This document shows, one piece after another, positions 1 to 64,000 of a DNA stretch of 64,000 nt. Origin of the DNA: Winogradskyella jejuensis (lineage in GTDB: Bacteria > Bacteroidota > Bacteroidia > Flavobacteriales > Flavobacteriaceae); assembly GCF_900129745.1 (NCBI RefSeq), contig NZ_FQWS01000001.1, forward strand, positions 1,550,001-1,614,000. Reading direction: 5' to 3'. Position 1 is the stretch's first letter. Each line of letters starts with the position of its first letter. The notes under the pieces are model-generated. The model searched no databases and was not told where the DNA came from. It worked only from the letters and a program-made list of their open reading frames with translations. Made by a program: the position numbers and the translations under genes.

Positions 1-108
1 GTAAAAATAGACTGTGTGGCGATTGGTCACCTCACCAAAAAAGATATTCCAAGAGGACACTGGAAACATCTTACTACTCAAGAAATCAATACCTTAAAAA
101 TGCTTTAA
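1..108 (+). CDS. 3' end of an unrecognised gene, cut by the window edge
   Basis: An open frame enters at base 1 and ends at TAA 106-108, giving the last 35 residues of a protein. The tail contains GHWKHLTTQEI followed by a short helix. This vaguely resembles the G-x-W/Y-R-x-L-T-x-x-E-I end of RsuA/RluF-type pseudouridine synthases, but the piece is too short to decide. No terminator hairpin follows before the ygiQ promoter. That the frame is coding is likely; the product is not identified. Confidence 0.5.
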   Translation, partial: VKIDCVAIGHLTKKDIPRGHWKHLTTQEINTLKML

Positions 109-168
109 TTGTAAGGCTCTAGTTTTTTAGTCAGATTTTTGTCACATTCATTTTAAGCATAAATAGCG

Positions 169-176
169 TATTTTTG
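169..176 (+). promoter_or_regulatory. -7 promoter element of ygiQ
   Basis: TAttTTTG matches the Bacteroidota -7 consensus TAnnTTTG exactly and lies only 7 nt before the ygiQ ATG. No well-placed TTG -33 element is visible. If transcription starts about 4 nt downstream of the element, the 5' leader is only a few bases long. Confidence 0.55.
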
Positions 177-183
177 TAAAGCT

Positions 184-2136
184 ATGCAAGAAGAATTAAG
201 ACTATCTAGTTGGTTGCCTACTACCCGAAAAGAGGTGAAAATCCGAGGTTGGGAAGAATTAGATGTTATTCTTTTTAGCGGTGATGCCTACGTAGACCAT
301 CCTTCTTTTGGTCCTGCGGTTATCGGTCGTATTTTAGAAAGTTTAGGCTTAAAGGTGGCTATTGTGCCACAACCGAGTGTTACAGATAATCTTCAGGACT
401 TTACAAAATTAGGTGTGCCAAGTTTATTTTTTGGTGTTACTGGCGGTTGTATGGACCCTATGGTCAGCAATTATACTGCGAGCAAAAAACGTCGTGATAA
501 AGATGCGTACACACCAAATGGCGATATAGGTTTTAGACCCGATTACGCAACTACGGTTTATTCAAATATTTTAAAGGAAAAATTCCCAGATACACCTATT
601 TTAATTGGCGGTATCGAGGCTTCGCTGCGTCGTGTAACACATTACGATTATTGGAGTGATAAGCTTATGCCAACTATTTTAGAATCGTCTAAAGCAGATA
701 TGTTGGTATACGGTATGGGCGAGCAGCCACTGAGAGAAGTGGTGCGTTTGCTGCAAAAAGGCGTTCCGTTTTCAAGTTTGAAAACGATTGAGCAAACAGC
801 GGTTTTAATAGATAAGGATGAATCTATTCCTAAGAATTCTAACTGGGAAGATGTAGAGATTGAATCTCATGAAACTTGTCTAAAAGACAAAAAGAAGTTT
901 GCTTCAAATTTTAAAATCATAGAGCAAGAGTCAAATAAACTCAAAGCTCGACGTATTTTTCAGAAAGTAGGCAACAAAACATTGATGATTAATCCGCCAT
1001 ATCCAACCATGACGGAAAAAGAAATTGATGCCTCTTTCGATTTACCATACACACGACTACCGCATCCTAAATACAATAAACGTGGACCAATTCCGGCGTT
1101 TGAAATGATTAAAACCTCAATAAATATTCACCGTGGATGTTTTGGTGGTTGTAGTTTTTGTACCATATCGGCGCATCAAGGCAAATTTATTGCCAGTAGA
1201 AGTAAAGAATCCATACTTCGTGAAGTGGATAAAGTGGCGAATATGCCTGATTTTAAAGGTTATTTAAGCGACATTGGTGGACCAAGTGCCAATATGTACC
1301 AGATGAAAGGTAAGGTGCAATCTATCTGTGATAAATGCGTGGCGCCATCTTGTATTTCGCCAGTGATTTGTAGTAATCTCGATACGTCTCATAAACCATT
1401 AACTGAACTTTACCAAGCAGTAGATAAGCATCCAAAAGTTAAAAAATCTTTTATAGGTAGCGGAATTAGACACGATATGTTGGTTCCTGAATTTAACAAA
1501 AACGCAGATGCTAAAGAGTTAGACGATTATACCGAAGAGGTCATGACCAAGCATGTGTCTGGCCGACTCAAAGTAGCGCCAGAACATACTAGCGACCCAG
1601 TTTTAAAGCTGATGCGTAAGCCATCATTCTCGTATTTCCATAAGTTTAAAGAACGTTTTGATAAGATAAACATCAAGAAAGGTTTGAATCTTCAACTCAT
1701 ACCTTATTTTATATCAAATCATCCAGCGTGCGAAGTAGAAGATATGGCAAACTTGGCTGCCGAAACTAAAGACATGGGCTTTCAGTTAGAGCAAGTACAA
1801 GGTTTTACGCCAACGCCAATGACGGTTGCTACGGTGATATATTATAGTGGTTATCATCCATATACTTTAAAGCCAACGAAAACACCAAAAACTAAGAAAG
1901 AAAAAGACGAGCAGCATCGTTTTTTCTTTTGGTACAAGAAGGAAAACAAAGATTGGATACGAAAAACCCTAAATAAACTCAATCGTAAGGATTTACTCAA
2001 CGTGTTGTTGCCAGTTGATGACAAATGGCGAAAAAACAAAAAAGCAAAACCTGCAAAGCATACGTTTGATGACGCGATACCATTTAATCAGCGTAAGAAT
2101 AAAGCAAAATTTAAGCCAAAAAAGAAAAGGAGATAG
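184..2136 (+). CDS. ygiQ: YgiQ family radical SAM protein
   Basis: A 650-residue protein of the YgiQ family (UPF0313), which carries a B12-binding-like N-terminal region, a radical SAM core and a C-terminal DUF3362 region. The radical SAM cluster motif CFGGCSFC is visible, with Cys319, Cys323 and Cys326 expected to bind the 4Fe-4S cluster. The N-terminal family signature WLPTTRKEV at residues 10-18 fixes the ATG at 184, which matters because the -7 element lies only 7 nt upstream. The C-terminus is very Lys/Arg-rich (KFKPKKKRR), typical of the family. The substrate of YgiQ is not established. It stands alone, with the next genes on the opposite strand. Confidence 0.95.
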   Translation: MQEELRLSSWLPTTRKEVKIRGWEELDVILFSGDAYVDHPSFGPAVIGRILESLGLKVAIVPQPSVTDNLQDFTKLGVPSLFFGVTGGCMDPMVSNYTASKKRRDKDAYTPNGDIGFRPDYATTVYSNILKEKFPDTPILIGGIEASLRRVTHYDYWSDKLMPTILESSKADMLVYGMGEQPLREVVRLLQKGVPFSSLKTIEQTAVLIDKDESIPKNSNWEDVEIESHETCLKDKKKFASNFKIIEQESNKLKARRIFQKVGNKTLMINPPYPTMTEKEIDASFDLPYTRLPHPKYNKRGPIPAFEMIKTSINIHRGCFGGCSFCTISAHQGKFIASRSKESILREVDKVANMPDFKGYLSDIGGPSANMYQMKGKVQSICDKCVAPSCISPVICSNLDTSHKPLTELYQAVDKHPKVKKSFIGSGIRHDMLVPEFNKNADAKELDDYTEEVMTKHVSGRLKVAPEHTSDPVLKLMRKPSFSYFHKFKERFDKINIKKGLNLQLIPYFISNHPACEVEDMANLAAETKDMGFQLEQVQGFTPTPMTVATVIYYSGYHPYTLKPTKTPKTKKEKDEQHRFFFWYKKENKDWIRKTLNKLNRKDLLNVLLPVDDKWRKNKKAKPAKHTFDDAIPFNQRKNKAKFKPKKKRR

Positions 2137-2203
2137 AAAGGTTTTTTAAAGATTTTAAGATATTGATTAAAGTTGTTTTCCAATTATAATTATGCTTTTC
2201 TAA

Positions 2204-2874
2204 TCATAAAATCATGCGTAATGAAATAGTATTGCCTGTTAAACCGAAACTTTTACTATCCGAAAGAAATACTTCTCTTATATATCCAATCATAATTTGA
2301 AATTTTTCTAATTTTTTTAAAACAAAAAAAAAGAAAATTCTCTTGAGTTTGAATAGCGTTCTTGCGATAATGAATCCTTCAAAAAATACCATTCAAAAGA
2401 AGAAATTAAACCCCAGTATTTTTGGCTATTACTATTGTTTTTAAAATCATAATTTAATTCTATATTATACCGTGACCTTAAATAATGATTATGATTGGCG
2501 AGAAAGAAATTTCTCCATTCTCCTAATAGTCTTTGTTTAAGAATTACATTTTCAAAAATTGAAATTTTATATTCAATGCCGATTTTTGGTCTTAATTCAT
2601 AAAAATCACCCAACTCTTTATCAAACCGATAATTATTAGCAATTCCGCCAGAAATCGTCTAATTTGAATTTAGCTTTTTATTAAAGTCAAAATCTAATCC
2701 AAACCTTCGCCATTTACTATTTTGATAAGCATGTTTGTAATTGCTAATTAGATTAAATTTCCAAGTTTTTTTAGAAATTATAGTGTTTTTTAAAATAGCC
2801 TCACTAAAAAATTCTTGTTGACTAAATCCTTGTAAACAAAAACAAATAAGAACTAAATATAACGGTATTTTCAA
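2204..2874 (-). pseudogene. Broken DUF2490-like secreted protein (in-frame stop plus frameshift)
   Basis: Read on the minus strand from a TTG at 2874, the frame gives a signal peptide (to about FSQQEFF) and beta-strand-rich sequence resembling DUF2490 outer membrane proteins. It runs into an in-frame TAG at 2659-2661. The same frame continues past it as TISGGIANNYRFDKELGDF through ELRPKIGIEYKI and EWRNFF up to SREFSFF. It is then lost at a 9-base A run (2324-2332 on the plus strand). One extra base there would join it to a second frame encoding KLEKFQIMIGY and NTISLRMIL, a plausible last pair of strands ending at 2204. Two independent lesions argue for a decaying gene rather than one sequencing error. 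It is third in a minus-strand group behind the alkyl sulfatase. Confidence 0.7.
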
Positions 2875-2932
2875 ATCTTACTTTTTTTACATTTTACGCA
2901 AATTGATATTAATGAGATAACAAAAACTACTA

Positions 2933-4825
2933 TTATCTAGAAGAAAGATTGATGTTTGGCTTACTAAAATCAAAGTAATTCATAAATGTTTCTAATTGAC
3001 TCAAATCACCTTCTGCTTTACCTTTACCTGAGTTTATAGCATCAATTACTCGACCTTTACCTAATACAAAGTCATAAACCACAGTGCTTGGTATACTTAT
3101 TACCAAATTAGAATTATCAGGAACGTAGTTGTAAAATGCTGAAATTCCGTTTCGTACATGAAATCCATATTGTTCATTTCGGTCTGTAATTTTAAAACCT
3201 ATTTTAAAATCGGCATTTACAGCTTTAGATGCGTCAATTTTCACTCTCAAGTTTTCTAATATTGTTCCTATTCCGAATTGCTCAATTATCACAGGATTTG
3301 CAAAATCAAATGCACCAGATTTATCTAAGGTGCCATCAAGTTCTTTAGCTCCAGATAATGCGAAATTTCTATAATAAATATTGGCTTGGTCATAACCCCA
3401 AGCTTGCATTGCTTTTCCCTTTAAATCTCTTGCTTCCTGATCTTCAGGATTTGAGCGTACAAGATGTGTGGTTATTTCCATTGCCCAACCATAATCTTTA
3501 GCTTCAATTGCTTCATTGGCTATTTTTAAAATGTTGTCTCTTCCGCCCATAGCAGAAATATAAAGCTCGGCTTTTCTTTTAAAAGATGGAGCTGCTAACT
3601 CGGTTGCATCACCAGAATACCAACCCAAATAACCATTGTAGACGTTTCTTACAACATGCTCTACACTCCCATAAAATTCTTGTAGCCAAGGGTCTTTTTT
3701 TAGGTTTTCTGGAAGCGAGACTAAGTTTACTAGTTCTTCTCTTGTAGCTCCTTGATTCATATGAAAAATGGATTGGTCGTGGGTAAATTGAATAGCATCT
3801 CTGTAATTCTGGATTCGTTCTACAATAAAATCATTTCCAACCCAAGAGCGCATGTGCGAATGGCTGTAGCTGTCGCTCTGCTTGGCATAATCTAATAAAT
3901 TGTCTACGCCTTTATACCACTTTACCAAATCACGATATTTAGTTCCTCTTAATGTGTAGAGATTTGGAAATGATTCTCCTTGAATCGTCTCAGAACCATG
4001 GACATGTTTTAAATCTGGAAAAAAAACGTCTATTTCATCTTCAGCATCACCGTAAGCTTCAAATAAAACCATCTTTACTCCAGCTACTTCAGTTTGTAAT
4101 TTATCTTTTACAATATCGGTAGGACGATAGAAAGAAATTTTTCCACCAGCAAAAGTTGGACCTAAACCAGCATGTACAAGGCCCTTTTCATTTTGCCCTA
4201 AATAGGAAGCTCCTCCATAAGCTGTTCGCTCCGTTAAAATTGATCCAACAACACTTGCATCATTAGCCAAATAGTCCATAAATTGATAATGAGCAAATAT
4301 TTTTACATCTCCATTATCCACTTGTTCTTGAGTCACTCCCATTCCAGCAGATCCGAATGAGTGATCAGGATGTCTATGAGTATATACTACAGCCTTTACA
4401 GGAAATTGAATATTGGTTTCTTTTCTAAAATCGTTTAATATTCTTTCGGAAGCTTCATCACTTTCTCCAGGATCTACAACTATAAGTCCATTATCTCCAA
4501 CTACAATTAGAGTTGAAGTCAGTTGCCAACCAGACATTAAAAAGGCTTTATCTTTTACAGGTTCGTAAATGGTCTTTGGCATCTGCTTTCCAAAAGATGT
4601 CATTCTGTTGTTAATAAATTCACTTTCTTTAGTAATTGCATAATTATCGAACCTTGCTCTTATAGGTGCTAAATTTTTTAAAATCTCTTGGTCAGCATAT
4701 GGCTCTGTTTTATTAGGCACATTGTGGTCAATAACTTCTGGATTAAGAAGATTTGTATCAAATGTTTGATTTTCTTTGCATCCTAGGATTACTAATACAA
4801 GAATTAAGATATTGAGTTTTTTCAT
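2933..4825 (-). CDS. MBL-fold alkyl sulfatase lipoprotein (SdsA1/YjcS-like)
   Basis: A 630-residue type III alkyl sulfatase homologue. These enzymes hydrolyse primary alkyl sulfates to alcohol and sulfate with a binuclear zinc site. A lipoprotein signal ends in the lipobox LGC at Cys16, so it is probably anchored in the envelope. The metallo-beta-lactamase motif THRHPDH lies near residue 150. The family segments EIDVFFPDLKHVHGSE and NLYTLRGTKYRD, and a His-rich YSHSHMRSW, follow. The alkyl-sulfatase dimerisation region and a C-terminal SCP2-like domain (around residues 500-630) complete the family layout. The metal-binding AEN of SdsA1 appears here as SET, retaining the Glu. It follows an SfLAP-like membrane protein gene by 56 nt. 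True substrate unknown. Confidence 0.88.
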   Translation of the reverse strand: MKKLNILILVLVILGCKENQTFDTNLLNPEVIDHNVPNKTEPYADQEILKNLAPIRARFDNYAITKESEFINNRMTSFGKQMPKTIYEPVKDKAFLMSGWQLTSTLIVVGDNGLIVVDPGESDEASERILNDFRKETNIQFPVKAVVYTHRHPDHSFGSAGMGVTQEQVDNGDVKIFAHYQFMDYLANDASVVGSILTERTAYGGASYLGQNEKGLVHAGLGPTFAGGKISFYRPTDIVKDKLQTEVAGVKMVLFEAYGDAEDEIDVFFPDLKHVHGSETIQGESFPNLYTLRGTKYRDLVKWYKGVDNLLDYAKQSDSYSHSHMRSWVGNDFIVERIQNYRDAIQFTHDQSIFHMNQGATREELVNLVSLPENLKKDPWLQEFYGSVEHVVRNVYNGYLGWYSGDATELAAPSFKRKAELYISAMGGRDNILKIANEAIEAKDYGWAMEITTHLVRSNPEDQEARDLKGKAMQAWGYDQANIYYRNFALSGAKELDGTLDKSGAFDFANPVIIEQFGIGTILENLRVKIDASKAVNADFKIGFKITDRNEQYGFHVRNGISAFYNYVPDNSNLVISIPSTVVYDFVLGKGRVIDAINSGKGKAEGDLSQLETFMNYFDFSKPNINLSSR

Positions 4826-4881
4826 ATTGGTAATTTTTTGTTTTGTTGGTAGAGTATGTTCTTTTTAAAATACATTTTTAT

Positions 4882-5496
4882 TTATAATAATAAAAATATA
4901 AAAAAAGAGAGCACTATTATGTTTATGATATAGCCATGCGTATTTAACCAATCATTTACATTTTCTAGATATTTATGACCTTTTTTCCCTATTAAAAAAT
5001 AGATTAGTAAAGGTATAAATGATATAAAAACAACAGCCACAAAAAAAGGCAACGCTTCTAAAAAGTGGTTTGAGTTATCATTTAAAAAATTCCCTACAGT
5101 AAAAGCTATTGCAATGTCTGTTGGCATAAAAGCTATAAGACCTAAACCAATTAAAAAAATTTTTCCTAAGGATGCCGTTGTAATTCCTTGCATCCATTTA
5201 GGAGGTTCAGTAATTTGATTTCGATTTACTATTGAGCGAACAATAAGAAATATAAGTAATGCAATCAATAAATATTTTATTACAGGTCTATTACTTATTG
5301 TAATCTTATGAAAATCTGTTACAGAAGTGAGCCAGTAGAAAATATAAGTGGTTAAAATCAAAGTAGATATTAAAGACACAATATAAGTCAATGAACTTTT
5401 AATAGGGTCTTTTCTAGTAATAAGTAACATGCCTACTAATATTTGAGGTCCAAGCATAACAGTCAATGCTAAAGGTAAAATTGTAATATCTGCCAT
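4882..5496 (-). CDS. SfLAP/GAP-family integral membrane protein
   Basis: A polytopic membrane protein of about 204 residues starting at MADITILPLALTVMLGPQIL, with about six hydrophobic segments and a final C-terminal one. The start, with Pro and Gly in the first helix, looks like the Sap/GAP family (named after mycobacterial Gap, involved in sulfolipid or glycopeptidolipid export). The frame can be extended upstream to 5577, but the added residues have no family resemblance, so I chose the ATG at 5496. It is first in a minus-strand group ahead of the alkyl sulfatase. A role in moving a sulfated or lipidic compound is an inference from that neighbour only. Confidence 0.75.
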   Translation of the reverse strand: MADITILPLALTVMLGPQILVGMLLITRKDPIKSSLTYIVSLISTLILTTYIFYWLTSVTDFHKITISNRPVIKYLLIALLIFLIVRSIVNRNQITEPPKWMQGITTASLGKIFLIGLGLIAFMPTDIAIAFTVGNFLNDNSNHFLEALPFFVAVVFISFIPLLIYFLIGKKGHKYLENVNDWLNTHGYIINIIVLSFFIFLLL

Positions 5497-5713
5497 TTTA
5501 AATATTAAGAATGTTTGCCAACTGATTATGCATGAAATCTTATGAAAGAAAAAAATTAGAATTAGTTGTTTTTTCACTCAATCTATATTGTAAATATAAT
5601 TTATTTTACAACTCAACTTCAAACTTCTAATTTTCAATTAATCAATATTTTAATAAAATATAACGAGTGTTTTTTATTACTTAAATTATATATGGATAAA
5701 TCAAAATCAATCC

Positions 5714-5743
5714 TTGCAATACTCAAACAATAGCGTATCTTTG
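5714..5743 (+). promoter_or_regulatory. Promoter of ppa
   Basis: A textbook Bacteroidota promoter: TTG (5714-5716), a 19-nt spacer, then TAtcTTTG (5736-5743) followed by CAC. It lies about 20 nt before the ppa start codon. The TTG opens a longer in-frame reading of ppa, but as a -33 element it should not be translated. Confidence 0.8.
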
Positions 5744-5767
5744 CACCCCTTTTTAAAAGAGATGATT

Positions 5768-6295
5768 ATGACAAAGACAGGCAAGTTAACCTTTGATGTA
5801 TTAATAGAAATACCAAAAGGAAGTAGAAATAAATACGAATACGATTTTGAGTTAAACAAAATACGCTTTGATCGTATGTTGTTTTCTTCTATGATGTATC
5901 CTGGAGATTATGGGTTTATTCCAGAGACTTTAGCGCTAGATGGTGACCCATTAGATGTCTTAGTTTTAGGACATGAGCCAACTTTTCCAATGTGTGTTGT
6001 TGAGGTAAAGCCAATCGGTGTTTTTCATATGGCTGACGAGAAAGGACCAGATGAAAAGTTAATTTGTGTGCCGGTTACAGACCCAATCTGGAATTCTTAC
6101 AAAGATATTTCGGATTTAAATCCGCATCGTAAAAAAGAAATCACACACTTTTTTCAAGTATATAAAGACCTAGAAAAGAAAAAAGTTGATGTTGGTGGAT
6201 GGGGAGATGCCAAAGAAGCCTACGATATTTTCAATAAATGTGTAGACCGTTACGAGAATAGCGAGCACAAAGCCAATGGAAATTTTACGATATAA
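5768..6295 (+). CDS. ppa: Inorganic pyrophosphatase (family I)
   Basis: Soluble cytoplasmic family I pyrophosphatase of 175 residues, hydrolysing PPi to two phosphates and so pulling biosynthetic reactions forward. Visible motifs are IPKGSRNKYEYD near the N-terminus (substrate Lys/Arg), YPGDYGFIPET, and the metal-binding core DGDPLDVLVLG, with its three Asp residues. I chose the ATG at 5768; another in-frame ATG at 5762 adds two residues. Longer versions would begin inside the promoter. A strong terminator follows, and the next gene encodes the membrane-bound pyrophosphatase, so both PPi-consuming enzymes lie side by side. Confidence 0.95.
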   Translation: MTKTGKLTFDVLIEIPKGSRNKYEYDFELNKIRFDRMLFSSMMYPGDYGFIPETLALDGDPLDVLVLGHEPTFPMCVVEVKPIGVFHMADEKGPDEKLICVPVTDPIWNSYKDISDLNPHRKKEITHFFQVYKDLEKKKVDVGGWGDAKEAYDIFNKCVDRYENSEHKANGNFTI

Positions 6296-6319
6296 TTAGT
6301 GTAATTACAACTAATATAT

Positions 6320-6352
6320 AAGCCCTTTTGTTTGCATAGCAAAAGGGCTTTT
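6320..6352 (+). terminator. Intrinsic terminator after ppa
   Basis: Perfect 11-bp inverted repeat AAGCCCTTTTG / CAAAAGGGCTT with a 9-nt loop, followed by a short T tract. It separates ppa from hppA, so the two pyrophosphatases are probably separate transcripts. A -7-like TActTTAG lies at 6372-6379 before hppA. Confidence 0.8.
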
Positions 6353-6418
6353 CTATTCTATATCATTTTCTTACTTTAGCGCAGCTAAATAACAAATCAA
6401 ACTAATTAAAATTATTAT

Positions 6419-8812
6419 ATGGAATCCTACATGATTTACATGCCAATTGTTTTGGCAATTCTTGGTTTAATCTACATGTTGATTAAGCGTTCTTCAATTA
6501 TGAAACAAGATGCTGGAGACGGTAAAATGAAAGAGATATCAGACCACATATACGTGGGCGCTTTAGCATTCTTAAAAGCGGAATACAAATTATTAACCTT
6601 TTTTGTGATTGGGGCGAGTATAGCTTTAGCTGGAGTAGCTACGGTTGTTGAGTCTACAAGCTACTTGATTATTGTGGCTTTCATTATCGGTGCTGTGTTT
6701 TCAGCAGTTGCTGGAAATATCGGTATGCGCATTGCAACCAAGACTAATGTACGTACTACGCAAGCAGCTAAAACAAGTTTGCCAAAAGCATTAAATATTT
6801 CTTTTGGTGGTGGTACAGTAATGGGTCTTGGTGTTGCAGGTTTAGCAGTACTAGGTTTAACAGCGTTTTTTATCATTTTCTACCAAATGTTTATGGGTGG
6901 AGAATGGACAAATACTACAGACATGACTTTAGTTCTAGAAACACTTGCTGGTTTCTCTCTTGGAGCGGAGTCTATTGCGCTTTTTGCTCGTGTAGGTGGT
7001 GGTATTTATACAAAAGCAGCTGATGTTGGTGCCGATTTGGTTGGTAAGGTTGAAGCTGGTATTCCTGAGGATGACCCACGTAACCCTGCTACAATTGCAG
7101 ATAACGTTGGAGATAACGTAGGTGATGTTGCGGGTATGGGAGCCGATTTATTTGGGTCTTATGTTGCAACCGTCTTAGCAGCTATGGTATTAGGGAACTA
7201 TATCATTAAAGATATGGGCGGTGCTATCGAAGATGCTTTTGGTGGTATAGGAACTATTTTATTACCAATGGCAATTGCTGGAGCAGGTATTATCATTTCT
7301 ATTATTGGAACGTTCTTAGTGAAGATTTCATCTAACGACGCCAAAGAAGCGCAAGTACAAAAGGCTTTAAATATTGGTAACTGGACATCCATTGGTTTAG
7401 TAGCTGTAGCATGTTTTGGTTTAGTAACTTGGATGTTACCAGAAACCATGAAAATGGAATTCTTTGGCGAAGGCTTAAAGGAAATTTCATCACTGCGCGT
7501 ATTCTATGCTACCTTAGTTGGTCTTGTTGTAGGAGGTGCGATATCTTCTTTTACTGAATACTATACAGGTTTAGGTAAAAAACCAATTCTAAATATTGTA
7601 CAACAATCAAGTACAGGAGCTGCAACTAACATTATTGCTGGTTTAGCAACAGGGATGATTTCTACATTTAGTTCTGTATTATTATTTGCTGCTGCGATTT
7701 GGGCGTCTTATGCATTTGCAGGATTCTACGGTGTAGCTATGGCTGCATCTGCAATGATGGCAACAACAGCGATGCAATTAGCTATTGATGCATTTGGTCC
7801 TATTGCGGATAATGCAGGTGGTATTGCTGAAATGAGTGAACAAGAGCCTATCGTAAGAGAGCGTACTGATATTTTAGATTCTGTTGGAAACACTACTGCT
7901 GCAACAGGTAAAGGTTTTGCTATTGCTTCAGCAGCATTAACAGCTCTAGCATTATTTGCAGCTTATGTGACGTTTACAGATATAGATGGAATTAACATCT
8001 TTAAAGCACCAGTTTTATCTATGCTTTTTGTTGGAGGTATGGTGCCGGTTGTGTTTTCAGCCTTAGCTATGAGTTCTGTTGGAAAAGCAGCTATGGAAAT
8101 GGTAGAAGAAGTACGTCGTCAATTCAGAGAAATTCCTGGAATTATGGAAGGCACAGGAACACCAGAATACGACAAGTGTGTAGATATATCTACAAAAGCA
8201 TCTTTAAAGCAAATGTTGTTACCTGGGATTTTAACTATTGGTTTCCCAATTGTTATTGTTTTAATAGGTCTTTTAATCTATCCAGATAATCATAAATTAG
8301 TCGCTGAAATGCTTGGTGGTTACATGGCAGGTGTATCTGTAAGTGGTGTACTTTGGGCGATTTTTCAAAACAATGCTGGAGGTGCATGGGATAATGCTAA
8401 AAAATCTTTCGAGGCTGGAGTAGAAATTAATGGTGTGATGACCTATAAAGGTTCTGACGCTCATAAAGCTGCTGTAACTGGAGATACAGTTGGAGATCCT
8501 TTTAAAGATACGTCAGGGCCATCGATGAACATCTTAATTAAATTAACTTGCTTGATTGGATTGGTAATAGCACCAATTTTAGGAGGCCATTCTGAAACTG
8601 CCGTTGCAACAAATCAAAATGTCGAAGTCATTAAAGAAATCTCTGTAGAAACACAAGGGGATAGAACTTTAGACGGCACCGCTACGGCTAAAGTAATTAC
8701 TAAAACCACTATTGGTGATGGAGAAACATTAGTGAAAGAAAAAACATTTAAAGGTAATTTAGATGAGGTAACTAAGCAAGCTGAAGCTTACGCAAAATCT
8801 CAAAAAAATTAA
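6419..8812 (+). CDS. hppA: Membrane-bound, K+-dependent ion-pumping pyrophosphatase
   Basis: A 797-residue integral membrane pyrophosphatase coupling PPi hydrolysis to H+ or Na+ export. The catalytic loops are present: [20 protein letters not shown] and [20 protein letters not shown] carry the conserved Asp/Lys set, and a C-terminal [10 protein letters not shown] and [15 protein letters not shown] complete the site. The sequence [12 protein letters not shown] has Ala where K+-independent enzymes have Lys, placing it in the K+-dependent class, whose members include Na+ and dual Na+/H+ pumps. After the last helix there is an unusual soluble tail of about 70 residues, rich in Thr, Lys and Glu. 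Ion specificity cannot be settled by eye. Confidence 0.94.
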
Positions 8813-8898
8813 GCTAGAATCGTTAGTTAGACTGTTCGGCATTTGCTGAATTTATCGAGAATAAGCTTAAATAAAACGAAATGTTTTTAAATAAACTT

Positions 8899-8924
8899 AA
8901 ACCACGCTTTGTCGTGGTTTTTTT
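8899..8924 (+). terminator. Terminator after hppA
   Basis: Inverted repeat AAACCACG / CGTGGTTT around a 6-nt loop, followed by a T run. The T run passes directly into the -7 element of the next gene, so the terminator and promoter overlap by one base. Confidence 0.75.
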
Positions 8925-8931
8925 ATATTTG
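8924..8931 (+). promoter_or_regulatory. -7 element of the App1-like gene
   Basis: TAtaTTTG, an exact TAnnTTTG match, ends 4 nt before the ATG at 8936. The transcript would be essentially leaderless. No TTG at the usual distance; the T tract of the hppA terminator occupies the start of the spacer. Confidence 0.5.
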
Positions 8932-8935
8932 GAAT

Positions 8936-9916
8936 ATGCTGAAAAGAGATCCCCTTCAAATTATCCCATTCTTAACTTATGGCACATCAAAGCATCTGTA
9001 CCTGCGTGGTCGAGCTTTAGAAGATGAAGACATCGATTTATCTAAAAAAGGATGGTTTAATTTACTTGTAAATTCATGGAAACGATTTGAAACTGATGAA
9101 ATTAGAAACACAGCTATTCAAATTAGTGTCGAAGGAAATGAATTCCATTTAAAAACAGATGCTGAAGGGTATTATCTTTATGATGTATCAACAGAGCTAG
9201 ATTTTAAAACGGATGCTGAAGGTTGGTTATCTTACAAGGTAAAGTACAATGACAACTCTCTAAAACGACACATACAACAAGACAATTTGTTTAAAGGGCA
9301 AATGTTAGTGCCATCACAAGAAGCCAAGTTTGGAGTTATTAGTGATATTGACGATACAATTTTACATACCGGAGTAACCTCCAGATTAAAATGGAAAGTT
9401 GTGGTCAATACTTTTTTTAAAACACCTCTAAAAAGAAAGGCCTTAGAGGGCACAGCAGAGTTTTATGAGTTGTTGCATGACACTGTTAATCCTATTTTTT
9501 ATGTGAGTAATAGCCCTTGGAATTTGTACCGTTATTTAGAGTTTTTTCTCAAGTCAAACGCTTTTCCAAAAGGGCCAATCTTGCTTAGAGATTTTCGTAC
9601 CCCTTTTGATAAAACACCAAAATTAGAGCTCGCTCATAAGTATCATGAAGTTTTTAATATTCTAAAAACTTATCCTGATTTAAAGTTTATCCTCATTGGA
9701 GATTGTGGCGAAAAAGACGCTTATATTTATCTCGATGTCGTAGAGAAATTTCCAAACAGAATAGCGGCTATCTACCTCAGAAGTGTAGAGCATAAAAAGC
9801 GTATGAAACGCATCAAAAATCTTTTTAAAGATTATAAAGAGCTTCCAGTTTTAATTGTAGATAATAGTTCCGAAGCTATCATGCATGCAAAAGCACATGG
9901 ATTTATAGAGATGTAA
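8936..9916 (+). CDS. App1-like phosphatase (DUF2183 domain)
   Basis: A 326-residue protein with the App1 family phosphatidate phosphatase-like catalytic domain (DUF2183, HAD-like). The key signature is DIDDTIL near residue 140, with the nucleophile and acid Asp residues of the DxDxT motif. It is followed by VSNSPWNLY (conserved Ser) and IGDCGEKDAYIY, the distal Asp motif. The N-terminal 120 residues form a beta-rich region also found in App1 relatives. There is no signal peptide. Yeast App1 dephosphorylates phosphatidic acid; the bacterial substrate is unknown. A longer frame would begin inside the hppA terminator hairpin, so ATG 8936 is preferred. Confidence 0.85.
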   Translation: MLKRDPLQIIPFLTYGTSKHLYLRGRALEDEDIDLSKKGWFNLLVNSWKRFETDEIRNTAIQISVEGNEFHLKTDAEGYYLYDVSTELDFKTDAEGWLSYKVKYNDNSLKRHIQQDNLFKGQMLVPSQEAKFGVISDIDDTILHTGVTSRLKWKVVVNTFFKTPLKRKALEGTAEFYELLHDTVNPIFYVSNSPWNLYRYLEFFLKSNAFPKGPILLRDFRTPFDKTPKLELAHKYHEVFNILKTYPDLKFILIGDCGEKDAYIYLDVVEKFPNRIAAIYLRSVEHKKRMKRIKNLFKDYKELPVLIVDNSSEAIMHAKAHGFIEM

Positions 9917-9946
9917 TATTATAAATTAGCCTAGAGCTTTTGGAAA

Positions 9947-10561
9947 TTAAAATAAACCATTTATTTCTGCATCAATTTTATTGATAATGCCTCCTAAATC
10001 TTCAGGATTAGCAACAAAATCTAAATTGTCTACATCTATAATAAGTAAGTTTCCTTTATTGTATTTGCTAATCCATGCTTCGTAGCGCTCATTAAGACGA
10101 CTTAGGTAATCAATGCTGATAGAGTTTTCGTAATCACGACCACGCTTGTGAATTTGTGCTACTAAATTTTGAATACTACTTCGTAGATAAATTAAAAGGT
10201 CTGGACCCTTCACAAAAGATTCCATAAGCTCAAAAAGAGAAGAGTAATTCTCAAAATCGCGATTTGTCATAAGGCCCATGGCATGCAAGTTGGGAGCAAA
10301 AATAAAGGCATCTTCATAGATGGTTCTATCTTGTATAATACTCTTACCACTTTGCTGAATTTGATTCACTTGGCGAAATCTACTATTCAAAAAATAGACC
10401 TGTAGATTAAAACTCCAACGCTCCATTTGGTTGTAAAAATCATCCAGATAAGGATTGTCTACAACATCTTCGAGTTGTGCTTCCCACTTATAGTGTTTAG
10501 CTAGTAATTTTGTGAGCGTAGTTTTTCCTGCGCCTATATTTCCCGCAATAGCAACATGCAT
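9947..10561 (-). CDS. Deoxynucleoside kinase
   Basis: A 204-residue kinase of the dNK/dCK-dGK family that phosphorylates deoxynucleosides in salvage. The P-loop GNIGAGKTTL is at residues 7-16. The DRTIYEDAFIFA motif (Asp-Arg base and Glu) lies near residue 80, followed by DLLIYLRSS and a lid with KRGRDYE. Which deoxynucleoside it prefers is not obvious from the sequence. It starts 3 nt after the stop of the upstream secreted-protein gene, so the two are probably cotranscribed, although their functions do not obviously match. It converges with the App1-like gene. Confidence 0.9.
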   Translation of the reverse strand: MHVAIAGNIGAGKTTLTKLLAKHYKWEAQLEDVVDNPYLDDFYNQMERWSFNLQVYFLNSRFRQVNQIQQSGKSIIQDRTIYEDAFIFAPNLHAMGLMTNRDFENYSSLFELMESFVKGPDLLIYLRSSIQNLVAQIHKRGRDYENSISIDYLSRLNERYEAWISKYNKGNLLIIDVDNLDFVANPEDLGGIINKIDAEINGLF

Positions 10562-10564
10562 AAT

Positions 10565-11350
10565 TTATTGTGATTTTAGTTGGTAGCGACGTAGCTTTTC
10601 GTCGTTGTAAATATACAAGGTTTCATTGGTTACCAAAAACTGATTTATTAACAAATCTAAACCACTAAGTGGTACTAACTCTGTCGTATTTTTTTGTAAA
10701 AGAAACAATTCATTATCAGCTTTTAACACCAAATTTGCTTTGCTAAAAGCCATTTCGGTATAGCCTTTATTTTCAATCTTATGGATGAGGCTACCAAAAT
10801 AACTGTAGATGTACAGATACTTTTCTGTAAGTAGATAGCAATAGTTATAATCGCTTTTTAAATCCAAAGCCTGAGACTGGATAGGTACCGTTTTTATGCG
10901 TGTTTTGTTATTGAGATAGTCGTACAATTCCAGTAGTTGTAAGTCTTGATTAAACAACCACAAGGTATTATCATAACCAGTAGAAACTAGACTTACATTT
11001 TTGTACTCTGAAGTTGTGTTGAAGTCTACTTTGGTAATCTCTGCCAAACGATTGTCTAAAATTACCACGGTATTAAAATCATGATAAAAAAGATTTATTT
11101 TTAAAGGATTAAATGCATTTGCAGAGCTTATTTTTCCGAGTTGAAAGTTGGCATAGCTAATAGTTGTATCAGCCGTTTTTTTATAGAAACTTTCGTTTTC
11201 ATCAGAATAATACAAAGTCCCGAAGGTATCTACTCCATAAACTTTATCAGCTTTTAATGTTATTTCATCTTGAAACTTAAGCGCGACTTCATTTTGAGTA
11301 AACCCAACAAAAAATGCAAGACAAAATATTGAAAATAGAAACTGTTTCAT
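10565..11350 (-). CDS. Secreted hypothetical protein, possible beta-propeller
   Basis: A 261-residue protein with a signal peptide (MKQFLFSIFCLAFFVGFTQ) and then repeated short beta-strand patterns with YSYFGSLIHKIENK- and LVTNETLYIYNDEKL-like blades, suggesting a small propeller fold. I do not recognise a named family. It is upstream of the deoxynucleoside kinase, separated by only 3 nt, an arrangement I believe recurs in Flavobacteriaceae. On the minus strand a -7-like TActTTTC lies about 9 nt before the ATG (plus-strand 11359-11366). Function unknown. Confidence 0.75.
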   Translation of the reverse strand: MKQFLFSIFCLAFFVGFTQNEVALKFQDEITLKADKVYGVDTFGTLYYSDENESFYKKTADTTISYANFQLGKISSANAFNPLKINLFYHDFNTVVILDNRLAEITKVDFNTTSEYKNVSLVSTGYDNTLWLFNQDLQLLELYDYLNNKTRIKTVPIQSQALDLKSDYNYCYLLTEKYLYIYSYFGSLIHKIENKGYTEMAFSKANLVLKADNELFLLQKNTTELVPLSGLDLLINQFLVTNETLYIYNDEKLRRYQLKSQ

Positions 11351-11392
11351 ACCAAACCGAAAAGTACGAAAATTGTGCCATTAATTCTTTCT

Positions 11393-11420
11393 TGTCATGC
11401 TGAACTCGTTTCAGCATCTC
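11393..11420. repeat. Dispersed palindromic repeat, family A copy 1
   Basis: A 28-bp element with arms ATGCTGA / TCAGCAT. A second copy lies at 61468-61495, matching at 24 of 28 positions. Two of the four differences are a compensating pair that keeps the palindrome. It sits in the intergenic space between the secreted protein and the response regulator. Confidence 0.7.
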
Positions 11421-11460
11421 GTTAAAACAGATAAGATTTTTTTTAATTGTTACTTCTATT

Positions 11461-11486
11461 AGATTTCGACTGCGCTCAATCTGACA
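11461..11486. repeat. Dispersed repeat, family B copy 1 (minus orientation)
   Basis: Read on the minus strand it contains TGAGCgcAGTCGAA flanked by AGATT / AATCT arms. A related copy, TGAGCtAGTCGAA, occurs at 61528-61555 next to the other family A copy. The two families thus occur as a pair at both loci. They are probably mobile or REP-like intergenic elements of flavobacteria. Confidence 0.6.
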
Positions 11487-11508
11487 ACATAATCAATTTT
11501 AAAATAAG

Positions 11509-12192
11509 TTAATCCGTCAACTTATAACCAAAACCACGTACATTAAGAATCTGAATGCTTTCGTCTTGTTTTAGTTTCTTTCTAAGTTTGGAGATAAACA
11601 CATCCATACTTCTAGCAGAGAAAAAATCATCTGTACCCCAAAGCTTGTTTAAAATAAGTGAGCGGTCAAGAACTGCGTTTTTATTTTTTATCAAATGAAA
11701 AAGTAAATGTGCCTCACGATGGGTAAGTTGAATAGGAGCTTCTGTTTTATAGCTTAGTAGCTGTTTCGGAAAATCGAAAGTGAAGTCTCCAAGAGCAATA
11801 ATCTCTGCTGTTTTCTGAAGTTTTGCTCTACCAATAAGATTGTGAATCCTAACAATAAGCTCTTCCATACTAAAGGGCTTTTTTAAATAATCGTTGCCAC
11901 CAATCGTAAAACCTTCAACTACATCCTGAGTTTGTGATTTAGCAGTTAAAAATATAATTGGAATGGTATCGTCAATCTTACGAATATCTTTTGCTAACGT
12001 AAAACCATCTTTTTTTGGCATCATAACGTCTAGAACTAAAAGTTCTGGAGACTCTGATTTATAGGTTTTAAAAGCTTTCTCTCCATCTTCACAAAGCAAG
12101 ACTTCAAAATCTCGGGTTTCAAGACTTTCTTTAATAATTTGTCCTAGTGCGGCTTCGTCTTCCGCAAGTAATATTTTTGTGGGATTAGCCAT
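11509..12192 (-). CDS. OmpR-family response regulator
   Basis: A 227-residue DNA-binding response regulator. The receiver domain has the acidic pair in LLAEDEA, the phosphoacceptor Asp55 in LLVLDVMMPKKDG, and the switch Thr and Lys in FLTAKS. A winged-helix effector domain follows, with LTHREAHLLFHLIKN and the recognition region SARSMDVFISKLRKKL. I chose the ATG at 12192 (MANPTK), which overlaps the kinase gene by 8 nt; a TTG 12 nt further upstream is less likely. It is cotranscribed with the kinase and divergent from the GLPGLI locus, its likely target. Confidence 0.93.
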   Translation of the reverse strand: MANPTKILLAEDEAALGQIIKESLETRDFEVLLCEDGEKAFKTYKSESPELLVLDVMMPKKDGFTLAKDIRKIDDTIPIIFLTAKSQTQDVVEGFTIGGNDYLKKPFSMEELIVRIHNLIGRAKLQKTAEIIALGDFTFDFPKQLLSYKTEAPIQLTHREAHLLFHLIKNKNAVLDRSLILNKLWGTDDFFSARSMDVFISKLRKKLKQDESIQILNVRGFGYKLTD

Positions 12193-13726
12193 TAGGAAGT
12201 TCAATTTTAAACGTGGTGAGTTTATTGTTAAGGTCTAATTGAATGGAGCCTTCATGTTTTTCTATAATACTTTTGGTGTAAAACAAACCAATGCCAAAGC
12301 CTTTTACATCATGCTTATTGCCTTTAGGAACACGATAAAATTTTTCAAAGATACGCTCTTTGCTTGCCTTTGTTAAGCTCGTGCCATTATCAGAAATATT
12401 GATATTAAAGCTATTTGTATTTGGTATTAAGTCTACGGTAATGATATCCCCACCATATTTTATAGCATTATCTAAAATGTTGTTTAATGCATTTTCAAAA
12501 TGAAAAATATCTACATTAGCTATCAAGCTCTCGACCTTAAAACTTGTTTGAATAGTTTTGTCTGTATATTGCGCTTGATACCTGCTGCAAAGTGAAGTTA
12601 AAAGTGCTACAATATCTATATGCTCTTTGTTAAGTTCAAGACTCTCACTGTCTAAAGTTGCGGTTTCTAAAAGTTTTTCAACCATAACATTTAGTTTAGA
12701 TAGTTGACTAGAAGACATATCAATATACTTCTTGGTTTTCTCTTTGTCTTCTATAACATTAAAGTTACTAATGCCTTCAAGAGCTACACCAATAGTAGCT
12801 ATAGGTGTTTTAAACTCGTGAGTAATGTTGCTAATGAGGTCGTTTTTAACCTCTGCCAGTTGTTTTTGATTCTTGATAATCTTTAATAAATAGAATAAGC
12901 AACTTATAACAGCTAGAACTAAAAATGTTGATATTAATATTCCGCTAAAACTACGTTTTAGAACATTTAAAGTTTCGTTAGCAAAGTTTAGTTTAAGAAG
13001 ACTGCCCTCTGGTAAAAATGAGGATTTAGATTCAATCTGAAGGTCATAATTGTCAAATTCATTTTTAGGCAGATTTTTTTTCATTTTTGCAAATCGAGCT
13101 TGTGTAGCACTATCTGGCACCTTTTCAAAATAAGCCAAATGGTGGTCAAGTTCAATCTTTTTTCTTTCAAAATCCTCTATAAGTAGTTTGTTAACCTCTC
13201 TTACATCTAAAGAGTCATTACTAATAGATATAAATATTTTTGTGGATAATAATTGAATTTCAGAGGCATTAATAGAAGGTTGAGTCAACTTCAAATCTCT
13301 TATAGTGCCTTTCAAAGAATCCAGGGAGATTGGATTATGTTCTTCATTATGAGCCTTCATCATAGAATCTGCACTAAATCCTCTAAATACGGATAGGCTT
13401 TTTATTTCACTTGTGTCAATGGTGTCAATGGGTTTAATCTTACCATTTTTCTCATCTATATTCTTTAGGATTTTAGTAAAGGCACTATTATCATCAAATA
13501 TGTCATCTGTAGAAGTCTCAGCAAATGAGAAGCCCACACGAGTTTCTTTAGCTAAATTAGCATAATAGTCGTCTACGGCCTTATCCAAACTTACCTGCAC
13601 ATCATTAATCAACTGTTGCTTATTAGTAAGGTAGTTTTTGTAATTCCAATAAATTTGTATGCTTATGGTGGCAAGTATTACTAGTGTAATTGCATACAAT
13701 ATATATCTATAACGTTTATCATTCAT
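12185..13726 (-). CDS. Sensor histidine kinase
   Basis: A 513-residue membrane sensor kinase. It has an N-terminal transmembrane helix (about residues 8-28), a periplasmic sensor region of about 230 residues rich in Ser/Asp and helical segments with no recognised domain, and a second helix around residues 260-282. The HisKA box NITHEFKTP carries phosphorylatable His303. The HATPase domain has NALNNILDNAIKYG (N box), ISDNGTS, and GFGIGLFYTKSI. It is the first gene of the pair. Its sensor region probably monitors the envelope, which fits the divergent set of secreted GLPGLI proteins. Confidence 0.92.
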   Translation of the reverse strand: MNDKRYRYILYAITLVILATISIQIYWNYKNYLTNKQQLINDVQVSLDKAVDDYYANLAKETRVGFSFAETSTDDIFDDNSAFTKILKNIDEKNGKIKPIDTIDTSEIKSLSVFRGFSADSMMKAHNEEHNPISLDSLKGTIRDLKLTQPSINASEIQLLSTKIFISISNDSLDVREVNKLLIEDFERKKIELDHHLAYFEKVPDSATQARFAKMKKNLPKNEFDNYDLQIESKSSFLPEGSLLKLNFANETLNVLKRSFSGILISTFLVLAVISCLFYLLKIIKNQKQLAEVKNDLISNITHEFKTPIATIGVALEGISNFNVIEDKEKTKKYIDMSSSQLSKLNVMVEKLLETATLDSESLELNKEHIDIVALLTSLCSRYQAQYTDKTIQTSFKVESLIANVDIFHFENALNNILDNAIKYGGDIITVDLIPNTNSFNINISDNGTSLTKASKERIFEKFYRVPKGNKHDVKGFGIGLFYTKSIIEKHEGSIQLDLNNKLTTFKIELPNG

Positions 13727-13730
13727 GCTT

Positions 13731-13738
13731 CAAAAGTA
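13731..13738 (-). promoter_or_regulatory. -7 element of the histidine kinase gene
   Basis: On the minus strand TActTTTG matches TAnnTTTG exactly and ends 4 nt before the ATG, so the mRNA would be nearly leaderless. It overlaps one of two 9-bp direct repeats, AAAGTAGAC on the plus strand, at 13733-13741 and 13751-13759 (18-bp period), which could serve autoregulation. Confidence 0.5.
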
Positions 13739-13765
13739 GACCATATTCTTAAAGTAGACTAATCG

Positions 13766-13821
13766 CTTAACACACGTTAACGTTGGTTAACTCTAATGTA
13801 GAGAATAAGTTAACATATTTG
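13766..13821 (+). promoter_or_regulatory. Phased GTTAAC direct repeats and promoter of the GLPGLI locus
   Basis: CTTAAC at 13766, GTTAAC at 13776 and GTTAAC at 13786 are spaced exactly 10 bp, with a fourth GTTAAC at 13809. A -7-like CAtaTTTG (one mismatch) follows at 13814-13821. Same-face direct repeats of this period are the usual binding pattern of OmpR-type regulators, and the divergent neighbour encodes one. Binding is inferred. Confidence 0.5.
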
Positions 13822-13850
13822 TAGTGTACTAATCAAAAAACAAATACAAA

Positions 13851-14222
13851 ATGAAAAATTTAATTACATTGATTACATTATTTATGGCAACAGCAATCTT
13901 TGCACAATCAAAAGATTTGAATGGTAAGGTTAAGCTAGATGACGTTAAAATTGAAAACGTAAGTATAAGCGTTGAAGTTGATTCTGCAGAAGACATTGAA
14001 TCTACGTTTTCAATCAAAGATTTTGAAGAACTATTAGATATTACCGAAAAAGGTGAAGAATTGAGTTTTAAAATAAAATGTAATGGAAAGACCATGTCTA
14101 ATGGCGTAAAGTCTAGCATGAGCTATGAAATAAAGGGAAACACTAACGACAAAAAAGAGTTTCTTAAGAACATTAAAAAACTTAGAAAAGCAGCAATTAA
14201 ATATTACAAATCAAAAGAGTAA
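13851..14222 (+). CDS. Small secreted protein of unknown function
   Basis: A 123-residue protein with a clean signal peptide (MKNLITLITLFMATAIFAQ). The mature part has two or three beta-strand stretches rich in Val, Asp and Glu (KLDDVKIENVSISVEVDSAED), then a Lys-rich helical C-terminus. No known family recognised. It is the first gene downstream of the phased repeats and lies 12 nt before the first GLPGLI gene, so it is probably cotranscribed with it. Its position opposite the histidine kinase suggests it belongs to the same response, possibly as an accessory or feedback factor. That role is speculative. Confidence 0.75.
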   Translation: MKNLITLITLFMATAIFAQSKDLNGKVKLDDVKIENVSISVEVDSAEDIESTFSIKDFEELLDITEKGEELSFKIKCNGKTMSNGVKSSMSYEIKGNTNDKKEFLKNIKKLRKAAIKYYKSKE

Positions 14223-14234
14223 AATCATCATAAA

Positions 14235-15092
14235 ATGAAAACAGTTATTAGAGTTTTATTCTTGAGTTTAGCACTGGTCTTTACCAGTGCTCAAGCTCAG
14301 GATTTTCAAGGAAAAGCAGTTTACAAAACAAGTCGTGCTATAGATATTAAAATAGACAGTACCAAAGTCAATGATGAGCTGCATAAGCAAATGCAAGCCA
14401 TGTTGAGAAAACAATTTCAGAAAACATTTACTTTAAATTTTGATAAAGAAGCGTCTGTTTACAAAGAAGATGAGTCTTTAGCGCCACCACAAGTAGGTGG
14501 TGGAGATATTCAAGTTATGGTTATAGGCGATGGTGGAGGCGGTGACATCTTGTATAAGAATACAAAAGACAAGCGTTACACAGACCAAAAAGACGTCTAC
14601 GGTAAAATATTTTTAGTAAAAGATGAGTTGAAACCTATTGAGTGGAAATTAGAATCTGAAACTAAATATATCGGAGAGTACCAATGCTTTAAAGCTACAT
14701 TCTCTAGAGAGATTGAAGTAGACAATAGTACAAGTTTTAGCAGTAGTGATAACGAAAAAGACGAGAGAGATATTGAAACTGTAAAAGAAACTCAAATCGT
14801 TACCGCTTGGTATACACCACAAATTCCTGTTAATAACGGCCCAGGAAATTATTATGGATTACCAGGGCTAATATTAGAAGTTAGCACGGATAAGCAACAA
14901 ATAGTTTGCACTAAGATTATTTTGAATCCCGAAAAGAAGATTGAAATTTCTGAGCCAACTAAAGGGAAAGAGATAGACCAAGAAGGTTACGATAAAATCA
15001 TGGAGAAAAAACGTAAAGAGATGCTAGAACGCTTTAAGCCAAGAAAGGGAAATCGCGGTGGCGAAGCCATTGAATTAAGGATTGGAGGCTAA
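14235..15092 (+). CDS. GLPGLI family secreted protein, paralogue 1
   Basis: A 285-residue protein with a signal peptide ending around AQAQ. It carries the family's name motif GLPGLILEV from residue 208, preceded by AWYTPQIPVNNGPGNYY. The family (TIGR01200) is restricted largely to Bacteroidota and has no assigned function. Shared features with the two downstream paralogues are DFQGKAVYKT at the mature N-terminus, TLNFDKEASVYKEDE, KIFLVKDELKPIEWKLESETKYIGEYQCFKA (read as separate conserved blocks) and a Lys/Arg-Gly-rich tail. The gene is separated by 12 nt from the small secreted gene and by 91 nt from the next paralogue. Confidence 0.88.
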   Translation: MKTVIRVLFLSLALVFTSAQAQDFQGKAVYKTSRAIDIKIDSTKVNDELHKQMQAMLRKQFQKTFTLNFDKEASVYKEDESLAPPQVGGGDIQVMVIGDGGGGDILYKNTKDKRYTDQKDVYGKIFLVKDELKPIEWKLESETKYIGEYQCFKATFSREIEVDNSTSFSSSDNEKDERDIETVKETQIVTAWYTPQIPVNNGPGNYYGLPGLILEVSTDKQQIVCTKIILNPEKKIEISEPTKGKEIDQEGYDKIMEKKRKEMLERFKPRKGNRGGEAIELRIGG

Positions 15093-15121
15093 ATAACTAG
15101 TGTTAATGTTTTGATAAACAG

Positions 15122-15152
15122 AATCATTATGTTTAATGATTGCTTAGATTTG
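15122..15152 (+). promoter_or_regulatory. Inverted repeat and -7 element before GLPGLI paralogue 2
   Basis: AATCATTA / TAATGATT is a perfect 8-bp inverted repeat (15122-15141) with a TGTT loop and no T run. It is followed by TAgaTTTG at 15145-15152, an exact -7 match. GTTAAAC overlaps its end at 15152, similar to the GTTAAC boxes upstream. This suggests the second paralogue can be transcribed on its own. Confidence 0.45.
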
Positions 15153-15183
15153 TTAAACACAATAACAATTTTAGACCATCATC

Positions 15184-16017
15184 ATGAAATCGATTTTATT
15201 AAAACTTAGCATTTTAACTCTAATTTTTAGTGTTTCACTTCAAAGTAAAGCACAAGAATTTCAAGGCAAAGCGTATTACTTTTCAAAATCTACAATGGAT
15301 TTAGGAAGATGGGGAGCTAGGCTCAGCGAGGCACAAAAAAAACAGGTTATGGCGCGGATGAAAAATCGCTTAGAAAAAACCTATGTCTTAAGTTTTAACA
15401 AAACAGAATCTTTTTTTAAAGAAGATGAAAAGTTAGACGCTATGTCTGGTGCAACAGATTCTTGGGGGAAAAACTTTGCTCAAGGCGATTCTTATAAAAA
15501 CGTAAAAGATAATGCTTTGGTACAGAGTCAAGAGTTTTATGGTAAGAAGTTTTTGGTAAAGGACAAATTACAAAAGATAGATTGGCAATTGGGTTCAGAA
15601 ACCAAACAGATTGGGAATTACACTTGTTTTAAAGCTATGGCACTTGTTCCGTCAGATGAATTATCATGGTACAATTTTTCATGGGATAAGTTAAGAAGAC
15701 AAGAACTACAAGTTGATTCTACTGGAGCGGTAAAAGAATCAGAGATAAAGATGACACAAGTAGAAGCGTGGTATACACCACAAATCCCTGTAAGTCATGG
15801 TCCTTCTGAATATTGGGGTTTACCAGGTTTGATTTTAGAAGTCAGTGCAGATAATAATACGATGTTGTGTTCCAAGATTGTAATTAATCCTAAAGAAACC
15901 ATTGAGATTGAAGCGCCTAAAAGAGGTGAGGAAATCAATAAAGAAGATTACCAAGCTACAGTTATTGATAAGATGAAAGATTTTAGAAACAATCGTAGTG
16001 GGCGTCGAAGAGGTTAA
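15184..16017 (+). CDS. GLPGLI family secreted protein, paralogue 2
   Basis: A 277-residue paralogue of its neighbours, with a signal peptide ending near SKAQ. The motif GLPGLILEV starts at residue 212 after AWYTPQIPVSHGPSEYW. The mature start EFQGKAYYFSKS, the central blocks TYVLSFNKTESFFKEDE, YGKKFLVKD and SETKQIGNYTCFKA, and the basic C-terminus (NRSGRRRG) align with the other two. A conserved Cys pair (NYTCFKA and MLCSKI) is present in this copy and in paralogue 1. Function unknown; export to the periplasm or outer membrane is expected. Confidence 0.88.
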   Translation: MKSILLKLSILTLIFSVSLQSKAQEFQGKAYYFSKSTMDLGRWGARLSEAQKKQVMARMKNRLEKTYVLSFNKTESFFKEDEKLDAMSGATDSWGKNFAQGDSYKNVKDNALVQSQEFYGKKFLVKDKLQKIDWQLGSETKQIGNYTCFKAMALVPSDELSWYNFSWDKLRRQELQVDSTGAVKESEIKMTQVEAWYTPQIPVSHGPSEYWGLPGLILEVSADNNTMLCSKIVINPKETIEIEAPKRGEEINKEDYQATVIDKMKDFRNNRSGRRRG

Positions 16018-16021
16018 TTTG

Positions 16022-16082
16022 TTTAACTTAAGTTTAACAAAGCGCGGTTTAACTTTTTGTTATTTCACAAGTCTTAATGTTG
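16022..16082 (+). promoter_or_regulatory. GTTTAAC repeats and promoter-like site before GLPGLI paralogue 3
   Basis: GTTTAAC occurs at 16021, 16032 and 16047, followed 21 nt later by a -7-like TAatGTTG (16075-16082, one mismatch). The distance from last repeat to -7 (21 nt) nearly equals that in the promoter at 13766-13821 (22 nt), supporting a shared regulator. Confidence 0.4.
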
Positions 16083-16108
16083 TAACATTAAGTTTAAACA
16101 GAAAACAA

Positions 16109-16987
16109 ATGAAATCATCTCTACTTAAAACTTTAGCATTTGCAATAGCAATACTAGCAAGTTCTTTCTCTTTTGGTCAAGCTTTTCAAGGTAAGGCATA
16201 CTACCAAACAAAAACAACCATTGATATGAGTCAGTTTGGCGGTGGAAACAGACAAGTTAGTCCCGAACAAATGAAACGCTGGCAAGAAAGAATGAAAAGC
16301 TTTCTTGAAAAAGAATATATCCTAACCTTCAATAAAGAGGAATCCATATACAAAGAAGAGGAACGTCTTGAGGCACAAGGCTCAGGAGGAGGATGGGGAG
16401 GATTTGCTAGTAGTTTTACAGGTGGTCCAAAATACAAGAATGTAAAAGACAAAGAACTTATCCAAGACCAAGAGTTTTTTGGTAAGCAGTTTCTCATAAA
16501 AGACGAGCTTAAAAACTTAGAATGGAAAATGGGTTCTGAAACCAAGCAAATCGGTAATTATACTGTTTTTAAAGCTACTGCAACTAAGCCTGTTACGGGA
16601 TTAGATTGGAGAAGCATGAGACGTCGCCAACCAGAAGCTACAAAGAAGGAAAAGGATTCAACCAAAGCAGATAAATCTGGAGACCCAATGGACGAAGTTG
16701 AGATTCCAAAAACTATTGAAGTCGTGGCATGGTACACACCTCAAATTCCTATAAACCAAGGTCCAGATGATTATTGGGGTTTGCCAGGTCTTATTTTAGA
16801 AGTTAACGCAGACCGTACCACAATCCTTTGTACAAAAATTATAATGAACCCTAAGGAAAAAGATAATATTAAGAAACCTGAAAAAGGAGAAGTTGTAACA
16901 CAAGAAGAATACACAGAAATTACCACAAAGAAGATGCAAGAAATGAGAGATAACTGGCGAGGAAGACGAGGAGGAAGAAGAAATTAA
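16109..16987 (+). CDS. GLPGLI family secreted protein, paralogue 3
   Basis: A 292-residue paralogue. I chose the ATG at 16109 because it gives a proper signal peptide (KSSLLKTLAFAIAILASSF, cleaved near FGQ); the longer frame from 15998 would begin inside paralogue 2 and read through the promoter region. GLPGLILEV starts at residue 224 after AWYTPQIPINQGPDDYW. This copy has a longer Lys/Asp-rich insert before that motif (around residues 175-205) and an Arg/Gly-rich end. The first Cys of the pair seen in the other paralogues is replaced here (NYTVFKA), so it probably lacks that disulfide. It lies 43 nt before the beta-barrel gene. Confidence 0.87.
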   Translation: MKSSLLKTLAFAIAILASSFSFGQAFQGKAYYQTKTTIDMSQFGGGNRQVSPEQMKRWQERMKSFLEKEYILTFNKEESIYKEEERLEAQGSGGGWGGFASSFTGGPKYKNVKDKELIQDQEFFGKQFLIKDELKNLEWKMGSETKQIGNYTVFKATATKPVTGLDWRSMRRRQPEATKKEKDSTKADKSGDPMDEVEIPKTIEVVAWYTPQIPINQGPDDYWGLPGLILEVNADRTTILCTKIIMNPKEKDNIKKPEKGEVVTQEEYTEITTKKMQEMRDNWRGRRGGRRN

Positions 16988-17030
16988 CCATTTCTGTATA
17001 ACTAACCAATTTTATAACACATCATTCAAA

Positions 17031-19769
17031 ATGAAAAAAATATTCACGCTACTAGCGTTTGTAGTAGCACTAAGCTCCTATTCGCAAGTTAAACTCTCAG
17101 GAGTAGTTAAAGACAGTATAGGTCAGCCCTTAGAGTTAGCCAATGTAATTGCAATTAACCAAGAGACTAAAGCTTTAGAATCCTATGGTATTACTGATGC
17201 TAAAGGAGAATATCGATTGTCCTTAGGTAAAAAAGGTAAATACAAAGTGCAGGTTACATACATTGGTATGAAGACTATTGATTTTATTCTCGAAACTAAG
17301 GAAGCAGATATTAAAAAGGATTTTGTGATGCAATTAGACAATGCTCTTGATGCTGTAGAATTAACTTACGAAATGCCTGTTACTATAAAAGGAGATACTA
17401 TTGTCTATAATGCAGATTCCTTTAAAAATGGTACAGAACGAAAACTTGGTGATGTATTAGAAAAGCTACCTGGCGTAGAAGTTAACGAAAATGGTCAATT
17501 GGAAGTTGAAGGAAATCCCGTGCAGAAAATCACCGTAAACGGAAAGGATTTTTTTGATGGGGACACAAAACTTGCAACTCAAAATATACCATCTAACGCA
17601 GTAGATAAAATAGAGGTATTAAGAAACTTTTCTGAGGTAGGACAATTACGAAGTGTTACCAATAATCAAAATAATGTAGCGATTAATATTAAACTAAAAG
17701 AGGGAAAAGAAAACTTTTGGTTTGGAGATATTACCGTGGGTGCTGGTACTGCACCATCACCAAATGACGAATTGTATTTAGTGCAACCAAAACTATTTTA
17801 CTATAGTCCAAAGTATAGTGTCAATGTTATTGGTGATATGAATAATATTGGTGAACCAGCCTTAACCAATAGAGAAGTGCGTAATTTTGGAGGAGGTTTT
17901 AGAGCACCGAGTCGTGATAGTGGTACCAGTATAGATTTAGGAAATAACGGATTACAAGGTTTAACTAGCGTTGCAAATGCGCAACGCGTTGAGTCAAAGT
18001 TATTAGCAACCAACTTTAGTTATTCACCAAACCCAGCTCTAGATTTAAGTGGTTTTATAATTTACAATACCACCAGATTAAATACAAGAGAGGAAACATT
18101 TAGACGATTTTTGGACGCTGGTGCAGGACAATTAGATGAAGAAACTGTAAGTACAGGTAAAGAAGCTTCTGATCAAGGTTTGGCAAAATTAAGTGCTAGT
18201 TATAAACCAAATCCAAATAATCAACTAGATTACGATATTTTAGGACGTTTGTCAAAAGACATTGAGAGACAATCTGAGTTTTCTTCTGTGATAGGTGAAA
18301 CATCGCAATTAGCAGAGGTAACTCCATTTAGCATTAATCAAAACTTAAACTACTATTATACCTTAGATGAGAATAACATCTTCGCCCTAGAGGCAGCACA
18401 TTTATTGCGTAACGAAGACCCTTTTTTAAATGCTGTTTTAAATAATGACCCAGCAAGTGATAATGATGCTTATGACGATACAGCAGTGGGTATCGGATTA
18501 GACCAAAGTTTAGATTTTTACAATTTAGGACAAAATCAATTGGTCAAAACCAATCAATTAGATGCTAAAGTTGATTATTATAATATACTTAATCCAAAAA
18601 GCAACTTAAATTTTACCTTCGGAACCATTCTAAGTCGTCAAGATTTTAATTCTAATATTTTCCAGTTTTTAGAAAACGGAAATACTCTAAATCCCACACC
18701 AAGTCTTGATGACGGCGATGGCAACCTTTTAAGAGCAGAGAATGACACGCAATATAATTTCAGTGATATTTATGCAGGCGTACGTTATAATGTAAGAGTA
18801 GGTAAATTTACGTTTAGACCAGGAGTTTCATTTCATGCCTATGGTAATCAAAATGAGCAATTTGGTGTTAAATTTGAAGATAATTTCTTTAGAGTGTTAC
18901 CCGATTTTGAAGCTAGAGTACAATTTAAAAAATCCGAAAGTTTAACCCTTAACTACCGTATGTCTAATCAATTTACAGACGTAACAAATATAGCCGAAGG
19001 TTTACTTTTAAATAATAGCCCAACAAATTTATCATTCGGTAATTCAGAATTACTTAATGGACTAAGTCAAAATGTTAGTTTGTTTTATAGAAGTTTTAAT
19101 TTGTTTAATAATACTCAGGTTGTAGCCAGAGTTAGTTATTCTAAAAGGGAAGACCAAATTCGTAATCGTACAAACCTAGAAAATGTCATTAGAACAAACA
19201 CATTTTTTAATTCACAATTTGCTGACGAAAGTCTAACCGCATTTGGCTTATGGAATAAGCGCTTTGGTAAAATTCGTATAGGCGGTAGGGCTTCATTTAA
19301 CTATAGTCTAAATAATCAGTTTATTAATGATGTGAGAGGTGTTAACGAATCTTTCAATCAAAGTTATACACCAGAATTCCGTACAAATTTTAGAGAAGCA
19401 CCTAATGTAAGGTTGAGATACACCTATTCTGTAACAACTAATAATCAAGGTAATACAAGTACTGAGATTATAACCAATAGGCCGTCAGTTCGTTTTGATG
19501 CTTACATATGGGATTCTGTAACTTTTGTCACAGATTATGAGTATAACAATCAAAATTTTAATGGGAGGTCAGAATCTTTTACGACATGGAGTGCACGTTT
19601 GGGTTACAGAAAAGACAGAGATGCAAAATGGGAATATGAAATTAGAGCAAACAATATTCTCAATATTGATGCTAGAATTAATAATGGGGCAAACAATGTA
19701 TTTGTAACTAATTCTGCGACTTTTCTTCAACCACGTTTTATAACATTTAGAGCTATTTATACATTGTAA
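17031..19769 (+). CDS. TonB-plug outer membrane beta-barrel protein with carboxypeptidase-regulatory-like domain
   Basis: A 912-residue outer membrane protein. Order: signal peptide (to SYSQ), a carboxypeptidase-D regulatory-like domain (about residues 20-105, VKLSGVVKDSIGQPLELANV), a TonB-receptor plug (about 115-215, with GDVLEKLPGVEVNENG and NAVDKIEVL), then a long beta-barrel resembling OMP_b-brl_3 up to the terminal strand FITFRAIYTL. It is not a SusC-type protein and no SusD partner follows. It closes the run of three GLPGLI genes and is followed by a strong terminator, so it probably belongs to that operon. Ligand unknown. Confidence 0.88.
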   Translation: MKKIFTLLAFVVALSSYSQVKLSGVVKDSIGQPLELANVIAINQETKALESYGITDAKGEYRLSLGKKGKYKVQVTYIGMKTIDFILETKEADIKKDFVMQLDNALDAVELTYEMPVTIKGDTIVYNADSFKNGTERKLGDVLEKLPGVEVNENGQLEVEGNPVQKITVNGKDFFDGDTKLATQNIPSNAVDKIEVLRNFSEVGQLRSVTNNQNNVAINIKLKEGKENFWFGDITVGAGTAPSPNDELYLVQPKLFYYSPKYSVNVIGDMNNIGEPALTNREVRNFGGGFRAPSRDSGTSIDLGNNGLQGLTSVANAQRVESKLLATNFSYSPNPALDLSGFIIYNTTRLNTREETFRRFLDAGAGQLDEETVSTGKEASDQGLAKLSASYKPNPNNQLDYDILGRLSKDIERQSEFSSVIGETSQLAEVTPFSINQNLNYYYTLDENNIFALEAAHLLRNEDPFLNAVLNNDPASDNDAYDDTAVGIGLDQSLDFYNLGQNQLVKTNQLDAKVDYYNILNPKSNLNFTFGTILSRQDFNSNIFQFLENGNTLNPTPSLDDGDGNLLRAENDTQYNFSDIYAGVRYNVRVGKFTFRPGVSFHAYGNQNEQFGVKFEDNFFRVLPDFEARVQFKKSESLTLNYRMSNQFTDVTNIAEGLLLNNSPTNLSFGNSELLNGLSQNVSLFYRSFNLFNNTQVVARVSYSKREDQIRNRTNLENVIRTNTFFNSQFADESLTAFGLWNKRFGKIRIGGRASFNYSLNNQFINDVRGVNESFNQSYTPEFRTNFREAPNVRLRYTYSVTTNNQGNTSTEIITNRPSVRFDAYIWDSVTFVTDYEYNNQNFNGRSESFTTWSARLGYRKDRDAKWEYEIRANNILNIDARINNGANNVFVTNSATFLQPRFITFRAIYTL

Positions 19770-19790
19770 TATTAGTATATAAATAGTCTT

Positions 19791-19826
19791 AAAAGCCTAT
19801 TGTACGCATAGTATGATAGGCTTTTA
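19791..19826 (+). terminator. Terminator after the beta-barrel gene
   Basis: Perfect 10-bp inverted repeat AAAAGCCTAT / ATAGGCTTTT with a 15-nt loop that may itself pair further. It marks the end of the two-component-linked GLPGLI locus. Confidence 0.75.
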
Positions 19827-19897
19827 ACTTTTATAGATTTTAGATGTGACGCAATTATTGTAATTTGTTGCTTTAACTCTTTAAAGCATTAAAATTT

Positions 19898-21454
19898 ATG
19901 AAACGTATTATAGGCTTATTTATTCTTGTCTTCGCACTCAGCTTCTCTAATCTAATTGCTCAAGATAAAGACCCAATCATTGAAGCTATTGTAAAAGAAG
20001 CTAATGAAAATTCTCAATTAGAAAATATTGGTCATGAACTCATGGATGTTGTTGGACCTAGATTGGTAGGTACACCACAAATGCTCAATGCGCATAATTG
20101 GGCTATTGAAAAATATAAATCTTGGGGAATAAATGCTAAAAAGGAAAAATGGGGCGAGTGGCGAGGATGGGAGCGTGGTATTACGCATATAGACATGATA
20201 GAGCCGCGAGTACAATCGCTTAGAGGAACACAATTGGCTTGGAATCCTAGTACAGGTTCTAAAGGTGTTACAGCAGAGGTTATTGTACTACCAGAGAATA
20301 TCAAGGACTCTATTTCATTTCAAAAATGGCTACCTAACGTAAAAGGTAAGCTGGTTTTAATATCAATGAAGCAACCTACTGGTCGTCCAGATTATAACTG
20401 GGAAGAGTTTGCAACGGAAGAATCTTTTCAAAAAATGAAAGACAAAAGAGATGCCCAAACAAAAGCGTGGCGAGAAAATATTCGTAAGACTGGTTATAAT
20501 ACACGTTCAATTATTCCAGTGTTAGAAAATGCAGGAGCTGCAGGAATAGTTGCAAGCTATTGGTCTAGAGGATTTGGTGTCAACAAGATATTTAGTGCGC
20601 GTACCAAGAAAATTCCAACTGTAGATTTAGAATTGGAGGATTATACCATGTTATACCGCTTAGCAGAATCTGGACATACACCAAAACTGAAAATTGTGGC
20701 AGAGTCTAAAGAATTAGGACGTGTACCTACATTTAATACTATTGCAGAAATTAAAGGTTCTGAAAAACCGGAGGAATATATAATTCTTTCTGCTCATTTC
20801 GATTCTTGGGATGGCGCTACTGGGGCAACAGACAATGGTACGGGGACTTTAGTTATGATGGAAGCTATGCGCCTATTAAAAAAGTTTTATCCAAACCCTA
20901 AACGTACTATAATTGCAGGACATTGGGGCAGTGAGGAACAAGGTTTAAATGGTTCTAGAGCATTTGTTGAAGACCATCCAGAAGTTGTAGACGGATTACA
21001 AGCGTTATTCAATCAAGATAATGGTACAGGTCGTGTAGTACGTATTTCTGGCGGTGGATTTTTAAATTCTTACGATTATTTATCACGCTGGTTATATGCT
21101 GTTCCTAATGATATTACAGAGCATATCGAAACTACATTTCCGGGACTTCCAGGTGGTGGTGGATCTGACTATGCTTCTTTTTTAGCAAAAGGTGCGCCAG
21201 CATTCAATTTAAGTGCGTTAAACTGGTCGTACTGGAATTACACATGGCATACCAATAGAGATACCTACGATAAGATTGTTTTCGATGATGTAAGAAACAA
21301 TGCTATTCTTACAGCAATTTTAGCATATATGGCATCCGAAGACGCTGAGAAAACTTCTAGAGAACAGATTGTATTACCTATAAATCCAAGAACTGGAGAA
21401 CAACGTACTTGGCCAGAGCCGCGTTCACCTAACCGTGATGGTGGTACAAACTAA
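19898..21454 (+). CDS. Secreted M28 family metallopeptidase with PA domain
   Basis: A 518-residue exported aminopeptidase-like protein. A signal peptide ends near NLIAQ; an inserted protease-associated region occupies about residues 130-250. The two-zinc site of family M28 is complete: AHFDSWDG (His), TDNGTG (bridging Asp), GSEEQG (catalytic and metal Glu), NQDNGTG (Asp) and WHTNRDTYDK (His). It probably trims peptides in the periplasm or outside. It has its own terminator and is separated from the GLPGLI locus by another, so cotranscription is unlikely, but a peptidase next to a TonB-plug barrel is suggestive. Confidence 0.9.
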   Translation: MKRIIGLFILVFALSFSNLIAQDKDPIIEAIVKEANENSQLENIGHELMDVVGPRLVGTPQMLNAHNWAIEKYKSWGINAKKEKWGEWRGWERGITHIDMIEPRVQSLRGTQLAWNPSTGSKGVTAEVIVLPENIKDSISFQKWLPNVKGKLVLISMKQPTGRPDYNWEEFATEESFQKMKDKRDAQTKAWRENIRKTGYNTRSIIPVLENAGAAGIVASYWSRGFGVNKIFSARTKKIPTVDLELEDYTMLYRLAESGHTPKLKIVAESKELGRVPTFNTIAEIKGSEKPEEYIILSAHFDSWDGATGATDNGTGTLVMMEAMRLLKKFYPNPKRTIIAGHWGSEEQGLNGSRAFVEDHPEVVDGLQALFNQDNGTGRVVRISGGGFLNSYDYLSRWLYAVPNDITEHIETTFPGLPGGGGSDYASFLAKGAPAFNLSALNWSYWNYTWHTNRDTYDKIVFDDVRNNAILTAILAYMASEDAEKTSREQIVLPINPRTGEQRTWPEPRSPNRDGGTN

Positions 21455-21457
21455 AAC

Positions 21458-21490
21458 AAAAAAGCCTTCTCAAGTGAGAAGGCTTTTTTT
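21458..21490. terminator. Bidirectional terminator between M28 peptidase and metK
   Basis: A long inverted repeat AAAAAAGCCTTCTCA / TGAGAAGGCTTTTTT with A and T runs on both sides. It can stop transcription of the peptidase gene (plus) and of metK (minus). Confidence 0.85.
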
Positions 21491-21514
21491 ATTATTGATT
21501 AAAAGTAGCTTCAA

Positions 21515-22771
21515 TTACAAACCAAAAGCTTCTTTCACCTTATCCACATAGTCTAATTTTTCCCATGTAAAGGTTTCAACAGTTTCAGTAACCTCTTGTC
21601 CCATTGGGTTTTTAAACGTTAGTGTCTTAACTTCTGGAGTACGTCCCATATGGCCGTAAGCTGCGGTTTCAGAATAAATAGGTGTTCTTAATTTTAAGCG
21701 TTGCTCAATAAAATAAGGACGCATATCAAAAATAGATTCTACTATTTTACTGATTTCGCCATCGGTTTTATCAACGGTTGCTGTTCCGTAAGTTTCAACA
21801 TTAATACTCGTTGGTTTTGCAACACCAATAGCATAACTTACTTGTACTAAAACTTCTTTACATAAACCTGCTGCAACTAAATTTTTAGCAATATGTCTAG
21901 TGGCATAAGCTCCTGAACGGTCTACTTTACTCGGGTCTTTTCCTGAGAAAGCACCGCCACCATGAGCACCTTTTCCGCCATAAGTATCTACAATAATCTT
22001 ACGACCTGTTAAGCCTGTATCACCGTGTGGCCCGCCAATAACAAAAATTCCAGTAGGGTTGATGTGATACGTAATATCATCTGTAAATAATTTTTGAATG
22101 TGAGCAGGTAATTTAGCAACCACACGCGGAATTAAAATAGTGATGATATCCGACTTAATTTTATCAAGCATAACTTGCTCGCTTTCATCAAAATCGTCAT
22201 GCTGTGTCGATAAAACAATCGCATCAATACGTTGTGGCACATTATCATCGCTGTACTCGATAGTCACTTGAGATTTAGCATCAGGACGCAAATAGGTAAT
22301 GTCTTTATTTTCGCGACGTAATTCTGCCAATTCTTTCAATAACCTGTGCGAAAGCTCTAAAGCCAAAGGCATATAGTTTTCGGTTTCGTCAGTGGCATAA
22401 CCGAACATCATTCCTTGGTCACCTGCACCTTGATCTTCAGGCTTGGCGCGTTCTACACCTTGATTGATGTCTGGAGACTGTTCGTGTATAGCAGATAAAA
22501 CGCCGCAAGAACTCCCATCAAACATATACTCACTTTTAGTATAGCCAATTTTATTAATGACATCTCTAGCAATTTGTTGTACATCTAAGTAAGTGTCAGA
22601 TTTTACCTCTCCAGCTAAAACAACTTGCCCTGTTGTAACAAGTGTTTCGCAAGCCACTTTAGAGCTTTTATCAAAAGCTAAAAAATTATCAATTAAAGCA
22701 TCACTGATTTGGTCTGCTACTTTGTCTGGGTGTCCTTCAGAAACACTTTCTGAAGTAAATAAATACGCCAT
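21515..22771 (-). CDS. metK: S-adenosylmethionine synthase
   Basis: Cytoplasmic methionine adenosyltransferase, 418 residues, making SAM from methionine and ATP. Family signatures are the N-terminal [27 protein letters not shown] (ATP-binding loop), [19 protein letters not shown] and the [16 protein letters not shown] Lys/Asp site. Slightly longer than the E. coli enzyme because of insertions in the central domain. The mRNA leader carries a SAM-II-type aptamer, so the enzyme is probably repressed by its own product. It is divergent from the methionine synthase operon. Confidence 0.97.
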
Positions 22772-22825
22772 AATTTTATTATTTTATCTTAAGATTTGAC
22801 GTAATTAAGCAGGAAGTATAACACT

Positions 22826-22878
22826 GTCTTTAGCATTTTTTTCCAGAGGTTGCAATCAGTCAAATCATTCCTCTATTT
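22826..22878 (-). ncRNA. SAM-II riboswitch aptamer upstream of metK
   Basis: Read on the minus strand: AGAGG, then TGATTTGACTGATTGCAA, then CCTCT, then a purine-rich stretch ending ATGCTAAAG. This reproduces the SAM-II layout: P1 stem (AGAGG/CCTCT), the conserved loop resembling TGATTTAACCGTATTGCAA, and the GCTAAA 3' strand of the pseudoknot. The aptamer starts at the expected transcript 5' end and ends 54 nt before the metK ATG. Confidence 0.85.
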
Positions 22879-22888
22879 TTATCAGGTG

Positions 22889-22896
22889 CAAAATTA
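22889..22896 (-). promoter_or_regulatory. -7 element of metK
   Basis: TAatTTTG on the minus strand followed by CAC, an exact consensus match. Transcription would start within about 5-10 nt of the SAM-II aptamer. A TTG lies upstream but only 11 nt away, too close for a normal -33. Confidence 0.6.
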
Positions 22897-23039
22897 CACA
22901 TTTCTAGCAAATTAAAAAGCTATAATTCTTAAAACGCTAGAGATTTTAATTCTTTAATATCAAATTTTCTTAAAAATATTTGTTTTTAAATGTTTTAAGA
23001 TGAATATTTGTTCTATCAAAGTTCAAAACTTTATTGAAT

Positions 23040-23160
23040 GTTATCAAGAAAGGTGGAGGGATTAGACCCGCTGAAACCTTAGCAACCCTTAGACTTACTA
23101 AGAAGGTGCTAAATTCTACTAGAAGTTACGAATCATTTCTCGTAATTCTAGATAGATAAC
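23040..23160 (+). ncRNA. SAM-I (S-box) riboswitch aptamer upstream of metH
   Basis: All S-box elements are present in order. P1 is GTTATC (23040-23045) pairing with GATAAC (23155-23160). Then come AAGAAAGGTGGAGGGA, CCCGCTGAAACC, GCAACC, a P3 hairpin CTTAG/CTAAG, the conserved AAGGTGCTAAATTC, and a P4 hairpin TAGAAgTTACGA / TCGTAAtTCTA. It precedes the metH-metH-metF operon on the same strand, so SAM should repress methionine synthesis. Confidence 0.95.
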
Positions 23161-23165
23161 CCAAA

Positions 23166-23199
23166 TACAATTACCCATCTGTAATTGTAATTATTTCTT
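23166..23199 (+). terminator. Hairpin directly downstream of the SAM-I aptamer
   Basis: Perfect 9-bp inverted repeat TACAATTAC / GTAATTGTA with a 6-nt loop, then a T-rich but interrupted tract. It could be a proximal terminator in the expression platform. Its AT-rich stem is weak, so a role is uncertain. Confidence 0.4.
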
Positions 23200-23298
23200 T
23201 ATAACATAAATTTTAGAGTTGTCTCTGTTGAGGCTTAATTGACTTTAGGTTTAATTTTTTAGAGGGAATTCAATATTGTAATGTTGATTTTCCGTGAA

Positions 23299-23348
23299 AA
23301 GACGACTCTCGTCTTCTACATTAAAGTCGAGAGTCTGTTTTCATTTTT
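23299..23348 (+). terminator. Distal leader terminator with an alternative hairpin, before metH
   Basis: GACTCTCG (23304-23311) pairs with CGAGAGTC (23328-23335) and is followed by a T-rich tract. The same bases can instead form AAGACGA / TCGTCTT (23299-23315) around a three-base loop. The two structures exclude each other. It ends 14 nt before the metH start. Confidence 0.65.
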
Positions 23349-23362
23349 AGCGTAAAAGAAGA

Positions 23363-24364
23363 ATGAGCAAAATAGAAGAAGAAATACGAAAAAGAATTTT
23401 AGTGTTAGATGGTGCCATGGGTACAATGTTGCAACGGTATAATTTTACGGAAGAAGACTTCCGAGGAGAACGTTTTAAAGACTATCCATCGCCGTTAAAA
23501 GGCAATAATGATTTACTGTCATTAACTCAACCTGAAGCCATTGCTGAAGTGCACAAAAAGTATTTCGAAGCTGGCGCGGATATTGTAGAAACCAATACCT
23601 TTTCTGGCACTACGATAGCTATGGCAGATTATAATATGGAAGATTTAGTTTATGAGCTAAATTATGAGTCTGCTAAAATTGCAAAACAGGTAGCTGAAGA
23701 ATTTACAAAGCTAAATCCAAAAAAACCTCGATTTGTGGCTGGAAGTATTGGGCCAACAAACAGAACAGCGAGTATGTCTCCAGATGTAAATAGACCTGAA
23801 TATCGTGCTGTAACATTTGAAGAATTAAGAGTCGCTTACAAACAGCAAGTTGAAGCGTTGATTGATGGTGGTGTGGATTTACTGTTAGTAGAAACGATAT
23901 TCGATACCTTAAATGCTAAAGCTGCATTATTTGCTATTGAAGAAGTAAAGGAAGACCGAAATATTTCAATTCCAGTTATGGTTTCGGGAACAATAACAGA
24001 TGCTTCAGGGCGTACTTTATCAGGGCAAACGGTTGAAGCATTTTTGACATCTGTTTCGCATATTCCATTACTCACTGTTGGATTTAATTGTGCCCTTGGA
24101 GCAGAACAGCTGAAGCCATACTTGCAGAGATTATCTAACAAAACAGAATTCTTTACATCAGCTCATCCTAATGCAGGTTTGCCAAATGCTTTTGGTGAGT
24201 ACGACCAATCTCCAAAAGAGATGCAGACTTACATAGAAGATTACCTTAAGGATGGACTAATAAATATTATTGGAGGTTGTTGTGGGACCAATCCAGAACA
24301 CATTAATGCCATTGCAGAAGTAGCAAAGAATTACAAACCAAGAACAATTTCTGTAACAGCTTAA
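23363..24364 (+). CDS. metH: Methionine synthase, homocysteine-binding subunit (split MetH, N-terminal part)
   Basis: A 333-residue homocysteine S-methyltransferase domain corresponding to the first domain of cobalamin-dependent MetH. The [13 protein letters not shown] start, TNTFSGT, and the zinc ligands in GFNCALG (Cys near 242) and GGCCGT (Cys pair near 305) are all present. The remaining MetH domains are encoded by the next gene, 8 nt downstream. This split is, to my knowledge, common in Bacteroidota. Expected to be regulated by the SAM-I riboswitch in its leader. Confidence 0.95.
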
Positions 24365-24372
24365 GATGCTAT

Positions 24373-27063
24373 ATGAGTAAAAAGAATAAATATTTAACGC
24401 TTTCAGGTCTTGAGCCATTAGTGGTTACGCCAGAGTCTAATTTTATCAATGTTGGTGAACGTACTAATGTAACAGGCTCTCGAAAATTTCTTCGACTAAT
24501 AAAAGAAGAAAAATATAGCGAAGCAATCGATGTTGCTCGTGACCAAGTTGAAGGTGGTGCACAAATTATAGATGTAAATATGGACGAAGGTATGCTTGAC
24601 GGAAAGTATGCCATGGTAAAATTCTTAAACCTTATTGCGTCTGAGCCAGATATAGCGCGAGTGCCTATTATGATAGATAGTTCTAAATGGGAAATTATCG
24701 AAGCTGGTTTGCAAGTTGCACAAGGAAAATGTGTGGTGAATTCTATCAGTCTTAAAGAAGGCGAAGCTGAATTTATGCGCCAAGCAAAACTTGTAAAACG
24801 TTACGGTGCTGCAGTAATTGTTATGGCATTTGATGAAGTGGGACAGGCTGATACCTACGAGCGTAGAATTGAAATTTGTGAACGTTCTTATAGAATACTC
24901 ACAGAGATTGTCAATTTTCCGCCTCAAGATATCATTTTCGACCCAAATATTTTTCCAGTCGCTACAGGTATGGAAGAACATAAACTGAATGCACTCGATT
25001 TCTTCAATGCTACAAAATGGATTCGTGAAAATCTACCTTATGCTAATGTCTCTGGAGGTGTAAGTAACGTATCATTCTCGTTTAGAGGGAATACTGTTGT
25101 TAGAGAAGCAATTAATTCAGCATTCTTATATCATGCGATTCAACATGGTATGAATTTAGGGATAGTTAATCCAACACTTTTGGAGGTTTATGACGAAATC
25201 CCCAAAGACTTATTAGAGCATGTAGAAGATGTACTTTTTAATAAAAGAGAAGATGCCACAGAGCGCCTTTTAGATTTTGCAGAAACGGTCAAAGGTCAAA
25301 AGAAAGAAGACGAAACTAAAGTTTTAGAATGGCGTAGTGCTTCACTTCAAGATAGAATTACGCATAGTTTGGTGAAAGGGATTGATGCTTTTATAGTTGA
25401 AGATGTTGAAGAAGCAAGACAGCAAGCTTCAAAACCTATCGAGGTTATTGAAGGCAACTTAATGGCAGGAATGAATGTCGTTGGAGATCTTTTTGGAAGC
25501 GGAAAGATGTTCTTACCTCAAGTAGTAAAGTCTGCTCGAGTTATGAAAAAAGCGGTGGCATATCTACAACCTTTTATTGAAGCAGAAAAAGATGGAAAGG
25601 CGGAATTTGCAGGTAAAATATTAATGGCAACTGTTAAAGGAGATGTACACGATATCGGGAAAAATATTGTGAGTGTGGTTTTGGGTTGTAACAATTACGA
25701 AATTATTGACTTGGGCGTTATGGTTCCGCCAGAAAAAATTATTGAAACCGCAAAGCAAGAAAATGTTGATATTATTGGTTTAAGTGGGCTTATAACACCA
25801 TCTTTAGATGAAATGGTCTATGTGTCTAAAGCTATGGAAAAAGAGAATTTAGACATTCCTTTAATCATTGGTGGAGCTACAACATCAAAAGCACACACCT
25901 CAGTAAAAATTGCACCTAATTACAATAATACGGTGGTACATATCAATGATGCATCAAGAGCAGTAACAGTAGTTGGTAATTTATTACAGCAGGATAGTAA
26001 GATTTATAAAGAACAAATCAGAGAGGAATACGATAAGTTTAGAGAGCATTTTTTAACTCGTGGAAAACGAAAGGAATATTTGTCTATTGTAGATGCTCGT
26101 AAAAACAAATATCAAATCAATTGGGATGAGACCGAAATCGTAAAGCCAAACGAATTAGGAATTCAAGTCATTGAAGATTTTGATATTACAAGACTAGAAG
26201 ACTTTATCGATTGGTCCCCATTTTTTAGAAGTTGGGATTTACATGGAAAGTTTCCAGATATTTTGAAGGATAATATCGTTGGAGAGCAAGCTTCAGAATT
26301 ATTCAAAGATGCTAAAGTTCTTTTAGAAAGAATCTTTAAGGAGAAATTACTAAAAGCGAAAGCCATTTTTGGATTGTTTCCGGCAAATACAATTAATGAT
26401 GATGATATTGAGGTTTCTGTCGGTCTGAGTGCAGTCGAAGACAAAGACACCCTAAAATTCCTAACACTCCGCCAGCAACTCAAAAAGCGAGAAGGTGTTC
26501 CAAATCACGCCTTAGCAGATTTCATAGCCCCAAAAGAAACAGGAAAACAAGACTATATAGGTGCATTTTGCGTTACAACAGGTTTTGGTACAGCAGAATT
26601 GGCAAAGGAGTTTGAGGAAAATAACGATGATTATAATTCTATAATGATAAAGGCGCTTGCCGACCGACTAGCTGAAGCTTTTGCCGAGTATCTTCATAAG
26701 GAAGTGCGTACAAAGCATTGGGGATATGCCGCTTCAGAAGATTTATCTAATGAAGAATTGATAAAAGAAGCTTATAAAGGCATTCGTCCGGCTCCAGGCT
26801 ATCCAGCTTGTCCAGACCATCTCGAAAAGAATACAATTTGGGACTTGCTAAAAGTTGAAGAAACTATTGGTGTAAAGCTAACAGAAAGTTTAGCCATGTG
26901 GCCTGCAGCAAGCGTGAGTGGATATTACTTTGGGAATAAAAAAGCCAAATATTTTGGATTAGGAAAAATCACTAAAGATCAATTAGAAGATTACGCAACC
27001 CGAAGACAAATTAGTATTGATGAGGCCGAAAAATGGTTAAGCCCAAATTTGGCAGATAATTAG
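24373..27063 (+). CDS. metH: Methionine synthase, folate/B12/activation subunit (split MetH, C-terminal part)
   Basis: An 896-residue protein covering the other three MetH regions. The pterin-binding domain starts at [11 protein letters not shown]. The cobalamin-binding region follows, with the cap and then [10 protein letters not shown] around residues 424-433, whose His is the lower axial B12 ligand. The C-terminal AdoMet activation domain shows [12 protein letters not shown] and [12 protein letters not shown]. Together with the first subunit it transfers the methyl group from methyltetrahydrofolate to homocysteine via methylcobalamin, so the cell needs B12 for this route. No metE is in the window. 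Confidence 0.96.
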
Positions 27064-27086
27064 AAGAAGACTTCAAAAACATAACT

Positions 27087-28043
27087 ATGAAAGTAACAGA
27101 ACATATAAAGAATGCTAACGGTAATACACAATTTTCATTTGAAATCTTACCACCTTTAAAGGGACAGAACATTCAATCTATTTTCGATAATATAGACCCG
27201 TTAATGGAGTTTAATCCTCCTTTTATTGACGTCACCTATCATAGAGAAGAGTATACGTTTAAAGATGTGGGGAATGGGTTACTCAAAAAACAAGTCGTAA
27301 AAAAACGTCCAGGCACAGTTGGTATTTGTGCGGCTATCCAAAATAAGTATGGTGTGGATGCGATACCACATATTTTGTGCGGCGGTTTTACAAAAGAGGA
27401 TACCGAGAATTTTTTAATTGATTTAGATTTTTTAGGTATAGATAATGTTATGGCTTTACGTGGAGATGCCGTAAAAACAGAAACCTATTTCACACCAGAA
27501 AAAGAAGGACATAGTTATGCAAGTGAATTGGTTTCTCAAATCTCCGAATTAAATAATGCCATCTATTTAGATGAAGAATTAAAGAATACATCACCAACTA
27601 ATTTTTGTATTGGTGTTAGCGGCTATCCTGAAAAGCACATGGAAGCCCCAAGTTTAGATAGTGATATTCATTTTTTGAAAAAGAAAATAAAAAATGGAGC
27701 CGAGTACATCGTTACTCAAATGTTTTTTGACAATAAAAAGTATTTTGAGTTTGTAGATAAGTGTAGAAAGGCAGGAATTGAAGTGCCAATAATTCCTGGT
27801 TTAAAACCTATAGCTACTAAAAAACAACTCAACTTAATTCCGCATCGTTTTTATGTAGATTTACCAGAGGAATTAGTGATTGAGATTGTAAAATGCAAAG
27901 ACAATGAGCAAGTAAGAGAAGTTGGTATTGAGTGGTGTATTGCGCAATCCAAAGAGCTTCAGGAAGCAGGGATACCTGTTTTGCATTACTATTCTATGGG
28001 GAGAAGTAGCAATATTAAAAAAGTGGCTTCTGCGATTTTCTAG
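27087..28043 (+). CDS. metF: Methylenetetrahydrofolate reductase
   Basis: A 318-residue FAD-dependent MTHFR, which reduces 5,10-methylene-THF to 5-methyl-THF, the methyl donor for the two MetH subunits encoded just upstream (24 nt gap). Recognisable regions are FSFEILPPLKG (active-site Glu), FIDVTYHRE, NVMALRGD, FCIGVSGYPEKH and TQMFFDNKKYFEFV. It is the last gene of the riboswitch-led operon. No clear terminator hairpin follows. Confidence 0.96.
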   Translation: MKVTEHIKNANGNTQFSFEILPPLKGQNIQSIFDNIDPLMEFNPPFIDVTYHREEYTFKDVGNGLLKKQVVKKRPGTVGICAAIQNKYGVDAIPHILCGGFTKEDTENFLIDLDFLGIDNVMALRGDAVKTETYFTPEKEGHSYASELVSQISELNNAIYLDEELKNTSPTNFCIGVSGYPEKHMEAPSLDSDIHFLKKKIKNGAEYIVTQMFFDNKKYFEFVDKCRKAGIEVPIIPGLKPIATKKQLNLIPHRFYVDLPEELVIEIVKCKDNEQVREVGIEWCIAQSKELQEAGIPVLHYYSMGRSSNIKKVASAIF

Positions 28044-28093
28044 ATTTAATATTAGCTTCTTATTCATTTAACTATTAAGATAACTTTCATCTT

Positions 28094-28101
28094 CAATTTT
28101 G
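28094..28101 (+). promoter_or_regulatory. -7-like element before the small membrane ORF
   Basis: CAatTTTG, one mismatch from TAnnTTTG, 15 nt before the small ORF ATG at 28117. No convincing TTG -33. Confidence 0.3.
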
Positions 28102-28116
28102 TAAAAAATTAATAAG

Positions 28117-28215
28117 ATGAAAAGATTAGAAAAATACAAATCTGAATTTAGATTTGCTTTCCAGATGTTTTTACTGACAAGCATTTCCTTTACTTCAGCT
28201 TATCTATTGTTTTAG
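28117..28215 (+). CDS. Possible small single-span membrane protein (32 residues)
   Basis: An ATG-initiated ORF between metF and the PagL-like gene, encoding a charged amphipathic start (MKRLEKYKSEFRF) and then a hydrophobic segment (FQMFLLTSISFTSAYLLF) that could cross the membrane once. A promoter-like element precedes it and the next gene has its own. It has the look of a genuine small protein, but length alone cannot prove coding, and I recognise no family. Confidence 0.4.
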   Translation: MKRLEKYKSEFRFAFQMFLLTSISFTSAYLLF

Positions 28216-28250
28216 TAATTAAACCATTAAAATAAGCCCTCATTTTTGTT

Positions 28251-28258
28251 TACATTTG
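28251..28258 (+). promoter_or_regulatory. -7 element of the PagL-like gene
   Basis: TAcaTTTG followed by CGAC, an exact consensus match 18 nt before the ATG at 28277. No TTG at the expected distance. Confidence 0.5.
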
Positions 28259-28276
28259 CGACTTTAATTCAATTTG

Positions 28277-29368
28277 ATGCGCAAAATATTAATAGGGTTT
28301 TTATGTCTAGTCTCAGGGTTTGGTATAGCCCAAGATAAGCCAACAGATTCCTATTTAGATGTTAATTATTTTAAAGGAAATATAGCGTTACATAATAATG
28401 ATATTCTTGGTTTAATATCTGGTCGACCAGATGGGGTTATTCTCAGTTGGAACAAGAAAACCTTTGGTAAAGAGGCTTGGGAGCAACGCTATAATTATCC
28501 AGATTATGGAGCTTCATTTATCTATCAAGATTTAAAAAGTGAAGCGTTAGGCAACAACTTTGGTCTTTATGCACATTATAATTTCTACTTTTTAAAGCGC
28601 AACTTAATGCTCAGAATTGGGCAAGGCCTAGCGCATACCTCAAATCCTTATGACAAAATTGAGAACCCCAAAAACATTGCTTTTGGCTCTCGATTGTTAA
28701 GTAGTACTTATTTGATGCTTAACTATAAAAAAGAGCGTTTGTTAGACCGATTTGGGCTTCAAGCAGGTTTGTCTTTTATTCACTACTCTAATGCTAATGT
28801 CAAAGCGCCAAACACAAGTATTAATACGGTAGCATTAAATCTTGGTCTCACTTATAATGTTGATGAAAGTGATGATGAGTATATAGAAAAAGAAGACACA
28901 GAAAAGTTTACGGAGTGGACAAAGTTTAATTTTGCTTTTAGAACAGGAATTAATCAGAGTGATGTTGTAGGTAGTGGTCAATATCCATTTTATATTATAT
29001 CCGCATATGCAGACAAACGTTTAACTCACAAAAGTGCTTTACAGTTAGGCGTAGATGTGTTTTTTTCAAACTTTTTGAAAGAACTAATCCGTTACGAGAG
29101 CACAGCATTACTTAATAACGGTGTTACAGGAGATGAAGACTATAAACGCGTTGGGGTTTTTGCTGGTCATGAATTATTCATAAATAATTTTTCCGTAGAA
29201 GCTCAGTTAGGATATTACGTTTATTATCCTTTTAATTTTGAAACGCGAGTTTATTTTAGAGCAGGGTTGAAGCGTTATTTTGGAGAAAAGTGGTTTGCAG
29301 CAATAACCTTAAAATCGCACGGTGCAAGAGCCGAAGCTGTAGAGCTTGGGGTAGGAATTAGATTATGA
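28277..29368 (+). CDS. PagL-like lipid A deacylase / acyloxyacyl hydrolase family outer membrane protein
   Basis: A 363-residue outer membrane beta-barrel with a signal peptide ending near GIAQ. The segment FIHYSNANVKAPN matches the PagL catalytic motif, in which His and Ser of H-x-S-N act in 3-O-deacylation of lipid A; a Pro-Asn follows as in PagL. The protein is much longer than Pseudomonas PagL because extra barrel strands follow the motif. It probably remodels lipid A, but activity is not shown. The stop codon overlaps the next start (ATGA), indicating translational coupling to the GIN-domain lipoprotein. Confidence 0.8.
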   Translation: MRKILIGFLCLVSGFGIAQDKPTDSYLDVNYFKGNIALHNNDILGLISGRPDGVILSWNKKTFGKEAWEQRYNYPDYGASFIYQDLKSEALGNNFGLYAHYNFYFLKRNLMLRIGQGLAHTSNPYDKIENPKNIAFGSRLLSSTYLMLNYKKERLLDRFGLQAGLSFIHYSNANVKAPNTSINTVALNLGLTYNVDESDDEYIEKEDTEKFTEWTKFNFAFRTGINQSDVVGSGQYPFYIISAYADKRLTHKSALQLGVDVFFSNFLKELIRYESTALLNNGVTGDEDYKRVGVFAGHELFINNFSVEAQLGYYVYYPFNFETRVYFRAGLKRYFGEKWFAAITLKSHGARAEAVELGVGIRL

Positions 29369-30108
29369 AAAAAATAATATATATATGTTGTTGCTTTATT
29401 CTTTTTGCTTGCAATAGTGAGAGTGTTTCAGATTGTTTTCAAACAGCTGGGAACATCATTCAAGAAGAAGTGACTGTAAGTAATTTTGAACGTATTCTTG
29501 TAAATCGCGATATAGAACTTATTATAAAAGAAGGGCCACAAAACGTAGTTATAGAAACAGGAGATAATTTGATTAATGATGTGACAGCTGAAGTTATAGG
29601 GAATCAACTGATACTAACGGATAATAACTCATGTAACTATGTACGTGATTTTGGAATTACTAAAATATATGTAACTGCACCAAATTTAAACGAGATTAGA
29701 TGCTCTACACAATTTGAAATTAAATCTGAGGGTATACTTAGTTTTGATAATTTAGATTTAGTTTCAGAAGACTTTTTTGACTCAAACAGTTTTCCTATCG
29801 GAGATTTTAGATTAGAATTAGATGTTGAAGATTTGCAAATCACCTCAAATAATATATCATTTTTCTATCTGTCTGGAAATGCTGAAAATGTAAATATTAA
29901 TTTTGTAGGTGGTAATGGTCGTTTTGAAGGTGAGAACCTCATAGCACAAAACATAACAATTTTTCATCGGGGTACTAATGATATGCTAGTAAATCCGCAA
30001 CAATCTTTGACGGGTCAAATTCTTTCCACTGGAAATGTAATTTCTTTTACTCAACCGCCAATGGTTGATGTACAAGAAGTGTTTAATGGAAGGCTGATTT
30101 TTAACTAG
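29365..30108 (+). CDS. GIN-domain (DUF2807) lipoprotein
   Basis: A 247-residue lipoprotein with its lipobox at Cys16 (FILFAC). The mature part is a right-handed beta-helix-like head GIN domain: VSNFERILVNRDIELIIKEGP, followed by repeated strands (NLNEIRCSTQFEIKSEG, NVNINFVGGNGRFEGENL). GIN proteins are envelope-associated in Bacteroidota, of unknown function. Coupled to the PagL-like gene by a 4-nt overlap. Its 3' end overlaps that of gldA on the other strand by 8 bp. Confidence 0.85.
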   Translation: MKKIIYICCCFILFACNSESVSDCFQTAGNIIQEEVTVSNFERILVNRDIELIIKEGPQNVVIETGDNLINDVTAEVIGNQLILTDNNSCNYVRDFGITKIYVTAPNLNEIRCSTQFEIKSEGILSFDNLDLVSEDFFDSNSFPIGDFRLELDVEDLQITSNNISFFYLSGNAENVNINFVGGNGRFEGENLIAQNITIFHRGTNDMLVNPQQSLTGQILSTGNVISFTQPPMVDVQEVFNGRLIFN

Positions 30109-30994
30109 TCAACTCTCTAAATAAGCTTTCCAAACTCGCATTTTTCTGATTAAGCTGAAGTATTTTTAATTCATTATCATGCGCAAAATCAAATACATAA
30201 GAGCGCATATCTTCGGTTGTTGAAAATGTGATTTCATAAGTAAAGTCGTGCGTATTTTTTACAGATTTTACTTTTGGCAACTTTAATAAAAACGTGTCTT
30301 CCACACGATAATCAAACTCTACAACCACGATTTGCTCTTGTCCATCTCGTAAATCGTCAAGATATTTATCAGCAACAATTTCTCCCTTATTAATAATAAT
30401 CACGCGGTCGCACATGGCTTCAACCTCTTGCATAATGTGCGTGGATAGAAATACAGTTTTCTCCTTACCTATTGTTTTTATAAGGTTTCTAATGTCTACC
30501 AATTGGTTTGGGTCTAATCCAGTAGTAGGTTCGTCTAATATTAAAACGTCTGGGTTGTGCAAAAGTGCATTCGCTAGACCAACACGTTGTTTGTAACCTT
30601 TAGAAAGCTGCCCTATTTTTTTATGAGCTTCGGGTGTAAGTCCTGTCATTTCTATAACCGCTTCAATCCGCTTTTTTTTCACGTTATAAACATCTGCATT
30701 AAATTTTAGATATTCTCTAACATACAAATCGGTATATAGCGGATTGTGTTCGGGTAAATAACCGACAGATTGTTGTACTTCTTTTTTGTTTTTATCGATG
30801 TCATGACCATTGACTTTTGCTTCACCTTCCGAAGGGTTGATATAAGTCGTTAGTATTTTCATCATTGTAGATTTCCCTGCGCCATTAGGACCAAGAAATC
30901 CAACAATTTCTGCAGAATTTACTGAAAAAGAAATGGAATTTAAGGCTTTCTGTTCGCCATATAATTTGGTAATATCTTTTACTTCTATCGACAT
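30101..30994 (-). CDS. gldA: Gliding motility ABC transporter ATP-binding protein GldA
   Basis: A 297-residue ABC ATPase. Walker A is GPNGAGKST, the signature LSKGYKQR, Walker B VLILDEPTTGLDP, and the switch His is in STHIMQEVE. The C-terminal region after the ATPase (VVEFDYRVEDTFLLKLPKV) matches GldA. GldA works with GldF and GldG in gliding of Flavobacterium; neither is in this window, and gldB and gldC lie 22 kb away, as is usual for dispersed gld genes. On the minus strand a -7-like TAttTTTA lies upstream at 31010-31017. Confidence 0.93.
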   Translation of the reverse strand: MSIEVKDITKLYGEQKALNSISFSVNSAEIVGFLGPNGAGKSTMMKILTTYINPSEGEAKVNGHDIDKNKKEVQQSVGYLPEHNPLYTDLYVREYLKFNADVYNVKKKRIEAVIEMTGLTPEAHKKIGQLSKGYKQRVGLANALLHNPDVLILDEPTTGLDPNQLVDIRNLIKTIGKEKTVFLSTHIMQEVEAMCDRVIIINKGEIVADKYLDDLRDGQEQIVVVEFDYRVEDTFLLKLPKVKSVKNTHDFTYEITFSTTEDMRSYVFDFAHDNELKILQLNQKNASLESLFRELTS

Positions 30995-31064
30995 CTAAAA
31001 ATATTTTAGTAAAAATAAGTATTAAAAGAGAAAACGTAAGCTGCAAAAAAGTATTTCAACAATT

Positions 31065-31093
31065 TTGTTTTTTTAAATAATTAGTTACTTTAG
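31065..31093 (+). promoter_or_regulatory. Promoter of the aromatic amino acid operon
   Basis: TTG (31065-31067), an 18-nt spacer, then TActTTAG (31086-31093, one mismatch to TAnnTTTG). The expected transcript start is about 15 nt before the leader peptide ATG. Confidence 0.6.
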
Positions 31094-31111
31094 CCAATGT
31101 TATAATAAACA

Positions 31112-31177
31112 ATGAATACAAACGCAACATATTACAACTGGTTTTACTACTTTTTTAGCAAAAGAAGCGAGGCTTAG
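31112..31177 (+). CDS. Aromatic-rich attenuation leader peptide
   Basis: A 21-residue ORF between the promoter and pheA whose core reads YYNWFYYFF (residues 7-15): eight of nine residues are Tyr, Trp or Phe, all three end products of the operon it precedes. The ORF ends SKRSEA-stop, and the last codons (CGAGGCTT, 31168-31175) can pair with the 5' arm of the downstream terminator. The composition, position and RNA pairing are those of a ribosome-mediated attenuator. I know of no described flavobacterial example, though one may exist. Confidence 0.85.
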   Translation: MNTNATYYNWFYYFFSKRSEA

Positions 31178-31206
31178 TATTTAATATTTAAAACATTTAA
31201 ATTAAA

Positions 31207-31236
31207 AAGTCTCGATGAAAATCGAGATTTTTTTTT
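31207..31236 (+). terminator. Attenuator terminator before pheA, with competing antiterminator
   Basis: TCTCGAT / ATCGAGA with a GAAA tetraloop, then nine T residues: a strong intrinsic terminator 23 nt before pheA. Its 5' arm lies within AAGTCTCG (31207-31214), which can instead pair with CGAGGCTT (31168-31175) over 8 bp including one G-U pair. A ribosome finishing the leader would cover CGAGGCTT and let the terminator form; one stalled at the aromatic codons would leave it free. Confidence 0.85.
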
Positions 31237-31258
31237 ACCATAAATTGAAAATAGAATT

Positions 31259-32089
31259 TTGAAATCAGTTTTTAACATAGCCATACAAGGCATAAAAGGA
31301 TCATTCCACCATAGCGTTGCTGAAAACTATTTTAATAATCCTCAGTGTTTTGAAGAATGTATGACTTTTGATGTGTTGGTAGATAGTCTTATAAACGGAA
31401 AAACTGAGGCAGCCGTTATGGCTTTAGAGAATTCTATTGCAGGCTCAATAATTCCTAATTACGCATTAATAGATGTCAACGATTTAATGATTGTAGGAGA
31501 GTATTATTTAGATATTCAGCATCATCTCATGGCTTTGCCAAATCAATCTATTGAGGAGATTAAGGAAGTACATTCGCATCCTATGGCTCTGTTACAGTGC
31601 AAAGAATTTTTTAAATCTTACCCTGAAATTAAGTTGGTAGAAGCTAAGGATACGGCAGATGTAGCTAAACAAATTTCAGAAAGACAACTCCAAGGCATTG
31701 CGGCAATTGCGAGTGAGACGGCTTCAAAATTATATGAGCTAGACATTTTACAAAAGAGCATTCAGACTATTAAGCATAATGAAACCCGTTTTGTAATTGT
31801 AAAAAGAGATAGTGATACGTTAGAAAGTGAGATTAATAAAGCTTCTCTCAAGTTTGAACTTGACCATAAAAGAGGAAGTTTAGCAGCCATACTTAATGTG
31901 CTGAGCGATTGCAAACTCAACCTTACCAAAATTCAGTCTTTACCAAAAATTAATACACCTTGGAAATATGCTTTTTTTATAGATGTTACCTTTGATGTAT
32001 ATTCAGATTTTGATAAAGCAAAGTCTATTGTAAATATTATGGCAGAAAATTTTAAAATTTTAGGCGAATATAAAAACGCAAAATCATGA
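31259..32089 (+). CDS. pheA: Prephenate dehydratase
   Basis: A 276-residue monofunctional prephenate dehydratase, converting prephenate to phenylpyruvate for Phe synthesis. The N-terminal AIQGIKGSFHH, the ALENSIAGSI motif, and the substrate motif NETRFVIV (Thr-Arg-Phe) mark the catalytic domain. An ACT domain (LDHKRGSLAAILNVLSDCKLNLTKIQSLP) follows, expected to bind Phe for feedback inhibition. The start is TTG at 31259; no in-frame ATG fits the family N-terminus. It is the first gene behind the attenuator and overlaps the aminotransferase gene by 4 nt. Confidence 0.95.
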   Translation: MKSVFNIAIQGIKGSFHHSVAENYFNNPQCFEECMTFDVLVDSLINGKTEAAVMALENSIAGSIIPNYALIDVNDLMIVGEYYLDIQHHLMALPNQSIEEIKEVHSHPMALLQCKEFFKSYPEIKLVEAKDTADVAKQISERQLQGIAAIASETASKLYELDILQKSIQTIKHNETRFVIVKRDSDTLESEINKASLKFELDHKRGSLAAILNVLSDCKLNLTKIQSLPKINTPWKYAFFIDVTFDVYSDFDKAKSIVNIMAENFKILGEYKNAKS

Positions 32090-33231
32090 TAGAAGTAGCA
32101 GACCGACTAAAACACGTTGAGGAATATTACTTCTCAAAGAAATTAAAGGAGGTGGCTTTTTTAAAGTCTCAAGGCAAGCCAATCATCAATTTAGGTATAG
32201 GTAGTCCAGATTTAGATCCACCACTAAAAGCAATAATGGCTTTAGAGGAAAGTCTTAACCATGCCGGTGCTCATAAATATCAAAGTTACCAAGGTACTCC
32301 TGAGTTTAGAGATGCTGTAGCAGAATTTTATAAGTCACACTACAATGTTAACCTAAGTGCCAAGACAGAAGTTTTACCACTTATGGGAAGCAAAGAAGGC
32401 GTGATGCATATTTCTATGGCTTTTTTAAACCCTGGTGATGGAGTGTTAATTCCCAACCCTGGTTATCCTACGTATTCTAGTGTTACAAAGTTGCTACAAG
32501 CAGAGCCATTGTATTACGATTTGAAAGAAGCTAATAATTGGCTTCCAGATTTTATCGCTTTAGAGCGTATGGACTTAAGTAAGGTAAAGCTAATGTGGAT
32601 TAATTACCCAAATATGCCAACTGGTACTAATGCACCTCATAAATTTTATGACGATATTATTGCTTTTGGTAAACGCCATGATATTCTCATAGTCAATGAC
32701 AATCCATACAGTTTTATACTAAACGATAAGCCAAAAAGTATTTTGCAATACAGGCAAGCCAAAGATGTTTGTTTAGAACTAAATTCAATTAGTAAAACCT
32801 TTAATATGGCAGGCTGGCGAGCAGGAATGGTTGTAGGTAACTACGATTTTGTTAATGCTGTTTTAAAAGTGAAAAGTAATATGGATTCAGGAATGTTCTA
32901 CGGCATTCAGAAGGGAGCGGTAGAAGCACTAAAGAGTTCAGAAATGTGGTTTGAGAGTTTAAACAGTATCTATCGTAAAAGACGCCAATTGGTTTGGGAA
33001 TTAGCTGAAGCTCTCAATTGCACATATAATGAAGATGCCGCAGGTTTATTCGTCTGGGCAAAATTACCAGAACATGTAAAGAGTGAAGAATTTACAGATT
33101 TAGCATTAAAAGAACATAGCATATTTATAGCTCCTGGGACAGTATTTGGAACAAATGGTGAAGGTTACGTGCGGTTTTCAATTTGTGAAGAAGAAGAAAT
33201 TATTAAAGAAGCAATAGCACGAGTTAAGTAG
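32086..33231 (+). CDS. Class I/II aminotransferase, probably aromatic
   Basis: A 381-residue PLP-dependent fold-type I aminotransferase. The sequence INYPNMPTGTNA corresponds to the NYPNNPTG motif, with Met for the second Asn. The PLP Lys is in SISKTFNMAGWRAG, and a substrate-carboxylate Arg lies in the C-terminal GYVRFSI. Sitting between prephenate dehydratase and prephenate dehydrogenase, it most likely transaminates phenylpyruvate and hydroxyphenylpyruvate to Phe and Tyr. Its start overlaps pheA (ATGA) and its stop is one base before tyrA. Confidence 0.9.
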   Translation: MIEVADRLKHVEEYYFSKKLKEVAFLKSQGKPIINLGIGSPDLDPPLKAIMALEESLNHAGAHKYQSYQGTPEFRDAVAEFYKSHYNVNLSAKTEVLPLMGSKEGVMHISMAFLNPGDGVLIPNPGYPTYSSVTKLLQAEPLYYDLKEANNWLPDFIALERMDLSKVKLMWINYPNMPTGTNAPHKFYDDIIAFGKRHDILIVNDNPYSFILNDKPKSILQYRQAKDVCLELNSISKTFNMAGWRAGMVVGNYDFVNAVLKVKSNMDSGMFYGIQKGAVEALKSSEMWFESLNSIYRKRRQLVWELAEALNCTYNEDAAGLFVWAKLPEHVKSEEFTDLALKEHSIFIAPGTVFGTNGEGYVRFSICEEEEIIKEAIARVK

Positions 33232-33232
33232 G

Positions 33233-34084
33233 ATGAAAAATGTTGTAGTCATTGGAGTTGGATTAATTGGCGGAAGTTTTGCTTTAGATATAAAGAATAA
33301 GTTTCCTGATGTAACTATTTATGGTATAGATTCAAATAAAGAACACCTAGAAGAAGCGATTAGTCTTGGAGTTATTGATGCTGAAATATCGATAAATCAG
33401 TTATCTAAAGTAGATTTGGTTATCATTGCCATTCCTGTTGATGCTACATTAGTGTTACTTCCAGAAGTATTAGATAACGTTGCGGGAAATACAATTGTTT
33501 TTGATGTAGGCTCAACAAAAGAAGATATATGTCTGAAGGTAAAAAATCATCCTAATCGTAGAAATTATCTAGCAGTGCACCCAATTGCTGGTACAGAATT
33601 TTCGGGACCAAGTGCGGCAATAAAAGGTTTGTTTCAAAATAAAACGAACATCATTTGCGAAGTAGAAGAAACAGCCTTTAAGCTTCAAGAGAAAGCTCTA
33701 GCACTTTTTTCAGACTTAGGAATGCGAATTCGTTACATGAATCCAAAAGCCCACGACAAGCACATTGCTTATGTCTCTCATTTATCGCATATTAGTTCGT
33801 TTATGCTAGGTAAAACTGTCATTGAAAAAGAAAAAAACGAGCGCGATATTTTTGATATGGCTGGTAGTGGTTTTGAGAGTACGGTGCGTTTAGCAAAAAG
33901 TTCACCAGCAATGTGGACACCAATTTTTAAGCAGAATAAAACCAATGTTATTGAAACCTTGGACGAATATATTAACAATTTAAAACATTTTAAAAGCTTG
34001 ATGGAAAAAGACGATTTTCAATCGGTCTATCAAGAAATGGAATCGACAAATTATATAAAGCAAATTCTTAACGGAATTAAATAG
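33233..34084 (+). CDS. tyrA: Prephenate dehydrogenase
   Basis: A 283-residue prephenate dehydrogenase making 4-hydroxyphenylpyruvate for Tyr synthesis. The Rossmann start VIGVGLIGGSFALD binds NAD(P). The catalytic His is in AVHPIAGTEFSGP, and HIAYVSHLSHISS continues the helical dimer domain. There is no ACT domain, so feedback would depend on other steps. It starts one base after the aminotransferase stop, and the DAHP synthase gene follows after 18 nt. Confidence 0.94.
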   Translation: MKNVVVIGVGLIGGSFALDIKNKFPDVTIYGIDSNKEHLEEAISLGVIDAEISINQLSKVDLVIIAIPVDATLVLLPEVLDNVAGNTIVFDVGSTKEDICLKVKNHPNRRNYLAVHPIAGTEFSGPSAAIKGLFQNKTNIICEVEETAFKLQEKALALFSDLGMRIRYMNPKAHDKHIAYVSHLSHISSFMLGKTVIEKEKNERDIFDMAGSGFESTVRLAKSSPAMWTPIFKQNKTNVIETLDEYINNLKHFKSLMEKDDFQSVYQEMESTNYIKQILNGIK

Positions 34085-34102
34085 AAAAGGAAAAGAAAAA
34101 CT

Positions 34103-35185
34103 ATGGAAAATAAAAAAGAACTTAGAAACTGGTTAGATGCCTTTGGATTAGACCATCCATTGGTTATCGCTGGTCCATGTAGTGCTGAAACAGAAGAGCA
34201 AGTCTTAAAAATAGCACATCAATTAAAAGATAGTGATGCTACAGTATTTAGAGCAGGTATTTGGAAACCAAGAACACGACCAGGAAACTTTGAAGGTGTA
34301 GGTGCTCTTGGACTTAAATGGATGCAGCGCGCCAAAGAAGAAACAGGAATGCTTACCACTACTGAGGTAGCTAATGCCAATCATGTAGAATTAGCTTTAA
34401 AGCATGATATTGATATTTTATGGATTGGAGCCAGAACAACCGTCAGTCCATTTATCGTTCAAGATATTGCCGATGCACTTAAAGGAACAGACAAACCTGT
34501 TTTGATAAAAAATCCAGTAAATCCAGATTTGGCATTATGGTTAGGCGCCGTAGAGCGTTTTTACACTGCGGATGTTAAGAATTTAGGGGTGATTCATAGA
34601 GGTTTCTCAACATACGAAAAAACAAGATACCGTAACAATCCAGAATGGCAAGTTGCTGTAGATTTACAAAATCGCTTTCCAGATTTACCATTGATTTTAG
34701 ACCCATCCCATATTGCGGGTCGAAGAGATATTATTTTTGAATTAAGCCAGACTGCTTTAGACTTAAATTACGATGGTTTAATGATAGAAACACATCACAA
34801 TCCAGATAAAGCATGGAGTGATGCAGCACAACAAATCACACCAGAAACACTTATAAAATACACAGAAGACTTACGTATACGTAAAGAAGTGGGTGAGGCT
34901 GCAGAGTTTAAAAATAAGATAAACACCTTGCGTACCCAGATAGATGTGGTTGACCATCAACTTATTGAAATGTTAGGGAAACGTATGAACATTGCAGATG
35001 ATATAGGGCAATTGAAGAAAGACCACAATGTTTCGGTATTACAATCTAAACGATGGAATGAGATTTTGGGTAAAATGATTCTTCAAGGCGAAGAAAAGAA
35101 CCTTAGCGAGGAGTTTATTCTAAGAGTCTTTAAAGCCATTCACCAAGAGTCTATTAATCATCAAGAAAAGATTATTAATAATTAG
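34103..35185 (+). CDS. Bifunctional DAHP synthase / chorismate mutase
   Basis: A 360-residue fusion. Residues 1-265 are a class I-beta-like DAHP synthase (AGPCSAETEEQ, FRAGIWKPRTRPG, GARTT, DPSHIAGRRD with metal ligands, ETHHNPDKAWSD), which commits PEP and erythrose-4-phosphate to the shikimate route. Residues 270-360 are an AroQ chorismate mutase (LRTQIDVVDHQLIEML, KRMNIADDIGQLK). One protein thus starts the pathway and channels chorismate to prephenate, the substrate of pheA and tyrA in the same operon. The fused mutase is known to help feedback control in related enzymes. Confidence 0.95.
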   Translation: MENKKELRNWLDAFGLDHPLVIAGPCSAETEEQVLKIAHQLKDSDATVFRAGIWKPRTRPGNFEGVGALGLKWMQRAKEETGMLTTTEVANANHVELALKHDIDILWIGARTTVSPFIVQDIADALKGTDKPVLIKNPVNPDLALWLGAVERFYTADVKNLGVIHRGFSTYEKTRYRNNPEWQVAVDLQNRFPDLPLILDPSHIAGRRDIIFELSQTALDLNYDGLMIETHHNPDKAWSDAAQQITPETLIKYTEDLRIRKEVGEAAEFKNKINTLRTQIDVVDHQLIEMLGKRMNIADDIGQLKKDHNVSVLQSKRWNEILGKMILQGEEKNLSEEFILRVFKAIHQESINHQEKIINN

Positions 35186-35198
35186 TGTTAAAGCAAAT

Positions 35199-35242
35199 AT
35201 GCTCGCTATCAAATGGCTTATCGAAGTCAGCGAGCATTTTTT
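35199..35242. terminator. Terminator of the aromatic operon
   Basis: ATGCTCGC / GCGAGCAT around a 23-nt loop, followed by six T residues. It lies between the convergent DAHP synthase gene and the small secreted-protein gene, whose own stop is 16 nt further on. Confidence 0.75.
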
Positions 35243-35257
35243 ATATTTAAGTAAGAC

Positions 35258-35713
35258 TTACTTGTTTCTTTTAAATATATATCTGGTTACAAATATACCT
35301 TGGCCGTCGTTTGTACCAGCATCACTTTCTACAGCACTTGTAACAAACATAAGTTCCCAGCCATCTTCTGCCATTGCTGTAAGTTTAGAGCTTATCACAG
35401 CGTCATTGGCAACTATATTTTGAAATCTAATCCCGCCAAGATTATAGAAGTTTAAGAGCTTAGTTTCTTCAAAATCTTTTACCCTGATGTCACCTCGTTT
35501 AGATTTGTTTCTTTCATCCTCCTTTTTATCACTGGACCTTTCTGATGTAAATTCATTATAATCTCTTTGTTCATTAGAAGATAATAATCGAGAACGCCCT
35601 AAACCATTGGGAACGATTGATTCTACACTTGTAATTACTTTATATTCTACTTGAGAATAAACTTCAATCAAAGAAAAGCATGCAATTGAAAGCAGCAACA
35701 CTATTTTTTTCAT
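35258..35713 (-). CDS. Secreted conserved hypothetical protein
   Basis: A 151-residue exported protein. The ATG at 35713 gives a signal peptide (MKKIVLLLSIACFSLIEVYS); the frame runs further upstream to 35839 but would then overlap rsgA. The mature protein begins QVEYKVITSVESIVPNG, has a charged middle (residues 50-75, rich in Lys, Asp, Arg), and ends with LTAMAEDGWELMFVTSAV and IFVTRYIFKR. The GWELxxVT segment resembles the DUF4177-like fold, suggesting a small alpha-beta domain. Function unknown. Confidence 0.75.
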   Translation of the reverse strand: MKKIVLLLSIACFSLIEVYSQVEYKVITSVESIVPNGLGRSRLLSSNEQRDYNEFTSERSSDKKEDERNKSKRGDIRVKDFEETKLLNFYNLGGIRFQNIVANDAVISSKLTAMAEDGWELMFVTSAVESDAGTNDGQGIFVTRYIFKRNK

Positions 35714-35784
35714 AGTAAATGATATTAAAATTATTTTCATTGAATATACAATTAATATATGATTACGGTTTTTGGTAAATGTTG

Positions 35785-35792
35785 TTTCTTTG
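35785..35792 (+). promoter_or_regulatory. -7-like element of rsgA
   Basis: TTtcTTTG, one mismatch from consensus, ends 6 nt before the rsgA ATG, again implying a very short leader. Confidence 0.35.
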
Positions 35793-35798
35793 TAATTA

Positions 35799-36749
35799 AT
35801 GATAGGAACCGTATACAAATCAACAGGAAGTTGGTACACCGTAAAGACACCTAATGGGAAATTCTACGAATGTCGTATTAAGGGGAAGTTTCGTATACAG
35901 GGTATTAAAAGTACAAATCCTATTGCTGTAGGAGATGTGGTTGAGTTCGATGTAGAAACTAAAAATAATACCGAAACAGGAGTTATTAAGCGCATTGAAG
36001 AACGTAAAAACTACATTGTTCGTAAATCGGTAAACCTTTCTAAGCAAACGCATATAATAGCGTCTAATGTTGACCAAGTTTTTTTGTTAGTTACTATTAA
36101 TAATCCACCGACATTCTCAAGTTTTATTGACCGTTTTTTAGTAACTGCCGAGGCTTATAGTATAAAAACAGTATTGCTTTTTAATAAAATTGATGCTTAT
36201 GATGAGGAAACTCTACTTGAAGTTAAATACTTAGCGAGTATCTACAGAAAAATAGGTTACGAATGTATTGGAATTTCTGCAGCAACAGGAAAAAATGTTG
36301 ATAAGGTAAAAACATTAATGGAAGGAAAGACTAGCATGTTTGCAGGACATTCTGGAGTGGGGAAATCAACCTTAGTTAATGCTATTGAACCTTCACTAGA
36401 CTTAAAAACTAAAGCTATATCTAACCAACATATGCAAGGACAACACACAACGACTTTTGCAGAAATGTTCGATTTAAGTTTTGATGCAAAAATTATCGAT
36501 ACTCCAGGTATCAAAGGTTTTGGAGTGGTTGATATGGAAAAAGAAGAAGTTGGTGATTATTTTCCTGAGTTTTTTGAGTTAAAGCAAGATTGTAAATTCA
36601 ATAATTGTTTGCATTTAAAAGAGCCAAAATGCGCAGTTAAAGAAGCTTTAGAAAACGATGAGGTTTCTTATTCTAGATACAGAAGTTATCTTCAAATTTT
36701 AGAAGGAGAAGATGAGCATTACAGAACTGATAATTGGGAAGAAAATTAG
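35799..36749 (+). CDS. rsgA: Ribosome small subunit-dependent GTPase A
   Basis: A 316-residue circularly permuted GTPase that checks 30S subunit maturation. Order: N-terminal OB-fold (residues 1-70, VGDVVEFDVE), then the G motifs in permuted order: NKID (G4), GHSGVGKST (G1), and DTPGIKGFG (G3). A zinc knuckle follows, CKFNNCLHLKEPKC, with three Cys and one His. It heads a tight run with dtd (3-nt gap), the MazG-like gene and aroA. Divergent from the small secreted-protein gene. Confidence 0.95.
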   Translation: MIGTVYKSTGSWYTVKTPNGKFYECRIKGKFRIQGIKSTNPIAVGDVVEFDVETKNNTETGVIKRIEERKNYIVRKSVNLSKQTHIIASNVDQVFLLVTINNPPTFSSFIDRFLVTAEAYSIKTVLLFNKIDAYDEETLLEVKYLASIYRKIGYECIGISAATGKNVDKVKTLMEGKTSMFAGHSGVGKSTLVNAIEPSLDLKTKAISNQHMQGQHTTTFAEMFDLSFDAKIIDTPGIKGFGVVDMEKEEVGDYFPEFFELKQDCKFNNCLHLKEPKCAVKEALENDEVSYSRYRSYLQILEGEDEHYRTDNWEEN

Positions 36750-36752
36750 ACT

Positions 36753-37205
36753 ATGAGAGTTGTGATACAACGTGTTTCCGAAGCATCAGTAATAATTAGT
36801 GAAAATGTTATAGCATCTATTAAAACAGGCCTACTTGTTTTAGTTGGTATTGAGGATGCCGATACACAAGAAGATATTGAATGGCTGTGTCGTAAGATTT
36901 CTGGATTACGAATTTTCCCAGACGAAAATGGTGTAATGAATAAAAGCATTACTGAAATTGGCGGTGATGTTATTGTTGTAAGTCAATTTACACTTCATGC
37001 GAGTACAAAAAAAGGGAATCGTCCTAGCTATATTAAGGCAGCTAACCCAGATATAGCGATTCCACTATACGAAAGCTTTAAAAATACACTTAAGACTTTC
37101 GTTAAAAAACCAATTCAATCAGGAGAGTTTGGTGCAGATATGAAAGTGATGTTGATTAATTACGGTCCTGTTACGATAATTATTGATTCAAAAAATAAAG
37201 AATAA
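36753..37205 (+). CDS. dtd: D-aminoacyl-tRNA deacylase
   Basis: A 150-residue DTD, which hydrolyses D-amino acids (and glycine mischarged on tRNA-Ala) from tRNA. The conserved active-site strands SQFTLHASTKKGNRP and NYGPVTI are present; the cis Gly-Pro of the second is preserved. It starts with MRVVIQRVSEASV, typical for the family. It sits 3 nt after rsgA and one base before the pyrophosphohydrolase gene. Confidence 0.95.
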   Translation: MRVVIQRVSEASVIISENVIASIKTGLLVLVGIEDADTQEDIEWLCRKISGLRIFPDENGVMNKSITEIGGDVIVVSQFTLHASTKKGNRPSYIKAANPDIAIPLYESFKNTLKTFVKKPIQSGEFGADMKVMLINYGPVTIIIDSKNKE

Positions 37206-37206
37206 G

Positions 37207-37533
37207 ATGGATATAGAAAATGCTCAAAAAGCAGTAGACAGTTGGATAAAAGAACACGGTGTTCGGTATTTTAATGAGCTTACTAACTTGGCACAACTTA
37301 CCGAAGAAGTTGGGGAAGTCGCACGTATTATAGCTAGGCGCTATGGCGAGCAAAGCGAAAAAGAAAGTGATAAAGACAAAGACTTAGGAGAAGAACTAGC
37401 AGATGTGGTTTTTGTTGTGCTTTGTTTAGCAAATCAAACTGGGATAGACTTACAAGCTGCATTTGATAAAAAGATGGATAAAAAAGCACAACGAGACCAC
37501 GATAGGCATCACAATAACGAGAAATTGAAGTAG
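37207..37533 (+). CDS. MazG-like nucleotide pyrophosphohydrolase
   Basis: A 108-residue single MazG-fold domain. The metal-binding motifs LTEEVGEVAR and LGEELADVVFVV provide the ExxE and ExxD ligands. Such small enzymes hydrolyse non-canonical or damaged NTPs. I chose ATG 37207 rather than an upstream in-frame start within the end of dtd. Between dtd and aroA, it is likely cotranscribed with both. Confidence 0.88.
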   Translation: MDIENAQKAVDSWIKEHGVRYFNELTNLAQLTEEVGEVARIIARRYGEQSEKESDKDKDLGEELADVVFVVLCLANQTGIDLQAAFDKKMDKKAQRDHDRHHNNEKLK

Positions 37534-37558
37534 ATTTGCCAATTATTAGCCCTAAAAA

Positions 37559-38785
37559 ATGGATATTTCAATTCAAAAATCGTCAATCGTCAATCGTCAA
37601 TCATCAATACAGATTACAGGTTCAAAAAGTGAAGCAAATCGATTATTGATATTACAAGCACTTTATCCGCAGTTACAAATTAAAAACCTATCCAATTCAG
37701 ATGATTCCCAGTTAATGCAAAGGGCATTAGCATCAATAGAAAATACGGTAGATATTCATCATGCAGGTACAGCCATGCGCTTTTTAACTGCTTACTTTTC
37801 TTCAAAAGAAGGAAGAGAAGTTGTGCTTACAGGTTCAAAGCGAATGAAAGAACGACCAATAGGTATATTGGTGGACGCATTAACGACTTTGGGCGCAGAT
37901 ATTTCTTATTTAGAGAATGAAGGTTTTCCGCCTTTAAAAATTAAAGGCAGAAAAATCACAAAGAGTAAAGTGTCTTTAAAAGCTAGTGTGAGTAGTCAGT
38001 ATATCTCTGCATTGTTACTCATAGCACCAACCTTAGAAAATGGTTTAGAACTAACACTTGATGGAAAAATCACTTCGGTGCCTTATATCAAAATGACCTT
38101 AAGTTTACTTGACCAGATTGGAGTCGAAAATTCATTCAAAGCCAATGTTATTAATGTAAGTCCTACTAAAGAAGTAAAGCCAAACACTTTGGTTGTGGAG
38201 TCAGATTGGTCTTCGGCGTCTTATTTTTACAGTATTGTGGCTTTGAGTAATGTTGGTACACAAGTTACTTTGTCTTCTTACAAAAAAGATTCACTTCAAG
38301 GAGATTCTATATTGGCAGAGATTTATACAAAATTTGGAGTCGAAACAGAATTTAAAAACAATTCAATTGTTATTAAAAAGACGTCATCGGTCAATAGTGA
38401 TTCATTAACCAATTTAGATTTAAGTAATGCACCAGATATTGCGCAGACTATTGCAGTTTCTTCGTTTGGCTTAGGTTTACAATGCCAGTTGACGGGGCTT
38501 CACACTTTAAAAATAAAAGAAACAGATAGACTAGAAGCGTTAAAAGCTGAATTAACCAAGCTTGGAGCTAAGATTGAAGTTACTAATGACACGCTAACTC
38601 TTTACAGAGCCACTTCAATTATTGATGATGTACAAATAGAAACCTATAACGATCATCGTATGGCTATGGCTTTTGCGCCATTGGCTCTAAAGACTTCGAT
38701 AACTATCAAAGATGCTGATGTGGTTTCAAAGTCTTATCCAGATTTTTGGAACGATTTAAAGAAAGTAGGTTTTCAAATCAATTAA
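37559..38785 (+). CDS. aroA: 3-phosphoshikimate 1-carboxyvinyltransferase (EPSP synthase)
   Basis: A 408-residue EPSP synthase of the shikimate pathway. The substrate motif GSKSEANRLL, the GTAMRFLTAYF loop (glyphosate-contact region) and KIKETDRLEALKAEL near the C-terminus are recognisable, and NDHRMAMAFAPLAL closes the active site. The N-terminus has an unusual 10-residue stretch, KSSIVNRQSS, encoded by four 7-nt repeats. The gene lies in a different operon from the other aromatic genes here. Confidence 0.94.
   Translation: MDISIQKSSIVNRQSSIQITGSKSEANRLLILQALYPQLQIKNLSNSDDSQLMQRALASIENTVDIHHAGTAMRFLTAYFSSKEGREVVLTGSKRMKERPIGILVDALTTLGADISYLENEGFPPLKIKGRKITKSKVSLKASVSSQYISALLLIAPTLENGLELTLDGKITSVPYIKMTLSLLDQIGVENSFKANVINVSPTKEVKPNTLVVESDWSSASYFYSIVALSNVGTQVTLSSYKKDSLQGDSILAEIYTKFGVETEFKNNSIVIKKTSSVNSDSLTNLDLSNAPDIAQTIAVSSFGLGLQCQLTGLHTLKIKETDRLEALKAELTKLGAKIEVTNDTLTLYRATSIIDDVQIETYNDHRMAMAFAPLALKTSITIKDADVVSKSYPDFWNDLKKVGFQIN
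37581..37608 (+). repeat. Four 7-bp tandem repeats inside aroA
   Basis: CGTCAAT three times and then CATCAAT once, 7 to 17 codons into the gene. The unit is not a multiple of three, so any gain or loss of a copy shifts the aroA frame. Confidence 0.85.
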
Positions 38786-38807
38786 TTTTAAATAATTCCA
38801 AGTTTAC

Positions 38808-38839
38808 TTGACAACCCCTATGTCGAGATTGTATATTTG
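38808..38839 (+). promoter_or_regulatory. Promoter of queA
   Basis: TTGACA (38808-38813) and TAtaTTTG (38832-38839) with 21 nt between the TTG and the -7 element; the ATG follows 25 nt later. Both elements match consensus. Confidence 0.75.
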
Positions 38840-38864
38840 CGCCTTGTAAAAATATATTATACCT

Positions 38865-39914
38865 ATGAAATTATCACACTTCAACTTTGACCTTCCTGAA
38901 GAATTATTAGCAGAGCATCCAGCAGAGCATAGAGATGAGTCACGCTTAATGGTTTTGGATAGAGCTAATCAAACAATCGAGCATAAAATGTTTAAAGACG
39001 TTATCGATTATTTTGATGAAGGTGATGTTATGATTTTAAATAATACTAAGGTATTCCCTGCAAGACTTTATGGTAACAAAGAGAAAACAGGTGCACGTAT
39101 CGAAGTCTTCTTGTTAAGAGAATTAAACCAAGATCAACGTCTTTGGGATGTTTTAGTAGATCCTGCGCGTAAAATTAGAATTGGTAATAAATTGTACTTT
39201 GGAGATGACGAAACTTTAGTAGCAGAGGTTATCGATAACACGACTTCTCGTGGCCGTACGCTTCGTTTTTTATATGATGGGAGTTATAACGACTTCAGAA
39301 ATAAATTAACTGAACTTGGTGAAACACCGCTTCCAAAGTATATCAAAAGAGAGGTAGAGCCAGAAGATGAGGAGCGTTATCAAACCATATATGCTGCAAA
39401 AGAAGGAGCAGTTGCGGCACCAACAGCAGGACTTCATTTCTCTAAGCACTTATTAAAACGTCTTGAGATTAAAGGAGTAGAAAGAGCTGAGGTGACATTA
39501 CATGTTGGTTTAGGAACTTTTAACCCCGTTGAGGTAGAAGATTTATCTAAGCACAAAATGGATAGTGAAGAGATAGAAATTAAACAAGCAGCTGCGGATA
39601 TCATTAATAACGGCATTGCAAACAAAAAGCGCATCTGTGCTGTGGGTACTACATCTATGCGTACTATAGAAAGTTCTGTCTCTTCAAGCGGAACCTTAAA
39701 CCCATATACAGGTTGGACTAATAAGTTTATTTTTCCACCTTATGATTTTAGCATTGCTAATTGTATGATTACTAATTTTCATACACCAAAATCTACATTA
39801 TTAATGATGATTTCGGCTTTTGCAGGTCATGATTTTATGAAAGAAGCTTATGCTGAAGCTATCAAAGAAAAATACAAATTCTACTCTTACGGTGACGCGA
39901 TGCTAATCATCTAA
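38865..39914 (+). CDS. queA: S-adenosylmethionine:tRNA ribosyltransferase-isomerase
   Basis: A 349-residue QueA, which transfers the ribosyl part of SAM to preQ1 in tRNA to form epoxyqueuosine. The start [19 protein letters not shown]-like segment is near-canonical ([19 protein letters not shown]), and [22 protein letters not shown] and [11 protein letters not shown] are present. It has its own promoter and terminator and so is monocistronic. No other queuosine gene is in the window, and I saw no preQ1-type aptamer in its short leader. Confidence 0.96.
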
Positions 39915-39933
39915 GAAGTATTCAATAAATTTT

Positions 39934-39984
39934 AAAAGCCTCTCATATCACTGGGTTCAAATAAAAGTGAAGAGAGGCTTTTTT
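39934..39984 (+). terminator. Terminator after queA
   Basis: AAAAGCCTCTC / GAGAGGCTTTT with an inner CACT/AGTG stem, followed by Ts. Confidence 0.8.
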
Positions 39985-40009
39985 AGTATTATGCTTTTTT
40001 GCTTTTCAT

Positions 40010-40017
40010 TACTTTTG
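40010..40017 (+). promoter_or_regulatory. -7 element of rlmN
   Basis: TActTTTG, exact match, ending 7 nt before the ATG at 40025. This is another gene with a predicted leader of only a few bases. Confidence 0.5.
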
Positions 40018-40024
40018 CAATTAA

Positions 40025-41065
40025 ATGGAGATTAAGAAAAAAGACATACGTGCATTAACCAAAGAGCAACTCCGAAATTTTTTTGAAGAAAACGGAGATA
40101 AAGCCTTTCGAGGTAATCAAGTGTACGAATGGTTGTGGCAAAAGTCGGCACACAGTTTTGAGGATATGACCAATATATCTTTAAAGACACGTCAGATGCT
40201 CGAGGATAGTTTTGTGATAAACCATATTCGCGTAAATCAAATGCAACGTAGTGAAGATGGTACCATTAAAAATGCAGTACGTTTGCATGATGATTTAATT
40301 GTAGAGTCGGTTTTAATCCCAACAGCTACACGTACAACGGCTTGTGTTTCTTCTCAGGTAGGTTGTAGTTTAGATTGTAAGTTTTGTGCAACAGCTCGGC
40401 TAAAGCGTATGCGTAATCTTAATCCAGACGAAATTTATGACCAAGTTGTCGCTATAGATAATGAGAGCCGATTGTATCATGACCGTCCTTTAAGTAATAT
40501 TGTGTTTATGGGTATGGGAGAGCCGTTGATGAACTATAATAATGTCCTCAAAGCCATTGACAAAATAACATCTGATGAAGGCTTAGGTATGTCACCAAAA
40601 CGTATTGTGGTATCTACTTCAGGAGTGCCAAAGATGATTAAAAAAATGGCGGATGATGGTGTAAAATTCAAACTAGCTGTTTCTTTACACTCCGCAATAG
40701 ACGAAGTGCGTACATCTATTATGCCTTTTAATGCAACGTTTCCTTTAGCTAGTTTGAGAGACGCTCTAGAGTATTGGTATGCCAAAACAAAAAACAGAAT
40801 TACGTACGAGTATGTCGTTTGGGATGGAATAAATGATAAGCGAAAAGATGTAGATGCGCTCGTTGAGTTTTGCAAATTTGCGCCCAGTAAAGTCAATCTT
40901 ATTGAGTATAATCCTATTGATGATGGAATATTTCAACAAGCTAATTCCAAAGCCATAGATATGTATGTTGATATTCTGGAAAAGAATAACATCACTGTTA
41001 CAGTAAGAAGAAGTCGTGGGAAAGATATTGATGCCGCCTGCGGACAATTAGCAAATAAAACGTAA
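40025..41065 (+). CDS. rlmN: 23S rRNA (adenine-2503-C2)-methyltransferase
   Basis: A 346-residue radical SAM methyltransferase acting on A2503 of 23S rRNA (and A37 of some tRNAs). The cluster motif CSLDCKFC gives Cys114, Cys118 and Cys121. The C-terminal ACGQLAN supplies the methyl-carrying/resolving Cys. The N-terminal accessory domain (LRNFFEENGDKAFRGNQVYEWLW) binds RNA. Start fixed by the close -7 element and by the family length. Confidence 0.96.
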   Translation: MEIKKKDIRALTKEQLRNFFEENGDKAFRGNQVYEWLWQKSAHSFEDMTNISLKTRQMLEDSFVINHIRVNQMQRSEDGTIKNAVRLHDDLIVESVLIPTATRTTACVSSQVGCSLDCKFCATARLKRMRNLNPDEIYDQVVAIDNESRLYHDRPLSNIVFMGMGEPLMNYNNVLKAIDKITSDEGLGMSPKRIVVSTSGVPKMIKKMADDGVKFKLAVSLHSAIDEVRTSIMPFNATFPLASLRDALEYWYAKTKNRITYEYVVWDGINDKRKDVDALVEFCKFAPSKVNLIEYNPIDDGIFQQANSKAIDMYVDILEKNNITVTVRRSRGKDIDAACGQLANKT

Positions 41066-41067
41066 AT

Positions 41068-41095
41068 AAAAAAGCTCCATGTTTGGAGCTTTTTT
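41068..41095. terminator. Bidirectional terminator between rlmN and the adhesin gene
   Basis: AAAAAAGCTCCA / TGGAGCTTTTTT with a 4-nt loop; A and T tracts on both sides allow use by both convergent genes. Confidence 0.85.
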
Positions 41096-41114
41096 ATTTG
41101 AAAGTGTCTAAATA

Positions 41115-42539
41115 TTATTCCTTAATAATTTTTATAGTCTTAGTTGAATTATCCGATAAAATATTAACTAAGTAGATACCTGCGGGTATTGAAGAGATAT
41201 TAATCGAATTATTGTAAATAGACTCTTTTTCATAGGATATTACTCTTCTGCCTAATAAATTAAATACATCTACTTTGTCTATTTGTAATGATGTGTTAAT
41301 ATTTAATATATCTTTTGTTGGATTTGGTGATACGCTCACATTTAACAATTCATTTTCCTGAGTTCCAAGTGTAGTTTCAGTTGTGAAAGTTATTGTAGTA
41401 CATGTAGTTGATTGTCCAAAGCAATTATTGGCTAGTATTTCATATGTATATGTTGTATTATAATCTAAGCCAAATATATTTACAGATGTGCCAGCAGTTG
41501 TTCCTAAATCATTTCCATCAAAGATAATATTATAATCTACAGCAGTAGCAGAGGCGTTCCAAGACAATTCTACTTGTCTTGACCCGTCAGTAGCTTCTGT
41601 TGTTGGTGTGTTCATTTGATTTTGAGTCGGAGATATTGTGACTGGACAAGCTGGTGCAGAAGTTTCAGTACAGGAGTCAGTAGTAAATGTAATTACATTA
41701 CAGCCTGTCGATTGACCAAAACAGTTATTAGCTCTAATCTCATATGTGTATGTTGTGTTAAAATTTAAACCAAAGATATTTATTGATGTGCTTGATGTAG
41801 TGCCCAAGTCAGTACCATCAAAAATAATGTTATAATCAACTGCAGTAGCAGAAGAATTCCATGATAACTCTACTTGTCTAGAGCCATCAGTAGCAGCAGT
41901 TGTAGGTGTATTCATTTGATTTTGAGTTGGAGATATCGTAACTGGACATGCTGGAGCAGAAGTTTCTGTACATTGAAAAACAGAAATGTTATCAATATAC
42001 CATGCTACTGAAAAGTTGCCAGTCCAACGAAACCTAACTTTAGCGTTAGCTTGTCCAGCAAGTTGAAGAGTTATGTCTGTTGAAACTGTACCACCAATAT
42101 ATCCGTCTTCAGTATACGTAGTTACTGTTGTCCAATTAGAACCACCATCAGAAGAAACTTCAACAAATCCCGAGCCTCCAAAGTTTCCTGCAAATGCATG
42201 ATTGTATTGAATTGTAACTTGTGTTAATGATGAGGCGTCGAATGTTGGGCTTTCTAATGCTACATTTTCAGCTAAGCCATTATCACTAGTGCCGTCACTA
42301 TCAAAAGCTGCGTAATTACCAGCAGCTCCCAAAGTGTAAACAATGCCATTACCAGCAGCAACAAGGGCAGCATCACCGGTAGACTCAATAATCCATGAGT
42401 CGCCAGCAGAGGCGATATCATTATTTGACCAACCAGAGGGTATAGATGAGCTGGATTCAAAATCCTCTGATAAGACAACTTGTCCAAACATTAATCCTGA
42501 GGAAATGATTAATGCTAGAGTTAATGTAATTTTTTTCAT
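41115..42539 (-). CDS. T9SS-sorted surface protein with adhesin-like and two FNIII-like repeats
   Basis: A 474-residue exported protein. Signal peptide to about MFGQ. Residues 22-185 form a jelly-roll of the cleaved-adhesin/MAM type (EDFESSSSIPSGW through WYIDNISVF). Two 100-residue fibronectin type III-like modules follow, nearly identical (SPTQNQMNTPTT, RQVELSWN, NTTYTYEI, NNCFGQST in each). The last 75 residues are a type IX secretion sorting domain (VSPNPTKDILNI to GIYLVNILSD and a Lys-rich end). It should be secreted across the outer membrane and attached to the surface. Its partners are unknown. Confidence 0.92.
   Translation of the reverse strand: MKKITLTLALIISSGLMFGQVVLSEDFESSSSIPSGWSNNDIASAGDSWIIESTGDAALVAAGNGIVYTLGAAGNYAAFDSDGTSDNGLAENVALESPTFDASSLTQVTIQYNHAFAGNFGGSGFVEVSSDGGSNWTTVTTYTEDGYIGGTVSTDITLQLAGQANAKVRFRWTGNFSVAWYIDNISVFQCTETSAPACPVTISPTQNQMNTPTTAATDGSRQVELSWNSSATAVDYNIIFDGTDLGTTSSTSINIFGLNFNTTYTYEIRANNCFGQSTGCNVITFTTDSCTETSAPACPVTISPTQNQMNTPTTEATDGSRQVELSWNASATAVDYNIIFDGNDLGTTAGTSVNIFGLDYNTTYTYEILANNCFGQSTTCTTITFTTETTLGTQENELLNVSVSPNPTKDILNINTSLQIDKVDVFNLLGRRVISYEKESIYNNSINISSIPAGIYLVNILSDNSTKTIKIIKE
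41379..41972 (-). repeat. 300-bp tandem duplication within the adhesin gene
   Basis: Two in-frame units about 300 bp apart encode the FNIII-like modules. The spacing between matching Cys codons (41972 and 41672) is exactly 300 bp. The high similarity points to a recent duplication. Confidence 0.85.
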
Positions 42540-42779
42540 AAGCTTGTGAATTAATTAATTAAGGCATTAAATATATAAAGCAGGTATACTTTTTATTGTA
42601 TTTTGTTAAAGCAATCGATTAAGTGTATTTTAAATAGGTTTAAAAACGAATTATTTTAAATAATATGTTAATTAATAATAGATTTATTAGTATTTGTGAG
42701 AATTAATTAATAATAGTTTAATTTTTGACTTATTTATCTTTACAAGCTTTTTAGTAGGTTTGTCATATAAATTTTTTAG

Positions 42780-43757
42780 TTGAAAATAACCGAACAAATA
42801 AAACAACCCATCGCATACGAAATGGAACTTTTCGAGAAAAAGTTTCGACTTGCTATGTCGAGTAAGGTAGCGCTTCTTAATCGTATTACCCATTACATTG
42901 TTAATCGCAAGGGTAAACAAATGCGACCTATGTTTGTGTTTTTGGTGGCTAAGATGATGAACAATGGCGAAGTTAGCGAGAGGACCTACCGAGGCGCTTC
43001 GGTTATTGAGTTGATTCATACAGCCACTTTGGTACATGATGATGTGGTAGACGATAGTAACCGCCGTCGTGGTTTCTTCTCAATAAATGCGCTTTGGAAA
43101 AACAAAATTGCTGTACTTATTGGTGATTATTTACTATCAAAAGGTTTACTGCTTTCTATTGATAATAACGATTTCGATTTACTCAAAATCATTTCAGTCG
43201 CTGTTAGAGAAATGAGTGAAGGCGAATTACTTCAAATTGAAAAAGCACGTCAGCTAGATATTACTGAAGATGTGTATTACGAAATTATCCGCCAGAAAAC
43301 AGCAACACTTATCGCAGCCTGTTGTAGTCTTGGGGCAGCATCTGTAAAGCCTAATAGCCCTGAAGTCGAAAACATGCGAAAGTTCGGTGAGCTAATCGGT
43401 ATGGCGTTTCAGATTAAAGACGATTTGTTCGATTATGGCGAGACTAAAATTGGAAAGCCGACAGGTATAGATATTAAGGAACAAAAAATGACGCTTCCGT
43501 TAATTTATGCGCTCAACAATTCTTCAAAAAAGGAAAAGGCTTGGCTTATTAATTCTGTAAAAAACCACAACAAAGACAAGAAGCGAGTCAAAGAAGTGAT
43601 TGCTTTTGTCATTGAAAAAGGAGGTTTAGATTATGCAGAAAGCAAAATGGTAGAGTTTCAAAAAGAAGCCTTAACACTATTAGGCGCTTATCCCAAATCC
43701 GAATTTAAAGCCTCATTAACCTTAATGGTGAACTACGTCATCGAAAGAAAAAAATAA
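42780..43757 (+). CDS. Polyprenyl diphosphate synthase
   Basis: A 325-residue trans-isoprenyl diphosphate synthase that extends allylic diphosphates, probably to the side chain of menaquinone. The first aspartate-rich motif is HDDVVDDSNRRRG and the second KDDLFDYG; GKQMRPMF gives the substrate Lys/Arg. The family N-terminus begins KITEQIKQPIAYEMELF, which requires a TTG start at 42780; an ATG 14 codons later is the alternative. The 240 bp upstream are very AT-rich, without visible structure. The product chain length cannot be read from the sequence. Confidence 0.9.
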   Translation: MKITEQIKQPIAYEMELFEKKFRLAMSSKVALLNRITHYIVNRKGKQMRPMFVFLVAKMMNNGEVSERTYRGASVIELIHTATLVHDDVVDDSNRRRGFFSINALWKNKIAVLIGDYLLSKGLLLSIDNNDFDLLKIISVAVREMSEGELLQIEKARQLDITEDVYYEIIRQKTATLIAACCSLGAASVKPNSPEVENMRKFGELIGMAFQIKDDLFDYGETKIGKPTGIDIKEQKMTLPLIYALNNSSKKEKAWLINSVKNHNKDKKRVKEVIAFVIEKGGLDYAESKMVEFQKEALTLLGAYPKSEFKASLTLMVNYVIERKK

Positions 43758-43831
43758 TTTTTTATTATCTTGAAAGTATTGATTTTATTGATGTTTCGAG
43801 AATAATTATAAGAAGTGCTCAAATATTTTTC

Positions 43832-43866
43832 AACCTTCAGGCAACCAAAAGCCAACCATTTGCGTC
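43832..43866 (+). promoter_or_regulatory. Candidate ECF-type promoter with phased AACC repeats
   Basis: CAACC occurs three times at 11-bp intervals (AACC at 43832, 43843, 43854). The middle AACC is followed after 16 nt by CGTC (43863-43866), the pattern of ECF sigma promoters (-35 AAC, -10 CGTC). No TAnnTTTG is present. Autoregulation by the sigma factor downstream is an inference. Confidence 0.4.
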
Positions 43867-43905
43867 TTTATAAATAGAAGTGCAAACCATCATTGTAAAA
43901 CGAGA

Positions 43906-44469
43906 ATGAAAGTCATTCAACTTCATAATAACGAGGACAAACTCATAGCAAAAGCCGCGAAGAATAATCGTGAGGCACAGCATGTATTGTACGAGTTGCA
44001 CGCGCCAAAAATGTTGAGCGTATGTCGCTATTATGTTAAAGATGTTCACCAGGCCGAAGAAGTTATGCTTAACGGATTCTTCAAAGTCTTTAAACATCTC
44101 AGGAGTTTTAAAAATGAAGGCAGTTTTGAAGGTTGGATACGACGCATTATGGTTAGAGAAGCCATAGCGTATTTACGAAGCAAAAAGCAACTAGAATTCC
44201 CTGTAGAGGAAGTAGATTTTAAACAAAACTCTACAGACAGTATTAATTCTAATATCGAAGTTGCGGAGATTCAAAGACTGATAGATAGTTTGCCAGAAGG
44301 TTACAAAATGGTGTTTGTTATGTACGCCATTGAGGGATATAAACATTATGAAATTGCGGAGATGCTTAAGATTTCTGAAGGCACATCAAAATCGCAATTA
44401 TACAAAGCAAGACAATTGCTTCAGCAAAAAATAAAAGATTTAAATAAGACCGGTTATGGCACCAATTAA
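43906..44469 (+). CDS. RNA polymerase ECF-type sigma factor
   Basis: A 187-residue sigma-70 family factor with only regions 2 and 4. Region 2 includes ARNNREAQHVLYELHAPKMLSVCRYYV and the -10 contact helix (FKVFKHLRSF, FEGWIRRIMVREAIAYLR). Region 4 has LPEGYKMVFVMYAIEGYKHYEIAEMLKISEGTSKSQLYKARQLL, a helix-turn-helix, read here as adjoining blocks. Its 3' end overlaps the next gene by 14 nt, and the next gene encodes a single-span membrane protein, the usual anti-sigma position. Confidence 0.92.
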   Translation: MKVIQLHNNEDKLIAKAAKNNREAQHVLYELHAPKMLSVCRYYVKDVHQAEEVMLNGFFKVFKHLRSFKNEGSFEGWIRRIMVREAIAYLRSKKQLEFPVEEVDFKQNSTDSINSNIEVAEIQRLIDSLPEGYKMVFVMYAIEGYKHYEIAEMLKISEGTSKSQLYKARQLLQQKIKDLNKTGYGTN

Positions 44470-45283
44470 ATTTGAAGAACAAATAAAAGACAAGTTAGAG
44501 CAGCGTACGCTTACGCCATCTGCAGAGGCTTGGTCTAAGCTTTCTCAGCAGTTAGATGCCGAAGAAAAGCGCAATAAAAAACTATCATTTTGGTGGTTTG
44601 GTATTGCAGCAAGTATAGCCGCTTTAGTTTTTGTATCGGTAAGTTATTTTAACAATGGTACGGAAAGCACAGTAGATGAAATCATTGTAAAAGAGGAGAT
44701 TAAAGACGTGATTTCACCAAAAGCAGAAGATGCTATACTAAAAAATGAGAATGCAAACCAAGAAAATCAATTAGTAGTTAGTGAGAAAAATGAAGAAGTA
44801 GAAGACGATACAGAGACACCTAAAAAAGAGAAATTACAACCACGCATAACAGTAGAAGAACAGAGAAAACAAAATCAACTAGTACAGAAGCCTGCTGATA
44901 AAAAAGAGAATAGAGCAGTGGCTAAAGTTGAAAAACAAAAATTACCAGAGCTTGATAAGTTAGAATTGAAAAAAAGTTCTGTTGACGATTTATTACACAC
45001 ACCTGAAGTAGAATTCAATTCGGTAATTGCAGTATTACAAGACTCAAAATCTGAAAACAAAAATACAGTTACAGACCAACAAATCGATTCGCTTTTAAAG
45101 GTGGCAAACCGAGAATTATTTATGGACAAAACCATAAAAAAGAAAACCAATGTTGTTAATGCGGAAGCGCTACTTCAAGACGTTGAAGAGGCAATGGGAG
45201 AATCTTTTAGAACTCGGATTTACAAAACCTTAAAAGGCGGTTACGAAGAAGTGAAAACAAGAGTCGCCAAGCGTAACGATTAA
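44456..45283 (+). CDS. Probable anti-sigma factor, single-span membrane protein
   Basis: A 275-residue protein with a cytoplasmic N-terminus of about 43 residues (FEEQIKDKLEQRTLTPSAEAWSKL), one transmembrane helix (about residues 44-64, FWWFGIAASIAALVFVSVSYF) and a long, Lys/Glu-rich, probably periplasmic part with low complexity. The short N-terminal region followed by one membrane span, and a 14-nt overlap with the sigma gene, fit an anti-sigma role. There is no obvious zinc-binding ZAS motif, so the assignment rests on context. Confidence 0.7.
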   Translation: MAPIKFEEQIKDKLEQRTLTPSAEAWSKLSQQLDAEEKRNKKLSFWWFGIAASIAALVFVSVSYFNNGTESTVDEIIVKEEIKDVISPKAEDAILKNENANQENQLVVSEKNEEVEDDTETPKKEKLQPRITVEEQRKQNQLVQKPADKKENRAVAKVEKQKLPELDKLELKKSSVDDLLHTPEVEFNSVIAVLQDSKSENKNTVTDQQIDSLLKVANRELFMDKTIKKKTNVVNAEALLQDVEEAMGESFRTRIYKTLKGGYEEVKTRVAKRND

Positions 45284-45343
45284 CTGAACTCATCAATCAA
45301 AAAACGAGCAGAAACCTAAATCATTAATTAAATTAAACGAACA

Positions 45344-46450
45344 ATGACAACACTATCAAAATACGTTGTAGCACTCTTCCTATGCTTATTTGTAAGCAGT
45401 GTAAGTGCTCAAGAAACAGAACAAACTGATGTTAAAAAAGATACCATCAGCGCCTTAAAGCTTCAAAAGATAAAGAACTTAGAGCGTCTTAAAGAGGATG
45501 TAAAAATACAAGAGCGTGAATATCTTAAAGCCGAAATCGAGGCGATTAACAACCGACTAGATAACGACGAAATCACAGCCGATGAAGCAGAAAAATTAAA
45601 GAAAGAAGCTGCAAAAAAGCGCGCAGCTAATATCGAAGACCGATTAGCGATTATCGATAAAAAGATAGAGCTCGTAAAACGTAATCCTTATGCCGAAAAT
45701 TTGGATGAAGACAGCACATCATTTGTTGGTTTTTTAATCGATGGTAAAGACAAAGCAGAGTTTGGTATATCTATTAAATCTGGTAAGAGGAAACCACCAA
45801 AATATGATATCCGCACCAGTAATAGAATGGTTTTTGCTATTGGATTTAATAATGCTATTGGAGATGGGCAGAATTTAGATAATACACCATACAAATTAGG
45901 AGGTTCTGGTTTTGTAGAGTTAGGCTGGGCTTGGCAAACACGCTTATTTGCAGCATCTAATTTTGCGAGATTGAATTATGGGTTTTCTTTTCAGTGGAAT
46001 AAGTTTGATATAAAAAACAACCAATATTTTGTAGAAAACGGAGACCAAACCACGCTGCAAGATTTTCCATTAGACCTTAAGAATGCTAAATTTAGAGTTA
46101 CTAATCTCGTATTTCCTGTACACTTAGAGTTTGGTCCATCTGAAAAGAAGGACTATGGTAACAGAATCCGTTACTTTACTGATGACCATTTTAGAGTTGG
46201 AATCGGTGGGTACGGAGGTGTAAGATTAGGCTCTATGCAAAAATTGGTTTATGAAGACGCAGAAGGTGACCGCGTAAAAGACAAGCAGAAACGTAATTTT
46301 AATGCCTCTAACTTTGTCTATGGTCTTAGTGGATATATTGGTTGGGGAGATTGGTCTATCTATGCTAAGTACGATTTAAGTCCATTGTTTAAAGACCAAG
46401 CTTTTGACCAGAATAATATTTCTCTGGGCCTACGTTGGGACCTAGACTAA
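45344..46450 (+). CDS. Outer membrane beta-barrel protein with N-terminal coiled coil
   Basis: A 368-residue exported protein: signal peptide to SVSAQ, then a predicted coiled coil (about residues 35-115, heptad-like Leu/Ile with many Lys/Glu), then an outer membrane barrel (about 140-368) with alternating aromatic strands ending in the typical C-terminal GLRWDLD. It closes the sigma/anti-sigma operon (60 nt gap). Such triplets are common in flavobacteria; the barrel may be the regulated output or the envelope sensor. Function unknown. Confidence 0.8.
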   Translation: MTTLSKYVVALFLCLFVSSVSAQETEQTDVKKDTISALKLQKIKNLERLKEDVKIQEREYLKAEIEAINNRLDNDEITADEAEKLKKEAAKKRAANIEDRLAIIDKKIELVKRNPYAENLDEDSTSFVGFLIDGKDKAEFGISIKSGKRKPPKYDIRTSNRMVFAIGFNNAIGDGQNLDNTPYKLGGSGFVELGWAWQTRLFAASNFARLNYGFSFQWNKFDIKNNQYFVENGDQTTLQDFPLDLKNAKFRVTNLVFPVHLEFGPSEKKDYGNRIRYFTDDHFRVGIGGYGGVRLGSMQKLVYEDAEGDRVKDKQKRNFNASNFVYGLSGYIGWGDWSIYAKYDLSPLFKDQAFDQNNISLGLRWDLD

Positions 46451-46471
46451 ATCAATCAATATTTTGAGTTT

Positions 46472-46509
46472 AAAAAGCCTTAATCTTGAGTTAGATTAAG
46501 GCTTTTTTT
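46472..46509. terminator. Terminator after the sigma operon
   Basis: AAAAAGCCTTAATCT / AGATTAAGGCTTTTT with a 6-nt loop and a T run; convergent with the VOC gene. Confidence 0.85.
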
Positions 46510-46534
46510 ATTACACTTTTACAAAAATGTTTAG

Positions 46535-46930
46535 TTATAGCGTTTCTACCAATTGAATGTTGTTACCACATGTGTCATTAAAAACAGCAATTTTTACTGT
46601 TCCCATCTCAGTAGGTTTTACGCTGAATTCTACATCAAGTTCTACAAGTCTGTCGTAATCTTTTTGCACATCATCCGTATCAAACTGTGTGTAAGGATAA
46701 CCAGCTTCCATCAACGCATCTTGAAAAACTTTGCATGGCTCAAAATGGTTTGGTGCTGGCTCCAATAATAACTCTGGGCCGTCTTGCCATTCTGGTGATA
46801 CCAAGGTCAACCATCTGTTTCCGCCACCTAGTGGTGAATCTTTCTTTTTTAAGAAGCCTAATTTTTCGGTGTAGAACTTTAATGCTTTCTCTTGGTCTCT
46901 TACGGGAATACTAATTAGCGTTACTTTCAT
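46535..46930 (-). CDS. VOC (glyoxalase-like) family protein
   Basis: A 131-residue vicinal-oxygen-chelate fold protein, with paired beta-alpha-beta-beta-beta modules: IPVRDQEKALKFYTEKLGF at the start and FSVKPTEMGTVKIAVFNDTCGNNIQLVE at the end. The final Glu aligns with a metal ligand in family enzymes. The substrate is not predictable. It follows an AraC-type regulator gene by 36 nt on the same strand, a frequent pairing in Bacteroidota. Confidence 0.88.
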   Translation of the reverse strand: MKVTLISIPVRDQEKALKFYTEKLGFLKKKDSPLGGGNRWLTLVSPEWQDGPELLLEPAPNHFEPCKVFQDALMEAGYPYTQFDTDDVQKDYDRLVELDVEFSVKPTEMGTVKIAVFNDTCGNNIQLVETL

Positions 46931-46966
46931 TTTTGATTAATTTTTGAGATTTCAATTTCAGAATTT

Positions 46967-47362
46967 TTAATCTAATTTATTTCTTGAAAATTGCTCTTTC
47001 TGAAATTGCAATGGAGATTTACCAATTTTTCTTTTAAATAAAGAGCTAAACGAGCCTATACTCTCAAAGCCAACAGCATAACAAGTTTCGGTAACTGAAA
47101 TGCCATTTGTAAGGAGATTTTTAGATTTTTCTAGTCGTTTATCAATTAGATATTGTCTTGGCGTCTGCCCATAATATTTTTTGAAAAGTCTAAGTAAATG
47201 ATATTTAGAAATTAACTCGGTCTGGGATAAGACGTCTAAATTTAAATCTGTCTCAAAATGATTTTCTATGTAATTCTTAATTCTAATTACAGAACTTATT
47301 TGAGTATCGTTAGAGTAAACGATATTACGAACTGCGTCAAGTTTCTTTCTGTAATCACTCAT
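46967..47362 (-). CDS. Short AraC-family transcriptional regulator
   Basis: A 131-residue protein consisting almost only of the AraC DNA-binding domain with its two helix-turn-helix motifs (LDVLSQTELISKYHLLRLFKKYYGQTP and VTETCYAVGFESIGSFSSLFKRKIGKSP, adjoining blocks). No separate ligand-binding domain is present, only about 35 residues before the HTH. It probably regulates itself and the VOC gene. Confidence 0.88.
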   Translation of the reverse strand: MSDYRKKLDAVRNIVYSNDTQISSVIRIKNYIENHFETDLNLDVLSQTELISKYHLLRLFKKYYGQTPRQYLIDKRLEKSKNLLTNGISVTETCYAVGFESIGSFSSLFKRKIGKSPLQFQKEQFSRNKLD

Positions 47363-47467
47363 TAAATTTTTAGTGTCAGCTTTTGTTCTTATTATAATAA
47401 ATTTAATAAAAGGTTAGGAATCCTAGAAGTAATTCAGCCGTAATGAGCTATACGTGATTTTCTAAAG

Positions 47468-48784
47468 TTATTTCCTAATTCCTTTCAATTTAACTCCTTT
47501 CCAACCCATTTGAACATTGAAACTACCATTTTCATTATTAACAAACTCAAACGATTCGGGTTCTTTAGGGTCGTCAAAGAAAGTATTCTCTGATTCAGCT
47601 TTTAAGGTGGCTATCTGCTCTCCATCTTGATAAACTACCAAATTTTCATTCTCTACTTTAAAAGTCAATTCCAAATTACCCATATCTGCAAATGAATACG
47701 TTCCCACATATCTCTTTAAAATGTCGGCGGGTAGTTTGATAGATTTTCTATTCAACTCTTTCGGAACATCATATGGTAGGTTTTCCAATATTTTAGAAAA
47801 ATCTTCAACTGTTTTCTGAAAAGGAACTTCTTCATAATTAGCTAAAAAAATGAAATTGTAATTATATTCAAGATTTGTATATATCTCAACTCTTATTCCG
47901 TCCGAACCTCCACTTTTCTCAATTACACCTGATTCGTTTTGTAATAGCGATGCAAAAGGCTCATTTTTTATATGGTTTAAAAATTTGTTAAGGTCTGAGG
48001 CAGTTGAAAATATTCTCGCAGTTTTCAATTCATCTGATAAAACATTATCCACCTGCATAATTTGACCATCATCTTTTTCGTGGTTTTTTGCTAATTTTTT
48101 TAAGTTATTCTCTTTAAGATAGAAATGTGCTCCTGAATTTTTCATTCCCAAAGGTTGGAACACTTCGTTTGCCAAACATTGGGCAAAAGTTTTGTTAGAA
48201 ACTTCTTGAATGACAAAATAAACAAGTTCATAAGCCACATTAGAATATTGTTTTTCTGTTCCAGGCTCGAATAGTAGTTTTTGCTTTTTGGCGTACTCGA
48301 TTATCTGTTCTGATGACAAGTTGATTTCATCTTCTTTAACACTCTCTAAACTTCTTGGAAGTCCTGATGTGTGGTTGAGCAACATTTCTATGGTTATTTT
48401 GTCGCCGTTAGGAAAGTCTGGAATGAACTTTTTGATTGATTCACTTTTTTCGATTTTTCCATCAATCTCAAATTTTTCAATCAAGTAATGAGCCATTAAC
48501 TTGGAAACAGAATGAATATCAAATTGACTTTCTTTTGTCACGTAAGTTGTACTGTTTTTATCTTGATTTAAATTGTATGCTTTATGAATAATTATTGTAT
48601 CATTTTTAAAAGCAAATACAACTCCGTTGAATTTTCCAATTTTATTAAGAGCCGAGAAGTACTCATCTACTTTTTTATTCAGTTTTTCGGTTTGATGTGA
48701 TGAAATACTTTTTGTTTTTTTACCCTCATTTTTGCAAGAGATTAGAAGAATTAGTAGAAGAAGTATCGTTAAAATTTGTCTCAT
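47468..48784 (-). CDS. Serine hydrolase lipoprotein (class C beta-lactamase-like)
   Basis: A 438-residue lipoprotein (lipobox near Cys17, LLISCKN). The penicillin-binding/serine beta-lactamase-like domain has the catalytic SVSK (S-x-x-K) and the YSN (Y-x-N) motif; the third motif (K/H-T/S-G) is less clear, perhaps ASDLNKF region or EKSGG. The C-terminal 100 residues are a beta-rich domain typical of this family (YVGTYSFADMGNLEL). It may be a peptidase or esterase; it need not act on beta-lactams. Confidence 0.82.
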   Translation of the reverse strand: MRQILTILLLLILLISCKNEGKKTKSISSHQTEKLNKKVDEYFSALNKIGKFNGVVFAFKNDTIIIHKAYNLNQDKNSTTYVTKESQFDIHSVSKLMAHYLIEKFEIDGKIEKSESIKKFIPDFPNGDKITIEMLLNHTSGLPRSLESVKEDEINLSSEQIIEYAKKQKLLFEPGTEKQYSNVAYELVYFVIQEVSNKTFAQCLANEVFQPLGMKNSGAHFYLKENNLKKLAKNHEKDDGQIMQVDNVLSDELKTARIFSTASDLNKFLNHIKNEPFASLLQNESGVIEKSGGSDGIRVEIYTNLEYNYNFIFLANYEEVPFQKTVEDFSKILENLPYDVPKELNRKSIKLPADILKRYVGTYSFADMGNLELTFKVENENLVVYQDGEQIATLKAESENTFFDDPKEPESFEFVNNENGSFNVQMGWKGVKLKGIRK

Positions 48785-48959
48785 TATTTTGATTGGTTCT
48801 AATGCATTGCAACCTTAATGATATGAAATCGTTTTAATGATTTATATCAGTCGATAACGAAGTTCGTTTTTTTTCGATAGAAAGTCAAATAACTTTTAAA
48901 CATTAAATTTATACTTCGGTATTGTTTCTTAAATTTACCATCTTAATAAATTTTCAAGT

Positions 48960-50927
48960 TTGATTTCACAAAATTCCATAGCCCAAGTTTTTGAGACCGC
49001 TCGTGTAGAGGAGGTTATCGGTGATTTTGTACAGCTAAAAAAATCTGGAAGTAACTTCAAAGGTTTAAGCCCTTTTAGTGAGGAACGCACACCGAGTTTT
49101 ATGGTGTCTCCCGTAAAACAAATTTGGAAAGATTTCTCTACAGGTAAAGGCGGTAATGCTGTGACTTTTTTAATGGAACACGAGCATTTTACCTATCCTG
49201 AAGCTATAAAGTACTTGGCCAAAAAGTACAATATTGAGATTGAGGAAACTGAGCGTACGGACGAAGAAAAAGCAAAAGCTGATACACGTGAGAGTCTGTA
49301 TTTGGTCAGTGAGTATGCAAACGAATATTTTCAGAAAACCTTACACAAAACCGAAAAAGGCAAGGCTATTGGGCTGAGTTATTTTAAGGAGCGTGGTTTT
49401 ACAGAGGAGACTATAAAAAAGTTTCAATTAGGTTACGCCTTAGATGAGTGGCAAGTCTTTACAGACGAAGCTTTAAAAAACGGTTACAAAATTGAGTTTT
49501 TAGAAGGTACAGGACTCACCATCGTTAAACCAGACAAGCATTTTGATAGATTTAAAGGACGCGTGATGTTCCCTATACATAGTATGAGTGGTCGCGTTCT
49601 AGGTTTTGGAGGACGTATCTTAGGTAACGATAAAAAGGCGGCAAAGTATCTCAATTCTCCTGAAAGTGAAATTTACCATAAGAGTAAAGTGTTGTACGGT
49701 TTGTACTTTGCCAAACAAACCATTGCCAAAGAAGATAATTGCTACTTGGTTGAAGGTTACACGGATGTGATTCAGTTTTACCAACGCGGTATTACAAATG
49801 TGGTGTCCTCATCGGGTACGGCTTTAACATCAGAGCAAATACGCTTGATTAAACGTTTAACGAGTAATATTACTGTGCTTTTTGATGGTGATGCTGCTGG
49901 TATGCGTGCTTCTATTCGTGGGATTGATTTAATCTTAGAGCAAGGTATGAATGTGCGTGTATGTACATTTCCTGATGGTGAAGATCCGGACAGTTTTTCA
50001 AAAAATAATACGCTTCAAGAAGTACAAGATTATTTAGCTGAAAATTCTAAGGATTTTATTCAGTTTAAGGCTTCGCTTTTATTTGAAGACACTAAAAACG
50101 ACCCTATAAAGAAAGCAGAAACCATACGTGATATTGTAAATAGTATTGCTAAAATTCCTGACCAGATTAAAAAGGAGGTCTATATCCAAGAGTGTGCACG
50201 CATTATGGATATTAGTGAGTCTGTTTTATTTAGCACATTAGCACAGATAAATAAAAAAGAATCTCAAGATGCTAATAAGAAGTACAAACAAGAACAAAAA
50301 ACATTTAATGTTGTAAAGGCAGAACCTAAACCAGTTGCAAAGATTAATATCCAATACGAGTTAGAACGAAAAATTATAGAAATCTTATTACTCTATGGTA
50401 ATAAAACCGAAAAGTTTGAAGATTTAGTACTTAAAGAGGATGAAGTTTCTGGTGATTTAGTTTTGGAACCTGTGGTACAAGAGGCTCGTGTTTTTGAAAA
50501 AATTTATCTCGATTTGCAAGAAGACGAAATGCAGTTTAGTGATATGCATTTTAAAACCTTGTACTACTCTATAATAGATAATCTTAATCAAAATGATGCC
50601 TTTTCTACTAAGGATTTCATTAATAATTTAGATCCATCAATGGCACCTTTAGTGACAAGTATTATTATGGATAATGAAAAGTATAGTTTAGATGATTGGG
50701 CAAGAAACAATATTATTCCAAAATCTAAAGAACACATGATTCCACAATTGGTGAGTCAAACTATTTTAAGTTTACGCTGTTTTTTAATTGATCAAAAAGT
50801 GGCTGCTTTTAAAGAAGAAACTTTGAATAAAGAAATAGACACAAAATCCCTTATGGAAGATGTAAAGGATTATTTAGGTCTTAAAATGCTACTTTCAAGA
50901 AAGTTGGGTAAAGTTGTTGGAGGCTAA
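48960..50927 (+). CDS. dnaG: DNA primase, lacking the usual zinc ligands
   Basis: A 655-residue replicative primase making RNA primers for Okazaki fragments. The Toprim core is clear (LVEGYTDVIQF with the catalytic Glu, LFDGDAAGMRAS with metal Asp residues). The N-terminal region aligns with the CHC2 zinc ribbon, but its four ligands are replaced: GLSPFS where GLCPFH is usual, and WKDFSTGKGG where KCFGCGKGG is usual. The helicase-binding C-terminus is present. The start is TTG at 48960, which matches the family N-terminus (MIS..). Its stop codon directly abuts that of the convergent regulator gene. Confidence 0.95.
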   Translation: MISQNSIAQVFETARVEEVIGDFVQLKKSGSNFKGLSPFSEERTPSFMVSPVKQIWKDFSTGKGGNAVTFLMEHEHFTYPEAIKYLAKKYNIEIEETERTDEEKAKADTRESLYLVSEYANEYFQKTLHKTEKGKAIGLSYFKERGFTEETIKKFQLGYALDEWQVFTDEALKNGYKIEFLEGTGLTIVKPDKHFDRFKGRVMFPIHSMSGRVLGFGGRILGNDKKAAKYLNSPESEIYHKSKVLYGLYFAKQTIAKEDNCYLVEGYTDVIQFYQRGITNVVSSSGTALTSEQIRLIKRLTSNITVLFDGDAAGMRASIRGIDLILEQGMNVRVCTFPDGEDPDSFSKNNTLQEVQDYLAENSKDFIQFKASLLFEDTKNDPIKKAETIRDIVNSIAKIPDQIKKEVYIQECARIMDISESVLFSTLAQINKKESQDANKKYKQEQKTFNVVKAEPKPVAKINIQYELERKIIEILLLYGNKTEKFEDLVLKEDEVSGDLVLEPVVQEARVFEKIYLDLQEDEMQFSDMHFKTLYYSIIDNLNQNDAFSTKDFINNLDPSMAPLVTSIIMDNEKYSLDDWARNNIIPKSKEHMIPQLVSQTILSLRCFLIDQKVAAFKEETLNKEIDTKSLMEDVKDYLGLKMLLSRKLGKVVGG

Positions 50928-51557
50928 TTAAGCCAAATCGTGATGTTTTGCTTGATGCACCAAGTCAATAACATTATTTACATTAAGTTTTTTGAATAAG
51001 CGCGCTTTATAGGTGCTTACAGTTTTTTCGTTAATGTCAAGTTCGTCAGCAATGTGTTTGTTTTTTCTGCCTATAGATAGAAGTTTGAGAACTTCTACTT
51101 CTCGTGTTGATAAACGTTTAAAGAGGCGTGTTCTGCTTTTGGATGCATCAGTGTATTTGTAATGCTTATCCATTTTTTCACTCAGGTATACTTCACCACT
51201 TCTCACTTTATTTACAGCTTTAATAATCTCGGTTGGATGTGAGTTTTTGGATAAATAACCTGAAGCCCCTGCTTTAAGCGTACTTATAGCATATATTTCC
51301 TCAGGTTGGTGGCTAAACATTATGATTTTAATGGCTTTATGCTCCTTTTTTATGGCACGTAAGGCAGTAATTCCATTAAGTTCAGGTAAATCAATTTCAG
51401 AAATAATCATGTCCACATGATTTTTTCTTATAAATTCGAAAATTTCAATTCCACTACCTAAATCTCCTACAATTTGATAGTCAGTATTTTGGTTAAAAAT
51501 ATATTTCAAACCCTCACGCACAACAGGATGGCTATCAACCAATAAAATCTTTATCAT
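50928..51557 (-). CDS. NarL/FixJ-type response regulator with an atypical receiver
   Basis: A 209-residue regulator with a receiver and a LuxR-type HTH (LSTREVEVLKLLSIGRKNKHIADELDINEKTVSTYKARLF, adjoining blocks). The receiver is unusual: aligned on NarL, the phosphoacceptor Asp is replaced by Glu54 (ISEIDLPELNG), and the acidic pair is Asp8-Ser9 (LVDSHP) rather than Asp-Asp. The switch Lys (LSKNS) is retained. It may therefore act without phosphorylation. No kinase gene is adjacent. Confidence 0.9.
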   Translation of the reverse strand: MIKILLVDSHPVVREGLKYIFNQNTDYQIVGDLGSGIEIFEFIRKNHVDMIISEIDLPELNGITALRAIKKEHKAIKIIMFSHQPEEIYAISTLKAGASGYLSKNSHPTEIIKAVNKVRSGEVYLSEKMDKHYKYTDASKSRTRLFKRLSTREVEVLKLLSIGRKNKHIADELDINEKTVSTYKARLFKKLNVNNVIDLVHQAKHHDLA

Positions 51558-51700
51558 GATTGCATAGTTTAATAAAATTAGAATGTTTAATCCGGGTGGA
51601 TTACTGAATTAATTAGCTTATTAAACAAAAATACAGAAATATTGCTAAATATCTTTAAAAATGTAAGTATTTTTAACAAAAAATAAATAATCTATAAAAA

Positions 51701-52489
51701 TTAAATAATATTTTTAGGAATTTCGCAAATTGGAATAGGTATCATCTTGTGTTTGTTTGATCTATTGTAACGCAAATAGATTGAAAATACTTCTTTTTGG
51801 CGTCCTTCAAAGTCAGCTTCTGTTTTTCCTTCTTCATCCATTTGCATGGCCCATTCAAGTTCGGGATAAGAAGCACCAATTTGATCCTCATCACTTCTGG
51901 CATCACCAAAAAGGCCATCACTAGGAGCGGCTTTCATAATAGACTCTGGTACCTTAAGAGCTTCGCCTATAGCATAGACTTCAGATTTCAGTAAATCTGC
52001 AATAGGGCTCAAGTCTACACCACCATCACCGTATTTGGTATAGAATCCTACGCCAAAATCTTCTACTTTGTTGCCTGTGCCTGCAACTAAAAGACCCAAC
52101 AATCCGGCATGATAGTACAGAGTCGTCATTCTTAAGCGAGCCCTGGTGTTAGCTAGTGCCATATCAACAGTGGCTTGTTTTCCATCTAGACTAACTTCAG
52201 TTTTAAACTCTTCAAAAACGGGTGTTAAATCTACACGTGTATCACTTACGTTTGGAAAACGGTTTTTTAATTGATTTATATGTTCTTGAGCTCTAGATAC
52301 ATGGCTTGGTGCTTGATGAATTGGCATTTCTATACATAAAACATCTAAACCTGTTTTAGCACAAAGCGTAGATGTTACGGCAGAGTCTATTCCGCCAGAA
52401 ATACCCACAACAAAACCATTTACTTTAGCGTTAGTAGCATAATCTTTAAGCCAATTAACAATATAATCTATAACTTTTTCTGTTTGCAT
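51701..52489 (-). CDS. nadE: Ammonia-dependent NAD+ synthase
   Basis: A 262-residue NAD synthetase converting deamido-NAD to NAD. The PP-loop SGGIDSA near residue 30 binds ATP. LANTRARLRMTTLYYHA, GTGNKVEDFGVGFYTKYGDGGVDLSPI (in blocks) and the second ATP region match the ammonia-dependent class; there is no glutaminase domain. It is divergent from gldB with a short intergenic space, an arrangement I associate with other flavobacteria. Confidence 0.95.
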   Translation of the reverse strand: MQTEKVIDYIVNWLKDYATNAKVNGFVVGISGGIDSAVTSTLCAKTGLDVLCIEMPIHQAPSHVSRAQEHINQLKNRFPNVSDTRVDLTPVFEEFKTEVSLDGKQATVDMALANTRARLRMTTLYYHAGLLGLLVAGTGNKVEDFGVGFYTKYGDGGVDLSPIADLLKSEVYAIGEALKVPESIMKAAPSDGLFGDARSDEDQIGASYPELEWAMQMDEEGKTEADFEGRQKEVFSIYLRYNRSNKHKMIPIPICEIPKNII

Positions 52490-52516
52490 ATTACTCAGAT
52501 TTTAGGGTAAGAAGTG

Positions 52517-52524
52517 TACCTTTG
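52517..52524 (+). promoter_or_regulatory. -7 element of gldB
   Basis: TAccTTTG followed by CAAA, an exact match 30 nt before the gldB ATG. No TTG at the usual distance. The TTG inside the element begins a longer reading of gldB that is therefore unlikely to be used. Confidence 0.6.
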
Positions 52525-52554
52525 CAAACAAAAATAACCGAAATATTTTTAAGA

Positions 52555-53520
52555 ATGAAAATCAAACATATTCATTTATTATTTGTGGTTGCATTACTTT
52601 TTTTCTCGTGTGAAGATGAAAGTAAAGTTGAAAATGAAATCTCAAAAGTTGAAGTCGATTTCACTATCGAACGCTTTGATAAAATATTAGCGAGTACTAC
52701 AGATAAGGATGAATTAGAGTCTGTAAAAGAAGTTTTTCCTTTTTTGCTTCCTAAGGAAATAGATTCTGTTTGGTTGGAGCAACTTAATAGCGATTTGCAG
52801 AAACAGATATTTACAGAAGCAGATAAAAATTATGGTGATTTTGAAAGTCATGCTCAAGGTTTAAAACACTTCTTTCAGCATTTAAAATACTATGACAATG
52901 CGGTTGAGATACCTATGGTGATTACAGCTGCCGATTATGTAGATTATAGAACCAAACTTATTTTTGAAGGTAATTTACTCATAATTAACTTAGTGAATTA
53001 CTTAGGTGAAAATCATGAGTTTTACCAAAACATACCTCTATATTTTGCGGAGAATATGACGCCATCTCAAATAATCCCAGATATAGCCAATAAGTATGCG
53101 ATGCGCTATGCTTACCAAAATCAGAGAAAGACATTTCTCGATGAAATGATTTATCATGGTAAGTTACTTTACTTTAAAGATATTATGATTCCTGAATTTT
53201 CTGATGCTGAAAAAATAGGATATTCTGAAGAAGATATAAAATGGGCGACTGAGAACGAAGCTCAGATATGGAGTTATTTTGTGGAGAAAGAAACCTTGTT
53301 TAGTACTGACCCAAAACTTTTAGGCAGATTTACAGTTCCTGCACCCTTTTCAAAATTCTATTTGGATATAGATAACGAAAGTCCTGGGCGATTAGGGCAA
53401 TACATAGGTTGGCAAATTGTTAGAGCTTATGCAAAGCGAACGGAAAAAGATGTAATATCTTTAATGCGAACTGATAGTGACGAAATTTTTAAAGATTCTA
53501 AATACAAACCAAAGCGATAA
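52555..53520 (+). CDS. gldB: Gliding motility lipoprotein GldB
   Basis: A 321-residue lipoprotein with the lipobox at Cys19 (LFFSC). It matches GldB, a protein required for gliding and type IX secretion-linked motility in Flavobacterium. Recognisable are VDFTIERFDKILAST, the HFFQHLKYY region, and GRLGQYIGWQIVRAYAKR near the C-terminus. I chose ATG 52555, which places the -7 element upstream and gives the signal peptide. gldC begins at the very next base after its stop. Confidence 0.93.
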   Translation: MKIKHIHLLFVVALLFFSCEDESKVENEISKVEVDFTIERFDKILASTTDKDELESVKEVFPFLLPKEIDSVWLEQLNSDLQKQIFTEADKNYGDFESHAQGLKHFFQHLKYYDNAVEIPMVITAADYVDYRTKLIFEGNLLIINLVNYLGENHEFYQNIPLYFAENMTPSQIIPDIANKYAMRYAYQNQRKTFLDEMIYHGKLLYFKDIMIPEFSDAEKIGYSEEDIKWATENEAQIWSYFVEKETLFSTDPKLLGRFTVPAPFSKFYLDIDNESPGRLGQYIGWQIVRAYAKRTEKDVISLMRTDSDEIFKDSKYKPKR

Positions 53521-53862
53521 ATGAGTAAAACGATGAAATCTAAAATAGAGCTTAATGTAGAGCTTGACGAAAACCGAGTGCCAGAAAAATTAACTTGGTC
53601 TGCTCAAGACGGTGGCGTAAAAAACGAAGAAGCAAAAGCCGTGATGTTATCGGTTTGGGATAGTAATGCTCAAGAGACGCTTCGTATAGATTTATGGACA
53701 AAAGATATGCCCGTAGATGAGATGAAGCAGTTTTTTCATCAAACGCTTGTGACAATGAGTGATACATTTATGCGAGCAACGCAAGATGATAAGATGACAG
53801 CAACCATGAAAGATTTTTGCGATTATTTTGCTGAAAAATTAGAGTTGAAAAAAACTAACTAA
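53521..53862 (+). CDS. gldC: Gliding motility protein GldC
   Basis: A 113-residue soluble protein matching GldC (IELNVELDENRVPEKLTWSAQDGG, LWTKDMPVDEMKQFFHQTLVTMSDTF, adjoining blocks). GldC contributes to, but is not always essential for, gliding. An alternative ATG four codons later is possible. Directly adjacent to gldB without a gap, as in Flavobacterium, and its 3' end overlaps the convergent hypothetical gene by 4 bp. Confidence 0.92.
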   Translation: MSKTMKSKIELNVELDENRVPEKLTWSAQDGGVKNEEAKAVMLSVWDSNAQETLRIDLWTKDMPVDEMKQFFHQTLVTMSDTFMRATQDDKMTATMKDFCDYFAEKLELKKTN

Positions 53863-54716
53863 TTTGCTTGTGGTTTTGTGCCAAAACCATAACTTTCTGT
53901 AGTATAGTAAGGTATTACATTAAAATATGGAGATTTAGTGTTAATAAAATTTTTATCTAATTCTTTGTGTTTTAAAAACATAGAGCTGTTGTATATTTCC
54001 CATATTTTTAAAATGTTGGATTGACCTTTTAAGGTTTTTACATCCAATTGGTTTCTTTCTATCATACGGTCAATCTCTTTTTTAGTAGCCATTTTTCTTA
54101 TTATTTTTGAGTAGTGACCACTATTAATCTCGTAATACACCCAGTAATTATATGTGCGTTTTTTTTCTTTTCTCTTTTTAAATGTTTTTTTTGCAATAGG
54201 CCTTTTGTAATTAAGCAATTCACTTATGCTTATAGAATCAAAGTGCTTATTATTTTTTCTTTCTTCTTTGTCAATTTTATCATATTCTGTTTCGTTTATG
54301 CTAGTTGTTTCTTTATCTTCTTCAAAGACAAAAACACTACTAGTATCTTTTTCTACCGATGTTATTTCAGTTATATGCGTATTGATATCAATTAAAGGCT
54401 CATTACGAAACAGAACGATAATTATGCGCTTATCAAGAAGAACTGCCTCTATCACATATCTGCCAATATCTAGGTCATAAAGAGGTATTTCTATTTTTTT
54501 GTCTTTTACCTTTATAGTTTCATCATAGTCTTTATTGAAAATATTTACTTTATAAATAGTTCGTTCTCCCTCGAGAATAAGACTGTCTTCAGCTTTGTTT
54601 AAGTAATGTTTAAGTTCTTTTGCTCTAAAATTCACATTTTGTATCAATGTAGATTTTTGACCATAAACTATGATCGATAAGAATAGAAAAGGCAGTATAA
54701 TTTTTAAGTTAAACAA
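53859..54716 (-). CDS. Secreted hypothetical protein
   Basis: A 285-residue protein with an N-terminal signal peptide (MFNLKIILPFLFLSIIVYGQ, TTG start at 54716, since no ATG fits). The mature part begins with a beta-rich domain (residues 30-110, ERTIYKVNIFNKDYDE), then a low-complexity Lys/Glu/Asp region, then a conserved-looking YWVYYEINSGHYSKIIRKM and a C-terminal helix pair. No family recognised. The codon usage is even more AT-rich than its neighbours, but I see no other sign of transfer. Confidence 0.65.
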   Translation of the reverse strand: MFNLKIILPFLFLSIIVYGQKSTLIQNVNFRAKELKHYLNKAEDSLILEGERTIYKVNIFNKDYDETIKVKDKKIEIPLYDLDIGRYVIEAVLLDKRIIIVLFRNEPLIDINTHITEITSVEKDTSSVFVFEEDKETTSINETEYDKIDKEERKNNKHFDSISISELLNYKRPIAKKTFKKRKEKKRTYNYWVYYEINSGHYSKIIRKMATKKEIDRMIERNQLDVKTLKGQSNILKIWEIYNSSMFLKHKELDKNFINTKSPYFNVIPYYTTESYGFGTKPQAN

Positions 54717-54904
54717 GAAGTTTTTTTAAGTATTGACTTAATATTAATCTATTACTTTCGTCAAAAGAGAGTAAAACTATATTCTTTTAATCTGAATGAT
54801 AAATTTTTATGATGTATAGTACTCTTTTTTAGTTAATCTGCTTTAATTTATCGTTTAAATAAAAATTAAAAAGTTATATTTCTATCAATTATTCAAATTG
54901 ATAT

Positions 54905-55513
54905 ATGAAAAAGTTTCTTTTCGGAATCATTCTTACCATAACCGTTTTAATGGTGTATAAGCAATGCACGTATCAGCCTAGAGTTGTTGTTAATAATACT
55001 TCGGACGTTATTCAAGAGCAACTAAAAAATGTGAGTAAGCTCGTAGTTACAGAAGGCAATTTCTCAGAGGTATTTAATTATGAAAATTCAAAAGAAATTT
55101 TTGGAGAATTTCTCACTGCAGAGAAAAAAGCATTAGTGGTTGTTAATGCTAAAGTAAATGTCTCCTACGATTTAAAGAAGTTAGAATATAAGTTAGATGA
55201 AGCTACTAAAACACTTCAGATTCTATCAATTCCAGATTACGAAATTTTTATAAATCCAGATTTACAGTATTACGACATTCAGGCAGATTTTTTAAATCCT
55301 TTTGAAGCAGAAGACTATAACGACATTAAAAAAACTATTAACGACGATTTAATGAAAAAAATAGAAGAGTCGTCCTTGGTTACCAATGCACAAAATAGAC
55401 TGCTTAGCGAGTTATCCAAATTTTATATTCTTGCTAATTCTTTAGGGTGGAAATTAGAGTATAAGGGCGAACGACTAAACGCTCAAGACGATTTCGAAAA
55501 GTTATTACTCTAA
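54905..55513 (+). CDS. DUF4230 domain membrane-anchored protein
   Basis: A 202-residue protein with one N-terminal hydrophobic segment (FLFGIILTITVLMVY), probably an uncleaved anchor, and a DUF4230 domain: LVVTEGNFSEVFNYEN, KKALVVVNAKVNVSYDLKKLEYKLDE and ILSIPDYEIFINPDLQYYDIQ (in blocks). Function of the domain is not known. Its 3' end overlaps the rhodanese gene on the other strand by 9 bp. The 188 bp upstream hold no recognised feature. Confidence 0.85.
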   Translation: MKKFLFGIILTITVLMVYKQCTYQPRVVVNNTSDVIQEQLKNVSKLVVTEGNFSEVFNYENSKEIFGEFLTAEKKALVVVNAKVNVSYDLKKLEYKLDEATKTLQILSIPDYEIFINPDLQYYDIQADFLNPFEAEDYNDIKKTINDDLMKKIEESSLVTNAQNRLLSELSKFYILANSLGWKLEYKGERLNAQDDFEKLLL

Positions 55514-55813
55514 TGCTTTACGCATGGCAGAAATACCACCGCCATTTATAGCTTCAATACCATTTGCTTTTAAAATTTGAACGGCCTGCGCCGAACGAAT
55601 TCCACTTGCACAATGCGCAATAACGTGTTTATTTAATGCCTTAACTTCTCCGATTCTGCTCTTTAATTCAGAAACCGGAATGTGAATTGCATTATCTATA
55701 TGATTAGCATCGTATTCTTTTTGCGTGCGTACATCCAAAATCACAGCTTCCTTTTCTAAGTAGGTTTGAATGTTGTTACTTTTTTTTCCGAACAAAAAAC
55801 TGAATAGTCCCAT
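55505..55813 (-). CDS. Rhodanese-like domain protein
   Basis: A 102-residue single rhodanese domain with the catalytic Cys in the loop HCASGIRSAQ, preceded by ILDVRTQKEYDANHI. Small stand-alone rhodaneses transfer sulfur or serve as thiol carriers. It lies 6 nt after the aromatic amino acid hydroxylase gene on the same strand, so it is probably cotranscribed. Confidence 0.9.
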   Translation of the reverse strand: MGLFSFLFGKKSNNIQTYLEKEAVILDVRTQKEYDANHIDNAIHIPVSELKSRIGEVKALNKHVIAHCASGIRSAQAVQILKANGIEAINGGGISAMRKALE

Positions 55814-55819
55814 GATGTT

Positions 55820-57574
55820 TTAGTTTTCGTTTATAATTTCTATTCCGTCTGCAACGAGGTGAGCAATATTAGGTTGTTCATTTTTTTGTTGCTCTAAATA
55901 ACCTAAAAGTTCAGTTTTTAAAGAAGAAAAATCAAATTTATCAGAAAGTTCTAAAAGTTCTAAGCTTAATAACCAATCCGGTTTGTGATTTGACTTTAAT
56001 AAAGAAAAAATAGATTTTATATTATCTTCAGAAATAGTATCATTATTTCTTAAATCTCTTACGCTTTGATATAATTTTTCAAGCTGACGTTTAGTTTCAT
56101 CCGTTTCAGGTTTAACCGTAGTATTTTCAGAAACATGATACAAATTCTCGAAAGAACGGTAATCTGCGCTTCCAGCATAAGCCGAAACAATAGAGGAGCC
56201 AACAGCTAAATCAAAAGTGCCGTCTTTTGGCGAAAATAACACCTCGTCTTTGTATTTTACGGTACAATCTTCAAACTGAATTAATATCAATTTTCCTTGT
56301 AGATTTCTAATTCCTGTAATATTTAAACCTTCAACAGTTATACCACTTTCGTATTCAAATGCAATACGTTTGTTATCATAAAAGTTATAGGCTTTTAAAT
56401 CACGAGGTCCCATATCTTCAATAGCCAAATTAATCCCTTTTAATTTTCCAATAGGTGAACTAAATCCGTTAGGATGCGTTTCTGTGCCATGGCCAATGAG
56501 TTCTTTTTCACGATTTGCCAATGCTGTTGGTCCTTCGGTTTTAAAGAACACAACGTTGTTGTCTTCATCTCTAATCATTCGTGTAAACACACCAGAAATT
56601 TGTAAACCTGTATTAAGCTCAATAGTGCCGATTTTTTTGGAGTCAATCAATTTATTCAATCCGCGCCAACCACCTTTTCTAAGCGCCATAGTATTGCTAA
56701 ACTCATCAAGCACTTGCATTAAGTAAGAGAAATCTGGTGTCACAAAAAGCTGAGGTTGAGGTTTCGTAATATCAAACTCAGTTTCCGCGGCTTTTATAGA
56801 ATAGGGGATTTTCTTTACTTCGTCCGATAAACACCATTTACTTTCGCCTATAGAAGACAGTAAACCAGCACCATAAAGTCTTGGCTTATCTGTATTACCA
56901 ATTAATCCATATTCGACAGTCCACCAATGTAGATTTCGTATTTGTGCCATTTCAGATAATGGTACTTTTTTATTTTGAAGTCTATTGACTTCCGCTTCTG
57001 CCTTATCAATATCTTCTTGCTTAGAGTCTTTAGCTTCTTTTAATATTGAGAGCCTTCGCACAGCTTCGTACATGTCATTATCATGAGACGATAAAATGGC
57101 TTTGGCTCCTATTTCCCCAAAGCGCCTGAGGTATTCAGCGTAGTCGGGATTGGCAATAATTGGCGCATGTCCGGCGGCTTCATGGATGATATCTGGTGCT
57201 GGTGTGTACTCAATATTTTCGAGCTGACGAATATCTGAGGCAATCACCAAAACTTTATAAGCCTGAAACTCCATAAAAGCGTTTGGCGGAATAAAACCAT
57301 CTACTGCAACTGCAGCCCATCCTATTTCTTTTAGAATGCGGTTCATGCCATACATGCTCGGAATTTTATCGATAGAAATTCCAGTTAAATCTAAACCTTT
57401 GAGATAAGATTCATGGGCAACTTTACCTAAGTACGAAATATTTTTTCGCATAACAAAACGCCAGACAGCTTGGTTAATTGGGGTATAGTCATTGTAATTT
57501 TGAGGTTTAATAAACTGCTTCAGATGCGGAGGCAATCTTTCAATTAAAGGGTTGGTTTCAAAATTCTTGTTCAT
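55820..57574 (-). CDS. phhA: Aromatic amino acid hydroxylase (phenylalanine 4-monooxygenase)
   Basis: A 584-residue member of the pterin-dependent aromatic hydroxylases, converting Phe to Tyr with tetrahydropterin and iron. The Fe-binding PDIIHEAAGHAP supplies two His, and WWTVEYGLIG the Glu. The core spans about residues 80-300. A further 280 residues, mostly beta-strands then helices, have no assigned function but are, to my knowledge, usual in Bacteroidota homologues. Its start region overlaps the promoter of the TetR gene that reads the other way. Confidence 0.92.
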   Translation of the reverse strand: MNKNFETNPLIERLPPHLKQFIKPQNYNDYTPINQAVWRFVMRKNISYLGKVAHESYLKGLDLTGISIDKIPSMYGMNRILKEIGWAAVAVDGFIPPNAFMEFQAYKVLVIASDIRQLENIEYTPAPDIIHEAAGHAPIIANPDYAEYLRRFGEIGAKAILSSHDNDMYEAVRRLSILKEAKDSKQEDIDKAEAEVNRLQNKKVPLSEMAQIRNLHWWTVEYGLIGNTDKPRLYGAGLLSSIGESKWCLSDEVKKIPYSIKAAETEFDITKPQPQLFVTPDFSYLMQVLDEFSNTMALRKGGWRGLNKLIDSKKIGTIELNTGLQISGVFTRMIRDEDNNVVFFKTEGPTALANREKELIGHGTETHPNGFSSPIGKLKGINLAIEDMGPRDLKAYNFYDNKRIAFEYESGITVEGLNITGIRNLQGKLILIQFEDCTVKYKDEVLFSPKDGTFDLAVGSSIVSAYAGSADYRSFENLYHVSENTTVKPETDETKRQLEKLYQSVRDLRNNDTISEDNIKSIFSLLKSNHKPDWLLSLELLELSDKFDFSSLKTELLGYLEQQKNEQPNIAHLVADGIEIINEN

Positions 57575-57585
57575 GCGTATATTTG
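57552..57585 (+). promoter_or_regulatory. Promoter of the TetR gene, inside the phhA start
   Basis: TTG (57552-57554), 23 nt, then TAtaTTTG (57578-57585), an exact match. It overlaps the first codons of phhA on the other strand, so transcription from it could interfere with phhA initiation. Confidence 0.5.
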
Positions 57586-57665
57586 TACTAAACGTAAAAT
57601 TATTGTTTTAGAGTCAAGTTTTAAAGTAATAACTTACCAAATAACACATTCATTCTCTATTGTTA

Positions 57666-58235
57666 ATGCAAAAAGAAACCCGAAAAGAAGAAATACTTAG
57701 AGTGGCAGCTCGATTATTTAAAAACAAAGGGTATAGTGCTGTAACTATGCGTGATTTGGCAACTGAAATGGGAATTAAAGCAGCGAGTCTTTACAATCAT
57801 ATTTCATCCAAGCAAGCTATCTTACAAGAAATTGTTTTAGCTATAGCTGAAGATTTTACAGCAGGAATGCATAAAATAATTGAAGCAGATTCTAATAGCA
57901 TTAAGAAGTTAGAACAGATTATAGATTTGCATGTTAAAATTGCCATCGAAAATACAGATGGTCTAGCAGCACTAAACTCCGACTGGATGCATCTTGAAAG
58001 TAAGTTAGACTACTACTTAAAACTACGACAAGATTACGAGAATAATTATAGAACTATCATCGAGTCTGGTATAGCCAATAAAGAAATTAAGGCAGTAAAG
58101 CCAGATGTACTAATGTTTTCAATGTTGTCGACTCTTCGGTCATTATACTTATGGATACCAAAAAAAGGCAATGTGAACCCTAAAGAATTATCGGCATCTT
58201 TAGCTCAAATTCTCATTAAAGGAATTAACATCTAG
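57666..58235 (+). CDS. TetR/AcrR-family regulator, probably of phenylacetate catabolism
   Basis: A 189-residue repressor-type protein. The helix-turn-helix AVTMRDLATEMGIKAASLYNHISSKQAIL is in the first 50 residues; the C-terminal ligand domain is of the PaaR type by length and position. It lies between phhA and the paa operon, 67 nt upstream of paaE, and a perfect 20-bp palindrome covers the paa promoter. The expected ligand is phenylacetyl-CoA or an intermediate, as for known PaaR proteins. That is inference. Confidence 0.85.
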   Translation: MQKETRKEEILRVAARLFKNKGYSAVTMRDLATEMGIKAASLYNHISSKQAILQEIVLAIAEDFTAGMHKIIEADSNSIKKLEQIIDLHVKIAIENTDGLAALNSDWMHLESKLDYYLKLRQDYENNYRTIIESGIANKEIKAVKPDVLMFSMLSTLRSLYLWIPKKGNVNPKELSASLAQILIKGINI

Positions 58236-58252
58236 TTAAGAATATTATTTAT

Positions 58253-58288
58253 TAACTTTGTATCGTAAACTAACAGTTGTTAGTTTTG
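58253..58288 (+). promoter_or_regulatory. Paa operon promoter(s) and TetR operator
   Basis: A 20-bp palindrome, AAACTAACA-GT-TGTTAGTTT (58267-58286), overlaps TAgtTTTG (58281-58288), which pairs with TTG at 58258 over a 20-nt spacer. A second exact -7, TAacTTTG, lies at 58253-58260, just upstream. A repressor on the palindrome would block both. The paaE ATG follows at 58303. Confidence 0.75.
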
Positions 58289-58302
58289 TATTTGAATTTA
58301 AA

Positions 58303-59376
58303 ATGGTAGAATTTCATAAATTAGAGATTAAGGATATTTACAAGGAAACCGAAGATACATCGGTTATCACTTTTAATGTGCCTGCAGAATTGCAAAACGA
58401 TTTTGACTTTCAACAAGGGCAGCATCTTACATTAAAAGCCAATATTAAAGGTGAAGATTTAAGAAGGTCATACTCTTTATGTTCAAGTCCTATTGACAAA
58501 AAATGGCAAGTTGCTGTCAAGCAGATTCCAGGTGGTAAATTCTCCACTTACATCAACGAAGAGCTTAAGCAAGGTGAAACACTAGAAGTTATGGCGCCAA
58601 GCGGCGCTTTTGGGGTAAAAGTTAATCCAAAAGAAGCGAAAAATTATTTGTTTTTTGCTGCGGGTAGTGGTATTACTCCAGTTTTGTCAATGATAAAAAC
58701 ACATTTAGCTTCAGAGCCAAATTCTACTTGTAAATTGTTCTATGTTAATAAGACAGCAAAATCTATTATCTTTAAAGAAGAACTAGAACAACTACGAAAC
58801 ACCTATTTTGGAAGATTAGAAATTTACTATTTCTTAACTAAAGAACGTCGAGATATTGAATTATTCAATGGGCGTTTTGATGACGAAAAAATGAAAGTGC
58901 TTACAAGTACTTTTATAGATATGCCAGATACAAATGAGGTATTTTTATGCGGCCCAGAGCAGATGGTAAAGTATGTAAGTCAGTATTTAATTGATGCTGG
59001 TTTGCCAAAAGAATTAGTGCATTACGAGTTATTTGTAACCGGACTTTCAGAAGAAGATATAAAGCGTGCTGAGCGCTTAGCGAAACAAGATGTTGAAGGG
59101 ACAGAAGTGGTAATTGTAGATGGTGGAAAAGAATTTTTATTCACCATGACAAAAGAGTTTGATAATATTCTGGATGCGGCATTAAATGCTGGTGCCGATT
59201 TGCCATTTGCTTGTAAAGGTGGTGTTTGTAGTACCTGTAAATGCGAAGTGAAAGAGGGCGCTGTTGAAATGAAAATCAACTATGCCTTAGATGAAAAAGA
59301 AGTCAGTCAAAATCTGGTGCTTAGCTGTCAAGCGGTACCAACAACCGATAAAGTAGTTGTAGATTTTGATGTCTAG
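58303..59376 (+). CDS. paaE: Phenylacetyl-CoA epoxidase reductase subunit PaaE
   Basis: A 357-residue electron-transfer reductase feeding the PaaABC(D) epoxidase. The N-terminal FAD domain (RRSYSLCSSP) and NAD(P) domain (FFAAGSGITPVLSMI, VFLCGPEQM) are followed by a plant-type 2Fe-2S domain, CKGGVCSTCKCEV with the fourth Cys in VLSCQA. The order reductase-ferredoxin matches PaaE (formerly PaaK). The ATG at 58303 puts the operator and -7 element upstream. It leads the paa operon here rather than ending it, as in E. coli. Confidence 0.93.
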   Translation: MVEFHKLEIKDIYKETEDTSVITFNVPAELQNDFDFQQGQHLTLKANIKGEDLRRSYSLCSSPIDKKWQVAVKQIPGGKFSTYINEELKQGETLEVMAPSGAFGVKVNPKEAKNYLFFAAGSGITPVLSMIKTHLASEPNSTCKLFYVNKTAKSIIFKEELEQLRNTYFGRLEIYYFLTKERRDIELFNGRFDDEKMKVLTSTFIDMPDTNEVFLCGPEQMVKYVSQYLIDAGLPKELVHYELFVTGLSEEDIKRAERLAKQDVEGTEVVIVDGGKEFLFTMTKEFDNILDAALNAGADLPFACKGGVCSTCKCEVKEGAVEMKINYALDEKEVSQNLVLSCQAVPTTDKVVVDFDV

Positions 59377-59443
59377 AAAATAAAATTGAAAAAGAAAAAT
59401 TAACTCGCTTGTGGCCTAAAGCCAACAGCTAAAAGCTAAAACT

Positions 59444-60400
59444 ATGAGTGAAGAACAAATTAGAAGTTTAGAGCGTCAATTTGATGAAAAGATTGCTCGT
59501 GACGAAAAAATTGAACCAAAAGATTGGATGCCAGAAAAGTATCGTCAGACGCATATTAGGCAAATGTCTCAGCACGCGCATTCTGAAATTGTAGGAATGC
59601 TACCAGAAGGCAATTGGATAACAAGAGCACCATCGCTAAGACGAAAAGTAGCATTGTTAGCTAAGGTTCAAGACGAAGCTGGTCATGGATTGTACTTGTA
59701 TTCAGCAACAGAAACTTTAGGAATTTCTCGTGAAGAAATGTATGAGCAGTTACACACCGGTAAGGCAAAGTATTCAAGTATATTTAATTATCCAACATTA
59801 ACTTGGGCAGATATGGGTGCTATAGGTTGGTTGGTTGATGGCGCAGCCATCATCAATCAAGTGCCATTATGTAATACGTCTTACGGACCATATGCAAGAG
59901 CTATGATTCGCGTATGTAAAGAAGAAAGTTTTCACCAAAGACAAGGTTTCGAAATCATGCTAAAATTAGCGAACGGTACACCAGAACAAAAAGAAATGGC
60001 GCAGGATGCTTTAAATCGCTGGTGGTGGCCAAGTTTAATGATGCTTGGACCAACAGATGATAAATCTGTACATACGGAGCAGTCTATGAAGTGGAAATTG
60101 AAGCGCAAAACTAACGATGAGTTGCGCCAACAATTTATAGACCAGACTGTGCCGCAAGCAGATATTTTAGGTTTAACAATTCCGGACCCAGATTTAAAAT
60201 GGAACGAGGAGCGTCAAAGTTATGATTTTGGTGAAATTAATTGGGATGAATTTTGGCAAGTAGTCAAAGGTCACGGTCCAATGAACAAAGAACGAATGAA
60301 AGCTAGAGTAGGTGCCTGGGAACGTGGTGAATGGGTTAGAGATGCCGCTATGGCTCATGCAGAGAAAAAACAAGCAAGGAAAGAGAAACAAGCGGTTTAA
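59444..60400 (+). CDS. paaA: 1,2-phenylacetyl-CoA epoxidase, catalytic subunit PaaA
   Basis: A 318-residue di-iron monooxygenase subunit. The iron ligands lie in DEAGHGLYL and [10 protein letters not shown] (Glu and His), with [22 protein letters not shown] at the start (read as blocks). PaaA epoxidises the ring of phenylacetyl-CoA together with PaaC. A long Lys-rich end follows. The 67 nt between paaE and paaA include short repeated GCC/AGCT segments but no strong terminator. Confidence 0.96.
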
Positions 60401-60411
60401 AACTAAATATT

Positions 60412-60699
60412 ATGTCAACTAAAAATTGGCCCCTTTGGGAAATCTTCGTTAGAAGTAAAAATGGATTAGAACACAGACATTGTGGTAGTTTACACGCTGC
60501 AGACTCTGAAATGGCGTTAGAAAATGCACGTGATGTATATACGAGACGTAATGAAGGTGTGAGTATCTGGGTTGTAGAATCCAAACACATAACTGCCTCA
60601 AATCCAGAGAACAACGGAGAGTTATTTGAGCCTGCTCAAGATAAGGTATATCGTCATCCAACATTTTATGATTTACCAGACGACGTAAAACACATGTGA
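60412..60699 (+). CDS. paaB: 1,2-phenylacetyl-CoA epoxidase subunit PaaB
   Basis: A 95-residue subunit, close to the E. coli length. WPLWEIFVRSKNGLEHRHCGSLHAAD is the family start (adjoining blocks), and VYTRRNEGVSIWVVES completes the fold. PaaB bridges the PaaAC dimers and is needed for activity. It lies 11 nt after paaA and shares the TGATG junction with paaC. Confidence 0.95.
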   Translation: MSTKNWPLWEIFVRSKNGLEHRHCGSLHAADSEMALENARDVYTRRNEGVSIWVVESKHITASNPENNGELFEPAQDKVYRHPTFYDLPDDVKHM

Positions 60700-61454
60700 T
60701 GAAAAACGAAAACTTATACAATTACATATTAGGTATTGCAGACAACAGCTTAATTCTTGGACAAAGAATGGGAGAGCTTTGTGGGCATGGACCAAGTTTA
60801 GAGACAGACATCGCGTGTACTAATATCTCATTAGATTTGTTTGGACAAGTGCGCAGTTATTTTCAATATGCGAGTAAGATTGCTGGTGATGGAAGAACAG
60901 AAGACGATATCGCCATGCTTCGTAAGGAACGCGAATACAAGAATGTACTGTTAGCAGAACAACCAAATACTGATTTTGCATATACGATAGGTCGTCAATT
61001 TTTATTCGATGTTTATCATTTAGCATTTCTAAGAGAATTGCAAAAAAGTACAGACTTAACACTTTCTGCAATTGCCAATAAATGTATAAAAGAAGTAAGT
61101 TATCATGAGCGTTTTTCTTCGGATTGGGTAAAACGATTAGGAGATGGTACTGAGGAAAGTCATCAAAAAATGCAAAATGCAATTGACGACCTATGGACAT
61201 ACACTGACGAATTATTTCATCAGACTGAAGCAGATAAAGCAATGGTGGCAGAAGGAATTGGAGTAGACGTAACTAAGCTTAAAGAAGCGTATTATAAAAA
61301 TGTAAGCGAGCTTTTAGAAGAGGCAACCTTAAAAGTTCCTGACTTAAAGTACTTTCAAAAGGGAGGAAAAGAAGGTGTTCATACAGAGCATATGGGCTAT
61401 TTACTTACTGATTTACAATACATGCAACGTGCTTATCCAAATATGGAATGGTAA
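60699..61454 (+). CDS. paaC: 1,2-phenylacetyl-CoA epoxidase structural subunit PaaC
   Basis: A 251-residue subunit of the same ferritin-like fold as PaaA but without the full di-iron site. Visible motifs are LILGQRMGELCGHGPSLE, ALEDDIAMLRKER-like DDIAMLRKEREY and VSYHERFSSDWVKRLGDG. It starts at the ATG overlapping the paaB stop (TGATG), indicating translational coupling. A 107-nt gap with repeats separates it from paaD. Confidence 0.94.
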   Translation: MKNENLYNYILGIADNSLILGQRMGELCGHGPSLETDIACTNISLDLFGQVRSYFQYASKIAGDGRTEDDIAMLRKEREYKNVLLAEQPNTDFAYTIGRQFLFDVYHLAFLRELQKSTDLTLSAIANKCIKEVSYHERFSSDWVKRLGDGTEESHQKMQNAIDDLWTYTDELFHQTEADKAMVAEGIGVDVTKLKEAYYKNVSELLEEATLKVPDLKYFQKGGKEGVHTEHMGYLLTDLQYMQRAYPNMEW

Positions 61455-61467
61455 GAAATCTTTGATT

Positions 61468-61495
61468 TGTCATTCTGAACTTGTCTCAGAATCTC
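61468..61495. repeat. Dispersed palindromic repeat, family A copy 2
   Basis: A 28-bp element with arms ATTCTGA / TCAGAAT. Compare the copy at 11393-11420: both arms differ by one base each, and the changes are complementary. It lies between paaC and paaD inside the operon. Confidence 0.7.
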
Positions 61496-61527
61496 ATTTC
61501 AAAATTAAATAACAAAATGAATCAAAA

Positions 61528-61555
61528 TGGCACTCTGAGCTAGTCGAAGAGTCTC
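61528..61555. repeat. Dispersed repeat, family B copy 2
   Basis: Contains TGAGCtAGTCGAA with ACTCT / AGAGT arms, 32 bp after the family A copy. The same pair of families occurs at 11.4 kb with B inverted. Confidence 0.6.
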
Positions 61556-61561
61556 AATAAT

Positions 61562-62062
61562 ATGACAACAACAGAACAAAATATCGATACTATTCTTTTA
61601 TCAATTTTAGAGAAAGTCTCAGACCCAGAAATACCAGTCCTTTCCATAATGGATATGGGCGTTGTGCGTTCTGCGGTTATCATTGATAATGTTGTTAAAG
61701 TTGAAATAACACCAACCTATAGTGGTTGTCCTGCAATGGACGTGATTGGAGATGATATAAAAAAAGCATTGAAAGAAGCGGGTTATAATGCTGAAGTTGA
61801 TTTGATTTTACACCCAGCTTGGACAACCGATTGGATTACACCAAGAGGACGCAAAGCCTTAGAAAATTACGGAATCGCCGCACCTTTAGATGCTGAAGCT
61901 GATAAAGATGTACTATTGAATGGAAAGCGTATTGTAAAATGTCCGCAGTGTAAGTCCACTAATACGAAACTAGTAAGTCAATTTGGTTCAACAGCGTGTA
62001 AAGCACAATTTCAGTGTGATGATTGCCAAGAGCCTTTTGATTATTTTAAATGTTTGAAGTAA
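61562..62062 (+). CDS. paaD: PaaD, phenylacetyl-CoA epoxidase maturation/accessory protein
   Basis: A 166-residue protein combining a MIP18/DUF59-like N-terminal domain (SDPEIPVLSIMDMGVVRS, TPTYSGCPAMDVI) with a C-terminal zinc-ribbon-like region (CPQCKSTNTKLVSQFGSTACKAQFQCDDC, in blocks; at least four Cys). PaaD probably helps load iron-sulfur or the di-iron site. It is the fifth paa gene; the repeats just upstream may affect expression. Confidence 0.94.
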   Translation: MTTTEQNIDTILLSILEKVSDPEIPVLSIMDMGVVRSAVIIDNVVKVEITPTYSGCPAMDVIGDDIKKALKEAGYNAEVDLILHPAWTTDWITPRGRKALENYGIAAPLDAEADKDVLLNGKRIVKCPQCKSTNTKLVSQFGSTACKAQFQCDDCQEPFDYFKCLK

Positions 62063-62127
62063 CTTATTCTAAATCCTTAGATTGTCCTCTTGAGGGTACT
62101 TTAAGGGTGTTTTAAAGAAAAACAAAT

Positions 62128-62907
62128 ATGAGCTCAATCCTTCTTAAGGTTGAAAATAAAATAGCAACCATAACATTAAATCGACCAGAAGTGTTTAATA
62201 GCTTTAATCGTGAAATGGCTCTAAGTCTTCAAGGAATTCTCGACGATTGCGAAACTAACGAAGACGTTAGAGCTATTGTTTTAACAGGAAATGGAAAAGC
62301 TTTCTGTGCTGGTCAAGATTTAAAAGAAGTTACAAATCCAGAACTTAATCCTGGTTTCAAAAAAATACTAGAAGAACATTATAATCCTATAATTTCTCGA
62401 ATCCGTAATATTGAAAAACCAATTATCGCAGCAGTTAACGGTGTTGCTGCTGGCGCGGGTGCAAATATTGCATTGGCTTGTGATGTGGTCATTGCAGATG
62501 AAAAAGCCAGTTTTATACAAGCATTTAGCTTAATTGGACTAATACCCGATAGTGCAGGAACCTTCTTTCTGCCACGTTTAATTGGTTTTCAGAAGGCTTC
62601 GGCTTTGGCTATGCTAGGCGATAAAGTATCAGCAGAAGAAGCCGAACGTATAGGTATGATTTATAAATATGTATCTTCGGAAGAATTCTCAAATACTATA
62701 GATAGTATTGCTGCTAAAATGGCAAATTTACCAACTATCGCTCTCGGACTTATAAAAAAGACATTCAATAAATCACTTACCAATAATCTCACAGAGCAAC
62801 TGGCTTTAGAATCTAAAAATCAAATTGAAGCAGCAGGAAGTGAAGATTATGCAGAAGGCGTATCTGCATTTATAGAAAAACGTAAGCCAAACTTTAAAGG
62901 GAATTAA
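62128..62907 (+). CDS. paaG: 2-(1,2-epoxy-1,2-dihydrophenyl)acetyl-CoA isomerase PaaG
   Basis: A 259-residue crotonase-fold enzyme. The oxyanion-hole segments AFCAGQDLKEV and VNGVAAGAGANIALACD fit PaaG, with IGLIPDSAGTFFLPRLIG where the catalytic Asp (LIPDxxGT) is placed as in E. coli PaaG; the whole length aligns with it. It rearranges the epoxide to the oxepin-CoA. It is separated from paaD by 65 nt. Confidence 0.9.
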   Translation: MSSILLKVENKIATITLNRPEVFNSFNREMALSLQGILDDCETNEDVRAIVLTGNGKAFCAGQDLKEVTNPELNPGFKKILEEHYNPIISRIRNIEKPIIAAVNGVAAGAGANIALACDVVIADEKASFIQAFSLIGLIPDSAGTFFLPRLIGFQKASALAMLGDKVSAEEAERIGMIYKYVSSEEFSNTIDSIAAKMANLPTIALGLIKKTFNKSLTNNLTEQLALESKNQIEAAGSEDYAEGVSAFIEKRKPNFKGN

Positions 62908-63843
62908 TTGAACAAAGAAACCCTAATAGAAGTTCACAATAGAATAAAGCCATTTATTCACAAAACACCTGTGCTAAGCTCGAGCCTAATAAATGAAATG
63001 GTTGGAGCCGATATTGTATTTAAATGTGAGAACTTTCAAAAAATGGGAGCTTTTAAAATGCGTGGTGCAGCCAATGCGATTTTGTCTTTATCTAAAGAAG
63101 AAAGACAACGAGGCGTAGTTACACATTCTTCAGGAAATTTTGCTCAAGCGGTTTCTTTAGCGGCTCAAAAATTAAATGTTAAGGCTTATATTGTAATGCC
63201 AGAAAACGCACCACAAGTTAAAAAAGATGGTGTAAAAACATATCAAGGTGAAATTATAGAATGCGAATCTACACCTCAAGCGAGAGAAGCTACAGCAAAC
63301 AGGATTAAAGAAGAAAAAGGAGCTTCCTTTTTACACCCATCTAACCAAGATGAGGTGATTTATGGCAATAGCACAGCTGCGATGGAACTATTAGACGAGC
63401 ATCCAAATTTGGACGTGATTCTCACACCAGTTGGTGGTGGTGGACTCATCGCAGGTACTGCATTAGCGGCACATTATTTTTCTGATAATTGTAAAGTGAT
63501 TGGAGGCGAACCAATGGAAGCAGATGATGCGTATCGTTCTTTGTTTTCTGGTAAAATAGAAACCAATAATAGTTTCCATACGGTTGCCGATGGTTTGCGT
63601 ACGCATTTAGGAGACCGTAATTTTCCAATTATTCAAAAATACGTAGACAAGATTATTAGAGTAGAAGAAGATGAAATCATTAATGCAATGCAGCTCATTT
63701 GGGAACGAATGAAGATTATAATTGAGCCATCATGCGCCGTTCCATTTGCGGCGCTTCTAAAAAACAAGCAAGAATTCAAAAACAAAAAAATAGGCATTAT
63801 CTTGTCTGGCGGAAATGTAGATGTCAAAAATCTACCATTTTAA
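62908..63843 (+). CDS. PLP-dependent threonine/serine dehydratase-like protein
   Basis: A 311-residue fold-type II PLP enzyme related to threonine dehydratase, serine racemase and threo-3-hydroxyaspartate ammonia-lyase. The PLP Lys lies in NFQKMGAFKMRGAAN, the SSGNFAQAV and GGGGLIAGTAL phosphate loops are present, and the C-terminus lacks a regulatory ACT domain. The start is TTG, directly after the paaG stop, so it is coupled to paaG. Its place between paaG and paaH is unexpected, and its role there is unknown. Confidence 0.88.
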   Translation: MNKETLIEVHNRIKPFIHKTPVLSSSLINEMVGADIVFKCENFQKMGAFKMRGAANAILSLSKEERQRGVVTHSSGNFAQAVSLAAQKLNVKAYIVMPENAPQVKKDGVKTYQGEIIECESTPQAREATANRIKEEKGASFLHPSNQDEVIYGNSTAAMELLDEHPNLDVILTPVGGGGLIAGTALAAHYFSDNCKVIGGEPMEADDAYRSLFSGKIETNNSFHTVADGLRTHLGDRNFPIIQKYVDKIIRVEEDEIINAMQLIWERMKIIIEPSCAVPFAALLKNKQEFKNKKIGIILSGGNVDVKNLPF

Positions 63844-63852
63844 TAAAAAACT

Positions 63853-64000
63853 ATGAACGTAGGAATTATAGGTTCTGGAACCATGGGAAGTGGTATTGCG
63901 CAAGTTGCTGCTACTGCTGGTTGTCAAGTGAAATTATACGATACCAATCAAGCTGCTTTAGATAAGGCTAAAGTTGCATTAGAAAAAATATTAAATCGTT
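63853..64000 (+). CDS. paaH: 3-hydroxyacyl-CoA dehydrogenase PaaH, N-terminal part, cut by the window edge
   Basis: The first 49 residues of a 3-hydroxyacyl-CoA dehydrogenase. The NAD-binding Rossmann start is VGIIGSGTMGSGIAQVAA, followed by KLYDTNQAALD, matching PaaH/HBD-type enzymes. In the paa pathway it oxidises 3-hydroxyadipyl-CoA. It begins 9 nt after the dehydratase stop, and continues past the window. Confidence 0.85.
   Translation, partial: MNVGIIGSGTMGSGIAQVAATAGCQVKLYDTNQAALDKAKVALEKILNR

Follow-up and report, generated by a model that had tools for sequence, protein, structure and literature searches.

A putative leader-peptide attenuator with Phe and Tyr codons upstream of the pheA operon in Winogradskyella jejuensis and many other Bacteroidia

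The region upstream of pheA in Winogradskyella jejuensis raises the question of how a single operon serving both phenylalanine and tyrosine is controlled. Within the window, the whole stretch of 64,000 nt of DNA that was analysed, a 21-codon ORF dominated by aromatic codons is placed between a promoter and an intrinsic terminator. An earlier note on this DNA had interpreted the arrangement as classical ribosome-mediated attenuation, and that interpretation is supported here by the ORF, the competing RNA arms, their geometry and the operon downstream. We consider it very likely that transcription of the operon is attenuated in this classical manner, with the charging of Phe-tRNA and Tyr-tRNA being sensed.

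Leader ORF, competing arms and operon at the pheA locus

The leader peptide carries eight aromatic amino acids among its residues 7–15 (YYNWFYYFF). ORFs were ranked by an aromatic-run score (+1 for F, Y or W and −1 otherwise, best segment) and the leader ORF, with a score of 7, is the sole ORF reaching at least 6 among 3,445 ORFs of 6–50 aa in the window (1,671 and 1,774 on the two strands). Shuffled upstream regions of relatives (n = 600) gave a maximum score of 5, reached three times, and the opposite strand of the real upstream regions gave a score of at least 5 in 4 of 119 cases with a maximum of 6. The leader is confirmed as a genuine feature and not a product of chance.

Near the end of the leader ORF, segment 2 (CGAGGCTT) is able to pair with segment 3 (AAGTCTCG) across eight positions, one of them a G–U, and AAGTCTCG overlaps the 5' arm of the terminator hairpin (Table 1). 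A generic terminator scan of 30500–32500 returned one terminator-like site (shuffle mean 1.1), which is the leader hairpin on the minus strand only. The stem on the plus strand is able to extend into the U run, and we think this is why the generic scan missed the plus-strand hairpin.

The −33 TTG element is a known part of the Bacteroidota promoter. For the −7 element, a passage of PMC9723704 gives the consensus TAnnTTTG. A motif of the form TTG-N16-21-TAnnTT[TA]G, relaxed after inspection of the window, was searched for in the 70 nt ahead of the leader start codon. It was present in 130 of 180 loci, whereas 50 rounds of shuffling gave 1.1 loci on average and never more than 4.

Table 1. Features of the pheA leader region and operon, in window coordinates
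Feature	Position	Strand	Remarks
gldA	30101..30994	−	divergent from the pheA operon
Promoter TTG-N18-TACTTTAG (Bacteroidota type)	31065..31093	+	TTG 31065–31067, 18 nt, TACTTTAG 31086–31093
Leader peptide ORF MNTNATYYNWFYYFFSKRSEA	31112..31177	+	ATG 31112 to TAG 31177, 21 codons
Control codons Y Y N W F Y Y F F	31130..31156	+	in the ORF frame
Segment 2 (antiterminator 5' arm) CGAGGCTT	31168..31175	+	overlaps the final leader codons and base 1 of the stop codon
Segment 3 AAGTCTCG	31207..31214	+	common to antiterminator and terminator
Intrinsic terminator	31210..31236	+	TCTCGAT (31210–31216), GAAA, ATCGAGA (31221–31227), T9 (31228–31236)
pheA, prephenate dehydratase	31259..32089	+	PF00800, E 6.7e-55; TTG start likely
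Class I/II aminotransferase	32086..33231	+	PF00155, E 1.1e-58
tyrA, prephenate dehydrogenase	33233..34084	+	PF02153; NF006307 above its cut-off
DAHP synthase/chorismate mutase fusion	34103..35185	+	PF00793 and PF01817

Domain matches confirmed that cognate biosynthetic genes follow the leader, as expected of an operon said to serve both Phe and Tyr. The window's pheA is 88% identical to that of W. wandonensis (L031), and the nearest named relatives are Winogradskyella. When the operon content of 40 genomes, hand-picked from 99 loci, was compared, DAHP synthase/chorismate mutase was encoded within about 4.5 kb after pheA in all 40 and tyrA in 32. Within about 4.5 kb of pheA, the aminotransferase was not found in five of the 40 and tyrA in eight.

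Conservation of the leader and matched change of its arms

The near group consisted of 81 loci, 80 from named genomes and the window's own. A homologous leader ORF followed by a GTCTC-type terminator was present in 80 of the 81, with ATG as the start codon in 79 and GTG in one. The sole miss (L079) has a contig end inside the ORF, although its terminator and the tail of the ORF are still present, and was left out of the 80 near leaders. Six duplicate upstream regions were dropped from one step of the comparison and are counted under their own identifiers in the tally of 80. The core of the peptide is TYYNWFYFFF-like in the near group, with synonymous and conservative changes.

The earlier note had suggested looking for conserved aromatic codons and covarying stems, and this expectation was borne out for the codons and, by two-sided changes, for the terminator, and not for the near-group antiterminator. 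Terminator pairs were formed in 99.3% of cells and two pairs (3 cells) had changed on both sides. For the near-group antiterminator, covariation did not exceed that of shuffles: 88.0% of cells were paired, a level equalled in all 500 of 500 shuffles, and none of its pairs had changed on both sides. The outermost C–G pair of the antiterminator was lost in 7 of 80 loci, its last two U–A positions were lost in 36 and 34 of 80, and its inner core varies through G–U changes only. Little variation is expected of an arm that serves two partners, and this by itself is not covariation.

An RNA model (R1) built from the 80 near loci matched, at E ≤ 0.01, 121 of 149 genomes of the family (the window's own included) and 25 of 148 of the phylum and, among the matches listed, many were seen by eye to lie directly upstream of pheA. 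Weak R1 matches include chance ones, and the DNA upstream of pheA was therefore examined in 120 genomes of other genera. An aromatic leader (score of at least 5) was present in 102 of these 120 regions (75 of 81 at the family level, 5 of 7 at the order level and 22 of 32 at the class level) and a terminator in 99 of the 102. The family sample comprises 81 of 130 pheA-bearing genomes, which may overlap the 80 named near loci; the rest, the window's genome aside, were judged by R1 alone. In a separate set of 39 genomes, 32 were taken as class loci and two as family loci, with G230, G040, G369 and G445 uncounted.

Six family regions fell short of the threshold. One (G107) is cut by a contig end and yet has an R1 match, and another (G139) has an R1 match 340–469 nt upstream, partly outside the stretch taken. 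G072 (score 4, with a strong R1 match) and G123 (score 3) seem to carry true leaders that score under the threshold, and G082 and G094 had no leader in the upstream stretch taken. The two order-level misses are G050, with a leader-like ORF of score 3, and G047, where no leader was present in the upstream region. At the class level 10 of 32 loci had no aromatic leader upstream of pheA, and the leader is therefore not universal. In seven of these ten (L295, L297, L301, L303, L306, L315 and L317) about 1.5 kb on each side was rescanned on both strands and gave no aromatic leader, the best score being 4; the remaining three are G467, G312 and G459.

Unusual arrangements were seen at a few loci. 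Three class-level loci (L259, L264 and L268) have an aromatic leader ORF before pheA and no terminator by scan, and perhaps control there is exerted at translation or through a terminator of different form. In L284 (G072) and L228 (G187) the distance from the leader end to pheA is about 575 and 965 nt, compared with roughly 80–100 nt elsewhere, and an insertion may separate the leader from the operon.

Beyond the near group, the two arms have changed together. Across the 99 loci with leader and terminator, complementarity of the leader-proximal arm to its own partner was 17.3, compared with 13.25 ± 0.24 when terminator arms were swapped between genomes (0 of 2,000 permutations as high), although the own-partner score may be inflated to some extent by the base composition that the arms of one genome have in common. 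Per-locus shuffles keep base composition and are free of this fault; here the leader-proximal arm outdid 95% of its own shuffles in pairing to the terminator arm in 79 of 99 loci (65 family, 5 order and 9 class), with only 9 of the 19 class loci that have leader and terminator passing this single-locus test. Arms rewritten together include CGAGAC/GTCTCG, CGGGACT/AGTCCCG, CCGGGTT/AACCCGG and GAGCGGTC/GACCGCTC, and GCCGGGACT-type arms likewise face their own complement, with G–U pairs in some loci. Antiterminator and terminator are mutually exclusive structures built around a common arm. Both the leader ORF before pheA and the competing arms, as first noticed in the window, are conserved well outside the genus, as are the operon and the geometry described below.

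Ribosome geometry, the amino acids probably sensed and alternative explanations

The leading edge of a ribosome was taken to lie 12 nt past the start of the A-site codon. In 79 of the 80 near loci the GAG core of the antiterminator begins at +15 nt, counted from the start of the last aromatic codon, and by the same strict count it is at +18 nt in the one other (L048). The position of the stop codon ranges from 9 nt upstream to 15 nt downstream of the antiterminator core in the 80 near loci and, as a result, a terminating ribosome would overlap the antiterminator arm in all 80; it would do so in 96 of 99 loci of other genera. With this 12-nt footprint, a ribosome at the last Phe codon of the window's leader (F15) would expose the RNA from 31167 onwards, just one base ahead of segment 2. 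When the RNA was folded in this state, with the last arm yet to emerge, the antiterminator had a P of 0.98, and with the ribosome at the stop codon and the same footprint segment 2 is covered and the terminator alone remains. The folding proposed as a check in the earlier note agrees with its claim that a stalled ribosome frees the arm; masking of the arm by a ribosome at the stop follows from the footprint assumed. The antiterminator P exceeded 0.5 in 79 of 80 near loci (L107 being the other, at 0.43) and in 95 of the 99 loci of other genera, where pairing was measured more loosely. With no ribosome, P was again 0.98 in the window, but this does not hold generally: P exceeded 0.5 in 55 of the 80 near loci and in 71 of the other 99. 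As to a protector 1:2 hairpin, which would force termination of an untranslated leader, the window's upstream hairpin abuts segment 2 without overlapping it. On this geometry, and with an assumed footprint, stalling is predicted to free the antiterminator arm and the stop position to mask it.

Equilibrium folding of the complete RNA was rejected as a means of discriminating between ribosome states, as the terminator is preferred in every one of them and only folding before the last arm emerges discriminates. Given that the terminator wins at equilibrium, the model needs co-transcriptional kinetics.

Translation of the leader, stalling, termination and the physiological response would be linked as follows. 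RNA polymerase would start just upstream of the 21-codon leader ORF. With Phe-tRNA and Tyr-tRNA plentiful, the ribosome would proceed to the stop codon and cover CGAGGCTT, leaving AAGTCTCG to pair with the downstream arm, so that the terminator would form and transcription would stop before pheA. With either aminoacyl-tRNA scarce, the ribosome would stall on an aromatic codon and leave CGAGGCTT free to pair with AAGTCTCG as it emerges; the terminator would be pre-empted and the operon transcribed. The release point is preceded by every aromatic codon of the run and a stall on any of them should therefore free segment 2, and the codons would in this way follow OR-logic.

The earlier note had also suggested a response to several aromatic amino acids. 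Codons for both Phe and Tyr are present in every leader counted, namely all 80 near leaders and all 99 leaders of other genera that have a terminator, and this supports sensing of Phe and Tyr. For Trp the suggestion is uncertain, with Trp codons in 75 of 80 near leaders and 59 of 99 leaders of other genera, at a near-fixed place in close relatives, and with a separate leader ORF, MQTNKTWWWNFTNETFVK (WWW), before trpE in the source genome (upstream region L291, contig G000:C4). As the enzyme of entry into the pathway, DAHP synthase, is encoded in the operon, the leader could be read as an OR-gate for Phe, Tyr and Trp in which shortage of any one alone opens the operon. We regard this wider reading as rather doubtful; if true, one tiny ORF would do the work of the enterobacterial repressors TyrR and TrpR across much of the class Bacteroidia.

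Two explanations for the codon content by gene content were discarded. Operon content does not account for the Trp codons, DAHP synthase/chorismate mutase being downstream in 20 of 20 loci with Trp codons and in 20 of 20 without. Tyr codons do not track an adjacent tyrA, and leaders keep them where tyrA (8 of 40) or the aminotransferase (5 of 40) was not found.

The strong conservation of the core YYNWFYFFF among close relatives would also be expected if the nascent peptide itself, and not the supply of codons, jammed the ribosome in response to a ligand or to folding. Leaders of other genera vary widely in sequence (for example MTKQYFWNGFYFYFFFKRSTGLF, MNTFFTYFNFWFFYFGKKVRVVL and MNRFSFTYYFYYFYFSRVKAGVCM) while aromatic content and position persist, and peptide arrest is considered very improbable. 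Still less probable is control of the terminator by a metabolite-binding RNA or a T-box: riboswitches, too, usually have such a terminator and competing arm as their expression platform, but no Rfam family matched at its gathering score, neither a riboswitch nor a T-box was among 11 matches at E ≤ 10 in 31000–31300, and the ORF takes most of the space between promoter and terminator. A chance ORF, or one for a small functional protein, ahead of a mere terminator has an equally low probability: the hairpin is indeed terminator-like on both strands, but the ORF is unique in the window and conserved at fixed spacing to a matching arm, and a constitutive terminator needs no matched upstream arm. 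Attenuation through the charging of Phe-tRNA and Tyr-tRNA remains the preferred reading.

Relation to known attenuators and regulatory elements

In enterobacteria, the gene for prephenate dehydratase is preceded by the pheA leader, with leader codons known for Phe only and with alternative hairpins. The present system is alike in its working and differs in combining Phe and Tyr codons ahead of one operon for both amino acids; the Rfam Phe-leader model gave no match at E ≤ 10 in 31000–31300. Some attenuators of Bacteroidetes/Chlorobi were reportedly covered by Vitreschak et al. in 2004.

Within the same phylum, Bacteroid-trp (Rfam RF01692), which a passage of PMC2864571 lists among its motifs, likewise consists of a short ORF with control codons and a terminator before an aromatic biosynthesis gene, but its codons are for Trp and its operon is trp. 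The Bacteroid-trp model did not match the pheA leaders of the window and four relatives at its gathering score, nor that of the window at E ≤ 10. Parts of PMC4833913 and PMC7366714 treat leader genes of Bacteroidota in general, and not that of pheA.

The 5' region of pheA in Bacteroidota was flagged in 2005 and again in 2021; neither of these papers, nor Bacteroid-trp, is cited in the earlier note. A section of the 2005 TyrA paper (PMC1173090) mentions a putative attenuator, taken from Merino's database, before pheA>hisHb>aroAIb-aroQ>tyrA of Bacteroides thetaiotaomicron, an equivalent operon in the same phylum, and in that section neither a leader peptide nor an amino-acid specificity is given. 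Portions of PMC9723704 (2021) describe a structured element in the 5' region of the Flavobacterium psychrophilum pheA, conserved across other Flavobacteriaceae genera and without Rfam hits, and report 'strong clues' for leader-peptide attenuation before amino-acid operons. The gene is the same, and in those portions of the text an aromatic leader is not mentioned, though the overlap with the present work may be larger in the full paper. Among the matches listed in a search of open-access literature, as far as their excerpts go, no description of a Phe/Tyr leader peptide before a Bacteroidota pheA was found. The type of attenuator is already known; what is new is the explicit mechanism with Phe and Tyr together and its reach into the class Bacteroidia. 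It offers a concrete, testable mechanism for the 5' element noted earlier before pheA in Flavobacteriaceae. A probable attenuator bispecific for Phe plus Tyr has been maintained in many genera of Bacteroidia even as its two arms changed in concert.

The trpE leader of the source genome matches RF01692 with 52.3 bits (gathering score 49). A further leader ORF, MKSIQLHHHLHTCPQAS (HHHLH), precedes hisG (upstream region L290, contig G000:C9) and had no Rfam match at gathering score. Together with these trp and his leaders, the pheA leader suggests that attenuation is a main mode of amino-acid control in the group. A hairpin with a T run was recognised by eye after both the trpE and the hisG leader.

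Two different classes of SAM riboswitch were also observed back to back in the window. A SAM-II riboswitch at 22820–22879 on the minus strand precedes metK, and a SAM (S box) riboswitch at 23038–23162 on the plus strand precedes methionine synthase genes and a metF-like gene, all gene names here being taken from the translations.
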